Positions 1-64,000 of a stretch of DNA of 64,000 nt are shown in pieces. Under the pieces are notes generated by a model, which worked only from the letters and a program-made list of their open reading frames with translations, made no database searches and was not told the DNA's origin. The DNA is from Diphasiastrum complanatum. Taxonomy: Eukaryota; Streptophyta; Lycopodiopsida; Lycopodiales; Lycopodiaceae. The stretch's first letter is position 1, and each line of letters opens with the position of its first letter. The translations under genes were made by a program, and so were the position numbers. The stretch covers positions 77,564,580 through 77,628,579 of the forward strand of contig CM055096.1 in NCBI GenBank assembly GCA_029204225.1, written 5' to 3'.

Positions 1-547
1 GGCATTGTGTAATGAAAGGAACAGATCCTTCATCTTTCTGATAAAAGAGGTAAGGTCTCTGCCATCCCATCGCAGATTTGTCAACTGATCTTCAAGAAGC
101 ATGATCTGGCTGCGTGATTTTGTCTGAAATCTGGTAAGCAATGTATCTCACATCTCTCTTGCATTAGAGAGTGTCGCAAGGTCAAGCGTCAGGCTATCTT
201 TGATGGATGATGACAACACGACTACTGCCTTGTCGTTCTTCTCTCTCCATTCTCGTAGCTCTTTGCCAATAGTTGTAGGCATCTCTTCGGTGCCGTCTAC
301 CCAGAGCCATAGCCCTTCTCCCTTCAATATGAGAGAGGTCTTTATCTTCCATGCTAGGAAGTTTGACATGGTTGAATCGAGGATTGTGCAGATCTTCGAC
401 TGTATACTGCTGATCGATGCCATTGCTGTAGATTGTGTTCTTCAGCTGTTCTTTATGGTTTCTTGTTTTGAATGCTTGTCTCCTGGATCTGATAGCTCTT
501 TAGCTATATCAGGTCTTGGATATGAGCTTGTCATGGCTCTGGTACCA
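1..547 (-). mobile_element. Ty1/copia fossil: gag start, leader and primer-binding site
   Basis: Read on the minus strand this is the 5' end of a copia polyprotein. The gag begins near 423 with wording typical of the family (SNFLAWKIKTSLIL, then LWLWVDGTEEMP) and continues to the window edge. A primer-binding site complementary to initiator-Met tRNA, TGGTACCAGAGCC, lies at 535-547 on the minus strand, placing the 5' LTR just to its right. The element runs out of the window to the left. It is a broken, fairly old copy. Confidence 0.75.
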
Positions 548-548
548 C

Positions 549-945
549 TGTTGGGAAATCTTCGCTCTAATAAGGGTGCAATGGGTATCTAGACACGAAT
601 TGTTTCGTCCTCTGATACCCGTTATTGAGATTCTCACATAAACAAACCTAGATGAAGTTCGATTATGTCCTCAGGTCTATTTCCCTCTGTGATAGGATCT
701 GCAATCCTCCAAAGTGAGGACAAACACTGTTGACCTACGTAGAATTTACTTATGCATTCGACAAGGTAAAACCAGTGTGCGGAATAAGATTGAAACCAGC
801 TGATAACAAACATACAACTATCAGACAATTAAGCATTCGATCATGTTCAAGACAAGAAACTCTTCTGCATAAAACATCTACTGCATTATCAGAGAATTCC
901 TTAGGCATTGTTTGTGACAGACCACACAGCGCGTTGACGTGAAAG
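549..945 (-). repeat. probable copia LTR (5' LTR of the element at 1-547)
   Basis: The LTR must abut the primer-binding site at 535-547, so it begins about 549 (minus-strand end ...CCCAACA). Its outer edge is not defined by any repeat partner in the window, and 945 is only a guess from a change of texture. A short perfect stem, GTGAAAGA/TCTTTCAC, sits at about 940-962. Confidence 0.35.
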
Positions 946-3018
946 AAACTCTGTCTTTCACGAATTAAAACTTGTTGCGCTTACTAGCGGACTTCTTGAA
1001 TATTAGCTTGCTGGCTATACATTGCTCAACTTACATTGGTATATTGCCAATCTACTACAACTGCATAATTAATTATCAGGAAAACAATTTGTTTCTTCAA
1101 TGTGGACTATGTAATTTATTTTACATGAGAAAGTTGAATGGTTGTGAATGATTCACTTGATACAGTTGCTCAAGCTATGATGCCCAGGCTTTTTGTGGTA
1201 TTGGAAAATGAAAAGCCAATTTTAATGTGGCAAAATAGAAAAAAAGAAAAGTGGACACAATACCATAGAAGGAAGATGTGCTAGATATTGTCATGACACC
1301 TATCAAGATACATTGAGACAATAATTAGTAGTAAAGAGTGGAGACAAATAGTGTCACTTCCAAAGTTGTCTCATATTGAAATCCATTGAAATTTTTTCAT
1401 CTAGTTAGCATCTTCTTGTAGTTAGAAACAAAATGCAATTAATAGCAAATGGCATGCCATGTGCTACATAATCGATGAACCATGGGTAGAATGAAACTCG
1501 CAAAACTAGCAAAAAATTTACTCAAAAATTGTCAAAACCCTTTGGTAAAGTGATCTTGATCATACCAGTGAGATTGTGTAGAAATTGTCTAACAATTTCA
1601 CAAGCGGTTTTTTGTGAGATTGCTATTGTCTTAGATCCAAGTTTAGGATCATCATTAGATCTTAAAATTTTACACTTTCTAACCTCAAAGTTAGCCGAAT
1701 TACCAATTGAGAGATCACATGAGAATGCATTCCTCTGATACATAGAGTTTAAAATTCAAGCTACAACTTATGAGTAATTTCACTTGCTTATGAACATAGA
1801 TAGTGATATCTTACATGTATTGAGCCAAGGATTTTGTAATGAGCTTTGCATCAAGTAAAACCATCTCTAAACTATGACAAGGTTGAATGGTTGCTAAATT
1901 GGACATAAGCATTACAAAAAAATTCCTTTGCAAGCATAAAGGATTAGCAGAGTACAAATTGGACTTTTCATAGGCTAAAATATCATACTTGAACATCTTA
2001 CGGACATTTGATGGGCCCTATTGTGTTCTTGAAAATTTTTGGAGACCTTAAGATGCATATTCCGTCGAGCACATATGACTTTTATGGAGTACTTCACGTG
2101 TGTTTTAAATCATGGTCCATTGAATCTACATGTTACACCATAAATTATTGAGGGCAAATCTTGTAGGATTCAATGCTCTTCAACTATGAAAAGTGCTACA
2201 AAGAGTAAAATGCCACATAGAACCTTTGGGAAATGGTCTTTTTAGTGACTTTGTTGTTTTACCAAGTGCAAAGATCACTAAAAAGACCTTTTTCAAGCAT
2301 AAATGATGGCAAGGAGGGAGAATCAGTTTTAAGACTTACTTTTGATTTTTGAGTCTCACTTATAAGTCTTCATGAGTAATAATTGATGTCGAGTGTTTAC
2401 TAAAATTTTCAATACTAGTTGCATCCTATTGGTATTGAGAGATTCCCATATCTTTCATATCAACCACTTGTTAGAACTTCAACTTAAACTTTTCACTTGT
2501 TAGTTGTATATCCTAGACTAAATTGTATGTCAACTGCCAAACTCTTTTATCTCTCTCTTTTTTGGGGTTTCTTTTAATTGTAGTTTTTCAATGATGATGT
2601 TGAGCGGTCCTACCAAAAAATAATGTACAACTTAATTTAGGCTTAATAAGTGTGCGGGCACTAGCATCTAACATGTACGAGCACAACTAGTTAAGTTGTA
2701 TAACTTGAAAACTAGGAATACGTGACTTGGGCATAATATTATTAAGGCCCAAGGTCAAGTTAGCTAAAATTCTAAGTTAAGAGGCAATCAAATGTATCAT
2801 ATGAGGGCCCTTCTCCCTTAAAAAAGAATCACATGAATAATGTGAAGTGCACCCTTGTCAAACTAGGACCAGTAGATTTCAATTGAAGAGAGCTTGGATT
2901 AGAATCCTTGTCATTTAGAAGTAGCCAATGGTTAGATCCACCTCTCAAATCTACAAAAGAAGGCCATTTTTTTGGTATTATATCATCTCTATTTTCCTAG
3001 TAAACACATGCAAAGCAT
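946..3018. other. 2.1 kb without a recognisable gene
   Basis: AT-rich sequence with no family I recognise. Minus-strand readings at 1,811-1,996 and 1,522-1,743 have protein-like composition (for example CLQRNFFVMLMSNLA) and could be one decayed gene, but I cannot name it. A perfect 14-bp inverted repeat lies at 2,235-2,288. No promoter, RNA gene or LTR boundary was found. Confidence 0.4.
2235..2288. repeat. hairpin: perfect 14-bp inverted repeat, 26-nt loop
   Basis: GGTCTTTTTAGTGA at 2,235-2,248 is followed by its exact reverse complement at 2,275-2,288. Beyond one unpaired base the flanks can continue to pair (AAA/TTT). No target duplication was identified, so MITE status is unproven. Confidence 0.7.
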
Positions 3019-3800
<782 letters not shown>

Positions 3801-3810
3801 GAATGTCACA

Positions 3811-4005
3811 GAGGAGCGTGAGAATGGACGCCTGCTCAAAACCCTTATTCTCATGCTCTTGTGTGATCATGTAGGAGCACAAAAATAGGGCTTCTGACCA
3901 GGTCAAAGGGTCCATTCTTGCACTCCTCTCTGATCACGCAGGAGCACGAGAATTGGCAGTTTGACCTAGTTAGATGGTCTACTCTCGTGCTCCTTTGTGA
4001 TCGTC
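3811..4005. repeat. 67-bp tandem repeat, each unit carrying a 40-bp palindrome
   Basis: Imperfect palindromes of 40 bp lie at 3,847-3,886 and 3,914-3,953. Their left arm is like ATTCTCGTGCTCC and their right arm like GGAGCACGAGAAT. A further left arm begins at 3,981 and an extra right arm lies at 3,813-3,825. The period is 67 bp (61 for the first). The tract touches the 3' end of the decayed DUF7869-like gene and may belong to the terminus of the same mobile element. Confidence 0.7.
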
Positions 4006-4776
4006 TTATGAAATTTGTATCGTAAAACACGTGGCTTGGGAGTATAAGCCTCTCGAATAAGAGTCATCATCACCGGGAGAGTGAATGCATCATGACATGA
4101 CAATTTCCTTGTAAATGTATTGAACATCTGATCTATATGATCATGCGTATGACCAACCAGAAGAAAATTGAGTTTAACCCAAAACAAGCATGCTGAGATA
4201 ACCCAAAACCATCTGATTTTTATTCTCATGAGCTGTGTTGTCCACCCACTACAAGTAAAGTACTAGAGGTAAGCACGCTGGCCACGAAGATATCACTTGG
4301 TGCTTTATCGTAATTGTTAGATTCAGATCATTATGAACATTCGGATACATAAGATAAACTTTTGGGTGGACACATGCATTATAAATTAAACATCCAACCA
4401 AATGTATTTGAACAAATGTATCCTCTGTGATGTCCTTTGGGGTCCTAAGAAAGTGAGGCAAATTCGTTTTCTTCTGATCCATTCCATCAATCACAAATCC
4501 CATATATTTCTCAGGAAAAGAGAAACATTTTCTTCTATAATCCATCACTTTCTTTCTTTCTTGTGCTTGTTCCTCTCTATGACTTTTCCAGCTGACTTGA
4601 CATCCTCTGTGCCAGTTTTTAATCAACATTTTCCTTCTACTCTTGAGCTCGGCACAAATGCATTGACCCATTTGAACTTTTCTTGGAATTATAACCTCGT
4701 TGAAAAATAATTTCCAGATCCTAGTGAAGTATGAGTACCTTATAAATCTCTCAGAATTAATGTTCTCCACCTCCAA
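3966..4776 (-). pseudogene. DUF7869-like gene, decayed
   Basis: Two minus-strand blocks, 4,776-4,249 (175 codons) then 4,229-3,966 (87 codons), appear in the order expected of the DUF7869 family. That is a large eukaryotic family often found in repetitive, transposon-like genes, with no proven reaction that I know of. The first block carries the hallmark IDGMDQKKTNLPHF at about residues 95-110 and ends with DLNLTITI. The second carries the hallmark VGHTHDHIDQMF. By the usual layout several dozen residues between the two blocks are missing and the frame changes, so this copy is broken. Its start lies 24 bp from the start of the plus-strand gene beginning at 4,800, which suggests divergent transcription from a shared region. 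A role as an RNase H-fold transposase is only speculation. Confidence 0.6.
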
Positions 4777-4799
4777 AAAAATCTCGGAGTCGTCCTAAT

Positions 4800-7190
4800 T
4801 TGTCTCCTCCAATTTCAAAACCAACAAAATCAAAATGTGTTGTTCATGAATGGGCTCTGAAATACTCACAAGACAAAAGGTTTTCCCTTTTTATATCTAG
4901 GAAACCAGATCTTTCTTTAGATGTGAGCGATATTCAGTGTTGTGGAATGGTAACTTGGGTGGATTATGAAGGCGAGGATGATCTTGGTACAATTATCTTA
5001 ACTATTGAAGATCCCTCATCAAGTGCAAAATGATTATTTAGTTTGAATGAGAAATTGTGCAGACATGATTTGTGCTCCCCATCCATTTTGAAGAAGCACC
5101 TTCAATCTAGTTCCAATCATGATTGTCACGTTGGGGCCACTTGCAATGAAGGAGATACTAATAGAACCTTCGTCTGAGGAAGACGTCCGACATGGAAAAA
5201 GGCTTGCAATTTTTGTTGAGAAGCCAGTGAGACAGAAACTATTGGGCACAATAGATATAACTGAGACTTCGAAAGCACCTGTCACAGTTACAAAGAAGGT
5301 TCCAAAGAAATTTTTGCAAAAATTTGACCATTTATTCCATGTTGCTTTTAGGACAGGTGATATTGGGATCTGCAAGACCAAATATTCATGATGTGAAAAA
5401 ATAAACAGCTAAAAAATTAGAAGAGTGGACAGATAAAAGATGACATTGTAGGTGGAACCAAGTCCAAAAATAAAATAAAATACCTGATTATTGAAGAGTT
5501 GTCTGAAGAGATGAAAGGGCACCTGTGGAGATCTTTGCAAGGTGTGAGGGACGAAAAAGTCCTTAAATCTGTTCTGACAAGGGTTGTGGAAAAAGGAGCT
5601 CTCCTTAGAGGAGATGGCAGAAGAGTTTGGAAGGTGAATGATTTGATAAATTTTCTAGATTTTATGTTTCTAAGTACTCATAATACGGCTACAATGTTAA
5701 TTTGTCTCATTTTTTTGTCTTTATTCACTTGACGTTTTTGCACAAACACAAAAATTTTATGAGAATTCAAGAAATTATTGTGAAAAGACTAGCATGTTCA
5801 TCTTGGGATGAAGTTGTGGAGAATTATCATGTTTCGAGCTCGCATTCGGCATTGTTCGAGTATTTTCTTTCCTTCAAAAATTTCAAGGTGCGTGTAGATC
5901 TATTATGTTATTTAATACATACATCATAATCTATTTTTAAAACATTTTGCTGATTTGCTTTATTATTTGTAGCCGAAGTGTATCAAAGGTATGGATGTAA
6001 TTGATTGCCCGCCCAACTTGTTAATGCATATCGAAAGGGCAACTAAGGAGACAAATGTGTGAGACTTTGCCAATCGTGTCTGATGCATTCAAATTTGTTG
6101 TAAATAGTGATCCAACTTCCTTGCCTGACTATTATAAAATTTTTATTGGTGATGTACAAAATATGTGTGATATTCTTTTCGATTTGTTATTGCTGATATA
6201 CCCTATGGTTTCCGATTGCCCAATTCTATAAATGATGAAAAAGCGTTTACCTACAAGGAAGTGTCCAAATTGATTCTTGATTTTAAGCTCCTGACAACCT
6301 CTCCGTTCTAGAGGTTCTTAATATTTCATAGTGCAGCTCAAACAACTTTTGTTCTTGCATCCTTGAAGGAGCACACTCACGGGGCAAAGAACCTTATTTG
6401 GTATGTCATTTTATATGATGTGTTCTTAGATATCTAATTTATCATCATTTTTTAGATATATTTTTTATATTTTTTGTAACATTCAAATTTCAGGCACAAA
6501 ACAAATATCGGTTATGCACCAAGATCCAGATTGCTGAGTGCTTTTGAGATGATCAGTATTGGATACTTTGATGAGAAGAAGCACATCAAAGCTCACTACA
6601 TTGAAGATGGTAGTAATGTTCTTAGCTTTCCAGCCGTCACTCGAAAATGAAGGCATGTTGAAGGAAGTCATTCTCTTGTGAATCCCTACCAAAAGCCCCA
6701 ACGGTTAATCAATAGATTGATAAACTTGCTTTCGAGTGAAAGTGACTGGGTCTATCTGCAAGAACAGGTAAATGTTTATTATAAAGATTACATGCTAGTA
6801 CATAAATAATCACTTTGAAAAACTCTCTTCTTCAATATTATTGTGTTCAATTTTAGGTACAACAACATTGTGTACAGTGAAGCTTAGGAGATCCTACATT
6901 GCCTTTGAGCTTGATGAAATACAAGCTCCTTATACTGAGATGCGTGTAGCTGCCACAAATGAGCTCCCTGATGAGGATCAGGAGGTGGGGGCAATTATTG
7001 TTGCTGACAATGATAAGTTTCAAATGGCTTCTATGGAGTCAATGCCTCCAATCCACTCAAAAAAAAAGCTGAGCTTGGTGGGCTAGCAGACGAGACAATG
7101 ATTGGTGGGGAAGGAGGACTTGACAATGATAAATCTGAAGAGGAGAGAGATGAGGAGAAAGAGAGAAGACGGCTTCGAAAAAAATGACCA
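4800..7190 (+). pseudogene. beta-class DNA amino-methyltransferase (N4C/N6A type), multi-exon, decayed
   Basis: Several exons in order can be read. The first part (4,800-5,390) is unrecognised. A helical segment ending GDGRRVWK lies at 5,460-5,632, followed by an exon ending at 5,887 (SFKNFK). The exon at 5,973-6,400 begins PKCIKGMDVIDCPP and holds DIPYGF at 6,194-6,211, which corresponds to catalytic motif IV, DPPY. The exon at 6,494-6,767 reads HKTNIGYAPRSRLLSAFEM and NPYQKPQRLI, and the exon from 6,857 holds GTTTLCTVKLRRSYIAFELD, which corresponds to AdoMet-binding motif I. Introns 5,888-5,972, 6,401-6,493 and 6,768-6,856 all have GT...AG ends, and the 6,401-6,493 junction restores LIWHKTN exactly. 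Motif IV before motif I is the beta-class order. Stops (for example after KETNV, near 6,060) and frame changes within exons, an Ile in DPPY and a phase mismatch at the last junction show that it is dead. Such enzymes methylate cytosine N4 or adenine N6. Which base cannot be told. Confidence 0.65.
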
Positions 7191-7724
7191 ATTGTTAGAT
7201 ATCTAGAATCATATCATGGATGATATGATTTGACAAAACATTGATAAATTGTTTTAAATTGAATAAATTAATATAACACCATGGTTTTGAATTTCAAATG
7301 TTCAAAATTGTTTGTTTTTTGTTAATTAAGTAGAGCACAAGAATAGTGTGATGTTTGTTTGATTGGTAGAATTTGATTGCCACATGTTTTTATGAATGTA
7401 TTGTTGATGGATGCTTACAAAGCTATGTTTATTTTGTGATATCTAAATTTTCAAAAACGTAATTCTTAGTTCTCTTTAGCCTTATTACAACAATAAATTG
7501 CATATAACATAGAATTATGACATTTTTTAATTGTCATTGAAATGTCCAGTTAATATATCTCAATTTTAATATAAATTAAAATTATTATCAAATTAAAGAA
7601 TGCTGCAAAAATCCAAAGTATGTCTTATAAGATGGTTTTAATAAAGAAGAATTCAATTTGGGTTTACAATTTGTAAAGCTACTTAAAATTTTATAAATCA
7701 TGAACTTCATATAATCAATAATTA
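7191..7724. other. AT-rich spacer, nothing recognised
   Basis: Strongly AT-rich, without coding signal. It separates the methyltransferase remnant from the copia fragment that starts inside an integrase domain at about 7,725. Confidence 0.5.
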
Positions 7725-9255
7725 ATAAATAATTTCTAGTCGAGTTTTGTGAAACTAATGGCATAAAGAGAGAGTTTACTTGTACATATACTCCACAACA
7801 AAATGGAGTAGCTGAGAGAAAGAATAGGACACTATGTGAGTGTGCTAAAGCTATGAGATTAGATGCATCTCTTCCTATTTCATTTTGGGGAGAAGCTATT
7901 TTATGTGCAAATTTTCTTTGTAATAGGATGACTAATAGTGCCATTAAAGGACTTACACCTTATGAAGTATTGTTTGGCAAAAAGCCAAATCTTAGTGATT
8001 TGAAAGTTTTTGGATGTACTTGTTATGTACATATTCCTTTAGAAACAAGGAAAAAGGAAGATGCCACTTCTTTCAAAGGCATCTTTGTTGGTTATAGTGA
8101 AAGTAAGAAAGCTTATAGGATATATGATCCTATTACAAAAAAAGTTGTTACTAGTAGAGATGTACTTTTTGATGAATCTCTCCAAGCCAAAGGAAAGGTG
8201 ACTTCCAACAACACTCAACTTGACAAAGATCATGCTATGGCCGAGGAGGAGCTTCATGAAGACGAAGACCAAGTGGAACCTACTCCAAGTCCAAGGGTGC
8301 CAAGAGGATCAACAAGGACAAGGATTGAGCCATCAAGGCTCACTTATAGTGACAAAGGGGAGCAAAGGGAATATTCTCAACTACTCAACTTTTATACTTT
8401 CTTTACTACTATGCTTGAAGAACCAACTAGTTTTGAGGAAGCAAATAAGTGTCAATATTGGAGGAATACTATGCAAGTAGAGTTTGATGCATTAATGGAA
8501 AATCAGACTTGGAAACTTGTTGATTTATCTTATGGAAAGAAGGCTCTTACTTGTAAATGGATATATAGATTGAAATATAATCAAGATGGTTCCATTCATA
8601 AGTACAAAGCTAGACTTATAGCAAAAGGTTTTTTGCAAGTCAAAGGCATAGATTATGATGAAACCTTTGCACCTGTTGCAAAGCTTGTGACCATTAGATT
8701 AATCATATGTCTTGCGACTTCTTTCAAATGGGAGCTCTTCCAACTTGATGTGACAAATGCTTTCTTGAATGGATTCTTGAAAGAGAAAATCTACATGTGC
8801 CAACCTGAGGGCTTCATCAAAGATGGAGAAGAAGACAAGGTGTGTCTCTTGAAGAAGAGTCTTTATGGACTCAAGCAAGCACCAAGAGCATGGTACTCTA
8901 GGTTGCATTCCTATCTTCTTTCCATTGGATTTGTTATAAATTCTTATGAACCATCATTGTACTACAAATGTAATGATGGAAAGATCATTATCTTAGTTTT
9001 ATATGTTGATGACACTATACTCACAGGAAATGATCTAGATGGCATCAAGAATGTAAAAGTTTCCTTGTCTAGTGAATTTAAGATGGTAGATCTAGGACTT
9101 CTTAAAGTTATACTTGGAATAGAAGTCACTAGAAGTAATGATTTTACCTTCATATGTCAATCTAAGTATGCTAGATCAATCTTAGCAAGATTTGGCATGA
9201 TTGATTGTAAAGGAGGGCAAATTATTTATTTAATAATTCAATGCTTAAATGTTCG
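7725..9255 (+). mobile_element. Ty1/copia fossil: integrase end and reverse transcriptase
   Basis: The fragment starts inside the integrase (YTPQQNGVAERKNRTLCE), continues through the copia integrase C-terminus (LFGKKPNLSDLKVFGCTCYVH) and the linker, and contains most of the reverse transcriptase. Visible motifs are KWIYRLKYNQDGS, KARLIAKGF, FQLDVTNAFLNG, SLYGLKQAPRAWY and the YVDD box (VLYVDDTIL). One frame stays open for almost 500 codons. Gag, protease and both LTRs are absent on this side. It is a truncated, moderately old copy. Confidence 0.9.
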
Positions 9256-9339
9256 GCTACGTAATCACTATAGTACTGATGATTTCAAAGTTAGTTACTA
9301 TAAGATCAAACGTGATTTTTATCACTATTGTTTTTCTTG

Positions 9340-10562
9340 AAATTGATAGGTGTAGTCATGCATGAAGAAAGAGGAAGATAGTTTATTCCGCTGCGCACGA
9401 TAAGTTTTCTTTCTTGTCGTTCGAATTATTTTTTTTATTCGATTCTTTTAGACCTATCTTTTACACACCTCTTTCCAACATGGTATTAGAGCTCAAGAGT
9501 AAGAAGCACCTAGTGCGCAAAATTCACAAGGCTCTCTATGGTCTGAAACAATCACCAAGAGCCTGGTTTTAAAAAATCAATGCATTTTTAATCGAGAATG
9601 GTTTTATTCCAAACTCGGCAGACTCGAATGTTTACTTCAAGTCTGTTTCTCGTTCCTTCATTATCATCACTCTCTATGTCGATGATACGTTACTATCTTG
9701 TAACAATCTGAATTTATTGAAGGATACGAAATGCATGTTGGCACAAGAGTACCAAATGACTAACATGGAGCCAGCCCATTACTGTCTCAATTTCTAGATC
9801 TATCGAGATCGACCCAGCAGACAAATCTTCATTAGTCAACAACGATATCTCATCAACATACTGAACAAATACGAAATGACCAATTGCAAGTCGAGCTACT
9901 TCCCACTCGACCCTGGTTTGAAGCTGTCAAAGGAGCAGTGTCCACAATCTGAGGCAAAGATGGAGGAAATGAAACAATATCCATTTCACTCCATCGTTGG
10001 GTCACTCATGTATGTTATGCTCTGCACTCGACCCGACTTGGCATACTCCATCAGCTCTCTCAGCCAATTCCTATCGAATCCAGAGCCAACTCATTAGAAA
10101 GCTCTCGTGAAGGTCATGAAGTATATCCAAGCAACCAAACATCTCAGCATCTGTTATGGAGGCAGCCAATTTGCTAATATTCTTGAAGGATATATAGATG
10201 CAGATTCGGTAGGAGATATCGACACCAGAAGATCAACTTCTGGATTTGTATTCCTATTGAATCAAGGCCCAATCTCATGGAACAGCCGAAAACAGACCTC
10301 AGTAGCATTATCTTCAACCAAATCAGAATACATAGCTGCCACAAATGCTACCAAGGAGGCAATTTGGCTAAGGAACCTGCTTGCAGATATCGGCCTTGCT
10401 CAAGAACATCTAACAATAATTTATTGTGATAATCAAAGCACAATAGCACTCTCTCTAAATTCAAAATTTCACTCTCGGTGCAAACACATTGAAATCCAAG
10501 GATCACCATATCAGATTTAACGACATGCTAAATCTAAATTCAGGATCCACATTAAGGGGGAG
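9340..10562 (+). mobile_element. Ty1/copia fossil (family Z): LTR end, primer site, RT end, RNase H, polypurine tract
   Basis: A different copia element, reduced internally. The end of a 5' LTR (ending CCAACA) is followed at 9,481-9,493 by a primer-binding site TGGTATTAGAGCT, and very soon after by late reverse-transcriptase sequence (ALYGLKQSPRAW, LYVDDTLL). The RNase H domain follows, with SLMYVMLCTRPDLAYSI, the copia motif STSGFVFLLNQGPISW, and KTEYIAATNA-like and IYCDNQSTIAL segments. A polypurine tract AAGGGGGAG at 10,554-10,562 abuts the 3' LTR. It is broken with several breaks. The primer-site variant is shared with the family Z copy at 23.5-24.6 kb. Confidence 0.85.
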
Positions 10563-10925
10563 TGTTGGATTTCAATGCTCAAGACCAAATACATCAAGTA
10601 ATGAGAATCCTGAAAAATTTTGTCAAAGTCCGACAACGACGAGTCGATTCAATCAGACTTGTCGACTTCGACTTCACCATGTACATATATGTAATCAACG
10701 ATAATCTCCATCAAACATCCCGACACATCGAGGTAACTGACATATCGAAGCACCCGAAGTACCCGACACATCGAAGTGCCCGACACATCGAGGTGCCCGA
10801 CATATCGACTTTCTCATCAGGAATAATCGATCCATGAACTATAAAACGACTTCAAGTACATCTCTAACAGTCCACCTGACATGTACATACATTTATAGTT
10901 AAGAGAAGACGACCATCTTTTATGA
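10563..10925 (+). repeat. 3' LTR of copia family Z (partial)
   Basis: It starts TGTTGGATTTCAATGC directly after the polypurine tract. It matches, in reverse complement, the LTR at 23,791-24,592, including the shared series of CCGACACATCGAGGT-like short repeats. Similarity fades near 10,925, so the 3' part is lost or diverged. The short 10,926-11,160 interval holds nothing recognised. Confidence 0.8.
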
Positions 10926-11160
10926 ACAGCAGATAACGTTTAATAATAGTGGAAGTATATCTACTGTAAGCAAGCATCAAAATCATTCACAATTACACAC
11001 CATAGGCAGAATGTTGTGAAAATTAAAAAGCCATCCAACTTGACTTTTGTGGTTGATGAAGATTTTTATCTTGCATGTAGTGTTACAACTTGTAAATATC
11101 AAAATTAGCCTTGTAGAAACTCTAGCTACATCTCATGCAATAATGTCTACTTGTCATATG

Positions 11161-14100
11161 TGACATGCATATAGATTTAGATCATGAAATGGCCAAACTT
11201 GGGCTAGTAGAAACTCGAGGTACCATAAATGCATAAAGTCCTAAATGTCCAAAGTGACATGCAAGGTATGCAAAAGTTGTCATGTACACATGCAAGTGAA
11301 ATTGTACTTTAGTAGTGTAGAATTTGCCACATGTAGAAAGTAGGTAGATATAGGTGCATAAACATGCATGCAAAGTGATATGTGTCACTATTTTGGTAGA
11401 TTAGACTTGTAGATGTCGAGAAAAGTGGTTGCGTGTTAGTACTACCATGAGCTACAATCATTTCCTATATATGTAAGTGAGAATCAAGCATTGTAGCAAA
11501 TTCATGGCAATTTGGATATTATAATTGTAAGCTTGTATTGTGATTCTCTCTCTAACTCTAGGAGATCCTTTTTCTCATGTGATAAATTTTCATTGTACTT
11601 TCTCACACGTGTGGAATGTAGTTACTTTTGATTATTTGCATTATGGATTGTGTTCTAGCCTTGGATTCTAGTATTAGATTGTGGATTTCACTCTAAATGT
11701 GATGGCATGTGCTATCACAAAGCTTAGGGAAGGTCATTGACACATTTGTGGTTTCCCCACATATGTGTACTTGCTGGTTTTTTTCACATGGTATCAGAGC
11801 CATACTAAGCTCTTACTGCAATAATCAGTCTGTGCATGAGAAATACTGAGATAATTCAAGCTAGGAAGCAGGATTTCACAATTTTCTATCAATTTTTTTG
11901 GATCTTGTGAATTGTAGAGGTCATTAATGTAATGATCAGATCTGAACAGAGGATGTACGGATTTCAGACTATTCACAAGTGTGAAATCCAGCCCATCTCT
12001 TTCCTTTTGTTCTCCCTTATGCTTCATCCAAAGATATTGATAGTATAGCTTGCTGGAAAGCTAAAGATGTCTACTTTCCACTACAAATGGTTTCAAATCA
12101 TTCTGATGAGCCTAGCAAGATTTGTAAACACTCAAAGTAGGGTGTGTAGTTCGTCTAATCCTGTGTGGCCACTATTGATTTGATCCAGGAATTTGCTAGT
12201 TTGATTCTAAATCCATTTCTGAGTTGTCAATCATAGATAGAATTGTTCTGAACAAGTTTGTGAAGTCATAGTCACATCATTTCACACAACTGAGTTGTGT
12301 TTGAGTTTCATGTGAGATTCTAGAGTGTTTTTCAATACTTTGAAACTCTGAAAAAGTTGACATCGAACTTGTAAGTGCTTCATCACTAGATAGAGGCTAG
12401 TTTCAAATTCAAGTTGATTGATTATCTGTTGTGAGCTAGATCTCATATATTTTGTGGCAATTTCAATAGGTTGGATTAACATTCCAAGTTAGATCCTAGG
12501 TTGAGAGAGAAGCAACACATTCAATTCCATTTATTTGTGATTACTAGAAAAAATTTCAAAGAGAACATGACATCCATGGGTTCATATCTCTTGGATCATG
12601 GTGAGAGGTTAACATCTTCCAATTATGCTATTTGGAAGATAAGAATGAATCATTATTGGTTCTTCAATATGTGATGGACATTGTGTTAGGAATTGAGGTC
12701 GAACCTGAAGCTCCTAATGAAGCTCAGACATTCAAGAAGAGATCTAGAATTGCTTTTCATTTTATCAAGATGAATGTGTCCAATGAAGTGTTAAGAGATA
12801 TTAGTTCTTGCACCTTAGCCAAGGAGGCTTGGGATATCCTTAAGACAATTTATGAAGCAAAGAACACATCAAGATTACTCACACTTAGAAATCAGGTATT
12901 TCTAAGCTATCAAAGAGTTGATGAGAGTGCTTCAAACTATGTCATGAGAGTTAAAGATCTTCACAGAGAACTAGCATGCATTGGAGATACTCTAGAGAAA
13001 AATGAACTTGTTCAAGTAATCCTTTATGGATTAAGAGATGAGTATGAAAACATTCTCCAATCCTATGCTAACAGGGAGGAGCTACCATCATTGGAAACTC
13101 TTCAAGGAGTCCCGATTGCTGAAGAAAGCATGCAAGAGAACAAGTTGCTGAGGATCAATAAACTCTCATTGAAGGATAGTGGAGATGACAAAGCACTCTT
13201 CACCAAGGACAAGTCAACAGGCAAGGGCAAAGGACAACATCAACACTTCAAGAAGGACAAGGACAAAGCAAAGAACAAAGACTATGATGGAGAAGAAGAT
13301 GATTTATTTCATTCTGAGACACTCATGGTGTCAAGTTTCTCCTCTACACCCCTCAATGATGTATCTTGGTATATTGATAGTGGTGCTACATCACATACGA
13401 GTTACACCAAAAGTTCTTTTGTTTCTATTGAACCTTTTCAAGAACTTAAAGAATCAATATACACAGCTATTGGTCATGCATGTTCTATTGAAGGAGTTGG
13501 AAGCATTTTCTTGAATCGTGCATCTTCTATGAGTTTATCACTTTCCAATGTACTTTTTGTTACTAAACTCACAAAGAATTTGATTAGTGTTGAAAAGTTG
13601 CTTGATGATGGTTTTTATGTGGAATTCAATATCAGTAATTGTATCATTAAGAAACGTGATGAGATTCTAGCATGTGGATCAAAATATGGTGGCATTTCAA
13701 GTTAGATCTACATGAAAGTACAAGTCCTTGTGATAATGCTTTGATGACTAGTATTTCCAATGAGGAAGTATGGCATAGGAGATCTGATGATACCAATTTC
13801 ATATCTATGTCTTCGATAGTCAAGGAGATCAAGCCAAGGAGATCCAAGTTTATGGATCATAGTTGGATGCTTATCCACCAAGGAGGGCTATAAAGCCTTT
13901 ATATTCTCTATCTCAAAGGTGCTTGAGAATGGAGATTGTATCATTCATGAAGATCTATTTTCAACCTTGGAAAGGGCTGAGATCATTGTATCTCAAGGTG
14001 CACAAGTCATTTCTATTGAGAATAGTCAACTTATGATGGGGTCAAGGTTTGCCAGAGGAGTATCCTCAACATGTGTATTCAAGGGGATCTTCGTTATACA

Positions 14101-14175
14101 AGGCCAAGTCCTTCTGGTTCTTTTTTCATGGAAAAGAAAGGAAAAGTTCAGGTGGTATTCACTCCAAAATACTCA
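11161..14175 (+). mobile_element. Ty1/copia fossil (family X): 5' LTR, primer site, gag, protease
   Basis: The 5' LTR at 11,161-11,788 (628 bp, TGACATGC...TTTTTCACA) is followed directly by the primer site TGGTATCAGAGCC at 11,789-11,801. A leader leads to a gag beginning near 12,570. The long frame 12,632-13,705 holds a UBN2-type copia gag (IKMNVSNEVLRDISSCTLAKEAW) and then the aspartic protease (WYIDSGATSHT) and pre-integrase region. Fragmentary reading continues to about 14,170, and no reverse transcriptase or 3' LTR is seen. The same LTR family makes up the fold-back block at 58.9-64 kb. It is a broken copy. Confidence 0.9.
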
Positions 14176-14180
14176 TATAA

Positions 14181-16560
14181 GTACTAGTGCTTGTAGAAAG
14201 ATGTGTGATGGAGTGGTTCATGCTCTCCCCCATACAAAAAAGTCCAAAAAATTAAAATTTAAAAAAAGGGGGTCTGTATGTGAGGGATCAAAAACTGACA
14301 AGGTGAGCTAATTATTGATTGCCTCAAGCTAATATGTAATAGTTTCACTCAGCCACATTCATGATAAACTCATGCATATGCTCCAATCATACACCTTCAA
14401 ATACTCATATTTCTATAAGATTATTTCACCTTTAGAAGTGTACATTTGATTTGAATCCCAAAAACTATGACGTGCATTTTGGTTGAGGCCTTTGATGTCT
14501 TTTAAGGCATTGTCATCCTAACTTTAGCTGATCTCCCTTGGCTGCTTATGCTCACAAAATAACAGGCAGCCTAAAAAAAGAAGTGAAGTCAATGACATAC
14601 AAGACCAAAAATCGTGAAGTGTTTGTAAGAAATTCCACACTGAAATTTGTTTCAGTTCATGCCCTTCATGTAAAAACAATTTCCATCTTCATGATAACCT
14701 TGCATGTTAGTACATTAAGAGTAACTTTTGATGTGATGTAGACTAACAAAGTGCACATTAAGGGTAATCTTGGAATAGTTTAATCCTCACTTGAATTGAG
14801 GGTGCACGTGTGGGCCCCTCATCCCCAATGATGCAGAATTATCTATTTAGAATCGTGATGGATGATGAGAAGTTTTAGGAATCATGGATCATTGAATGAG
14901 AGTGGGGCTTTGCCTGCACACTTAGTCCAGATAATAATATACTCATCCAATAAATTCTAATTTTATGCTAGAAATATAAGGTTGCGGAATTAAAACTTCA
15001 AGTTGAAGAAAAAATGTCATGATGAAAGTCCTGTCAAATTTCCACCTTGCCAAAACAAAGTATATACCTACTTTTGAAACACGTGCTCAAGAGCATAAAG
15101 TGGGACTCCCTATAGGGAACTCTATGACTACCATTTGGCAGCATGTATGGCAACGTATCACCTATTGCTCCAGTCTAGCATAAAGGCGATGGTGTGATGC
15201 TCTCAATTACAATCCTTCTGAATTGGTTGGTCTTGCCACTTGTTGTTGCTAAGCATTCTCAATTTGGGTGTATGCTTATCCATAAAGTAGTACTAGTGCT
15301 TGTAGGACCCACTTTATCATAGAGTGTGATGGAGTGGTTCATGCTCTCCATGATGAAATATATCCCAAAAAGGGTTTGTTTGAAAATGAAGGGGGTTTGC
15401 ATGCGAGAGATTAAATATTGACAAGGTGAGCTAAACATCGATCGCCTCAAGCTAATATGTGATAGTTTCACTCAGCCACATTCATAATTGCCTCATGCAT
15501 GTGTCGTGGTCATACACCTATAAGTTTTCATATCTTTAGAGTCGTTACAAATATGAACCAAGCCCAAGCTTTAACATTATCCTAATTTAGAAGAGTACAT
15601 TCAATTTAAATCCCAAAAACCAGAGGCTCAAAGTACATGATTCGCATGCTTAGAAGCATACATTTGATTTGAGTCCCAAAACTTGTGATGTGCATTTTTG
15701 TTAAGGCCTTTGACATCTTTTAAAACATTGTCATGCTTACTTTGACTAATGTCCCTTGGCTACTTGAACACACAAAAGGAAAGTCTAACAAGTGGCAAGC
15801 CTTAAAAAAAAGTGAAGAATGATGACATACAAGACATAAAAAAAGTGATGTTTGTAAGAAATTCCACATTGAAAATTGTTTAAATTCCTATCGTTCATAT
15901 ATAAATGACTTCAGTCTCATGATTGATTACCTTGAGTGTAAGGACATTACTAGTAAATTGTGATGCACATTAAGTGTAATTTCAAAATAGCTTATTCTTC
16001 AACTCGACCGAGGGTGCAAGTGTAGCCCCACCCTCATATTCATCATGATGGATGATGAAAAGTTTCACGACTCATGGATCATTGGATTGGAGTGGCGCCC
16101 TACTTACACCCTTGGTCCAGACATTGAGAATACACTCATCCAATAAATTCTAATTTGATGTTGGATGATTATGTGCATGAATAGAAGAACACCCAATAGA
16201 AATACAAGGTCGCAGTATTAAAACTTGAAGCTTAAGAACAAACGTCATGATGAAAGTCCTGTCGAATTTCTACCTTGCCAAAACAAAGTATATACCTATT
16301 TTTGAAACATGTGCTCAAGAGCATAAAGTTGGGCTATGTGTAGGGGGGGGGGGGGGTGGGTTTGTGATCCTCGCAAGCATCCTTCTCCATTGGTTGATGA
16401 AGCTACTCGTGCCACTTGTTGCCTCTTGTTGCAACTAAGCACTCTCGCTTCGGCGGTATGCTCATCCTTAAAGTAGTACTACTAGTGCTTGGAGGACCCA
16501 CTTTTTCATAGATGTGTGATGGAGTGGTTCACTCTCCACCATAAGAAAATATTTTAAAAA
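14181..16560. repeat. tandem repeat, unit about 1.1-1.2 kb, two units plus a partial third
   Basis: The unit start (GTACTAGTGCTTG then GTGTGATGGAGTGGTTCA) recurs at 14,181, 15,290 and 16,475. Within each full unit the same landmarks follow in order: GACAAGGTGAGCTAA, CCTCAAGCTAATATGTG, GTTTCACTCAGCCACATTC, then ATTTGAT...AATCCCAAAA and GTCATGATGAAAGTCCTGTC near the end. The copies are clearly diverged. No protein is recognisable, and the unit resembles a non-autonomous repeat or satellite. A poly-G run (13 or so) lies at 16,340-16,355. Confidence 0.85.
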
Positions 16561-16600
16561 AAGGTCTTTATGGGAAAAAAAAAAACAAACTCCATTGATC

Positions 16601-16691
16601 AACCTCACCACATAGTATTGCCTTTGCAATGCAAGGCCAAAAAAGGAACCTCACCACATAGTATTGCCTTTGCAATGCAAGGCGAAAAAGG
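16601..16691. repeat. 46-bp tandem duplication
   Basis: Two adjacent copies (16,601-16,646 and 16,647-16,691) differ at one or two bases and share AACCTCACCACATAGTATTG. They lie 600 bp upstream of the secreted-peptide gene. Confidence 0.9.
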
Positions 16692-17039
16692 GGAGGTTTG
16701 TATGGGCTAGATTAAAAAAAAGATTAGAGTTTTGACCGTTGAGTTGACCAAAAAAGATATTAATTGTGAAGAGGGAGATAGATATTTTTGATCTGTTGCA
16801 CACTCTGCTCAACACACGACCGCGTTCTGAGGCGGTGGACAATACTGTATATGCAGCGAAGTCGTATACACTATACCAATTCTCGTCGCAGCTTCACTCT
16901 CCAATCACACAACTAGATATGCATCTGCATGCATATGCACGCGTGATACTTCATGTTCCGATCTTTGTGACTATGCCTTTGAAGTAGAAATATCTTGTCA
17001 GTATTACTTCCCCAGCACATCCTTTACGGTCTGTGTTAC

Positions 17040-17152
17040 CCCTTTGTTCTATTTTGAATGCCCATCACTTGTTTTCAACTCAGTTGTCAGACTTCCCTTT
17101 GTTCTAGTCTGAATGCCCATCACTTGTTTCCAGTTCTGTTGTCAGACTTCCT
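17040..17152. repeat. 56-bp tandem duplication in the peptide-gene upstream region
   Basis: CCCTTTGTTCTA, GAATGCCCATCACTTGTTT and GTTGTCAGACTTCC occur twice in the same order with a period of about 56 bp. The second copy ends about 65 bp before the TATA box at 17,218, so both copies lie within the proximal promoter. Confidence 0.85.
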
Positions 17153-17217
17153 AGTAACTAATTAACCATCAGACTTGTAGATATCTATATGCATGTAAAT
17201 CAATGTGTGGGTTTATG

Positions 17218-17229
17218 TATATAAATAGA
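17218..17229 (+). promoter_or_regulatory. TATA box of the secreted-peptide gene
   Basis: TATATAAATAGA, a near-ideal plant TATA box, lies about 63 bp upstream of the ATG at 17,292. Transcription would be expected to start near 17,250, leaving a leader of roughly 40 nt. Confidence 0.7.
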
Positions 17230-17291
17230 CCACCACCCCAACATCAATCGCGACTAGTTCATTTATTAGTAGTGTGCTCTAAATATTCACC

Positions 17292-17642
17292 ATGAACATC
17301 ACGTCTTATTTGCTTGTGGTTCTTTGTGCACTCATCTTGATCCCCGCCGTAGTAAAGCCTGTCCAATGTGTCGTGCCTTATCTCAAACACAGCTCACAAC
17401 AATTGCCAAGGAAACTGGGAGTGATAGCGGAAAAAGGTCTTCTACACTATGAAAAGTTGACGAAAAACAATGATGCGCAGCTGGAGGTGCGAAAGCTTTA
17501 CAATCCCAAAGACAGTCATCCGCTGTTGTCCACAGAACAGTGGCAAGCTCAAAGCAAGTGGATAATTCTACCCAAAGGACCAACTCCTCCTTCAGCACCC
17601 ACCTCCTCTTGTCGTGGATGTAATTACAGCGGCCATGCTTAA
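17292..17642 (+). CDS. small secreted peptide precursor, IDA-like candidate
   Basis: This is a 116-residue single-exon gene with a clear signal peptide (MNITSYLLVVLCALILIPAVV, cleavage near residue 23-26). A charged pro-region follows, then a short C-terminal motif, LPKGPTPPSAPTSSCRGC, ending CNYSGHA. In plants, INFLORESCENCE DEFICIENT IN ABSCISSION (IDA) and IDA-like precursors have this build, with a C-terminal peptide around PKGVPIPPSAPSKRHN perceived by HAESA-type receptor kinases at the cell surface. The PKG...PxPPSAP core matches. The tail differs: two cysteines and a GH ending replace SKRHN. So this is either a divergent IDA-like peptide or another proline-rich phytocytokine family. 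The start is supported by the TATA box at 17,218 and by the signal peptide beginning at this ATG. No damage is visible, so it is probably an intact host gene. Confidence 0.65.
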   Translation: MNITSYLLVVLCALILIPAVVKPVQCVVPYLKHSSQQLPRKLGVIAEKGLLHYEKLTKNNDAQLEVRKLYNPKDSHPLLSTEQWQAQSKWIILPKGPTPPSAPTSSCRGCNYSGHA

Positions 17643-19365
17643 CATGCAAGAGCTGGCTCCTTGCAGCAGGCAATGCCCTACAAGCCTTCTCGGTCTTAGG
17701 CCCGCTAACATGAATTTACTTTTTCCGGGAATTCGTTTATCCATAAAGCTTGAACATGAAGAAATCTTTGCCGTTTTGAGTAGCAGAAAGCCTTCATTTA
17801 AACAGAAAATTCAACTACAGCTTGTATATCCCACACTAGCAATCTAATTGTCATAAGATCAGGTGCAAACTCTTTTTGTAACTAAAGAAACATTGTGTTG
17901 AGCAGAATTCAGCTCAATTTGGAGCTGTATGCCATTGCTTTCATTCGAAACAGAACAGAGTTTTCTTCTCTTACATGCTAATCTCTTGATTTGCCAATTT
18001 CCTGGAGATTAACTCGAATTGCCCACGTCAAATAATAATTATTAGTGCATATTTCAACCTTTGCTATGGCTAACAAGGCTTGGCATTTCAGTTTCGTCTC
18101 CCATATGAAAATGCATAGAATATAGCGAGCTATTTGTATGCCACCAAGTGTCCCATCCCATGTGCTTGTAATTTGAGGTATATGAGGCTCATTAAGAGCT
18201 AAGGTTGATATTTTCCATGTGCCTATTTGGAGCTTCACATGTGGACAAGACTAAGGTCTTATTCTAGGAGCATGTGGCAAGTTAGTTGTCAACCAAGCGA
18301 GTGACTTACCTAACATTTTGAAAGCATTAGCTTGTTCGGGTGGGATTTAGAATTTTTTCAAGTGTATAAAATCCTTCGTGAGTTGATTGGTAATCGAATG
18401 CTTGTTTCTACTTGTGTTTTACATCTAACTAAAGCAATACACTTTGCTTTATAGTTTCATACATGCTTTGACCTCATCTTTATGTTTGAGTGATCAAGAT
18501 AAAAAATATAGTGGAGCAATTGCCAAAGTGACAATCATCAATTATTAGCATGGGAATGCCGAGTTCTAAAAAGTGCATCACCTTGGTGTGAAAATTCTAG
18601 AGCTTGTATAGTATTTGTGATTGTAACGAATCCCAAAAACTTAGTTTTCCACATTGTTGCTATATGATTTCTCATAAAGTTTTGTATATAATCAATCCAA
18701 TCTATTTTTCAAATGTATTTGAACATGCTTGACAATATCAATGTAATCAAATGTCATATTCTCAAATGTTTGCAAGGGCAATGTAACAAAATTGCTACAT
18801 ATCTGATAAGGTTCAAAGAACACATGTCTATTTTGCTGAGCTGTTGCAAAAACATAAAAAAAATGATGAAACAACGATATGAAGTACTCCCTAGCTTCAA
18901 TAACACCAAAACCATCGAGAAATGAAGATAGCATGATATCCAAATTAAGCCTACGTGAAGCTAAAGACATTGTATTAAAGGAATTATAGCCAAAAAACAC
19001 CAGATTAAATGTATGTATCGGTTATGTGTGCAATGATCAGAAGCAGTATTAACCTTTCAAGAAATTGCACACAAGAACGATATGTACGACCTAAACATTG
19101 GTAGAAGTGAAAAAAAATCACTAAAAATATTGGCCTCGAACTGATATTTATACACTTTCAACATTGTACACGTGTCACCAACATGGATCATGAAATAAAT
19201 GCGCCGTCAAATATTGGAATATTTGCCACGTTGCAACTTTACAACTATACAAAAAGAATATTCTCTCTGCATCTCTCTACCTCACTATTCGCACATATCC
19301 CATATCAATGCCCAAAAAGCCTGCATTAGGCCAAAACACGTTAATTGAACTTTATTATGCGTGGA
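17643..19365. other. 3' flank and 1.7 kb without a recognised gene
   Basis: The first 200-250 bp probably include the 3' UTR of the peptide gene. The rest shows only short frames without family resemblance, including a 102-codon minus-strand frame at 18,692-19,000 that I consider chance. Confidence 0.5.
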
Positions 19366-19368
19366 CCA

Positions 19369-19380
19369 AATGATATATAA
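19369..19380 (+). promoter_or_regulatory. TATA-like box upstream of the H3-like pseudogene
   Basis: GATATATAAATG lies about 140 bp before the ATG at 19,519. If real, the histone-like copy carries a promoter and arose by DNA-level duplication rather than retroposition. Confidence 0.4.
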
Positions 19381-19518
19381 ATGAATTTTATGATTCATTT
19401 TTGCGTTCACCAGTAGAGAAGAGCGTAGTTTTATTTATTTATTTATTGTTCTGTTTTGCTTTTTTGAGCCCAGTAAGGTGCTTTTAGTATGATTTTAGTG
19501 TTTTAGGCTGTAGTGTTT

Positions 19519-20265
19519 ATGGCTAGAGACAAAGTCATCATAAAAAAAAGCAAACAACAAGGGAGTGCCTTAGGCATAATAAAGTTTTGTGCACTATTTG
19601 TAGAGCAGCAAACGTAAATGTTGTGCTGAGCCGTCTGACTACACCTCGCATCCCATCGCCAATGGATAAGATGTCCGTAATCTCATCGAATCTAAGGTGC
19701 AGGCTACAGAACCAGTGCCTACAGATGTTGAGGACCTTTTTGGTTTCAACAATGCCATCGTTGTTGTTGTTGCTGCTGCTGGCTCTCCCACTGCTACTGA
19801 TTGTCCTGTTGTTGTAACTGGTTCTCTTGCTGGTGGTGGTTCTCTTGCTGCTATTGTTGGTTCCACTGATGTTGTTGCTTCTCTTGCTACTGTTGCTGGC
19901 TCTCTTGCTATTGCTACTGGTTCCCACCCACCTTGGGCATGAAAGAGAATGGAGAGGATGCAACCACCACCAAGACAAAGGTGTAAACAACGAAGGCATA
20001 ATTTATGGAGGAGATTGTAATGTATCAGAATAGCACCAAGCTCTTACTGCCTCGGGCCCCATTTTTTAGAGTGGTTGAAAAAATGATGGACATTTTAGTC
20101 CTTGACTACAGGATCACAAGTGAGGCCATGTCTGCATTGCAGGACGCTACTGAGAATAATCTCACTACACTATTTAAATATGCCTACCTTTGTGCCCAAC
20201 ATGCCAAGTGAGTGACTCTTATGCCACGTGATTCAATGTTGGCAACACTGTTGCAAGTTGAGTGA
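19519..20265 (+). pseudogene. histone H3-family gene (H3 variant or CENH3-like), decayed
   Basis: From 20,005 a frame reads EIVMYQNSTKLLLPRAPFF, DYRITSEAMSALQDATE and LFKYAYLCAQHAK, which follows the H3 alpha-N, alpha-1 and alpha-2 helices in order without gaps. After HAK a TGA (20,209-20,211) stands where H3 has an Arg codon (a CGA-to-TGA change would explain it). The same frame then reads VTLMPRDSMLATLLQVE and stops at 20,265, close to the normal H3 end (VTIMPKDIQLARRIRGERA). Upstream, the ATG at 19,519 begins MARDKVIIKKSKQQ, like the MARTK start of H3 and CENH3. Between them lies low-complexity sequence with other stops instead of a normal tail. H3 wraps DNA in nucleosomes, and CENH3 marks centromeres. 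The TPRF-type tail is missing and the core is divergent, so canonical H3 is unlikely. CENH3 is possible but unproven. Confidence 0.65.
19755..19925. repeat. GTT/GCT-rich short tandem repeat inside the H3-like pseudogene
   Basis: Degenerate repeats of GGTTCTCTTGCT followed by GTTGTT/GCTGCT triplets span about 170 bp. Open frames through it on both strands (poly-Leu, Val-Ala or Asn-Ser-Lys) are products of the repeat. Confidence 0.8.
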
Positions 20266-20461
20266 GAAAGTTTGCAAGGTTCTCCTAAGGTATTTAAGAT
20301 TTTTTGTGAAAACTCCTAAAAATGCACCCACTTTTGACCCTTTTTTTTGTGCATGTCATTTTAAAAAACCACCTATTTTTTAAGTTTTTTAAAGATTGAT
20401 AACCTAGTTGCTAAAGGTAACAGAGATAGTAATTTGTATTACTTGAGCATTCGAACTCGAG
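20266..20461. other. spacer between H3-like pseudogene and copia fossil
   Basis: Short AT-rich interval without a recognisable feature. The copia reading begins at about 20,462. Confidence 0.5.
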
Positions 20462-23400
20462 TCAAACAGTATTAAGTTGCTTTTCCACAAGAGTTTTGAA
20501 CTTTACAGAGGACTCAAAAACTTCACTTTTCTTAGACAAGAGATAAACCCAAGAGTATCTTGTTTTATCATCAATAAAAGTGACATACATAAGAGCTCCA
20601 CCATTTGTTTCATGTGAAAATGAATGAACATCCGAGTGTATAAGGTCAAGAGGAGAGTTAGATCTTATCATGGCAAAGATCTCTTGAAAGGAAGCTTATG
20701 AGATTTGGAGAGTCCACAAGTTTCACAAAGCTTGCCACACTTGGATATGAATTTGGGAAGTCCTCTTGCTAGATCCTTTGTCACCATGGTATCCATAACT
20801 TTGTAGTTAGGATGGCGTAACCTTTTGTGCCATAATTTTACTTGAGTGAGCTCCTCCCTTGCCATGTTCACACTTCCAACCATCACATTAGCATCCAATT
20901 TGAATAACCTCCCTTGCTTGAAACCACTAGCAATACTTTTTTCATCTTTCAAGATAGAACATGCTCCATGCTTGAAATGTACATCTAATCCACTATCCAT
21001 AAGTAGTCCTACACTCAACAAGTTCTTTGTAATTGAAGGTACATAAAGAACATTGTCTAGATCTACTTTTTAAATGATCCTAGACATAAAGGAATGGATC
21101 CAACCCCTACAATCACATTCTTCATCACTTGCAGTGAAGATAAATCTCTTAGAACTATTGTAAGAAAGTAGATTAGAAAAGTAGTCTTTTTGGTGAGTCA
21201 TGTGAGAGCTTGCCCCACTATCAATCCACCAAGTGTCTTGATTAGATGTTTGTGGTGAGGATACCATCAAAGATAGATTGCCTTCTTCCGCATCCGCAAG
21301 CACAAGATTGCCTTGATTGTCCTTCTCTTGGGCATTCTTCTTCTTGTAGCACTCGAATGCAAAATGTCCCTTTTTTCCACAAAAGAAACACTTTAGCTTC
21401 TTCTTGTCCTTCTTGCTCTTGCCTTTGGAACTTGATGCTCCATCTTTGTTCTCCATCTCCATGTCTTGAGTCTTCTTGGATGGAAACTTCTTCTTCTTGC
21501 CTTTCAAAGAAAAGTTACCTTTTTCATCACCATCATTCAAAGATAAGGAACTCATCCTACTTTTGATATGAAGCATTCTACTCTCCCCACTAACAAGCAC
21601 ACTTTGAAGTTTTTCAATACTAGGAAGTGAATCTTGAATAGCAAAGGTTTGAACAAGATTGGAATAATTGTCTCCTAATCCATTCAAAATGATTTGAACT
21701 AATTCATCATCTTTGATTTTATCATCTATAGAAGACAACTCCTTATTCAAAGATTTGATCCTAAAGACATAATTTTGGGCACTTTCACTACTTCCTTTCA
21801 TGCTTTGAAGGATTTGATTCCTAAGCATGAGTATCCTTGAAGTGTTCTTGGATCCATAAATGGCTTTTAATGAGTCCCATGCCTCTTTGGATGTGGCACA
21901 AGATGAGATTTCTTTCAGAAGTTCATTACTTACATTCATTTTTATGCAATGTAATGCAACTCTACATCTCTTTTTGTACTTAGCCAACTCAACTCCTCCT
22001 TGAGGTTCTACTTCCACCTCAAGTACTATGTCATAAAGATCATGAAGTACAAGCAAAGACTCCATTCGAGCTATCCAAGTAGCATAATTAGTGGATGTAA
22101 GTCTTTCACTAGCTTCAAGCAAAAAACCACCCATTGATGCCATTTTTGAATGTGAAAAAGCACTAGAAACTCTTATGGTTTCTCTAAGAGATCTGAACCT
22201 AAAGTCTTCTAGAAATTTAGAAAGCTTATAGACTCAATCCTATCACTCATGAACCAATCTAGAATGATGGAAATTTAGATTCTAGTCTCAAACTTGCAAA
22301 ATCACTCCTTAATCTATGATTTTTAGCAATTTCTCTCTTCAACCTCAACATACACTCCAAAAATTAGAGAAGATCAATTAGTGCACCTAATTCAAGCTTC
22401 AATTTTAATTTTTTGGCTGATCTAATCCAAGAACTAATGAAGGGATTAGATTCAGTATATAAAATGCTTGATTTTGCACCAAAAATCACTCAATTGGGTA
22501 TGTGAGTCAAATTCTACAAATTTTTGAAATTTCTCACTCAAAATCGGAGCTGTACAGCCTCACACGTGTGAAAAGGGTCCCTACAGCCCACAACAAGATC
22601 TGGACCAAAAATTTTGAGGATAGCTATCAAATCCAACTCGCTACACAAAATTTGACTAGTTTTCAGAAAACTGCTAATTTTGGCTTTGATTTGGATTATC
22701 AATTTCAACAAAACCTCTTGTACTAGGCTCTGATACCATGTGGAAAAAGTACAAAAAGGACCAAGAGTGGATTCTAATATAATCCTCAAGAGGGATTGGT
22801 TGTTAGATTACTTGATCTATCAATCTACTTGAGATAATGATCAATCTAAATCAATTCTAGATACAAAATCCTAACAAGAACAATCATTAATTGAAGGTAG
22901 GTGTACTTTCTGGTTTCACATGTGTGAAACACTGTCTGAGTACGAACTCCGACCTGAAAATCAAGTACACATTGATAGCACCTCAAAACAATCAAAACAA
23001 ATGTAGACAAATGAAGAGAATCACTCAAAATTGTTTCCAAAACCAAGATTGGTGTCTCACATTGATTATGGCCAAATAAGCCTCTATATATACACTTTTG
23101 GAGCTCGACGTACTGATCATGCATCAGATCTCACACGTGTGAGGATGCCTTGTCACCATCATGCAATTTGACACTTGGATCAAAACTTTCCATTTTGGGC
23201 ATTTTTGATCTATTTTCCTACTATATGGAGATCTTCATGGAAATCTTCTAGAAGCAAAAACTAGTCTACTTCAGCTATTTCCACATGTGTGAGCTGTCCT
23301 CTACACATGGGATGTGACACCTATTCAAAATATTTGACTCATGCAATCATTAGATTGGTGCCATGTGTCATATCTCTAGAAAACTAGTTTTTGGCCATTT

Positions 23401-23510
23401 TAGTCACTAGAACTTGAATTAAATCATATGTACAACATATATGATTATGGTACATGAAAAGTACACTAGTTTCACACGTGGGAATAGGCTCCACACATGT
23501 GGCTACATCA
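20462..23510 (-). mobile_element. Ty1/copia fossil (family Y): 5' LTR, gag, protease, integrase start
   Basis: On the minus strand, the 5' LTR is 22,739-23,510 (772 bp, TGATGTAGCC...TTCCACA) and the primer site TGGTATCAGAGCC is 22,726-22,738. Gag starts at 22,143 (MASMGGFLLEASERLTSTNYATW) and includes a CCHC knuckle (CFFCGKKGHFAFEC). The protease box follows (WWIDSGASSHM), then the pre-integrase zinc region (KLWHKRLRHPNYKVMDTM ... CETCGLSKSHKLPF) and the first part of the integrase (DLIHSDVHSF). The element stops at about 20,462, so the rest of pol and the 3' LTR are missing. It is nested in the family Z element that resumes at 23,511. Few breaks are apparent in gag, which suggests moderate age. 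Confidence 0.92.
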
Positions 23511-24592
23511 GCCTCTGGCTTGACCTCAGTGCCATCAACGATGTCCCACAGTTCTTTGGCAAGAAGAACTACTTTTGTCTTGAACTTCTAGAGATGTTAG
23601 TTCTCTCCGTCGAGTTTGTCAATCAGAGATCAACTAGAAGATGGATCCATTCTAGTGTAGAGATCATTGGTAGAAACAACGATGTCTGAATACTATTGGT
23701 TGTGCACTTGCTGAGATGATGTCTTGGTAGAAATAAGTCTAATAACCTGCAGTAAAAATGCAGATTATTGAACCACCCGCTCTAATACCATGTCGAAAAT
23801 GTGTGGACAGATTGATAGGATAGCAGTGGGAGTGGAGCAGATGGTAGATGGATCGATAGGATAGCAGCGGGAGTGAAGCAGATGGTAGATGGATCGCAAG
23901 TGCAACAGTTACTAGCAATAATCAAGATGAATCAACAGTAGCAATGCACAATAGAACAATACAGTAGTGAGACAAAGACCTACACTCTGATTGATAAAAA
24001 AATGAGTACAAGAGCGTGAGCAACGTGCGAGAGTTGGCACAAAAATGCTTCAGCTTATAATTGTTGAACTAGCATTCTGCTTACTAATTACATAGCAACC
24101 TAGTTACTTAACTAGAATACAGCCTACTGAGCATATTAGATTTGCTGACACTATACATTGATGGTTGCATGTCAGTGCTCAGTGCATTGGGAACATAAAA
24201 TCTAACTACTTAATTTACTATAGCTGTTATGCATTATATGGTCGTCTTCTCTTAACTGTAAGTGTATGTACATGTCAGGTGGACTGTCAAAGATGTACTT
24301 GAAGTCGTCTGACAATTCATGGATTCATTATTCTCCTGATGAGGAAGTCGATATGTCGGGCATCTCGATGTGTCGGGCACTTCGATGTGTCAGGTACTTT
24401 GGGTACTTTGATATGTTGGTTACCTCTATGTGTCAGGATCTTTGATGAAGATTATCGTTGATTACATATATATACATGGTGAAGTTGAAGTCGACAAGTC
24501 TGATTGAGTCGATTTGTCGTTGTCGTACTTTGACAGAATTTTTCAGGATTCTCATTACTTGATGGATTTGTCTTGAGCATTGAGATCCAACA
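23511..24592 (-). mobile_element. Ty1/copia fossil (family Z): LTR, primer site, gag start
   Basis: The LTR at 23,791-24,592 (802 bp, minus strand TGTTGGATCTCAATGC ... TTTTCGACA) is followed by the primer site TGGTATTAGAGCG (23,778-23,790) and the beginning of gag. Gag is cut by the family Y copy to the left. The LTR includes a tandem duplication of about 48 bp (23,813-23,905; GGTAGATGGATCG twice). It is the same family as the fossil at 9.3-10.9 kb, in opposite orientation. The copy is broken. Confidence 0.88.
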
Positions 24593-25008
24593 TAATCAAA
24601 CTCATCTCTAGGAAGGATTACAATCTCACTTAAATCACAGGTCTCTTCAAAATTCTTAAAGGTCAGTACACTTATTGATTTATCATTCACATAAAGCTAG
24701 TCTTGAATCAACTTAAATGAAATCAAGTTGGACTTGAAAACAATGGATCACATAAACTCATTCACATATAACGGAAGCACTGAGGGGTCAAGATGGGACC
24801 CCCCCCCCCCCCCCCTCTTCCCGAAGGATATTTCTTGTCATTATGCAAAACCAATTGGCCTATGCCAATTACATATACATTGGATTCCATCAAGGGTCTC
24901 AACTTAGGAATAAAAACTTACTTCCTTTCAATGGTCTTAATTCCAAATCTAGCTCATCATAGGCATAGGATTCTATTCATAAACCTTAATTCTTCTGACA
25001 TGCAATCA
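24593..25008. other. spacer with a poly-C run
   Basis: No gene seen. A run of about 18 C lies at 24,798-24,816, preceded by GATGGGA. Confidence 0.5.
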
Positions 25009-25355
25009 CAAACTTGACATGCAATCATGACGGATCATAGAAACTTGACATGCAATCATGATGGATCATAGATACTTGTCATGCAATCATGATTGATCAT
25101 AGTTACTTGACATGCAATCATGATGGATCATAGAAACTTGACATGCAATCATGATGGATCATAGATACTTGTCATGCAATCATGATTGATCATAGTTACT
25201 TGACATGCAATCATGATGGATCATAGAAACTTGACATGCAATCATGATTGATCATAGATACTTGACATGCCATCATGAGTTTGACATGCAATTCATGACT
25301 GATCACAGATACTTGACATGCAATCATGATGGATCATAGAATCTTGACATGCAAT
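25009..25355. repeat. 31-bp satellite, about 11 units, partly in 93-bp higher-order triplets
   Basis: The core CTTGACATGCAATCATGAT followed by GATCATAG recurs every 31 bp from about 25,014 to 25,350. Units differ at the base after CTTG (A or T), in GATGG versus GATTG, and in the junction (AAA, ATA, TTA). The three types recur in the same order, giving a 93-bp higher-order period for at least two rounds before the array degrades. Confidence 0.9.
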
Positions 25356-25942
<587 letters not shown>

Positions 25943-26099
25943 TCCAAGAGGATTTGAGCTTCAAGATCTTCCAATCCAAAATTCAGCATAGCCTCCTTGA
26001 GCCAATGCTTCAATCTTCTTCTCCAAAGCACCTGTACACAAGAACAAATAAGAGGGAAGCGCTAGGAAGCACAAACCTACAATACCCTTGGTAGGGGGG

Positions 26100-26590
26100 G
26101 CTCATTTCAGTTAGAAATCAGGTTGTGATCTGATTCATTAGTATAAGCTCTAAATGTGATGATGTAATTACTGTACAGTTTATTTGGTTTACTGTATATG
26201 GTTGTGTTCGGGACGTGACCCACTATTATTATATCAGTCGGGCACTGACCCCGTAACCGGCTACTTGGGTTAGCCGAGTAGCCACACTTAGGAAAATTAG
26301 CCTGTACAAAGTTATTTGCAGTACTTGCTATACTTGGGGGCATGTCCCAAGTTTGTGGGTCGAATTTGGCCATACTGAGCCCGACCTTAGTTTGACAGGT
26401 GGTAGGCCAATTTTAGGACACCTGCCTTTTCATGCAGTTTGTGAATACTCTATATGTACAGTGTTTCTTTGTAATCTATTAACTTTTGATGTGCCATCTT
26501 TGAGAGCTTGTGAGGAGTGGTTATGGTGATTGTGTGATGTGATCTGCATACTCCACTAGATTCTATCGGAATTTCAACTTGGTATCAGAG
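26100..26590 (+). mobile_element. LTR and primer-binding site of an unassigned LTR retrotransposon
   Basis: A primer site TGGTATCAGAG at 26,580-26,590 marks the end of a plus-strand 5' LTR. Upstream sequence has LTR-like parts, including a TATA-like CTCTATATGTAC near 26,450. The LTR start is not fixed by a partner repeat, and 26,100 is an estimate. It is an old, broken copy, with no recognisable gag following. Confidence 0.5.
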
Positions 26591-28800
26591 TGTCAGGGTG
26601 TTGCAGATATGCATGATCCGGTGAAGCTATGGGATAACGTCTTTCACCAAGAGAAATAGCACTCAAAGCATCTCATGAGAGAGGACTCCATATGGGGTAT
26701 CGACAGTCCGGATGGCTAGAGACAGCAAAGTTCCTTCGATCGGAGCTTCGGGAAAAATCAGAACGATCGTCGTAGGTGGATTCCGGGGAGAATTCACGGA
26801 GAAACTTGCAGTTTCGGTGGTTTCGAGGAAATCATCGGTGGTGGCGTAGTTATTCACTGTGTGGACAACTGTTTGGCGCAATGGGGCTTGCAAGGGATTT
26901 GCAAAGAGTAGTGACAGAGAGCCATAGCAATTTATAGGGTCAGATTGGGCGGAAAACTGAGAAAATTTCAAAAATTTCCGGTTTCGTGGGGTGTTGGTGG
27001 ATTTTTGGGAAATCAGACTATTTGGAGTCAATACCGCACCGATTTCAGAGCTGTAAATTGCATCAAATGCCTTGAGGTAGGGCAACCTCAGCCAGGCAGG
27101 GAGCTGTAAGAGGAAGCTCAGAGAAAGACTAAGCAGAGCCCAAGATATCTTCATCTTTCCTCAGCTAGGGGTTTTGAGAGGAAAACTTTGGATCTCTCTC
27201 TGTGGTCATCGAAATTTGGAGCTGTAAAATGCTAGAATTAGGCGCGCTGGTAGGGCGAGATGGCCTGCAAAGGGCCGTGGATGGCCGCGAACCAGAGAAG
27301 GACTGATTTCCAAATATCCAGATCAGCCATAGCTAACAAGCTATGAAGAAGGAGGAAGAGAAGAGGAGGAGGCCACGTTGGTGGCTCGCACGCGCCTAGA
27401 GAAGGTGAGGCCTTAGTGCCTGGAAGGAGCCAGCGGCCTGAAGGAGTTGGATTAGCACGTGTTCTGATCTCCTCTTTGGGTTGACTCCCTCTTAGACTGA
27501 GGCTTCTTCTTCGGCTGATCTCTACTGTTGTAGAGAGCTTGATCTGATTCGTTCTTGTTGTCGTAGTGGCATATTATCATATATGGTGAAAAGTCCATGG
27601 ATTACAATGGCATAATAACCTACAGGCTTTTCTCCTTTGTTTTTGGAGAGACTCTTTAATGGCAGAATCGTTCACCTAAATTTGTATTTAAAATAGATAC
27701 AATCAGAATACCTTACAAATCTGTAAAGTATTAAATATTATTTTTAGAAAGTCCAATAGTGCATAACATTTTCAAGCTTTCTAGAAATAAAAAGTTAATG
27801 AAAAAAGACTTGCCAGTTATTACGACATGAAAGGGCCCCGGGTGGAGTCCTTCCCCTATACATAATGCTTGTCTACTAAGGGGAAAAGCCCATGGGATTA
27901 TTGGTCTTAAGGGGAAATGTAGGGCATTATTCCTTATACAGTGCCCAAAATGAACAAAAAATTTTCACTACAAAAACTCAAAGGTTGGTTATGAGCCATT
28001 AACCAGACATGACCCCATTTTACTAGCACCTTATGAATCTTGAAATAATCAAGAAAAGCTTAGGAAGCATATTGTGGCTCATAAAAAGCAAACTTGTGTG
28101 GCTTAAAAGAATTTGCAGTTATAGAGAGAGCATGCCTCATTGCTCTTATGCTCTAGACAAAATTTTCTATTAGCCATTTTGCTAGTTGGAGTATTTATTT
28201 ATGTCAAGACTAATAATGTACACATCACTCTTGGGTGAGAGGATCGTTGGAGATTACTTTCTATAGACCTTTACTAGTGGTTTCGGTAGTTATTGAAATA
28301 AGGTGTCAAGGTGAACTCTCAAATGACCTTACCACTGGTAAACATCTCTAGAAAGACGATAAGTGTGTTAAAGTTGCATTTTACTTACTCTTACGAGATA
28401 TCATCTTAAGATGTGTAATAAAATATCTTCAAGCATGTTATTTAGCTATAAAGGTTTACAAGGCACCTAAATGTTTGTGGAGGGAAATTTCACACATTGT
28501 GAAATGGATTTTCGTTGTAATTCAAAAATTTTATCTTCTTTTAACATCACAAGTTTCTTTCAAAACTTTTCAGCTAATAGATGTAATAGATACTCATAAG
28601 ATGTGCCAAACTTTGAAAGCCCATATTAAAAAATTTACATGGCTTTTGCAACTCACATAGATTTTTGAGTGACGGTAGAAATTTTGATGAATATCATAAT
28701 TGTGTTTATTTTGGAAAATGATGACTACAAGTTTTTAAATCAAATCTTAGTGAAAAACTAATCAAAAAATGTTTAAGATATCCATTTAGGTTTCCTTTTT
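26591..28800. other. 2.2 kb after the LTR without recognisable coding sequence
   Basis: The part to about 27,560 is comparatively GC-rich and may be the leader or internal non-coding part of the element whose primer site is at 26,580. Beyond that the sequence is AT-rich with no family resemblance on either strand. Confidence 0.4.
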
Positions 28801-28807
28801 TAATTTG

Positions 28808-28900
28808 TTAATGTCCCTTGTCTTGGTCTAGTGGATAAGAGTGTCACTTAACCAAACTTATATCCTAATCTATGTGTGAGAAATGGACGTTTATTAGGGG
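28808..28900 (+). repeat. weak tRNA-like SINE candidate
   Basis: TTGGTCTAGTGGATAAGAG resembles a tRNA A box, but no convincing B box follows at the expected distance. It is listed only because a better candidate lies nearby. Confidence 0.2.
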
Positions 28901-29206
28901 TCCTCGGGCTCAAAAGTTGCTTGGCCTAGAATGTTAAAGACTATCTTCAAAATCTACCGTTGAAAGACCATCATCCCCTAGTTGCAATTGGGCTTGCACA
29001 ATGTGGCACATACTTTAAGCTTTAGTAATGAGTATATTTTAGAGTGCAATTATTCTCTTTGAGGTCGTCCCTTGAGGAATGGCCTGTGGCTCGAGGCGAA
29101 AATCCATTCAAAGAGTGGATGGGCCAAGGAGGTGGACTGTCCTACATGTGAAACAAATTTTGATTCTTTTTTGGCTTGTTTTTATCATTAAATTTGGTTT
29201 TCACGT

Positions 29207-29250
29207 TTTCACGCACCTTCTAGGTGAAAGGTGTTTGAAAAGAGAAAAAT
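29207..29250. repeat. copy of a dispersed short hairpin (CACGCACCTTC type)
   Basis: TTTTCACGCACCTTCTAGG followed by TGAAAGGTGTTTGAAAA forms an imperfect stem. Related hairpins lie at 30,740-30,835 and 31,338-31,440. Confidence 0.5.
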
Positions 29251-29261
29251 AACTCCATGGT

Positions 29262-29415
29262 CCATCGCAACACGATGTATGGGTAGAGTTGTTGACTGCG
29301 AGCGGCAAGGTGCAGACTCGAATCCCAACCACTGCATAGTGACATCTTAGGAGCTTAATCCTCACTTGTTGCCCACATGGCATTGCAGGCTATATTTGTC
29401 ATGTGTATAAAAAAA
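29262..29415 (+). repeat. tRNA-derived SINE candidate
   Basis: An A-box-like TGGGTAGAGTTG at 29,279-29,290 is followed about 25 bp later by a B-box-like GACTCGAATCC (consensus GGTTCRANYCC). The block ends in a short A-rich tail (ATAAAAAAAGAAA, about 29,407-29,419). The box spacing and tail fit a tRNA-derived SINE. A decayed tRNA gene is possible, but the cloverleaf is poor. Confidence 0.45.
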
Positions 29416-29419
29416 GAAA

Positions 29420-30735
29420 CTCCAGGGAATTAGTTGAGAAGGCCATCAAATACATTCCCTTTAGTAAAAGATAAAAAAATGTTTTACTAGTACAACAGAA
29501 GATCATTCCCCTAGCTGTGAGCACCCTAGAGGAATGGCCTTACCATAAAATAATGCTTGGTGACACTAAAAATTCAGGTCCCTAAGAACAATAGGCGAGC
29601 AAAGATAGAGCACTAAAATTCCTGTCTCTCATAGAAAAATAGGTTAGCAATGATAGAGTCATTTCATAGGTCATCTATTGGTGGCACATGTTGGATTAAT
29701 CATGTGAAACGAGACAAGGTATTACATAATATGCCAGATGGTCATTTTCTTTTAATAAACCGGCATGCTCAGGACAAAAATTAGCATTCTTGGGGTGTTG
29801 CATGCAGTTGCACAGAGTCTGGCACAGACTAGAAAAGGTAGATGCGTAAATGTCCAATTTTCCAGCTCGATGCACATTGCAGTGATGGAGTCGGTTATAA
29901 CACGGTGGGCTGGCTGGCAACAAGTACATTTGTCACTTTTATTTCGGCACACTGCTTGGACCTTGGTTGAACATGCAGGAGATGCTGGGTTGGGAAATTC
30001 CTTTCATAGCGTATCTGCGTTGGAAAGTTGGAGTTGTCAGAGGTGGTGATGAGTGTGAGGTCTGGGCTATGTACACAGTGCCTTAGCTGAACACATAAAG
30101 TGGAAAAATATGCATAGTTTTGAGAATGGAATCTCATCTTTCTCAAAGCTTGGTTCTGAAAAAATTGAGAGTTGTATTGATTACAATATAAAAATAGTAG
30201 ACATTTGTTTATTATGTTTGAATAGGTTAAAGTTCCCAAGTAGACCTTTGGGATTAATCTACATTTGGCTTTAGTTTATCTTTACATAAACATCGATAGG
30301 GCTTTTGTTATTTATATTTACTTGAACTTTAATGGGTGAAGTGCTTTGTTCGAGCCCAGAGCCATTACAAGAAGAATTTTGTGAGCATAATTTTATGTCT
30401 CTACTTGCTCAAACAAGACCTTGAGATGTTCATAGATACAACAGTTCCTAGGTATTTGAGGTATTTATGGATACAATAGTTACCAAAAACATCTAATATT
30501 TGAAAGTTCTCTTAGTTATCAAAGTTTTAAACCAAATTATTTTGAAGAAGACAAACTTAAAATAGAAGCATGATTCTAGATGTAATTTCAAAGAAGATTT
30601 TGAGAGCATTGGTTGGAGTTTGAGTGTCTAGGTATAGGGTTGTGCGTTATGATTGTAAAATCAGTTTTTTCTTTTTAACAAAGGAATTGTTGTCGCCTGA
30701 TTGACAACAATTTTCTTAAAAAAATCTTAAACATT
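29420..30735. other. 1.3 kb without recognised features
   Basis: No gene family, RNA or LTR boundary was recognised. Short motifs (GAGGAATGGCCT at about 29,069 and 29,531) recur, which suggests old repeats. Confidence 0.4.
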
Positions 30736-30739
30736 TTTT

Positions 30740-31445
30740 TTTTAAATGCATTTTCTAGGTGCCAGCAAATGCATGCTAAAAAGAAATTGTACATTTTCAC
30801 TTGTTCCTTTCGTTTAGAAGGTGCGTGTAAAAAAAATTATAAAGAAAAAAAACAAAAACTATTTTCAAATTCAAAATGCACGTTCTTCGACCTTTCCACC
30901 AGCTGCAAGGCCTTGGAGACTTTCCTTTACAAATTACATTGGTACTGTACTCAATGCAAAGGCCCTTTTGTGACCATAATGCCATGTGCTTAGATTTGCT
31001 TTTGTATTTTGAACGCACTTCCAATAGTGGAATATGCATTCAACTTTCTCTTTCCTCAAGAATCCACCAGCCTCTCTCTAGAATGTGCATTATTTCTCTC
31101 TCCGAAACGAGCATTCTCTCTTCAAAATGTGAGTTCTCTCTCTACAAAATGTGAGTTCTCTTTTTAAGAAATGTGCTCTCTCCACCTTGTCACCTTGGGC
31201 CTTGCAGGTTGTCAAGCTCCCACCTTTGTGCAAGGGCTTCCACCATCATACCAAGTGCCTTCGAGACAAGCCTGGCGGAAGGGCCGAGGAGCCGGCCCTT
31301 CCCTGCAGTGAATTCCGTTTTTACATTTTTTTTTTTTTACGTAAATTTTTTTTACACGCACCTTCCTGGCGAAAGGTGCTTGTAAAAAACGTAAATTTTT
31401 TTACGTGCACCTTCCGTTGTCCAGAAGGTGCATGTAAAAGAAATT
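30740..31445. repeat. cluster of related hairpins and a 24-bp tandem motif
   Basis: At 31,338-31,440 two adjacent stems share the arms TTTACACGCACCTTC and GAAGGTGCATGTAAA. A diverged relative lies at about 30,798-30,830. Between them, 31,040-31,175 holds four to five copies of an AAAATGTGAGTTCTCTCTCT-like motif. There is no coding potential beyond chance. Confidence 0.55.
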
Positions 31446-33231
31446 TTGTCAAAAAAAATTTGCCCCACACATTACGTTTTGTGAGTCATCGACATTTCCT
31501 TTATAGAAATTTAAAAACTGATTTTACGGCAGGAATAATGGCAGGTCCCCTAGCGTTTGGCTTCATTCTGCTTTTGTATAACTGAACGCTCAAATTTTAA
31601 GGCCTCACCATCGGATATTTTTAGCATTCAAATCTTCACACGTTCTATATTTAACGATCAAGATCCTTGCACGTGTCCAATTGTGACTCGTGTCTAACAT
31701 CCAAGTGAACACACTTGGATTCCTTTGGACGTCGACGACGACGACTTCGGCCCTCGGCTCGCGTGGCAGAAGGTGCTCCATGGGTTTACAGGCACGGAGC
31801 ATTTGAAGCCTTCTCACTTGGATTTATGCCACGTTGTAGAAATTATTTCCAACGGTAGATTTACTCCACGTGGCAAAATCTGAACGCTGATAGTTGGATC
31901 TAAAGGTGGCGAGCTTTAAATCATAGCGTGCCATTAAAATAAAGGGGCTTGTGATGCCTCATTGTCTTTCTGGTCGTGCCTGGCAGGTCAGCGGCCCAGT
32001 TTTTAATCTTATTGACACGCAATATTACACGCCCGACACCGTTGGATTTTCAGTTGAGCGTTCCGATTTGTCCACGTGTTAGTAATTTATTATGAGATGC
32101 GATTTTAATACGTGGCAGACATCCAAGTGGTTTGAGGGAGGATATCCCGTGCCAATAAGCCGTCACGCGTTACGCGTTCGCAGCGCCCGTTTGGCAGGGG
32201 CAGCAGATGAAGAAGAAGAAGATGGAGAAGAAGAAGATGAAGAAGAAGAAGAGATGGTGGGCGATGGGGCGAGAATAGGAAATAGCGATGGAATTGTTCA
32301 GAAATTTCGTGTGAGGATTGCGTGTGCCTCTAGTCTATGAGGAATGGATGCCTACATTCTGACGCAGGATTGCGTGTTCCTTTGCTCTATGCGGAATTGA
32401 TGCCTTGACTCTATATCAGAATATGCATATTCACGGTATCTGTGAGCTATGGCCAGAGAAGATATATGTCAGGACTGTGCAAGTCACGTATGCTAGAAGA
32501 CAGCGATTAAAACGCCCTGTCAAAAGTATCGTTAGTCTGCTACTCACCGCTCTGGAGTTGGAGCAAATCCTAGAGCACATCCTATCCGTTTAGATTTGCT
32601 GAGGTTGGTGTTCGCAAATAGGAGTTACATGTGGAAAGACGACGCATTGAATCTGATCAGGATTCTGCGGTTGACCTGCAGAGGCTGCCAAAGTTTCTCT
32701 CGTCATGTAACTGCTAAAAATTGTCACTGACAGAGGTTGTGCTTGTGATTCTCTGCTTCGGCCAAAATAAGAAGGCCCGAAGTTTTTCGCCTCTAAAACG
32801 TCTGGTTGATTGTCTCCAATTTTCTTCTATTTTCAGAAGAGCCCCCTTGATTATGTTCTTTGAGGTCTTCTGGGTTTGCGCAAGCGCTTTTGGTTCGAGA
32901 GGCAGAAAAATTGATTCATTAAGCAATCTCAAAAGTGCTTACTATGGTACTGTATCTCTGCAGTAGGTAGAGAGTAGTTAGAGAGGGATCTGCTTCATTC
33001 ATGCTTTTCTTTCACATGAGAAGAAAATGCTGACGAGCATCTACCGCATGTATGTATTCAATGTTAGCTCTAATTTGGTTCGGTGAATCCCAGTCTCTTG
33101 TTCTCGGACTCCTCGGGCTGCATTGTAGAAACAGAGGTAGCACGTCCCAACCGAAAGACGCACCAAAGAGGCGTACCCGAAATTGGATAGAAAATTTCGG
33201 ATCTAGTTGGAGTTGAAAAATCTGGGAAAAA
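31446..33231. other. upstream region of the glutaredoxin-like gene
   Basis: No conserved protein is visible. The GC content is higher than in flanking repeats. It contains a palindromic G-box core CCACGTGG at about 31,867-31,875 and a GAA-rich stretch at 32,205-32,253. Part of it, perhaps from about 32,700, is likely promoter and 5' UTR of the gene starting at 33,232. The transcription start cannot be fixed from sequence. Confidence 0.4.
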
Positions 33232-35189
33232 ATGGGTTGCGCTTCTTCTCATGAGTATGTGCAAAGTGGGAAGAAGACGAAGAAAAGATGGATTGCTCCA
33301 GAATCACATGATTTGCTCCATGGAAAGCACCTTACGTCGTCCTTCATCCACAGTGCCGAAGCTTTGGACCAAAAGCTCCAATTCAGATCGTCAATTTCCC
33401 AATCAGAAGCTAGAATTGCGATGACGAATGCTCCTTATTTGCCAAAGCTGGAATCTCTAGAAAAAGATCATGGATATGAGAGAACGCGCAGTTTGAAATT
33501 TGCAAATGATTTGCTGACGAATCAGATTTTGGAAACGAATGCCACTTCAACGAAGATCGGAACATTTTCTGGTCCTATGAAACTTAACCGTGAGTTGTCG
33601 AATGAACCAGAAGTTATTGATGTTTGCGAGCTCATGGAAGGATTAGAAGACGCAGAAGATCTGAGTTGCTCTTCTTTCAGAATACCCAGAACAGACAAGC
33701 ATCAAACGCACAATAGGTCCAGTTCATTGAGTAATGTGCCAAGTCCTCGGGATGTTGCCAATACGAAACCACCTGTTGATTCAGAATCTCGAAGAAAGAG
33801 GCATTCACTTTCCCAGTCGCATCGACAACGTACAAAGTTCCATTCTTTTGTTCTAGGAAATCCTAAAGCGAAGAATTCTCCTTCTGGTGATACATCACAA
33901 ATCCAAGATACCGTTACCGTGATCAAAGAAGTCATTGAGAGCCAGAAGCCTCAACGTGCCGGTGTAGTTATTAAGAAACTTTCTGATTCTTTAAGTTTTA
34001 TACGTGCAGAATCACGTAAGCATTCTAGTCAAGTTACCCAAATCGGCATTTCAGACCTGTTACCGGACCAGGTCGGCTCTCTCGGTAGGGTTGATGTCAG
34101 CGAGAAAAGTCAGGAACATCAGTTTTCAAATAAAAGCATGATCACAGACCATTCAATGAAATCTTTGGACTCAACCACAAGCTTCGCTTTTGAGTCATCT
34201 TCTAAGAATTCCTTGAAAGATGATGAGATTCTCAGCGCGGATGCTGTGGATGAGTTTTCTTTTAGCACTCAGAGTCCTTTGAAGGAAGCGCGGGATAAGT
34301 CGGCGCACCTTGCCCCAGGAGACGATGTGGTTTCCAAAGGAGATAGTTTGTTGGAAGGATTTTTGGAAGGTCCTAGTTTTGATGGGAATTCCGCTTTGTT
34401 TCCAAGTATTCCCTTACAGAGCATGAAATATGTGAATCTAAGCGATTTTGAAAAGTTAATACCTCCTAGGGGAGAGAACAGAGTGGTCCTATATGCAACT
34501 AGCTCTTCTGAATCACGCAAGACTTACGAGGATTGCAACCTTGTTAGGCAGATCCTTTGCAGCTATAATCTAGATATGGATGAAAGAGATCTTTCGCTTC
34601 ATCCAGAATTCAAGCACGAATTACAGATAATACTGCAGAAGACTAGTACTGTTTCCGTTCCAAGGTTATTCATCAAGGGCAGGTATTGGTTTTGGCATAT
34701 ATAAACTACCATTTTGTTATTGATCTTTGACGCGTTACGTACTTGAAGCTTTTGATACCTTTCATTCAACAAAAGTTAGCCTGGTCAGGATATGATTGAT
34801 TTTCTGTGGCACCTAGTAAATTTGTCTGCGAATAGAGCAGATGGCCGCATTTTGCATGACTTGACAATTAAGATTTTGCAGACAAAGTGTTTTTTTGGAT
34901 TGAAGAATCGCCTTAAATTCGCATTGTTTCTGGATCTTGTTGTTTCTACAGGCACATTGGAGGTGTAGAAGAAGTTTGCCTTTTACATACGGCAAAAGCA
35001 CTTGAGAGGTTGCTACAAATTTTTTCATCAGAGTACATAAAAGCACTTTGTGTGTGTTGTGGTGGAACCCGTACTCTTCAGTGTCTGGGATGCAACGGGA
35101 TGTGCCTTATTAAAACTGAAGAAGGCGATGTAATATCTTGCAGTGAATGCGAAAAGAAAGGGTGGATAATGTGCCCTATCTGCTCTTAA
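33232..35189 (+). CDS. glutaredoxin-like protein with C-terminal CxxC zinc module, two exons
   Basis: Exon 1 is 33,232-34,682, the GT-AG intron is 34,683-34,951, and exon 2 is 34,952-35,189. The 1,689 nt give 562 residues with matching phase (FIKG-R-HIGGVEEV across the junction). The N-terminus MGCASS is a typical N-myristoylation plus palmitoylation signal, suggesting membrane attachment. A long, Ser-rich, probably disordered region follows. The glutaredoxin fold spans about residues 415-510 (VVLYATSSSESRKTYEDC, VDERDLSLHPEF-like MDERDLSLHPEFK, VPRLFIKG, HIGGVEEV). The C-terminus has four CxxC pairs (CVCC, CLGC, CSEC, CPIC), as in DnaJ-type zinc fingers. This layout is that of the plant At5g39865-type family. 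As in that family, the CPYC redox site is replaced (here SESR), so thiol-transfer activity is doubtful and the partner is unknown. The gene appears intact. Confidence 0.9.
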
Positions 35190-36930
35190 GAGCAATTGCT
35201 TACTGGAAATTACCTTGATGATTCAACTTCACACCCTCAACCGTGTGCCCTCCCTTTGAAGAGGACTCCTACACGAATTGGTTGCTAAAATGATAGTTAT
35301 ATCTCACAGAATGCACAATCAATATCTGATCAACAAGCAACCGAGCAATCTATTATGCGTATTGCAACAAAGGAGTATAATTTAAGGGTTGATTCAACGC
35401 CCAACAGGCTTGAGTATGGATGCGCACACGAAAACTTTTTCTGCACTGGGTTTGATTCTATTGGGCAAAAGCCCTCTCTGACGTCCAATTTGGTGCAACT
35501 ATAGAAACGTGTGGAAGGAAATTGCCAATCATATCCAATTTGGTGACGAGTAGTATGGGGAGCTAGAATTGCGCAGCAAGGAAAAGATCACATACTGCTT
35601 CGTGACTCGTCCATGCATGTGGAGTGAGTATGCAGACATATCCACCACATTACAAAAGTAGGTGGGACATTAGCTGCTGGATCTTGGCTGGATCAAGAGG
35701 ATTTTGAACCCATTAGCCCACTGCATGACAGTGGAGGGACACGCTCTTACATAACATTACATGGGTTGATTGCAGTGGCGACAAAAAAACGTGAACCCAA
35801 AAGAGCTTTATGTTGGGTATCTGAAATTGGTAACAGCTAATACAAGGGCAGTTTAGACAATAATGTCCAATTCTCTAAACTACAAGATTCCAATTATTGG
35901 TAGTTTTTGGACTTTGGATGGTGAAGGTAGTTCAGTTAAAAAATATTGAAAAGCCTGCCTTGTGAATATTAAACTATTGGTCACAAGATCAATGGGGAAT
36001 TCTTGGTTGAGTGAAGAGGGAAAAGATTTGCTGTTCTAAAAGTAGCAATAATACACGGGTTGTGCAGGACGTAGTTCACATATGTGGTATTTGTCTTTGG
36101 CAATGCTGTCATTTTTGTACATTCTGATGCTTAATATATTTTATGTATGTGAAATAGCTCGTATTTGGTACATAAAATTGATTGGTTCTGACTTTTTTGG
36201 AACTGTTTGGCATCGGGAAAGCAACTAAACTAAGCTCTCGCCGGGTTTATTCAAGTTTTGAAACCTGCATTGCCAAACAGTAAGCTTCTCTCTCAATCTC
36301 TGTCGTGTTCTTAAATGTGGAAATATTTTCCAGATTACGGATTATTCAATTTGACGTGTGATTAATCCGTAGGCCCCACCGTGCCGTCAATGTGCCATGT
36401 GGCATGGACAAATGCCAGACGAGTTTTTTAGAGTTTTTTTTTATTTTTTTTAGATGTCAGCAGCACACATGCACCGGAATAACTTTGCCGGTTTCAAAAA
36501 GGCTGGATGTGTAGGTGCAGTCATGAGAGCACTAGCAGGCAAACAATTTTTTTGGCGGTTCCAAACGTTAGAGCATGTGCATGTGCGTGTGCATGTGCGG
36601 GCACCACACACATCCACGCAAATGTTTTAAGAGAATTAGTATGACTCATATATATGTGAAAGTAATATCCCTGCAAATGATAGGAAAACCCATGATCATA
36701 CAAGAAGATTAAAGTATTTAAAATAATATCGGAGAACGACAAAAATGAATTAAGCTAATCAATAGTTTAATAAAATTTAAAATAGTAAGCTAATCACTCA
36801 AAACCAACTGCCTGATGTAAATCACTAACTAAATAAATCCAATAATAGGTATGCAGGAAGCTTTGAAGAAGCCGCTCCTACAAACTGAGCCCATTGAAGA
36901 ATATTATTAAATTTCTTGTGAAGACAACCA
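35190..36930. other. 3' flank of the glutaredoxin-like gene, no gene recognised
   Basis: The first few hundred bases are probably 3' UTR. A purine/pyrimidine alternating stretch (CATGTGCATGTGCGTGTG) lies at 36,572-36,600. No element or RNA was recognised. Confidence 0.45.
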
Positions 36931-36937
36931 TATGTTT

Positions 36938-37425
36938 TCAAGGCAAAGGGGATGAAATCTTCACCGGGTGCGCGATCATTAAAATCTCGCTCCTTTTCTT
37001 GAGTTGCGTGAGATGCATTTGCGTGGTGGAAGAACGACTAAGGAAATCTTGACGAGAGGGATCAGCAATGACATCTCCTAGAGTACGAACTCCCTCACGT
37101 GAGAGAACAATGTCAACTCGACGTCGTGAGGATTGTGAGAAAGGCCCTAGTAAAATGTGTGTCTGTTCTCGAACAACATGAAAACCACTATCATGAGCAA
37201 TAGCAGCAAGGGCATCAGGAATGGAATAATGTGAGACAATATGTTCTCCACCTGAAGGGCACTGCATAAGATGAGTACCCAAGGAACCCAACACATGCCC
37301 ACATGAACACTTAGAGAGACCAATTAACATTGGATGTGGAAGTCCCAATCTGGTTCAAAGGGCAGTTCTAAACAAGTCATCGCTGAAACGCAAGAGAGGA
37401 AGAACTGGACGTGCAACCCTGCAGG
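36938..37425 (-). mobile_element. non-LTR retrotransposon (LINE) C-terminal fragment
   Basis: On the minus strand a frame of 136 codons (37,348-36,938) reads LPHPMLIGLSKCSCGHVLGSL, then GTHLMQCPSGG, RRVDIVLSREGVRTLGDVI and ADPSRQDFLSR. In-frame sequence just upstream (RFSDDLFRTAL, then a TGA) extends it to about 37,425. The CxC...H...C cluster followed by a charged RVDIVL...DVIADP segment is what one expects of the zinc knuckle and restriction-like nuclease region at the end of some plant non-LTR polyproteins. The reverse transcriptase is absent, and the fragment ends in unrelated AT-rich DNA. It carries at least one internal stop. Confidence 0.6.
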
Positions 37426-37879
37426 ATAAAAAAACATGTGAAACCTTGAACAACTGCAAATTACTTATAGGATAAAGAAACATGTGTCAATCAAACAAAC
37501 TTGGGCAAAAACTTTGGGCACGTTTTTGTGAATCAAATATTAATTTTTTGAATAAAAATAACATTTGGCTGTGATTGAGCTGGGGCCAAAGGTAAAGTTT
37601 TTTATTTTTTGGAGAATAAAACCTTCCAAGTCTTGGGAGGACACTATCTGAAAGATAGAGAAGGCTCCCCATGCTGAGGTTTAATTCAGCACACTGGCTC
37701 ATTCTTGTTGAATGCTTAAACAAATTTAAGAATGTAGGTCAGTAGTGTCTGTCTACACTCTGGAAGATTGTAGATTTGATCAAGCAGCAGTAGCCGCCAG
37801 TCAGAATCGAACTCTATTTGGGTACATCGAACTGATTGCCTCGTGCTAAGAAACATATCAATTGAACACCAGAGAAATA
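37426..37879. other. spacer between LINE and copia fragments
   Basis: AT-rich, with no recognised domain. It may include decayed copia sequence, since a clear copia reading starts just to the right on the minus strand. Confidence 0.35.
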
Positions 37880-38569
37880 GAGGTTCGAAGAGAGTGCGAA
37901 CACGAATGAGAATCCTCCTGGGTTTCGTTTTGTGTATCCATTCACTCAAGAAGGAATCCTTGCTCCACCTTTTCATCTAGCTTCTTTCTCTTCTTGTTTA
38001 GAATGTGTGCATATGCTACACATCCGAAGATACGTACATGAGAGAGTTTTGTTTGTTGCCCCACCACACCTCATGTGGAGTAGTGTGAGGAATTCCAGAT
38101 TTGTCTATCTTGTTCTATAGGTAGGTGGATGTAGGTACTGCTTCAGCCCATAACGATCTTGATGCCTTTAAGTAGGCCATCATGCATCACGTTGCTTCCA
38201 TGAGAGTTCTATTTTTCCTCTCAGCAACGCCATTGTGTTGTGGTGTATACGCTGCAGTCTTCCTGTGAAGGATGTCGCAACTGCTACGGAAATCAACAAA
38301 TCGGTTGGAAATATATTCTACACCTCTGTTGGTTCGTATCTGCCTGAATTTATTTTCAGTCCACGTCTCTGCCCAATTTACACATTCTATAAATTTGTCA
38401 AGTGTCTCTGACTTGTTGTGGATGAAATAGACAACTGCAAACTTACTGAAATCATCAATGAAGGTGATATAGTATCTTGAGCCTCCTACAAAAACCACAT
38501 CAAAGCATCCACAGATGTCCAAATGTATCAACTCCAGGATTTTTGTTACCCTGAAGGAGTCCTTTGTGA

Positions 38570-38572
<3 letters not shown>
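37880..38572 (-). mobile_element. Ty1/copia fossil: integrase fragment
   Basis: On the minus strand the integrase core is readable (VTKILELIHLDICG, YYITFIDDFSKFAVVYFI, AAYTPQHNGVAERKNRTLMEAT), followed by GIPHTTPHEVWWG typical of the region after the core. The fragment ends abruptly at the CT tract that opens the next element at 38,575, so that element probably inserted here or recombined with it. It is broken and lacks all other parts. Confidence 0.85.
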
Positions 38573-38574
<2 letters not shown>

Positions 38575-38626
<52 letters not shown>

Positions 38627-40278
38627 ATGGATGCTCCTTTGTTCAGTTTCACCCTACTGCATTAACAAAAAAGTGGACAGATATTCATGTACCGCTACTT
38701 CAAACTTGCAAGGTTTTTTTATTGTACCTGTGCATATGATGAAGTTCCATTCTTAACTTAGAGGATTTCTCACAAAAATTTGAAATGGTTTGGTCTGTTT
38801 AAAATAATTTGGAGAGAAATGGAATTTCTCGCTCTCACTCACTCCTTCCAAGTTACTACCTTATTGGGCACTATAAGTGCATGCTCTTTTCAACCCTTTT
38901 GCTTTACAACACTGGTGAAGAACTTTGTCCTATGTCACTCTCTGAAAGTGCACCCTACCTACCTAAGGATCAACAATTTGATAGCTTACGGTATGTATTT
39001 GCTTCTCTCTTACACTCCTCTCGTATTTACTCTACTTTTCGAAGAAGGATGCTTTAATAATGTTCTGCTTTGATATGCCATTCATCACTCTAAACCATAT
39101 AAGGGCTGTGATAGGTTAAAAACGCAGCAATGACACTTTTTGATTCTTGAAACCATACATCCTGCCTCAATAGGCAGCGATGGACAGTTTTGGTTATGTG
39201 ATAATCTTCTAAAACTGTAGGTGATGGCAATGATATAATTTCGATTTTTCCATGCTATAACTTGCTCTTTATGGCTTAGAAGGCAACGATGGGGGGTTGC
39301 CTCACTCCTACACATACTACATGCACTTTTTATGAATAGAATGGGCGCTGTCCAGCGATGGACAGATCGCCGCATACTGTCCAAAATATGAGTGCAATAT
39401 TGTTATGTTCTATCCAGTGATGGATAGCATAGGCATGATGGACTCACACTTTCTCACCAATTTACACATAAAGACCCTGCTATTCCAGAGATGGATAGGA
39501 GAGGCATTCCGTTTTCAAATATTAATATTGTAAATTCATTTATGGCTAACTGTCCAGCGATGGACCATAAACTTATGCTATCTGTTCATAGACTTCTTCA
39601 CTTTAAAAGCCTCCTTCAACTAGCGATGGAAGGATGGACACATTTAAGCTTAGCTCTTACATATGTGCTCTCTTTACAAGTGTTCATAGATAACTGGATC
39701 TCATAGTATTAAACTAATGATATCTCATGTTGTAGCTTCATTATACTGCTCCGGCTTCGTCAGAATATTACTTGGTTCGTTCTTGAACCGACAACTCGCT
39801 ACTGCAAGGTATGCAACCAACTAGATCTCCGCAATGCAAGTTAAATAACATAGTCAGGAGATGTCTTGTAAGTGCTTTCTACATAACTCTTTGTAGCAAT
39901 ATGCTCACTCCACGGTTTCTTGGCTTGCTTATGATCTAAAAGAGTTAGAACTCATTCGCTTAAGAACTACTATGGCTGCCTCTCAAGAAGCTACATCTAC
40001 AACCATTTAGGCACGCTTTCCGAGTTTAAATAAACTCTTCACAACTTCGGTAAGTATGGTAGTTTTCAGTTCCATAATGGCTATCATATACCATTACTCT
40101 ACACAAATTCACTTTTTCTTTCCGGTTTCCTATTTTCCTTGTTCGAAAATAAGTAACGACATAAGACCACACTCAAATCAAACTAAAATACCTTGAAATA
40201 AGAATTTGTCACCAAAAGTAATAGTAAGGATTCCAGTATTATGATCTTAGACAGCATGGATATGCGTGAGAATCATAG
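38575..40278 (+). repeat. left 1.7-kb terminal direct repeat of an RT element
   Basis: It matches 43,185-44,901 over its whole length, starting with a CT tract and GGATGCTCCTTTGTTCAG and ending at TGGATATGCGTGAGAATCATAG. Scattered differences, visible throughout, show that the two copies have aged. It contains consensus-like splice sites: a donor at 38,991 (ACG/GTATGT), small exons 39,736-39,808 and 39,897-40,049 bounded by TAG/ and /GTATGC or /GTAAGT, and an acceptor at 40,236. The first intron holds an array of short hairpins (39,166-39,634). Confidence 0.9.
39160..39640 (+). repeat. array of short hairpins, about 66-71 bp apart, several with GNRA-type loops
   Basis: CTGTCCAGCGATGGACAG (39,348-39,365) and CTATCCAGTGATGGATAG (39,410-39,427) are perfect 7-bp stems with GCGA and GTGA loops. 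Close variants lie at 39,480-39,498 (GAGA loop) and 39,550-39,567 (GCGA loop). More distant variants lie near 39,173, 39,282 and 39,620. The array recurs in the right repeat at about 43,789-44,265. Confidence 0.75.
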
Positions 40279-43183
40279 CCAAGTCCCTTTTGTTCCTACT
40301 AGAAGCATTGAGTTTAAATCTACTCTTACTTCTTACAAGCTCTGGAGTCTCCCTTCTGTTAGTTTCCTTGCACCGATACCTATTGATCTTTGGATTCTGA
40401 TGACTCATTTGACAGAAAAAGAAATACAAGACTGCAAATTGGCCGCTCTACACAAAAATCCTTCACTCAGACTGTTGTCTCTTTTGATACCATTATCCGC
40501 ATGAACAAATTTGAACCCTCTCATTGCTCCTCTGAGCAAGTTTGGGCCAGGACCAGAGGACACTTTGAGAACTAGAAAAGACCATTTTTCAAATGTAGAT
40601 GTGGTGAAAAATGTAAAATCAGTTTTTCCATCATTTGGTTTGATCATGCTATCTGGTTCATTATGAATAACCTTGCCAAGTTTTTTCCTTGTGCTTCCCT
40701 CCAGAATCAGATAAATGACTTCTTCATGTGGCTAAATAAACCTGCTAGGGATGTGGTAAAGTCTTATATTACCTTTCTCTTTATCTGCCAATACATGATT
40801 GATGCCTCTATTTAACTTGCTAAGGACTCCTCTGCCAAATTACTTGCACCTTTAGGAGATGCTGAGAATATCCGAGAGATAGAACGCCTCTTAAAACATC
40901 CCAATTTTTCTACCCTCCAAGACAAGTACTTCTAGAACTCAAACAAAAGGACGGGCTCTTCTAATTTGAATAATCTGAACTCAGTCATTTCCAGTTCAGG
41001 AACAAGGAAGAAAAAGCGTGTCTCAGATTACAAAGCAAAGGAAAGACAGAGCAGTGGAAACAAATTTTTACAGATCCTAATCGGTGTGTAGGATGAAGAA
41101 GACAGTGTTAGAAGACAAATCTGCATTTCAGCAACTGGACGTCTCCAGTTTTCCACTAGTAGCCACTCAGGGAGACTTCTTTTACGTTTATGTTACCGAA
41201 ATAGAGTATTTGAGTTTATCCATGTGAAGCATTATTATGCTCACGTTTTACGCAGGATTTTTGGTATTGTTGACGAACTCTTTTATGATATTACGTTCGG
41301 CTGGACTTATCTACCAAGTGTTAAATGTGAATGGTATTTTCCTTATAATGTGTTTTGCCAGTTTGATATAGATAACATTCATCCTTGTCAATGTTACTCT
41401 TTTAACCGTTTCAAGAACTTTGTCTGAAAAATTTGGCCATGTTGTTTGCACAGACTGTAAGATTATTAAGAGTTCTCTCTTACGAAAATCGTCAGAAAAA
41501 GGCCTCAATCATATAACTTTAAGACAAGCTAATGTGAACGAAGTCGCTTTAGAGCTTTATGATGGATGGTTTAAACTTATGGACTTCCTACCTTCTTATG
41601 ATTCTTTAGACAGTAATACAAAAAAGGAACATGCTTTGTTTTGTATAAGAATCGCTTTAAGTCATATTAGAAAGGGTAAATGGCTTCATGGAAATACTGA
41701 ATCTCTTTCCAAAAATAAGATTGCAAAGGACGAGCTACTTTGGCTTACAAACTCTCTATATGTTGATGGAATTGATAAAGCACAGTATAATCCATGTTTC
41801 ATGTGAAAATTCTTTGTACGAAATTTGGCCATAAAACGACTTAACAATCTGGATTTTACTCCTTTTTATAGCGATCAATCTAAACATGTGGAGGATTCCT
41901 TGTCATATATAACGAACATTTCTACGAACGCTCTACCTGAAATTTTCCTGGGCAATAATTCTCTACCTTATCTTCTCTACACTTTTAAAGCCCACAAAGA
42001 CTCTTTCAGATGGATTACCAATGCTCACGATTGTTGCTTTACCATACTTGCCAAATTTCTCACAGGAGCTTAATATGCTGTCACCTTTCCTCATGGAAGG
42101 TGCAGGCCTTAAGGCAAATACATACAAGTGTATCCTTAGAGCTGATATGATTTTACATTGGCAATGTGAGTCATCAATGGATTTCTATCTAAACCTACCA
42201 TCTCTGATTACCAATATGTGGGTCGCATATATCTCAAAATGTTATGAGAATATACCCCTAGATGGCCCAGAGGGTTTAAAAATTGTTATGAAAAAGACAA
42301 TAAAGTACCCTTTAAATATTCCATACATGAACTTATATATTTTAAATGGAATCACTCACGCGAAGTTTTCAATTAATCATGGAATGCAAAACAATCACAA
42401 GACTGGCACACTCTAGATATAAACCTACTCTATCAATGGATCGACTTCTTGATTGATAATTGTATTGTTACACTAGGAAACAAAACCTGGAGACAAGTAC
42501 GAGGTATCCCTATGGGTTTTTCCTGCTCACCGACGTGGTACAATTGGTGTCTTTCCTTTTTTAAAAGCACAATTTATTAAGAGACTTGCTAAACTGGGCC
42601 TGACCTCTTTCATGAATGACTTTCGACATTTGTTTCATCAATAACCCTAATATCAAACTTTTTATGGACAAAACACAGCTAAGGAACCCTGAAAACCGGT
42701 TTTGGATCTATCCCCTAGACTTTCTAGAAATAGAAAGAAAAGCGACTGAAGGAAATAAAATCAGCTTTTTAAATATTTCTATCACTTCGATAATAAATCC
42801 GGCCTTACTTGTCTTTCTAAATACAACAACAGAAGAGAACTACCCTTTCCTTACTTACAATATATACATCTTGCTTCGAATAGACCAATGTATAGTTTAT
42901 ATAAGGTTATTGTTTCACAAGTCATTGCCGCAATGTACGGCTGTAACATGCAAGAGATGTTTCTTAACGAGGTTGGAATTTCTGTTGATGCTTTTCAAAA
43001 AAATGGATTTATGAGAAATAAGCTCTGTCGTATCATCGATAACTTGCTTACTTTGGAATCGTTCCCCGGTTTGTCGTACACGTTACCACATGACATTGAT
43101 GTTCTTCTGGTGGGCAGTTAGCTATCCCTTACGGGGAGCTAACTGCCCCCGAAGGGATTCACTAATTGTGGGTTGGTTGTTGG

Positions 43184-43184
<1 letters not shown>
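40279..43184 (+). mobile_element. reverse-transcriptase fossil, Penelope-like candidate, internal region
   Basis: Plus-strand reading between the two direct repeats shows, in order: an N-terminal region (VPFVPTRSIEFKS), a CxC motif (HPCQCYSFNRF), GLNHITLRQANVNE, YTFKAHKDSFRWITNA (the RT fingers), CYENIPLDGPEG (around motif A), RGIPMGFSCSP (motif B), CFINNPN with FWIYPLDFLEIE (motif C onward), and ends with LSYTLPHDID. No gag, protease, integrase, RNase H or GIY-YIG endonuclease is seen. Flanking direct repeats, introns retained in a retroelement, and a CxC motif upstream of the RT are features of Penelope-like elements, including endonuclease-less ones. A divergent RT lineage is the alternative. 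The copy is broken with several breaks, and the family name remains tentative. Confidence 0.6.
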
Positions 43185-43249
<65 letters not shown>

Positions 43250-44901
43250 GGATGCTCCTTTGTTCAGTTTCACCCTACTACATTAACAAAAAAGTGGACA
43301 GATACTGACGTACCGCTACTTCAAACTTACAAGGTTTTTTTATTGTACCCTTACATATGATGAAGTTTCGTTCTTAACTTAGAGGGTTTCTCACAAAAAT
43401 TTGAAATGGTTTGGTCTGTTTAAAATAATTTGGAGGGAAATGGAATTTCCCACTCCCACTCACTCCTTCCATGTTACTACCTTACTGGGCACTATAAGTG
43501 CATGCTCTTTTCAACCCTTTTGCTTTACAACACTGGTGAAGAACTTTGCTCCTCTGTCACTCTCTGAAAGTGCACCCTATCTACCTACGGATCAACGATT
43601 TGATAGCTTACGGTATGTATTTGCTTCTCTCTTACACTCCTCTCATATTTACTCTACTTTCCGGAGAAGGATACTTTAATAATGTTCTGCTGTGATATGC
43701 CATTCATCACTCTAAACAATGTAAAGGCTGTGATAGGTTAAAAATGCAGCAATGACACTTTTTGATTCTTGAAACCGTCCTTCCTGCCTTAGTAGGCAGC
43801 GATGGACAGTTTTGGTTATGTAATAATTTTCTAAAAATGTAGGTGATGACATTGATATAATTACGACTTTTCCATGCTATAACTTGCTCTTTATGGCTTA
43901 GAAGGCAGCGATGGAGGGTTGCCTCACTCCTGCACATACTACATGAGACTTTTTGTGAATAGAATGGGCGCTGTCCAGCGATGGACAGATCGTCTCATAC
44001 TTTCCAAAAATGAGTGTTTATCAATATTGTTATGTTCTATCTTGTGATGAATAGCATAGGCATGATGGACTCACACTTACTCAACAATTTACACATAAAG
44101 ACCCTGCTATTCCAGAGATGGACAGGAGAGGCATCTCCTTTTCAAATATTAATACTATAAATTCATTTATGGGTAACTGTCCAACGATGGACCATAAACT
44201 GATGCTATCTGTTCATAGACTTCTTCACTTAGCCTCCTTCAACCAACGATGGAAGGATGGACACATTTAAGCTTAGCTCTTACATATGTGCTCTCTTTAC
44301 AAGTGTTCATAGATCTCTGGATCTCATAGCATAAAACTAATGATATCTCATGTTGTAGCTTCATTATACTGCTCCGGCTTCGTCAGAATATTATTTGGTT
44401 CTTTCTTGAACCGACTACTCGCTACTACAAGGTATGCAACCAAGTGGATTTCCGCATTGCAAGTTAACTAATATAGTCAGGTGATGTCTTATAAGTGCTT
44501 TCTATATAACTCTTCGTAGCAATATGCTCACTCCACAGTTTCTTGGCTTGCTTATGATCTAAAAGAGTTAGAGCTCATTCGCTTAAGAACTACTATGGCT
44601 GCCTCTCAAGAAGCTACATCTACAATCATTCAAGTACGCTTTCCGAGTTTAAATAAACTCTTCACAACTTCGGTAAGTATGGTAGTTTTCGGTTCCATAA
44701 AGGCTATGATATACCATTACTCTACACAAATTCACTTTTTCTTTCCGCTTTGCTATTTCCCTTGTTTGAAAATAAGTAACCACATAAGACCACACTCAAA
44801 TTGAACTAAACTACCTTGAAATAAGAATTTGTCACCAAAAGTAACAGTAAGGACTCCAGTATTATAATCTTAGACAGCGTGGATATGCGTAAGAATCATA
44901 G
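43185..44901 (+). repeat. right 1.7-kb terminal direct repeat of the RT element
   Basis: Partner of 38,575-40,278. It begins with a CT tract (43,185-43,247) and ends at ATATGCGTAAGAATCATAG. It carries the same exon and splice-site pattern and the same hairpin array (for example CTGTCCAGCGATGGACAG at 43,971-43,988). Sequence beyond 44,901 is unrelated to that beyond 40,278. Confidence 0.9.
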
Positions 44902-45195
44902 TTTATACTAAGGGCGTAGAATGGCACGGATCTGCCCTATTACCTAGTATAATCATTGGCAGTCTTTTACTCTGTATTAATCACATCTTTCCTATACAAT
45001 GTCTTGATATCGTGGATGTTATATCATTCTGATATAACATTCATGGCAACACTTCACCTTACCTTTGTTAGTGTTACTTTAGATTTTTGGTGAGATACAA
45101 CTAGAAATCATGGATATGCTCAAGAGTATGGACAACAGTGCATGACATACCTTACGCTGTAAGGGTCACTTGGGTCAGTATAGCATGGATTTGCT

Positions 45196-46370
45196 CTGAT
45201 ACCAGCACACGTGTTCACACCAGGTCTTTTGGCTAAGCAAAACTCCAAACGTTTTATACTTTTCATGCTCTTCTTTAATTAAAATGAACCGATACGGACT
45301 ATTGGATCAGATCAATGATTGAATGTAATTTGATACGTCAAATCTACAACAGAACAGGTCTAAAAATTTTAAAGGAAGCAAACTATCAAAACTAGAGCTA
45401 GGAATCAAGAATTGTCATAACTCCTTGGAATCTAATCCAAATGACCTGGCATATGAATCAGATCAAAGCTAAAACAATGCTCTAAAATCTTATGTAAAGA
45501 AACTTGAAATAAAAACTCAGATCAAATCTGAGAATTTCAAACAAAGTGAAGTGAAATTTCTAATCACCTATTTTGACAGCCTTTGGGAAAAGTGCAATAA
45601 CTTTTGCACCTCTTATCCAAATGGCTTGCAAATTGGTGCAAATTAAAGCTAAAACAAATATCTACAAATGTATTGAATCAAAAGAGAAATAAGAATATGA
45701 AATTGAATGTTGAAAATGAGTCTGAGAAGACATGAAATTTTCAAACTTAAAAATTAGCAAAAAGAAAGCTACAAATGCAATAAATTTATCAAATCCAATG
45801 AAATTCACATAGAATCATCATGAATTTAGGATCTGTGCTCTGATACCAAGAAATGTCATGTGCCAAATCCCAAACCAATAGCAATAACAATGAAGTAAAG
45901 CTAAGAGCAAAAAAAGTACAAGACCATCATTATAGCAAATCCATAGAAAGCTAGAAACAATGAGATTTCAACGGAGTCACATTAGCAATGAAATAAAGAG
46001 TACAATAAATGAACATTGAGCATGGATTCATGTGGGTAGGGCACATGAGACCTAACAATGGAGATCCCTATGACTCACATTCACAAGGAGGAAGCTAGAA
46101 GCTCTCACTTGCAAATGAGCCAAAAGATACAAAAATTGTTGTCTCTTGCCTAGTTATAGACAATGCTCTCACTTAACTAAACTTAACTATCTTGAGGGAT
46201 AGTTAGCCCTTGTTAAGTATAGTTTAGCCTCCCTTATTGGCTTGTTATCCTTATTAAATACTTGAAGGGCCTAAAGAGGGAACCGCCTTGTTCTTAAGGC
46301 TAATAGCTCATTTTGGGCCTACAAAACTTACATTGGATAGTATCTTGTATGTATAAGTACATGACACTAG
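45196..46370 (-). mobile_element. copia LTR and leader remnants with two primer-binding sites
   Basis: GCTCTGATACCA occurs at 45,196-45,207 and again at 45,838-45,849. Each is the reverse complement of the TGGTATCAGAGC primer site of minus-strand copia elements. The sequence between them resembles a copia leader, and the sequence right of the second begins like an LTR (TGTCATGTGCC). Outer limits are uncertain. No coding part remains. These are old, broken pieces. A perfect 11-bp inverted repeat, ATGTTATATCA/TGATATAACAT with a TTC loop, lies just left at about 45,017-45,041. Confidence 0.6.
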
Positions 46371-46607
46371 CAATCAGAGATTTGGGAACGGAAACATGGA
46401 CCTAGAAAGCTAGCAGATCATTAAACCAAAGTGCTAGCACCCCCTCCTTACAGTCATACTTCTGAGAGCCTGGAAAACTCTCATCGGGAGCACGGTGTAA
46501 TAGAGAAGGCCCCCATTATTGAATGTGGTAAGTCCTTTGTACTCACATAGGGCATAACCACCCTCAGAGGCTTAGTCAAAAAAGGCCCTAACACCTTCTA
46601 TAGAGTG

Positions 46608-48440
46608 TTTGTCAAAATATTAGCCAACATACTATCAATATGATAATAATGTGAAAGATTCAACTAGTTTGATCATATTTGCTATATTTCCATATTTGAG
46701 ATATTGAGGCCAACTTTGTTTTTAGACTTAGAATTTGACTTTTCAAAGTTCATTAGTCTAAATTTTATTTGAATAAACACTTTTTGAAAGTGTGGAAAAG
46801 TTAGAAGGCGAGTTTGAGTAGATTCAAATTTGAATATTGAATAGTTTAAATCTAGACCCAAAAATAGTAGGGTTAGTATTTTGGTGGGAAAGCCAAGTGG
46901 GAAAATAGGGTTTGGACTTATTATAAAAGGATGTAGCTCATGGAGAGACATATCTTCTCTCTTCTCTATCTCATTTCATGCTTATACATGGTTCTCTTGG
47001 GTTCTACTATCTATTGGTGCACTATACTTGTGATTGCATGCAATTCTATGTGTAGAATGATCTATATTTGTTATTTTTGGATCCACACGTGTGAAATACA
47101 GTGGTTTTTACGGCAGCAATAATACTTTATCATTTGATTCATGTTTGATCAAGTTCTATTACGCATCTCATTTTGTGTGTAGATGCTGATTTTTCTACAT
47201 TGGTGAGATTGGTAGAGTCTGTCTCTTTGTAACACAAGATCTTTCAAGTGGATTGGATCATAATCATCTGAAATCTTTCACATGGTATCAAAGCTTGTGT
47301 TTCAGGTTATGAAGGAGAAATTCAGATCTATCAATGATTTGGTGAACTTTATCAAGGCTAGAGCATGCTAGAGAGGATTCTACACCAAAATTGAGTTCTT
47401 TGCTTTTGTAGATTGGATCTTTTGTAGATCAAAACCATAAATAGGTTCACAAAATTGATCAGTTCCAATTTTTGATTTCACATACTTGATTTGGCCGATT
47501 TTTGGATCAGTGGATCTGCTAAGTGGTGGCTATTAGATTGCATAATCAAAATTTCAGCATTTGCATGTAGATTTGGAAGTCAATCTTTTGTGATTTTGAC
47601 AAAACCCTAATTTTGATTGGATCTCTAGATACTGAGGTTGATGGACTTCATTTGAGTGTGTTTCAATCTTAGGAAGTGACAAAAGTCATTAGATTGAGGA
47701 TAGATCATAGGTTGATCAAGATTCCATGATTTTATGTGTTGATTTGCTTGGTATAAGTGCTACAAGAGAATTTGTGAGATAGTTTCAAATCTTGGTGATT
47801 TCTTTTGAAAGCATTTGTTGTTGTTCAAAGGAGTGAGTTGTGCATTGAAACAGGTTGAAAGAGAAGATCAGGTCATTGCTACATGACAACCTCAATTGGA
47901 GTCATGTTGGAAGCCAATGACAGGCTTACCTCAAGTAACTATTCATTGTGGAAAGTGAGGATGGAATCACTTCTTGAGATGAATGATGTTTTGGATATTG
48001 TTGTAGGTTTGGAGGAGAGACCAGCAACACAACAAGATCAAGTGAGGTATGATAAGAGGGCCAAGAAGGCTCTACACAGAGTGGCTAAAAGAAAGAATAG
48101 GACTTTATGTGAAAGTGCTAAAACCATGAGGTTAAGTGCTAATCTTGACAAACCATTTTGGGATCAAGCTTTGTTGTGTGCGAATTTCTTGTGAAATAGG
48201 TGGCCGAGTGCTATTTTGGACGGAAGGACACCTTTTGAGATGCTATTTAAGAGGAGGTCGAGTGTCAACTATCTAAGAACCTTTGGATGCACATGCTATG
48301 TCAACATTACTCTTGATGATAGGACCAAGGAGGATCCATCTTCAAGAATATCACCTCTGATACCACCCTTGCTGAATATGATAGCCAGTCAAGAGAAAAA
48401 CTCAACATTAAATTATGACAAGATCTTTACCAACTGTTGA
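46608..48440 (+). mobile_element. Ty1/copia fossil, strongly reduced: LTR, primer site, gag start, piece of integrase
   Basis: The LTR ends at 47,282 (TTTCACA), followed by a primer site variant TGGTATCAAAGC at 47,283-47,294. A TATAAAAGG box at about 46,924 fits the LTR promoter. The start near 46,608 is an estimate. After a leader, gag begins at 47,883 (MTTSIGVMLEANDRLTSSNYSLW). Integrase-end sequence (KRKNRTLCESAKTM, FWDQALLCANFL, YLRTFGCTCYVN) follows at short distance, so most of the element is absent. Confidence 0.8.
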
Positions 48441-49252
48441 TTCAGACTATTACTTAGATCAACCAAAGGAATATCTTTGTAGGTGTCAAGGACAACCATG
48501 AAGAGATCGAAATAGTTAGGCATCTATGACGACCATGCTTCCTTTGAGTGAGATATTTTGAATGAGTGAGCCGTGGAACAAGTATCAGTACTGGAGAAAG
48601 GAATTATTCGAAAAAATCCATCAGTGCAAACACACATAAAGAAAATAGAGAATCTGTGTCAAGCTATTGTAAATACAATGATCAGATCATGATCCTATGC
48701 CTGAGAATGGTTCACAATAGTAGAGCACTATGTGTTGTGATTTTACTATGCTGATTACATATTGAATATTATCTCTACTTCTTGAATTACTTTCATTCTC
48801 TCTAAAGATTTTTGATTCTAATTAGATAGTCTGATACAAAGGAGTTCATGGAAGAACTCTGATTCATGTTATCACTGATTATTGACTCGTCTATTGTATA
48901 TTTAGAACTGTGCGGATAACAATCGTGAAGTGATGCAGTTACTGCGTAGTGAGCGGTGACGTAGTCTGTGTCGTGCAGAGCTCCATTTTGACTAGTGATA
49001 GTCAATAGTCGTCGAAGGTATTGAATGAGTCGAGTCAACTTGTTTGCCCTTGAGTCGATGTCGATGAAGTTGAGTTGATCCTGCTCTGCTTCAAAGTCAA
49101 TGTATGCACAGACTGTTCGACTTATGCGAGTAAGACTGCTGTTGCTGCACAGAGAGAATATAGTACTCAAGAAATGAATTTAGGTGAGTAGGAGTGAAGA
49201 TTAACTCCAACACAAGAATGATTAGCCAAGTCATATTATCCTGACTCTATGC

Positions 49253-49253
<1 letters not shown>

Positions 49254-49295
<42 letters not shown>
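49254..49295. repeat. (GT)n microsatellite
   Basis: About 21 uninterrupted GT units, followed by GCGCATGTG. Confidence 0.95.
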
Positions 49296-49298
<3 letters not shown>

Positions 49299-51136
49299 AT
49301 GTGAAAGTTTCATGCATAAAAGAACAAACCTAAATATGCCAAGATTGTTTACACAATCTTTGACTATGAAGTCTAGTCAAGATGCAAAAACATCTAAAAG
49401 GACTTCATGCTCTTCAAGTGGATAAAATATGAAGAAGGACCCATTTTGGACCTGTAATAATGTCAAATATTAGAGAGCATAACAGTCATAAAGATGCATA
49501 AGAGATAGCTCATGATCATAATTCACACAAGTTCTACACAATGTAGAGACCAATCTCCTCCTCCAATATCTTCACCAAAATGAGGCACGTACATCAACTA
49601 TGAAAATAGTAAAGTGTTCAACTATTTATAACTACAATAGGACAAATTTGGAAGGTTCTAGAAATGTTTTTGTGAAGGAAGTCACTATGACTCACTATGA
49701 CTAGAGACTCATTCTCAGAGTGAAGAGTGAGGATTCAGGGAATACTTGTGTATACTTCATGCTAACTCACAGTCACCCATACCTAGACTCATAGAGGCTC
49801 ATAATAGTCTCATGAGGGTGTTCATAATGTAAACTTGTGATGGCTTGTAGTAAACACTTAATCACTCATTGCGGACATTTTTTTGCCATTGAGCTTCTCA
49901 AGGTTGTGATGTAGCACATTAGTGATGATAATGATACTCTAATGATGGTTTTGTTGCCACTTGCAATCATATTAAAAATGGTGATAGCATATCGTCAACA
50001 AAAGTAGGGCATTAGCATATACAGTTATCAATGGAAGTAGGAACATCTAGAAAGAGCCACGAGAAGTCAAGTTGTAGAGTAGTGCAATAGAAAACGAAGA
50101 TTCAAGAACTTACATGTCATATTATTGCAAGTTCACGAGGGTAAAACAATGGGAAAGCCTTTGTCCAAGTCATAAGCCTACAAAATTCAAGGTAAAAATA
50201 GATCGACACATGTCCAAGCCCATAAAAATGATGGTATTTTGCAAGCCACAATAGAAGGCACAAAAAAACCACAAACCCTAGACATTTATGAGTCAAATGT
50301 GAAACCAAAAATCTCTTTTGATGAATTATGACAACCAAAACAATAGAATAATTCTAGTCATTTACTTATTGACTCATTTACTTATTTTGCATTGGCATAC
50401 ATGTCATCATATTGACCATATCTTTCTAAAAATGCTTGAGAGTTCTTCAAAGCAACAAGACAATCTACACAATATGCCAATAAAAGTACTCATGATTAAC
50501 CAGCAAAAGTACTAATCTACCAAACCAACAAAAATCCAAAGTTGGTTCATATATAAATCACTTAGAACATCAATACCGATTGAAAGAGAGTAAAAGCAAC
50601 TAGTCTAACAATGAAGCATATTGGACATAATGTGTTTTTTATGACATTTCTTTCATTTGACAAATCCAATTAACCCAATAACATATGATAGTTTATTTAA
50701 GAACCTTATTGATATATTCCTCTCACTTTGTTTCTATAAAGCAATAAAGACTTGTGGCTTAAGAGCATTGCAAAGTGTATAAATATATAAATAAAATATA
50801 CTTTGATTATTCGTCCTAATTCTTTCTTGGATTTATTTTTGAGCTTGTAAATATATCAATTTCTTCCATTTCATATTAGGCTTGTGGAAACACATGCCCA
50901 TCATTTTGCCTTCACATATAGCATAAGATGCAACTATTGGAGAAATGGAAATTTCATGAAACAAATTTTTACACTTTTGGACTAAACCCTTTATGTTACA
51001 TTCTAATGTAGAATTTTTAAGTACGAAATTGGGCGTACTATTCAATACAATGAGACCTTATGTATTAACACATGCATGTCTTTTATTGAATATTTGTGGA
51101 GATAGAATAATTGAAAGTTGCATAATAATTCCTAAG

Positions 51137-51220
51137 TTTATTCCTCACTATCATGCCGCCCACATTGTCATCTAATTTATTCCTCACTATCATGCCGCCC
51201 ACATTGTCATCATCTAATTT
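51137..51220. repeat. 40-bp tandem duplication
   Basis: TTTATTCCTCACTATCATGC and the following CGCCCACATTGTCATC occur twice in direct succession with no differences except an extra ATC at the second end. This implies a recent event. Confidence 0.9.
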
Positions 51221-53314
51221 TGAAAGAGTTTTGAATAGTATTTTATCAAATTGGTATTTCAGAATAATCGCCATAGTTTGGGTCATTTTCTATTATTAAT
51301 TACCAAATTGGGAGATATTCAATAATACATTAAAATGATATAGTTAGATAGAGAATGGGCATAGTTTACCTCTCTACTTGATGTGTAGCTTGTATTGAAG
51401 CATAAAGTAGATTTTTAAAATGAAGACCATGTTGACAGTTCACGTGGAGTTCACATGTCTATCTACTATAGAATGAACTTTTGTGAAAACGCCCCTCTTA
51501 ATTCTTCAACAAGGGCATTTTATTAAACTTTTCGATTTTACAAGAGATAAGATACAAGGATAACTTGTAAATTATTATCACAATAGATGTCAAACAAATT
51601 TATCGAATGCTTAACAGTGTTTGTCAATTGAAGAACCTCATTGAAATAGTTAAGACTATATTTCTTGGCTTTTTTATAGAGCATGTTTGGATTGATGATG
51701 CCACTTTAAACATGAGAGAATAAACAAAAACAAAACCAATATCATTTAAGTCAAATGTGCTGGCAATATGTGACAAAACATCATTTGTGAACTAGTTGTA
51801 TCACATACAAATCTAGTTTTGCGTGGAATTAATCGGAATCGTCTTCTAGGACTACATTAACTAAATAAAATCACTTGTGGTAGTCTTACACAAAAGAAGC
51901 TCATGTAAATTAAGTCTTAGTTTTTACATTTCTATTATTTGAATAATGAATGCTAATCATGATGGCCCATCACTTCATCATTGCACATGACTTCAATATG
52001 TATCTAAGGAGCGGAGATAGCCCTAATAGAATTACCTACACTAAGAGACAAAAAGGGACACTATGGCAAGAAAGTTTGACCTAGTGAATCTCTCTTGCAA
52101 ACACAGATCATACCTAGAGCATTTGTAGGTGCCTACAGCACTTCCGCCTTACTAGACTATATAGATTTTCCTAATATGAATTTTGGTGATTTGATCCAAG
52201 TGAAAAAGTTTGACAACCCCCTTTAGATCCCACTCCAAGCATCGAGTGGGAGCATCAAGGGTGGGACCAAATGGATCAAATTCTCTCTAAAAAACAAAAG
52301 TGAGTAACCAGCCACATCACAAACGACTCTCATTCTTCAATAAAAGAATGCAGATAGACCACCTTAGACATCTTTTAAGAAAATTTGAGTTTCACCTCGA
52401 AAAGAGCACATATCTACCAAGCAACTATTGTGTGCTATTAATATAATCAGTAAATTCATGGAATTTGTTTAAATCATAACCAATGACAGCTTGATGGCTC
52501 TTCCTCTAGGCAACACATGAGGTACATTTTTCACATACACTATGCATTTATGTTTTTTTGTAGTTCATGTCAACAACTCAAGTTTGTATCTCATATGGTG
52601 CAAGGTTAGACAATGTCAAAAAAAAAATTTCCATGACGTTTTGTTTGAGATTGGTAGTTGAGTCACGTGTGGTCATGTTAAACACGAGTTGAAGAAAGTA
52701 TGATGATTGTTGGTTGATTACGTTCCGCACTCATTAAAATTGCAATCTAATGGATATGTCAATTCCTTGGAAGATAGGGTGAGACTATAATACCTAGGAA
52801 GGGTGGAAGATCCCTATCATCATAGGAAATTAAACCCCAACTCCACTCACACCCTAAAACGTGTGCCCTCCACATAAGCACTTTTGGGCACCATCAACTG
52901 TTGTTATTTCTTGCTACTACATGGTCTAATGATTTGAAAACTCTGCCACAAGCGATTGGGAAAATCAAGATACATGTTTACAATGATTTTTAATGAGCTC
53001 TATTGTTGTGATTTATAATGAGTACTTATAGTGGGCAAAGACAATGAGATATGGAAATATACAAGTAATAGGGCATACTTGAAATATACTGAATCAAGAT
53101 GGAATATCCTAGAGGGACCCCTTGATTGTTTTGTGCACACCCTTGAGATAATTGGCCCTCATACCAATTGGATGTAGAACCACTAAAATTAGCCTTATGA
53201 GACCACCTCATACATGAAAACTAGGAGAAGACCAATAAAAAATTATTTCAATCCAATTATCATCTCGACTTTAAGTGGTTATACATCAACAATCAAAGGT
53301 CAGCGAACAAAATT

Positions 53315-53535
53315 TGATATTTAAAGGCAATATCTTTCATATTTAATGGCAATGCCTTTAAGGTTCCGAAACAATGTCTTTAGATTTTTAAAAGCAATGC
53401 CCTTAGTATCTAGAGGTAGGGTCTCTAAAATTAAAAGATAACATCCTTAATAGTAATAGGTAATGCTCTTAAAATTTAAAAACATTGTCCTTAGTATCAA
53501 AGATAAGGTCTTTAACATTTAAAGACACAATCCTT
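53315..53535. repeat. degenerate short tandem repeat (about 30 bp)
   Basis: Units built on TTTAAAGGCAATGCCTTTAG-like words, variably changed to AACATTGTCCTTAGTAT and similar, repeat six to eight times. The repeat word is itself partly palindromic (AAAGGCAATGCCTTT). Confidence 0.6.
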
Positions 53536-53638
53536 TATTTAAATACTATCCTACAAACCATTCTGGCTAGGAAGAAAGCCCTATTTGAAAGTCAATATAT
53601 AGAAGAACAAAACTATGAACCCAATGCTTGTTGTAATT

Positions 53639-55783
53639 GTGAAAGTACTGTACTTTAGGACCATAAATGGATCTACAAAAGATCCAAGAGTGATTGGATG
53701 CTTGCTTAACAATCTATCAAAAAACTAGACACAAAAAAGTTGATCTAGATTGGCAATTTGACAAACAACAAGCATTAACAATCAAAAGCATTGATCAACA
53801 TTGAAATCCGAGCCCACACGTGTGTACTACAGGCTGTAGTACAGCCTTCAACCTGAGAAACAAGTAGAAATTGATTTGGTTTCATTTGAATAAAAAAAAC
53901 TCAATGTACATAGTGAACTAGCTTGAGATTGCCAATGAGCTCCAAAAAATTTCTATCTTCTCACTATGGAGAGAGGGACTACATAGCAAATTCGACTTCC
54001 TTCTTGAAGTTAGGTGGATTTCCAGCCTGTAATAAGGAAGTTAACTCACTCTCCTTGACCTAAAATGAAACCCTAGCCTAGATCCTAGAGTTATGCTTGG
54101 TAGGTAGCTAGTTGGTCAAATTTTTACCTTAAACTTGGGTGTAGGTCCTATAAAGTAGGAATCACTACCAAAATGACATGACCAACCCTATGGACTTGAC
54201 CTAACCTACATTAGGAGGGGGTTGCCACGTGGAATTTTGGCCATACATGTGTGGAACCCAATTATGTACAAAATTTACACCATTCTTCATGGTTTTTGAT
54301 CAAGCTAGATTTGCCAATTTTTGGCAATTCTTCACACTCCTCCTCAAATTTAGCTTGATCTATCTACAACTCTCTTTCTAGATGAATGAATACTTTTAGA
54401 AGTGTCTAAAAAATACAGCTACAAACAAGGAACTTTTGAGACTTCAATAGAGAATGATGTCCATGAAGGGTCTTTCACCACCTCTTAAAGGATCCCTTAC
54501 AAGATGTTCCACAAATGTGTCTATATACATGTAGCACACTTCAAAAACTATACATCATGCCAAGCCATGGATTCCAAGGCACTTTGTGCACTTGAAGATA
54601 CATCAATTAAACTATTAAGTGCATACATAATGTTGCCAAAGACAACTTGCCTTGCTTGATCCATATGATTGAGCCTAGATGGCTCCATCTTGATACACTT
54701 GGTTCCTCTTGGAGTCCTTGGGTCTTGAGCTTGTTCCTCCACTTGACTTGACTCCAAAACATCAATGAATTGAATAAGGTGTTGATCCAAAGGTGTTTCT
54801 TCAAGTTTACAAATCTTCCACTCTTGAAAGATCACATTTTCACCATAGACGAATTCTTTTACAAGTAGATTCTATGATCTCTACTTGAAGAGCAAAACAC
54901 TACCATTATTCCTATCATTGAAATAGGATAATCTTTGGTCCTTACATTGGAATGATCATGCACAAAGCATGTGGACACAAAGATTTCCAAAGCAAATGAT
55001 GTTTCATCTTTTATGACTCTATTCAAACTATTACAAAAATAGTTATCCAATGAAATTGCTTTATCAACAACAAATGTAGATTTCAAAGCATCCCATTTCA
55101 TTGTCTTGTCATACAAAGTAATAAACACCATGAATCTTAAAGGTAAGAAATAAGTCACCTCATGTCTACTACTACTTTCCAAAAAGTATTCGAAGATAGT
55201 ATACTCTCCAATGCTCACCACCCTTGCAAGATGCACACTTGAATGGACAATTTGCATGCAATTTGATGACTCGGCCTTGAAACTCTCATGCTTTGAGGCT
55301 GATCCTCAAGATCTTCCTCCTTTTGATGCTCCTCCTCAATGCAAGCAAGAACACACTTTGCTCCTCTTGAGTGATCTCCTCAACACTAGCTTCCAACTTA
55401 AACAATCTTCCATGTTTAAATCCCTTTGCAATGCAAACATCATTCTTCAAGATGAAGCAAACACCATGCTTAAAGTGGACATCCAAACCACTTTCTAAGA
55501 GTAGACCAACACTAAGCATATTCTTGGTGATTGATGGTACATAAAAGACATTTTTTAGATCCATGCATTTTGAGGATTCTAGCCACAAAGAGAAGGTGCC
55601 AACACCATCTATCCTACACTCTTCATCATTTGCAGTAAAGACAACCTTTTTAGCAGCATTGAAAGAGTGTAAGGTTGAGAAAAAGTCCTTTTCACAAGAC
55701 ATGTGGGAGCTAGCCCCACTGTCGATCCACCAATTGTCTCTTGAATTGTTATTTCTTGTTGGTGAGGATGTAGATGCCATCAA
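53639..55783 (-). mobile_element. Ty1/copia fossil: 3' LTR, polypurine tract, pol scraps, protease
   Basis: The 3' LTR at 53,639-54,336 (698 bp) is related to the family Y LTR at 22,739-23,510. A minus-strand polypurine tract GAGGAGGAG lies at 54,337-54,345. To the right on the minus strand follow the integrase-RT linker (EDPRTPRGTKCIKMEPSRLN-like words), other scraps, and at 55,783-55,286 the protease and pre-integrase region (WWIDSGASSHMSCEKDF, NVFYVPSITKNMLSVGLLL). Most of pol is missing. It is broken with many breaks and older than the copy at 20-23 kb. Confidence 0.85.
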
Positions 55784-55799
55784 GTGTTTTTATGACAAA

Positions 55800-56345
55800 C
55801 GGAAAACTAGTAGAGAGCATTTACCTTTATTATGTGGATGTGACAAACAAAAAAAAAAAAAGCTACTAAAAAGGATGTATAATAAGCATTTGTTGCCAAA
55901 AAAGATAGGTACTAAGAATTTGTTGCAAAAAGAATGACAATCCACAAAACAAAGTTCTAGTATTGGAGGAGAAGGTCATCAAAGAGACCATGGAGAGTCA
56001 AAACAACACAAAGTTATATGTTCTAAATCTCAAAATTGGTGCTCATCATCATTCCAAAGAGTTTCTCAACATTTGTAGTACATATGAAAGCAAATTCTCA
56101 AACTCAAAGATAGCTCAACAAAATGCAATAGGCGATCAAAAAAATAGGATATTTTGTGAGTATGATCACTTGTCTTCTTTTGGTGATGATGTTGATTGTG
56201 CTAAGAATGCTTTTGAACAGGTTTTTAAGTGAGGCCTTATTTGGCAAAATATCACATGTCACATTCTTTGGAAAGAAATTGAGTATAGAATTTTTGAGGG
56301 ATTTTGTTAGTACTTGTTACGTACCAGATTCAACCTAGGAGATGT
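55800..56345 (+). mobile_element. very decayed copia integrase, plus strand
   Basis: Words in the order of a copia integrase can still be seen on the plus strand: FSNSKIAQQNAIGDQKNR (against the usual PQQNGVAERKNR) and EFLRDFVSTCYV (against FLRVFGSTCYVH). Orientation is opposite to the neighbour on the left. This is an old fossil. Confidence 0.5.
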
Positions 56346-56422
56346 CTCTAGGGAAAATGTGGCAACTATAGAGATTGTCTTTGTAATTTGTAATGGACAA
56401 ATTAAAAGTATAAGTGTTTTTT

Positions 56423-58032
56423 TGTGAAAATTGTTTGCTAGTTTTTTAAATTTCTAGGTAGTTTGGTAATTTAAGTCTAAATGAGGCCAAATATGAAAAT
56501 AAAGTGTACATGGTTAGTTCACACGTGTAAAACCAATACACATGTTCATGTTTAAGTTGGGTCCAATTTCACTTAGTCATTAAAAGTTCATTTTTAGCTT
56601 TGATTTGACAATTTTGGCCAATATCACTATTTTATGACTAGTTGTTAATAAGCTTGGCTAAACTCATCTATTTTGAGGAGAGAGAGTCATCACTCTCTGT
56701 TATAAATAATAGGTTCTATGCTAGAAAAAGAGTTCTTAAAAGTATTTTAATTTTGAAAGCTTTGGAGTCAGCTTTTAGGTTCTCTTCTACTTGTCAATCG
56801 AATACTTGTTGCAAGCTTGATCAATCTCTATTGGAGAGTGGAAATAAATGTTCATTTTTTGTCGTATGGCCTTTTTATAGAGAAATGGTTCAGATCTATA
56901 TATCCTTGGAATATCTCTTGCATCTATCAAGTTATGATGAGTAGATCTTGATCAAACTAGTAATTTTCTGTGTAGAATTGTCTACAAATGTTAGATTATT
57001 TTTTGTGCATCTTCTATTGTGCCTAGATTTATGTTTAGGATTAGTTTGAATCTTAAATTTTGGCATGTTATCATAGCAGTTTAGTGGCCAAAAATAGCAA
57101 GTTTTCCAAAAATAGGTTTTTGCATCAATCTAGCATGATTCTTTGCATCTGCCTACATTTGTCGTTGATCAAATAATCTCTTATGACTTGTAGTGGTTGG
57201 ATCTATATGATCTTGTGCCATTTACATGTCATTTCAAGTAATTTATACTCCAGGGATAGATATTTATGTTATTTAATGTGATTCATCCAAACAAGCTTTT
57301 TATATGTTGAAAACTTTGTCTACATTGAAGCTTTATTATTGTTTCTAGCTTCCAAATTGAAAAGCTCCACTAGTGAGTGAGCTATGCTCCATGACTCTCC
57401 CTAGTGAGTGGACTATGCTCCCCATGTGGATGATTTAATCTCCTTTATTGGATGAAAATTTTCCTTTGTGAATGAGCTTTGCTCCTCTTGAAAGAAAAGT
57501 CTCCCTATATGGATGAGCACCAAGATTGTCAATTATTTTGCATATAATTTCTTGTTGAGTCAATAGGATTGATTGTAATAAGATCTCCAAATTGTGTGTG
57601 AGTCATCAATTTTCATAGCTTAGTTTCAATCTATTGTATTTGATCATTTGTTGATCAAAATTCATCAAGATCTACATGTGAGTTGTCTAGTTTCAAGAGA
57701 GCTAGTTTTGCAATGTTCTAAATCATTGTAATTTCACTATTCCTTCATTTCTTGAGAGGAGAGTGAGTGCTTAGTGCATTAGAATAGGTTTATGGAGGAG
57801 GAGGAGGAGTAATCATTGGGAAAAGACTTATTCATAAGCATAGACCACATCTTCGTTTATGTTCTAAATCTAGGCTAAAACTAGTTGAAGAGGGTGTAAA
57901 ATTGTCTACTAGTTTTTTACATTTTTAGTTAGTTTGGCAATCTAAGTCTAGATGAGGCCAAATATGCAAATAAAGTGTACGTGGTTAATTCAAAACCAAT
58001 ACACATGATCATTTTTAAGTTGGGTCCAATTT
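56423..58032 (+). mobile_element. LTR pair without pol (LARD/TRIM-like fossil)
   Basis: The left LTR (56,423-57,065, starting TGTGAAAATTG) and the right LTR (from 57,895, TGTAAAATTG) share about 135 bp up to AAGTTGGGTCCAATTT. There the right one is cut by a LINE fragment at 58,033. A primer-site-like TGTTATCATAGCA follows the left LTR, and a purine tract GAAGAGGG precedes the right. A TATA-like TTATAAATAA at about 56,700 fits the LTR promoter. The roughly 830-bp interior shows no gag or pol, so the element looks non-autonomous. It is old and broken. Confidence 0.65.
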
Positions 58033-58907
58033 TCCCTTTCTTCCCTTCTTGTGCCATTCGACAAGGTTGTCCTCTTTCGCCTATGCTTTTTCCATTGCTA
58101 CTGAGCCTCTTTCTTGTGCTTTCCACCGGTTTGCTTCTGCTCGTCTTATTTCTCCTGTCTTTTCACTCGCGGGTCCTCTTCCTCATCAACTTTTTGCTGA
58201 TGATGTCAGTCTTCTTTCTCTTCTTGCTGAGGCACATGTTTGTTACCTCCTCTCTCTTTTTGAAGAATTCTACTATTGATCCTCCTCCCTTCTCAATAAA
58301 TGCAAGTCTGAGCTTCATGTTCTTTCCTTTTCCACTCCCCTCTGGATTTCCACTCTAGGTATCCGAGTGGTTCCTCATGGCACGATTACTCGTCTTCTTG
58401 GTATTCCTTTTGGTATTCACTTGACTTCCGCCCAACGTTCCCGCTAGTTTCTGGACTCCCTCGCTGCCAAGCTGGCCTCTTGGGATCCACATTTTATGTC
58501 TTTTCCCTCAAGAGTCTTGGTGGCTAGGTATATTCTTTTGACCTATACAGTTTACTTTTCATCTCTCTTTGTGGCTACTCATTCTCTTCACAACGCCCTC
58601 TCCAAATCTCTTCATTGTTTCCACTAGGCTGGGAAGCGTCCACTTCTTTCTTGGTGTGTTTTTTATGCTCCTATTGTGGATGGTGGTCTGGGTATTCTAG
58701 ACCCCACCCTTAAAAATTGCTCTTTGGTGCTTCGTCGCCTTTCTTCTCTTCTGCATCCTGTTCATCATTGGCAAGCGTTTCTGCTTTCTTATATCGCCTC
58801 ATTGACTGTGTTCCTTCTTTGCTCCAACCCTCACCAATTTTGAAAAACCTCATTTCTTTTGGTTGTTCTTTTCATTTCAAATGGCCCTTCCTGCTTAAGA
58901 ACCTTGC
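58033..58907 (+). mobile_element. LINE reverse-transcriptase fragment
   Basis: Plus-strand reading shows, in order, IRQGCPLSPMLF (RT motif B, from 58,056) and, in another frame, PLPHQLFADDVSLLSLL (motif C, FADD, about 58,170-58,220). LGIRVVPHGTITRLLGIPFG, FPSRVLVARYILL and DGGLGILDP follow, the usual thumb region and downstream part of plant L1-type LINEs. Endonuclease and the first RT motifs are absent, so the 5' end is truncated at the LTR edge at 58,032. At least one frameshift separates motifs B and C, and in-frame stops follow LTSAQRSR and SLHCFH. The 3' end abuts an LTR at 58,908 without a clear poly-A tail. Confidence 0.8.
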
Positions 58908-59946
58908 ATGCAAATATAGTAATGGACACATGCAAGTAGAATTGTAGGTTCATAGTTGAGAAATTGGCATTTGGAGAAAGTAGGTAGAGTTAGATGCAAT
59001 TTCTGCATGCAAGTTGTTAGGTGTCAATATGGTGGTAACTTGAGGAAATGCATTGAATGCTAGTAAATACCACTAGCTAAGGCTCTCCTATATATGTACA
59101 TATGGTTCTCATTCATTTCTAATCATGAATCAAGTTTTGGTAAGGTCATAATGTCAAAATTGGATCTCATGCTATTTTGCTTGTAATTGTATTCTCTCTC
59201 TAACTCGAGATTGGTGTCTTCTTCATACATTATTATGCTTATGTATTTTCCCTATTTGTGAGGAATTAGTGTTGCTTTGATTTGTAGCATTCTAGATTGT
59301 GCTCTAGCCTTAGATCTGTTGGTAGAATGTAGTATTACTCTGCAGGTGATCTGTGTGCCACCATAAAGCATGGTAAAGATCATTCACACTTTTGTTGTGG
59401 TTCCCCACATGTGTGAAGTTGCTGGATTTTTCACATGATATCAGAGCCATACCATGCTTTGAATGCTACTAATATCAGGTGTATGAAGAATTTTCTGACA
59501 ATTCAAGCTAGAAAGCTGTTTTTTTGCTATCTATTCTTGAACAGTTTTTGGATCAATGAGGTTACAACTGATATTTTTAGTCCAGAACAGAGGATGTATG
59601 GAATTCTGACTTTTCACACATGTGAAAAACAAAATACATCATTTCATTCTATTTCCTTAATGCTAGGTCCAAAGGTACTAACATTATAGCTTGTTGGAAA
59701 GCTAGAAGAGTCTACTTTCCAGTGCACTTGGTTTCAATTCATTCTGATGATCCTAGTAGGAGTTATTAGCTCTTAAAGAGGGGTAGGGAGAGACCCAAAA
59801 CCCGAGTGGACACTTTTTTATTTGAATATATTGCATGCATGATTCATCATTCACAGCTTTTGGTACTCAATCAAAGATAGAATTGGATAAGATGAGGCAT
59901 GGAGGCCTCGAATTTGTCAGATTCTTATGTGTTACAATGTCTAGAT
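58908..59946 (+). mobile_element. copia family X: partial LTR, primer site, leader (plus strand)
   Basis: The 3' four-fifths of a family X LTR end at 59,435 (TTTTTCACA). A primer site TGATATCAGAGCC at 59,436-59,448 and leader sequence follow. It is the first part of the block duplicated at 61.9-64 kb. There is no gag. Broken fossil. Confidence 0.8.
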
Positions 59947-60270
59947 TGACATGCATGTAGATTTACACATAGAATTGGTCAAACATGGACTTGGAGGAAC
60001 TCGAGCCATATCAAATCCATTGTGTCCTAAGTTTCTATTGAGACATGCATAGCATGCAAATATAGTAATGGACACATGCAAGTAGAATTGTAGGTTCATA
60101 GTTGAGAAATTGACATTTGGAAAAAGTAGGTAGAAGTTAGGTGCAATTTCTGCATGCAAGCTATTACGTGTCAATATGGTGGTAGTTTACACTTGATTAG
60201 GTGTAGGAAATGCATTGAATGCTAGTAGTACCATGAGCTAAGGCTCTCCTATATATGTACATATGGTTCT
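59947..60270 (+). repeat. copia family X: 5' half of an LTR, left arm of a fold-back
   Basis: It starts TGACATGCATGTAG, like the LTR at 11,161, and runs about 320 bp before switching at about 60,271 to inverted sequence. Its reverse complement lies at about 60,721-61,050, and the inverted match extends a little beyond the LTR edge (ACAATGTCTAGA on both sides). Confidence 0.85.
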
Positions 60271-61232
60271 CATTGATCCAAAAAAATTTCAAGAATAGAT
60301 AGCAAAAAAGGGCTAAACAACTTTCTAGCTTGAATTGTCGAAAAAAATTTCATACACCTGATGTTAGTAGCATTCAAAGCATGGTATGGCTCTGATATCA
60401 TGTGAAAAATCCAGCAACTTCACACATGTGGGGAACCACAACAAAAGTGTGAATGATCTTTACCATGCTTTATGGTGGCACACAAATCACCTGCAGAGTA
60501 ATACTACAATCTACCAACAGATTTGAGGCTAGAGCACAATTTAAAATGCTACAGATCAAAGCAACACTAATTCCTCACAAATAGGAAAAATACATAAGCA
60601 TAATAATGTATGAAGAAGACACCAATCTCGAATTAGAAAGAGAATACAATTACAAGCAAAATAGCATGAGATCCAATTTTGACATTATGACCTTACCAAA
60701 GCTTGCTTCATCATTAGAAATGAATGAGAACCATATGTACATATATAGGAGGGCCTTAGCTCATGGTACTACTAGCATTCAATGCATTTCCTACACCTAA
60801 TCAAGTGTAAACTACCACCATATTGACACCTAACAGCTTGCATGCAGAAATTGAACCTAACTTCTACCTACTTTCTCCAGAAGTCAATTTCTCAACTATG
60901 AACCTACAATTCTACTTGCATGTGTCCATTGCTATATTTGCATGTTATGCATGTCTCAATAGAAACTTAGGACACAATGGATTTGATATAGCTCGAGTTC
61001 CTCCAAGTCCATATTTGACCAATTCTATGTGTGAATCTACATGCATGTCACTCTAGACATTGTGAACATTGTTGCATGTCATACTAGACCAACTAAACAT
61101 TTTGCATGTCAATGGAATTTGATCTACCTAATCCAAACTCGCCCTATTCTACAAGGATATGTGCTCAATTCACACACCTTGAATATGTACAATCAATTTA
61201 CATGGGTAGAACCCCCAAAATCAACATACGTA
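60271..61232 (-). mobile_element. copia family X in reverse: leader, primer site, full LTR
   Basis: On the minus strand the LTR is 61,050-60,401 (650 bp, TGACATGC...TTTTTCACA), the primer site TGATATCAGAGCC is 60,400-60,388, and the leader continues to about 60,271. It pairs with the plus-strand half LTR at 59,947-60,270. Sequence to 61,232 is unassigned but is included in the duplication. Confidence 0.85.
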
Positions 61233-61880
61233 AGATAGATATGTTTTACAATTCTTCACACTCCTCCTTAAAATATATCTATATGATGTTGATGAATATC
61301 CTTTGTGTGTGAATTCTTTGCTTTGCATTTGAAGTGAAGATCCAAAGAATCCATCATAGCAGCACGCTTACCAAATCCACGATAAGATCTCTTTGATAGA
61401 AATCTTTTCCAAATGCCTTTAAAAAATATTCCACCAATCTGCCACTATGTCGATATGCCTCCTCCATGCTTGATACTGATCTCAGATTTGAGAAGTCCAC
61501 ATGCATGAAGATGGCTGCATAAGAATCTGAAAAACTCGAGGCCTCCATGCCTCATCATGATCACAAAGATCATATAGATCAAGATTATACCATGAGCAAT
61601 ATTCAAGATTAAGCACACTAGCTTAATTAGTCCAAACACTATGAACTCTATCCAAAATGGATCTAATCTTGAAACCAAAATCTCATTGAGGCTAAATACT
61701 TTCTTAAGGATGTAAGTGTCCTCATTGGATGTTTCACTTACTCTCAAAAGAAGTTTACAATATGCCTCAAAACATGAAAAAACTCCTTTTTCCAAACTAT
61801 GAGTACTAAACTCATTCTTGCTCTTACTCAATTTAAGAGCACACAAATGATGATACGATATCTTGCTTTCTAGATATTTT
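61233..61880 (-). mobile_element. copia 3' end remnant: polypurine tract and unassigned frame
   Basis: On the minus strand a purine tract AAGGAGGAG lies at 61,261-61,269, next to an LTR-like edge (TGTGAAGAATTG) of the same form as at 54,336. Upstream on that strand is a long frame with IGGIFFKGIWK, which faintly recalls the ADIFTKAL words near the end of copia RNase H, and a strongly hydrophobic stretch at about 61,560-61,670. It is the unduplicated spacer between the two fold-back blocks. Broken fossil. Confidence 0.4.
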
Positions 61881-63991
61881 GCAAATATAGTAATGGACAC
61901 ATGCAAGTAGAATTGTAGGTTCATAGTTGAGAAATTGGCATTTGGAGAAAGTAGGTAGAGTTAGATGCAATTTCTGCATGCAAGTTGTTAGGTGTCAATA
62001 TGGTGGTAACTTGAGGAAATGCATTGAATGCTAGTAAATACCACTAGCTAAGGCTCTCCTATATATGTACATATGGTTCTCATTCATTTCTAATCATGAA
62101 TCAAGCTTTGGTAAGGTCATAATGTCAAAATTGGATCTCATGCTATTTTGCTTGTAATTGTATTCTCTCTCTAACTCGAGATTGGTGTCTTCTTCATACA
62201 TTATTATGCTTATGTATTTTCCCTATTTGTGAGGAATTAGTGTTGCTTTGATTTGTAGCATTCTAGATTGTGCTCTAGCCTTAGATCTGTTGGTAGAATG
62301 TAGTATTACTCTGCAGGTGATCTGTGTGCCACCATAAAGCATGGTAAAGATCATTCACACTTTTGTTGTGGTTCCCCACATGTGTGAAGTTGCTGGATTT
62401 TTCACATGATATCAGAGCCATACCATGCTTTGAATGCTACTAATATCAGGTGTATGAAGAATTTTCTGACAATTCAAGCTAGAAAGCTGTTTAGCACTTT
62501 TTTGCTATCTATTCTTGAACAGTTTTTGGATCAATGAGGTTACAACTGATATTTTTAGTCCAGAACAGAGGATGTATTATTTGAATATATTGCATGCATG
62601 ATTCATCATTCACAGCTTTTGGTACTCAATCAAAGATAGAATTGGATAAGATGAGGCATGGAGGCCTCGAATTTGTCAGATTCTTATGTGTTACAATGTC
62701 TAGATTGACATGCATGTAGATTTACACATAGAATTGGTCAAACATGGACTTGGAGGAACTCGAGCCATATCAAATCCATTGTGTCCTAAGTTTCTATTGA
62801 GACATGCATAGCATGCAAATATAGTAATGGACACATGCAAGTAGAATTCTAGGTTCATAGTTGAGAAATTGACATTTGGAAAAAGTAGGTAGAAGTTAGG
62901 TGCAATTTCTGCATGCAAGCTATTACGTGTCAATATGGTGGTAGTTTGCACTTGATTAGGTGTAGGAAATGCATTGAATGCTAGTAGTACCATGAGCTAA
63001 GGCTCTCCTATATATGTACATATGGTTCTCATTGATCCAAAAAAATTTCAAGAATAGATAGCAAAAAAGGGCTAAACAACTTTCTAGCTTGAATTGTCGA
63101 AAAAATTTTCATACACCTGATGTTAGTAGCATTCAAAGCATGGTATGGCTCTGATATCATGTGAAAAATCCAGCAACTTCACACATGTGGGGAACCACAA
63201 CAAAAGTGTGAATGATCTTTACCATGCTTTATGGTGGCACACAAATCACCTGCAGAGTAATACTACAATCTACCAACAGATTTGAGGCTAGAGCACAATT
63301 TAAAATGCTACAGATCAAAGCAACACTAATTCCTCACAAATAGGAAAAATACATAAGCATAATAATGTATGAAGAAGACACCAATCTCGAATTAGAAAGA
63401 GAATACAATTACAAGCAAAATAGCATGAGATCCAATTTTGACATTATGACCTTACCAAAGCTTGCTTCATCATTAGAAATGAATGAGAACCATATGTACA
63501 TATATAGGAGGGCCTTAGCTCATGGTACTACTAGCATTCAATGCATTTCCTACACCTAATCAAGTGTAAACTACCACCATATTGACACCTAACAGCTTGC
63601 ATGCAGAAATTGAACCTAACTTCTACCTACTTTCTCCAGAAGTCAATTTCTCAACTATGAACCTACAATTCTACTTGCATGTGTCCATTGCTATATTTGC
63701 ATGTTATGCATGTCTCAATAGAAACTTAGGACACAATGGATTTGATATAGCTCGAGTTCCTCCAAGTCCATATTTGACCAATTCTATGTGTGAATCTACA
63801 TGCATGTCACTCTAGACATTGTGAACATTGTTGCATGTCATACTAGACCAACTAAACATTTTGCATGTCAATGGAATTTGATCTACCTAATCCAAACTCG
63901 CCCTATTCTACAAGGATATGTGCTCAATTCACACACCTTGAATATGTACAATCAATTTACATGGGTAGAACCCCCAAAATCAACATACGTA
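61881..63991. repeat. second copy of the family X fold-back block (direct duplication of 58,920-61,232)
   Basis: From GCAAATATAGTAATGGACAC at 61,881 to CAACATACGTA at 63,991 the sequence repeats 58,920-61,232 in the same order and orientation. The order is partial plus-strand LTR, primer site at about 62,407, half LTR from 62,706, and inverted full LTR at 63,160-63,809. Differences are very few, and a 64-codon frame (60,606-60,800 and 63,365-63,559) is identical in both. The second copy is about 200 bp shorter. The duplication is therefore recent relative to the elements it contains. Confidence 0.92.
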
Positions 63992-64000
63992 GCAATCTGT

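Follow-up and report, generated by a model that had tools for sequence, protein, structure and literature searches.

Bacterial-type amino-methyltransferases have been recruited into eukaryotes before. A known case is that of the bdelloid rotifers, in which N4CMT combines a catalytic SPPY with a chromodomain and is described as an allelic pair in Adineta vaga (PMC8885841). According to the same source, the amino-methyltransferase domain has repeatedly switched between 6mA and 4mC (Rodriguez et al., PMC8885841). DNA methyltransferases (MTases) are also carried by retrotransposons: DIRS-type elements encode a Dam-like adenine MTase, and LINE, DIRS, and Gypsy elements carry DNMTs (PMC5890265, PMC3266345). 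Roles of these enzymes in regulating transposition or opposing host silencing are discussed by de Mendoza et al. (PMC5890265). A DNA transposon with a beta-class amino-MTase was not found within the open-access literature searched.

The window, by which we mean the whole 64,000-nucleotide stretch of Diphasiastrum complanatum DNA analysed, contains a decayed, intron-bearing beta-class amino-MTase gene at 4830–7187 (+). The gene and its relatives share the motif order, D-x-P-Y, and SGSGTT with the bacterial and phage beta-class enzymes (PF01555; CcrM, PRK11524, and phage DNA methylases), which are also the best matches in Pfam, NCBIfam, PHROGs, and PADLOC. Unlike those enzymes, the MTase has at least one intron, a long N-terminal part, and a place in a high-copy eukaryotic element, and it is about 21–39% identical to the phage proteins among the matches listed. 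Like bdelloid N4CMT, which has introns as well, and liverwort DN4MT, it is a bacterial-type amino-MTase in a eukaryote, but it has a D-type motif in place of the SPPY of N4CMT and occupies a hundred or more sites, where N4CMT is an allelic pair. As with the DIRS, LINE, and Gypsy carriers, a mobile element brings along a DNA MTase that its copies conserve; those retrotransposons encode Dam-like or cytosine-C5 enzymes, whereas here the enzyme is beta-class, its partner is a DUF7869 gene, and reading by eye between the element ends picked up no reverse transcriptase frame. We interpret the locus as a damaged, inactive member of a DNA transposon family with two genes, in which a divergent DUF7869 gene, likely the transposase, accompanies a D-type beta-class MTase and a long member measures ~8.5 kb (probability roughly 0.75).

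The decayed methyltransferase gene

The features of the locus are as follows (window coordinates).
3969–4794, minus: decayed DUF7869 (putative transposase) fragment, head-to-head with the MTase gene; PF25273 E 2.8e-20 for two joined pieces
4830–5165, plus: MTase N-terminal region, no function assigned (piece N1); defined by its frames, with TGA 5031 in frame
5164–5636, plus: MTase middle region in two frames (pieces N2 and N3); weak collinear matches to loci L172, L173, and L166 (E 0.002–0.009)
5756–6059, plus: piece M1, two stretches around a proposed intron, ahead of the catalytic domain
5888–5972, plus: proposed intron A, GT...AG, from the window sequence alone
6064–6400, plus: exon with motif IV, containing a frame change and TAG 6309
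6195–6212, plus: DIPYGF, motif IV-like, from the window translation
6401–6493, plus: intron B, GT...AG, position common to other copies
6494–6767, plus: exon with the NPYQKP...LI stretch ahead of motif I, containing TGA 6648; PF01555 E 0.032 on one piece
6510–6533, plus: GYAPRSRL, from the window translation
6681–6698, plus: NPYQKP, from the window translation
6768–6856, plus: proposed intron C, a GT...AG stretch; other copies read through without it
From 6856, plus: GTTTL, part of motif I, in the unspliced window translation
6857–7187, plus: last part, with the remaining motif I (GTTTL) followed by IAFELDE, and with a charged tail that is read in a different frame

All of the peptides predicted by the first-pass annotation lie on the plus strand, at most one base from the places first stated. 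DIPYGF, placed at 6,194–6,211, is present one base further on, and GYAPRSRL, NPYQKP, and then GTTTL follow as described. Their order, in which we place motif IV first, KP..L...LI second, and motif I last, was called beta-class, and collinear alignment with a viral MTase profile and with other copies bears this out. In-frame stops (TGA 5031, TGA 6060, TAG 6309, and TGA 6648, for example) and frame changes indicate decay, so the description of the gene as a dead copy stands.

Three GT–AG introns can be drawn in the gene, as had been proposed, and the other copies confirm one of them and contradict another. The junctions of intron B recur in L166, L171, and L169, and in a search with the window core protein the matches of several copies are interrupted at query residue 76 by a gap of ~80 bases that corresponds to this intron. 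At the place of proposed intron C, in contrast, the fetched copies have a gap of ~21 bases and no intron, and relatives on contigs C12 and C10, 70–79% identical, align straight across it (residues 76–183 and 76–172, respectively). Judged from these alignments, 6768–6856 would be either a private intron or an insertion. An intron common to the subfamily is not supported: matches that stop near residue 163 can equally well be explained by damaged residues beyond that point, and others run through.

In each general library the best match of the joined window exons is an amino-MTase, and all of these matches are weak: PF01555 at E 0.0052 (17.2 bits, below the cut-off of 26.7), the NCBIfam adenine MTases CcrM and PRK11524 at 1.2e-4 and 0.036, and a PHROGs methyltransferase at 0.0016. 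One of three shuffled controls matched an unrelated family at 0.0025. Therefore, a stronger profile test was built from viral beta-class MTases. Of 137 proteins from 148 fetched phage or viral loci (short or cut loci dropped), 41 remained after filtering at 70% identity. The resulting profile, whose seeds are phage matches to the window query, scores 31.2 bits on the joined exons (E 4.3e-9). When the window is scanned blind as 636 six-frame tiles, the four best-scoring tiles all lie at 6001–7800 on the plus strand. If the scan allows for frame changes and introns, 6000–7200 scores 44.9 bits, against 27.7 for the best other window tile, and none of 500 dinucleotide shuffles reaches that score (maximum 24.4). 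The blind scan and the shuffles rule out chance motifs.

In a tblastn search, 17 of 50,697 phage records matched at E values of up to 10 (best 0.06). Eight of them are annotated as methylase or methyltransferase and cover 66–73% of the query, spanning the exon joins; two unannotated records cover 71–74%, and a further methyltransferase covers 27%. The remainder comprises five records with other annotation (31%) and an unannotated one (18%). A PDB sequence search gave no matches. Searches of viral contigs with pieces of the window, with DUF7869, and with the L175 last exon gave no useful match, and neither did a search of a genome contig collection with the last exon of L157. A DUF7047 match on the M1 exon (E 0.002, also 0.046 and 0.0051) is below the cut-off and is not claimed.

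Decisive for the gene being real is that other copies in the genome match the window exon for exon and in the same order. Among the 20 fetched loci, exon 6494–6767 is matched by all (E 2.5e-16 to 3.8e-9). The motif IV exon is matched by 17 (E 1.1e-17, in L166, to 0.026) and the last part by 15 (best E 2e-9), and the viral profile matches both. Further upstream the matches thin out: six loci match the first stretch of M1 (best E 1.8e-5), none of the fetched loci matches its second stretch, and L159 alone among them matches piece N1, on its minus strand (E 1.8e-13). The assignment of the gene to the beta-class amino-MTases is upheld.

Apart from itself and one twin, the nearest relatives of the window copy are mostly 60–84% identical to it, and some are without stops. 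The twin (G000:C5:30066214-30069804) lies on the same contig at 30.07 Mb, 47 Mb away; two overlapping comparisons, each covering 3.2 kb, put it at 99.5% identity to window 4679–8267. It carries the same four checked stops and the start of the adjoining Copia-like frame. The common stops mean that the copy was dead before the block was duplicated, or that the assembly repeats the block; on the best reading of the alignments, the window copy was probably duplicated with its flank after its death, unless the block is an assembly repeat. The window also contains a Copia-type gag, which together with a glutaredoxin-domain gene is in keeping with a plant host, and Copia-like frames were read by eye, one of them adjoining an MTase copy.

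Copy number and conservation of the methyltransferase

We searched the genome (1,744,706,496 bases, 1.74 Gb, in 5176 contigs) with PF01555. All 150 candidates scored, of 1605 at first look, exceed the curated cut-off (best E 1.1e-13), whereas the window copy falls below it; the PF01555 comparison proposed in the first-pass annotation thus succeeds for the family and fails for the window copy. The 24 largest contigs, each of which carries some, hold 123 of the 150 places, with at least 118 sites more than 20 kb apart among those scored. Some of the other 27 places resemble second versions of sites on the large contigs. A search with the window core protein gave 201 matches, with 150 of 2158 candidates scored. 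Since the matches fall on all 24 largest contigs, contamination is ruled out. The annotation had reckoned that one to three copies would fit a host gene and tens to hundreds a mobile element. At least 150 scored copies, with some on every large contig, argue for a mobile element, in agreement with its suggestion of a mobile gene carrying such an enzyme.

Among the 17 copies in which motif IV is aligned, 13 have DIPY there, and the other four are also without SPPY. DIPYGF in the window is therefore the family motif and not a product of decay, and kinship with bdelloid N4CMT, which the first-pass annotation had offered as one of two alternatives, is not supported. A D-type, DIPY-like motif IV is the type of N6-adenine MTases, and on this motif the target base would be adenine in DNA. 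The last-exon frame of L157 matches PRK11524 (1.9e-12) and CcrM (2.4e-10) in NCBIfam, far below the models' own cut-offs, and that of L175 likewise matches adenine-specific MTase models far below theirs. In PADLOC the last-exon frames match type II, type III, and orphan MTases, and 192 phage records match them with an E of 0.01 or lower. No Pfam chromodomain match occurs in the window pieces or in the last-exon frame of L175, the C-termini being incompletely modelled.

Of the 20 copies, 15 retain an intact motif I GSGTT, and the last exon is conserved. For dN/dS we used 16 of the 20, dropping L157 and L176 (near-twins of L158 and L175) as well as L160 and L164, whose exon contains a stop. This left 120 pairs; 114 of them could be used, and 69 fell within the dS range chosen. 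The median is 0.24 (quartiles 0.18–0.38), with none of the 69 pairs at 1 or above; because the copies are the top profile scorers, conserved ones are favoured and the ratio may be lowered. The 12 youngest pairs have values of 0.46–0.77, a pattern that would arise where selection acts on the lineage that is passed on and inserted copies are free to decay.

In an MTase tree, 17 rows of this genome, the window included, group together against 20 viral rows (20 of the 41 profile proteins, some with very long branches), and no donor is indicated. The N-terminal half of the element MTase protein has a conserved stretch at L173:2794-3075 and L162:2460-3288. A ParB-type domain in this region looked plausible by eye; it has no Pfam support and was set aside.

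The DUF7869 gene and the element ends

The partner gene is a strong member of DUF7869 (PF25273), a Pfam name that gives no described function and that no paper within the open-access literature searched was found to use. One piece from L157 scores E 1.6e-22, and the window pieces are about 37–53% identical to those of element copies; an N-terminal DUF7869 piece (DUFn) has no match within the window at E 1e-4. All 150 scored places in the genome, of 2953 candidates, are strong (best E 1.7e-53), and none of 14 control genomes has a match. DUF7869 is thus present genome-wide as a large transposon-like family of its own. With more first-look candidates than the MTase (2953 vs 1605), it may also exist without the MTase. 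IDGMDQ, LDN, and GHTHxxID-like stretches, recognised by eye, suggest a DDE-type, RNase H-like transposase.

The two genes are divergently paired in many copies. We read 20 MTase copies at 10 kb each, and 6–9 kb of extra upstream DNA for seven of them. DUF7869 pieces lie upstream on the opposite strand in eight of the 20 (L157, L158, L160, L162, L163, L169, L172, and L173), as in the window; L157 and L158, 99% alike, may be alleles, and L160 and L169 have one piece each. Among the seven copies read further, five have DUF7869 upstream. In 12 of the 20, DUF7869 is absent from the expected side of the DNA read, which for ten of these covers ~4.7–5 kb upstream; two of the 12, L159 and L167, were read further upstream and still lack it there. 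A close subfamily copy on C10 has no DUF7869 within 4 kb upstream. In L164, one of the 12, the DUF7869 pieces are on the other side, seemingly in an adjoining element; the remaining 11 show none at all in the DNA read, which for nine of them covers ~4.7–5 kb upstream. There, at L164:4416-7692, the right end of one element is followed directly by the DUF7869 part of another, a tandem or nested insertion. When the top 150 MTase places are compared with the top 150 DUF7869 places, three pairs lie within 10 kb (0.26 expected), two of them divergent.

Element ends are seen in other copies; the window yielded neither terminus. At the left the boundary is sharp: in a search with the leftmost 152 bases (1063 candidates), 27 of 40 scored genome matches begin at one base. 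Seven of the 40 have a top-150 DUF7869 domain 1.3–1.9 kb inside on the opposite strand, and three, the query copy among them, have an MTase 6.5–10.8 kb inside on the same strand; this count drew on 10 of the 150 MTase places and on the DUF7869 places of C1–C24. At the right, L172, L173, L174, L159, and L164 stop at the same sequence. The inverted ends are short and imperfect, with AACAYGATGAC at the left and, as reverse complement, AACATGATGAC or close to it at the right. L173 is the only copy read with both ends and, with its upstream stretch, measures ~8.5 kb end to end (3755–12253 of L178 joined to L173). It also provides the single case of a candidate 4-base target duplication, GTAG. A reading by eye, as opposed to a profile search, noticed no reverse transcriptase frame between the ends.

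Interpretation and alternatives

The element would thus consist of short imperfect inverted ends (AACAYGATGAC...), DUF7869 on one strand, and a multi-exon protein ending in the MTase on the other. It would likely transpose as DNA, with DUF7869 as its putative transposase. The MTase domain is of bacterial or phage ancestry. What the enzyme does for the element is a matter of speculation: it may mark element DNA and thereby steer transposition or counter host silencing.

The main competing explanation is that DUF7869 transposons are the mobile unit and the MTase is captured cargo without function for them. The excess of DUF7869 among first-look candidates, the stops in many MTase copies, and the 12 copies without DUF7869 in the upstream DNA read are in its favour. 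Idle cargo, however, would lose the conservation seen in the last exon (dN/dS 0.24) and in DIPY (13/17) and GSGTT (15/20), measured though it is on copies picked by score, and we regard this explanation as improbable. Far less probable still is that the MTase gene in the window is the remnant of a low-copy host gene, kin to N4CMT/DN4MT and derived from a bacterial gene acquired once as an epigenetic writer. Such a gene would be an intron-bearing beta-class MTase in a eukaryote, for which bdelloids offer a precedent (PMC8885841), but the number and spread of the scored candidates contradict it, and the linked DUF7869 and a motif IV that is D-type and not S-type also speak against it. Accidental pairing of two genes from separate repeats that insert into each other is equally hard to credit: the genome is full of nested repeats and the DNA read from several copies shows no DUF7869, yet order and divergent orientation are the same in eight of 20 copies and the window. 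Between L162 and L173, moreover, two stretches that jointly hold both genes, one of ~2.9 kb and one of ~5.1 kb, can be aligned at ~90% identity.

On our preferred reading, the MTases already known from retrotransposons are joined by one that travels with a DNA transposon, as the partner of DUF7869 and of beta class, and DUF7869 gains a likely role. Members of the PF01555 family occupy a hundred or more places in a single eukaryotic genome. PF01555 matches in plant gene sets may accordingly be transposon genes and not host epigenetic enzymes. A further proposal, which we advance tentatively and think somewhat more apt to fail than to hold, is that a cut-and-paste transposon family of a land plant encodes an adenine-type MTase of phage or bacterial origin, kept under selection, that writes 6mA for transposition control or anti-silencing. 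The lineage is said to have lost its native DNA-6mA pathway (PMC12695648), and if the proposal is true, 6mA would be written there by a mobile element. Whether a mobile element can write bacterial-type marks on plant DNA is now a testable question.

The rest of the window contains several unrelated features. An open frame of 495 codons at 33217–34701 has a C-terminal glutaredoxin domain (PF00462, E 5.4e-10) and is likely a host gene. At 24979–25401, a tandem array of 31-base units adjoins a long GA/CT microsatellite (about 25515–26091). A cluster of long direct and inverted repeats, with arms of up to 500 bases at 95–100%, occupies 58908–63822, and a more distant copy of it lies near 11160–11958.
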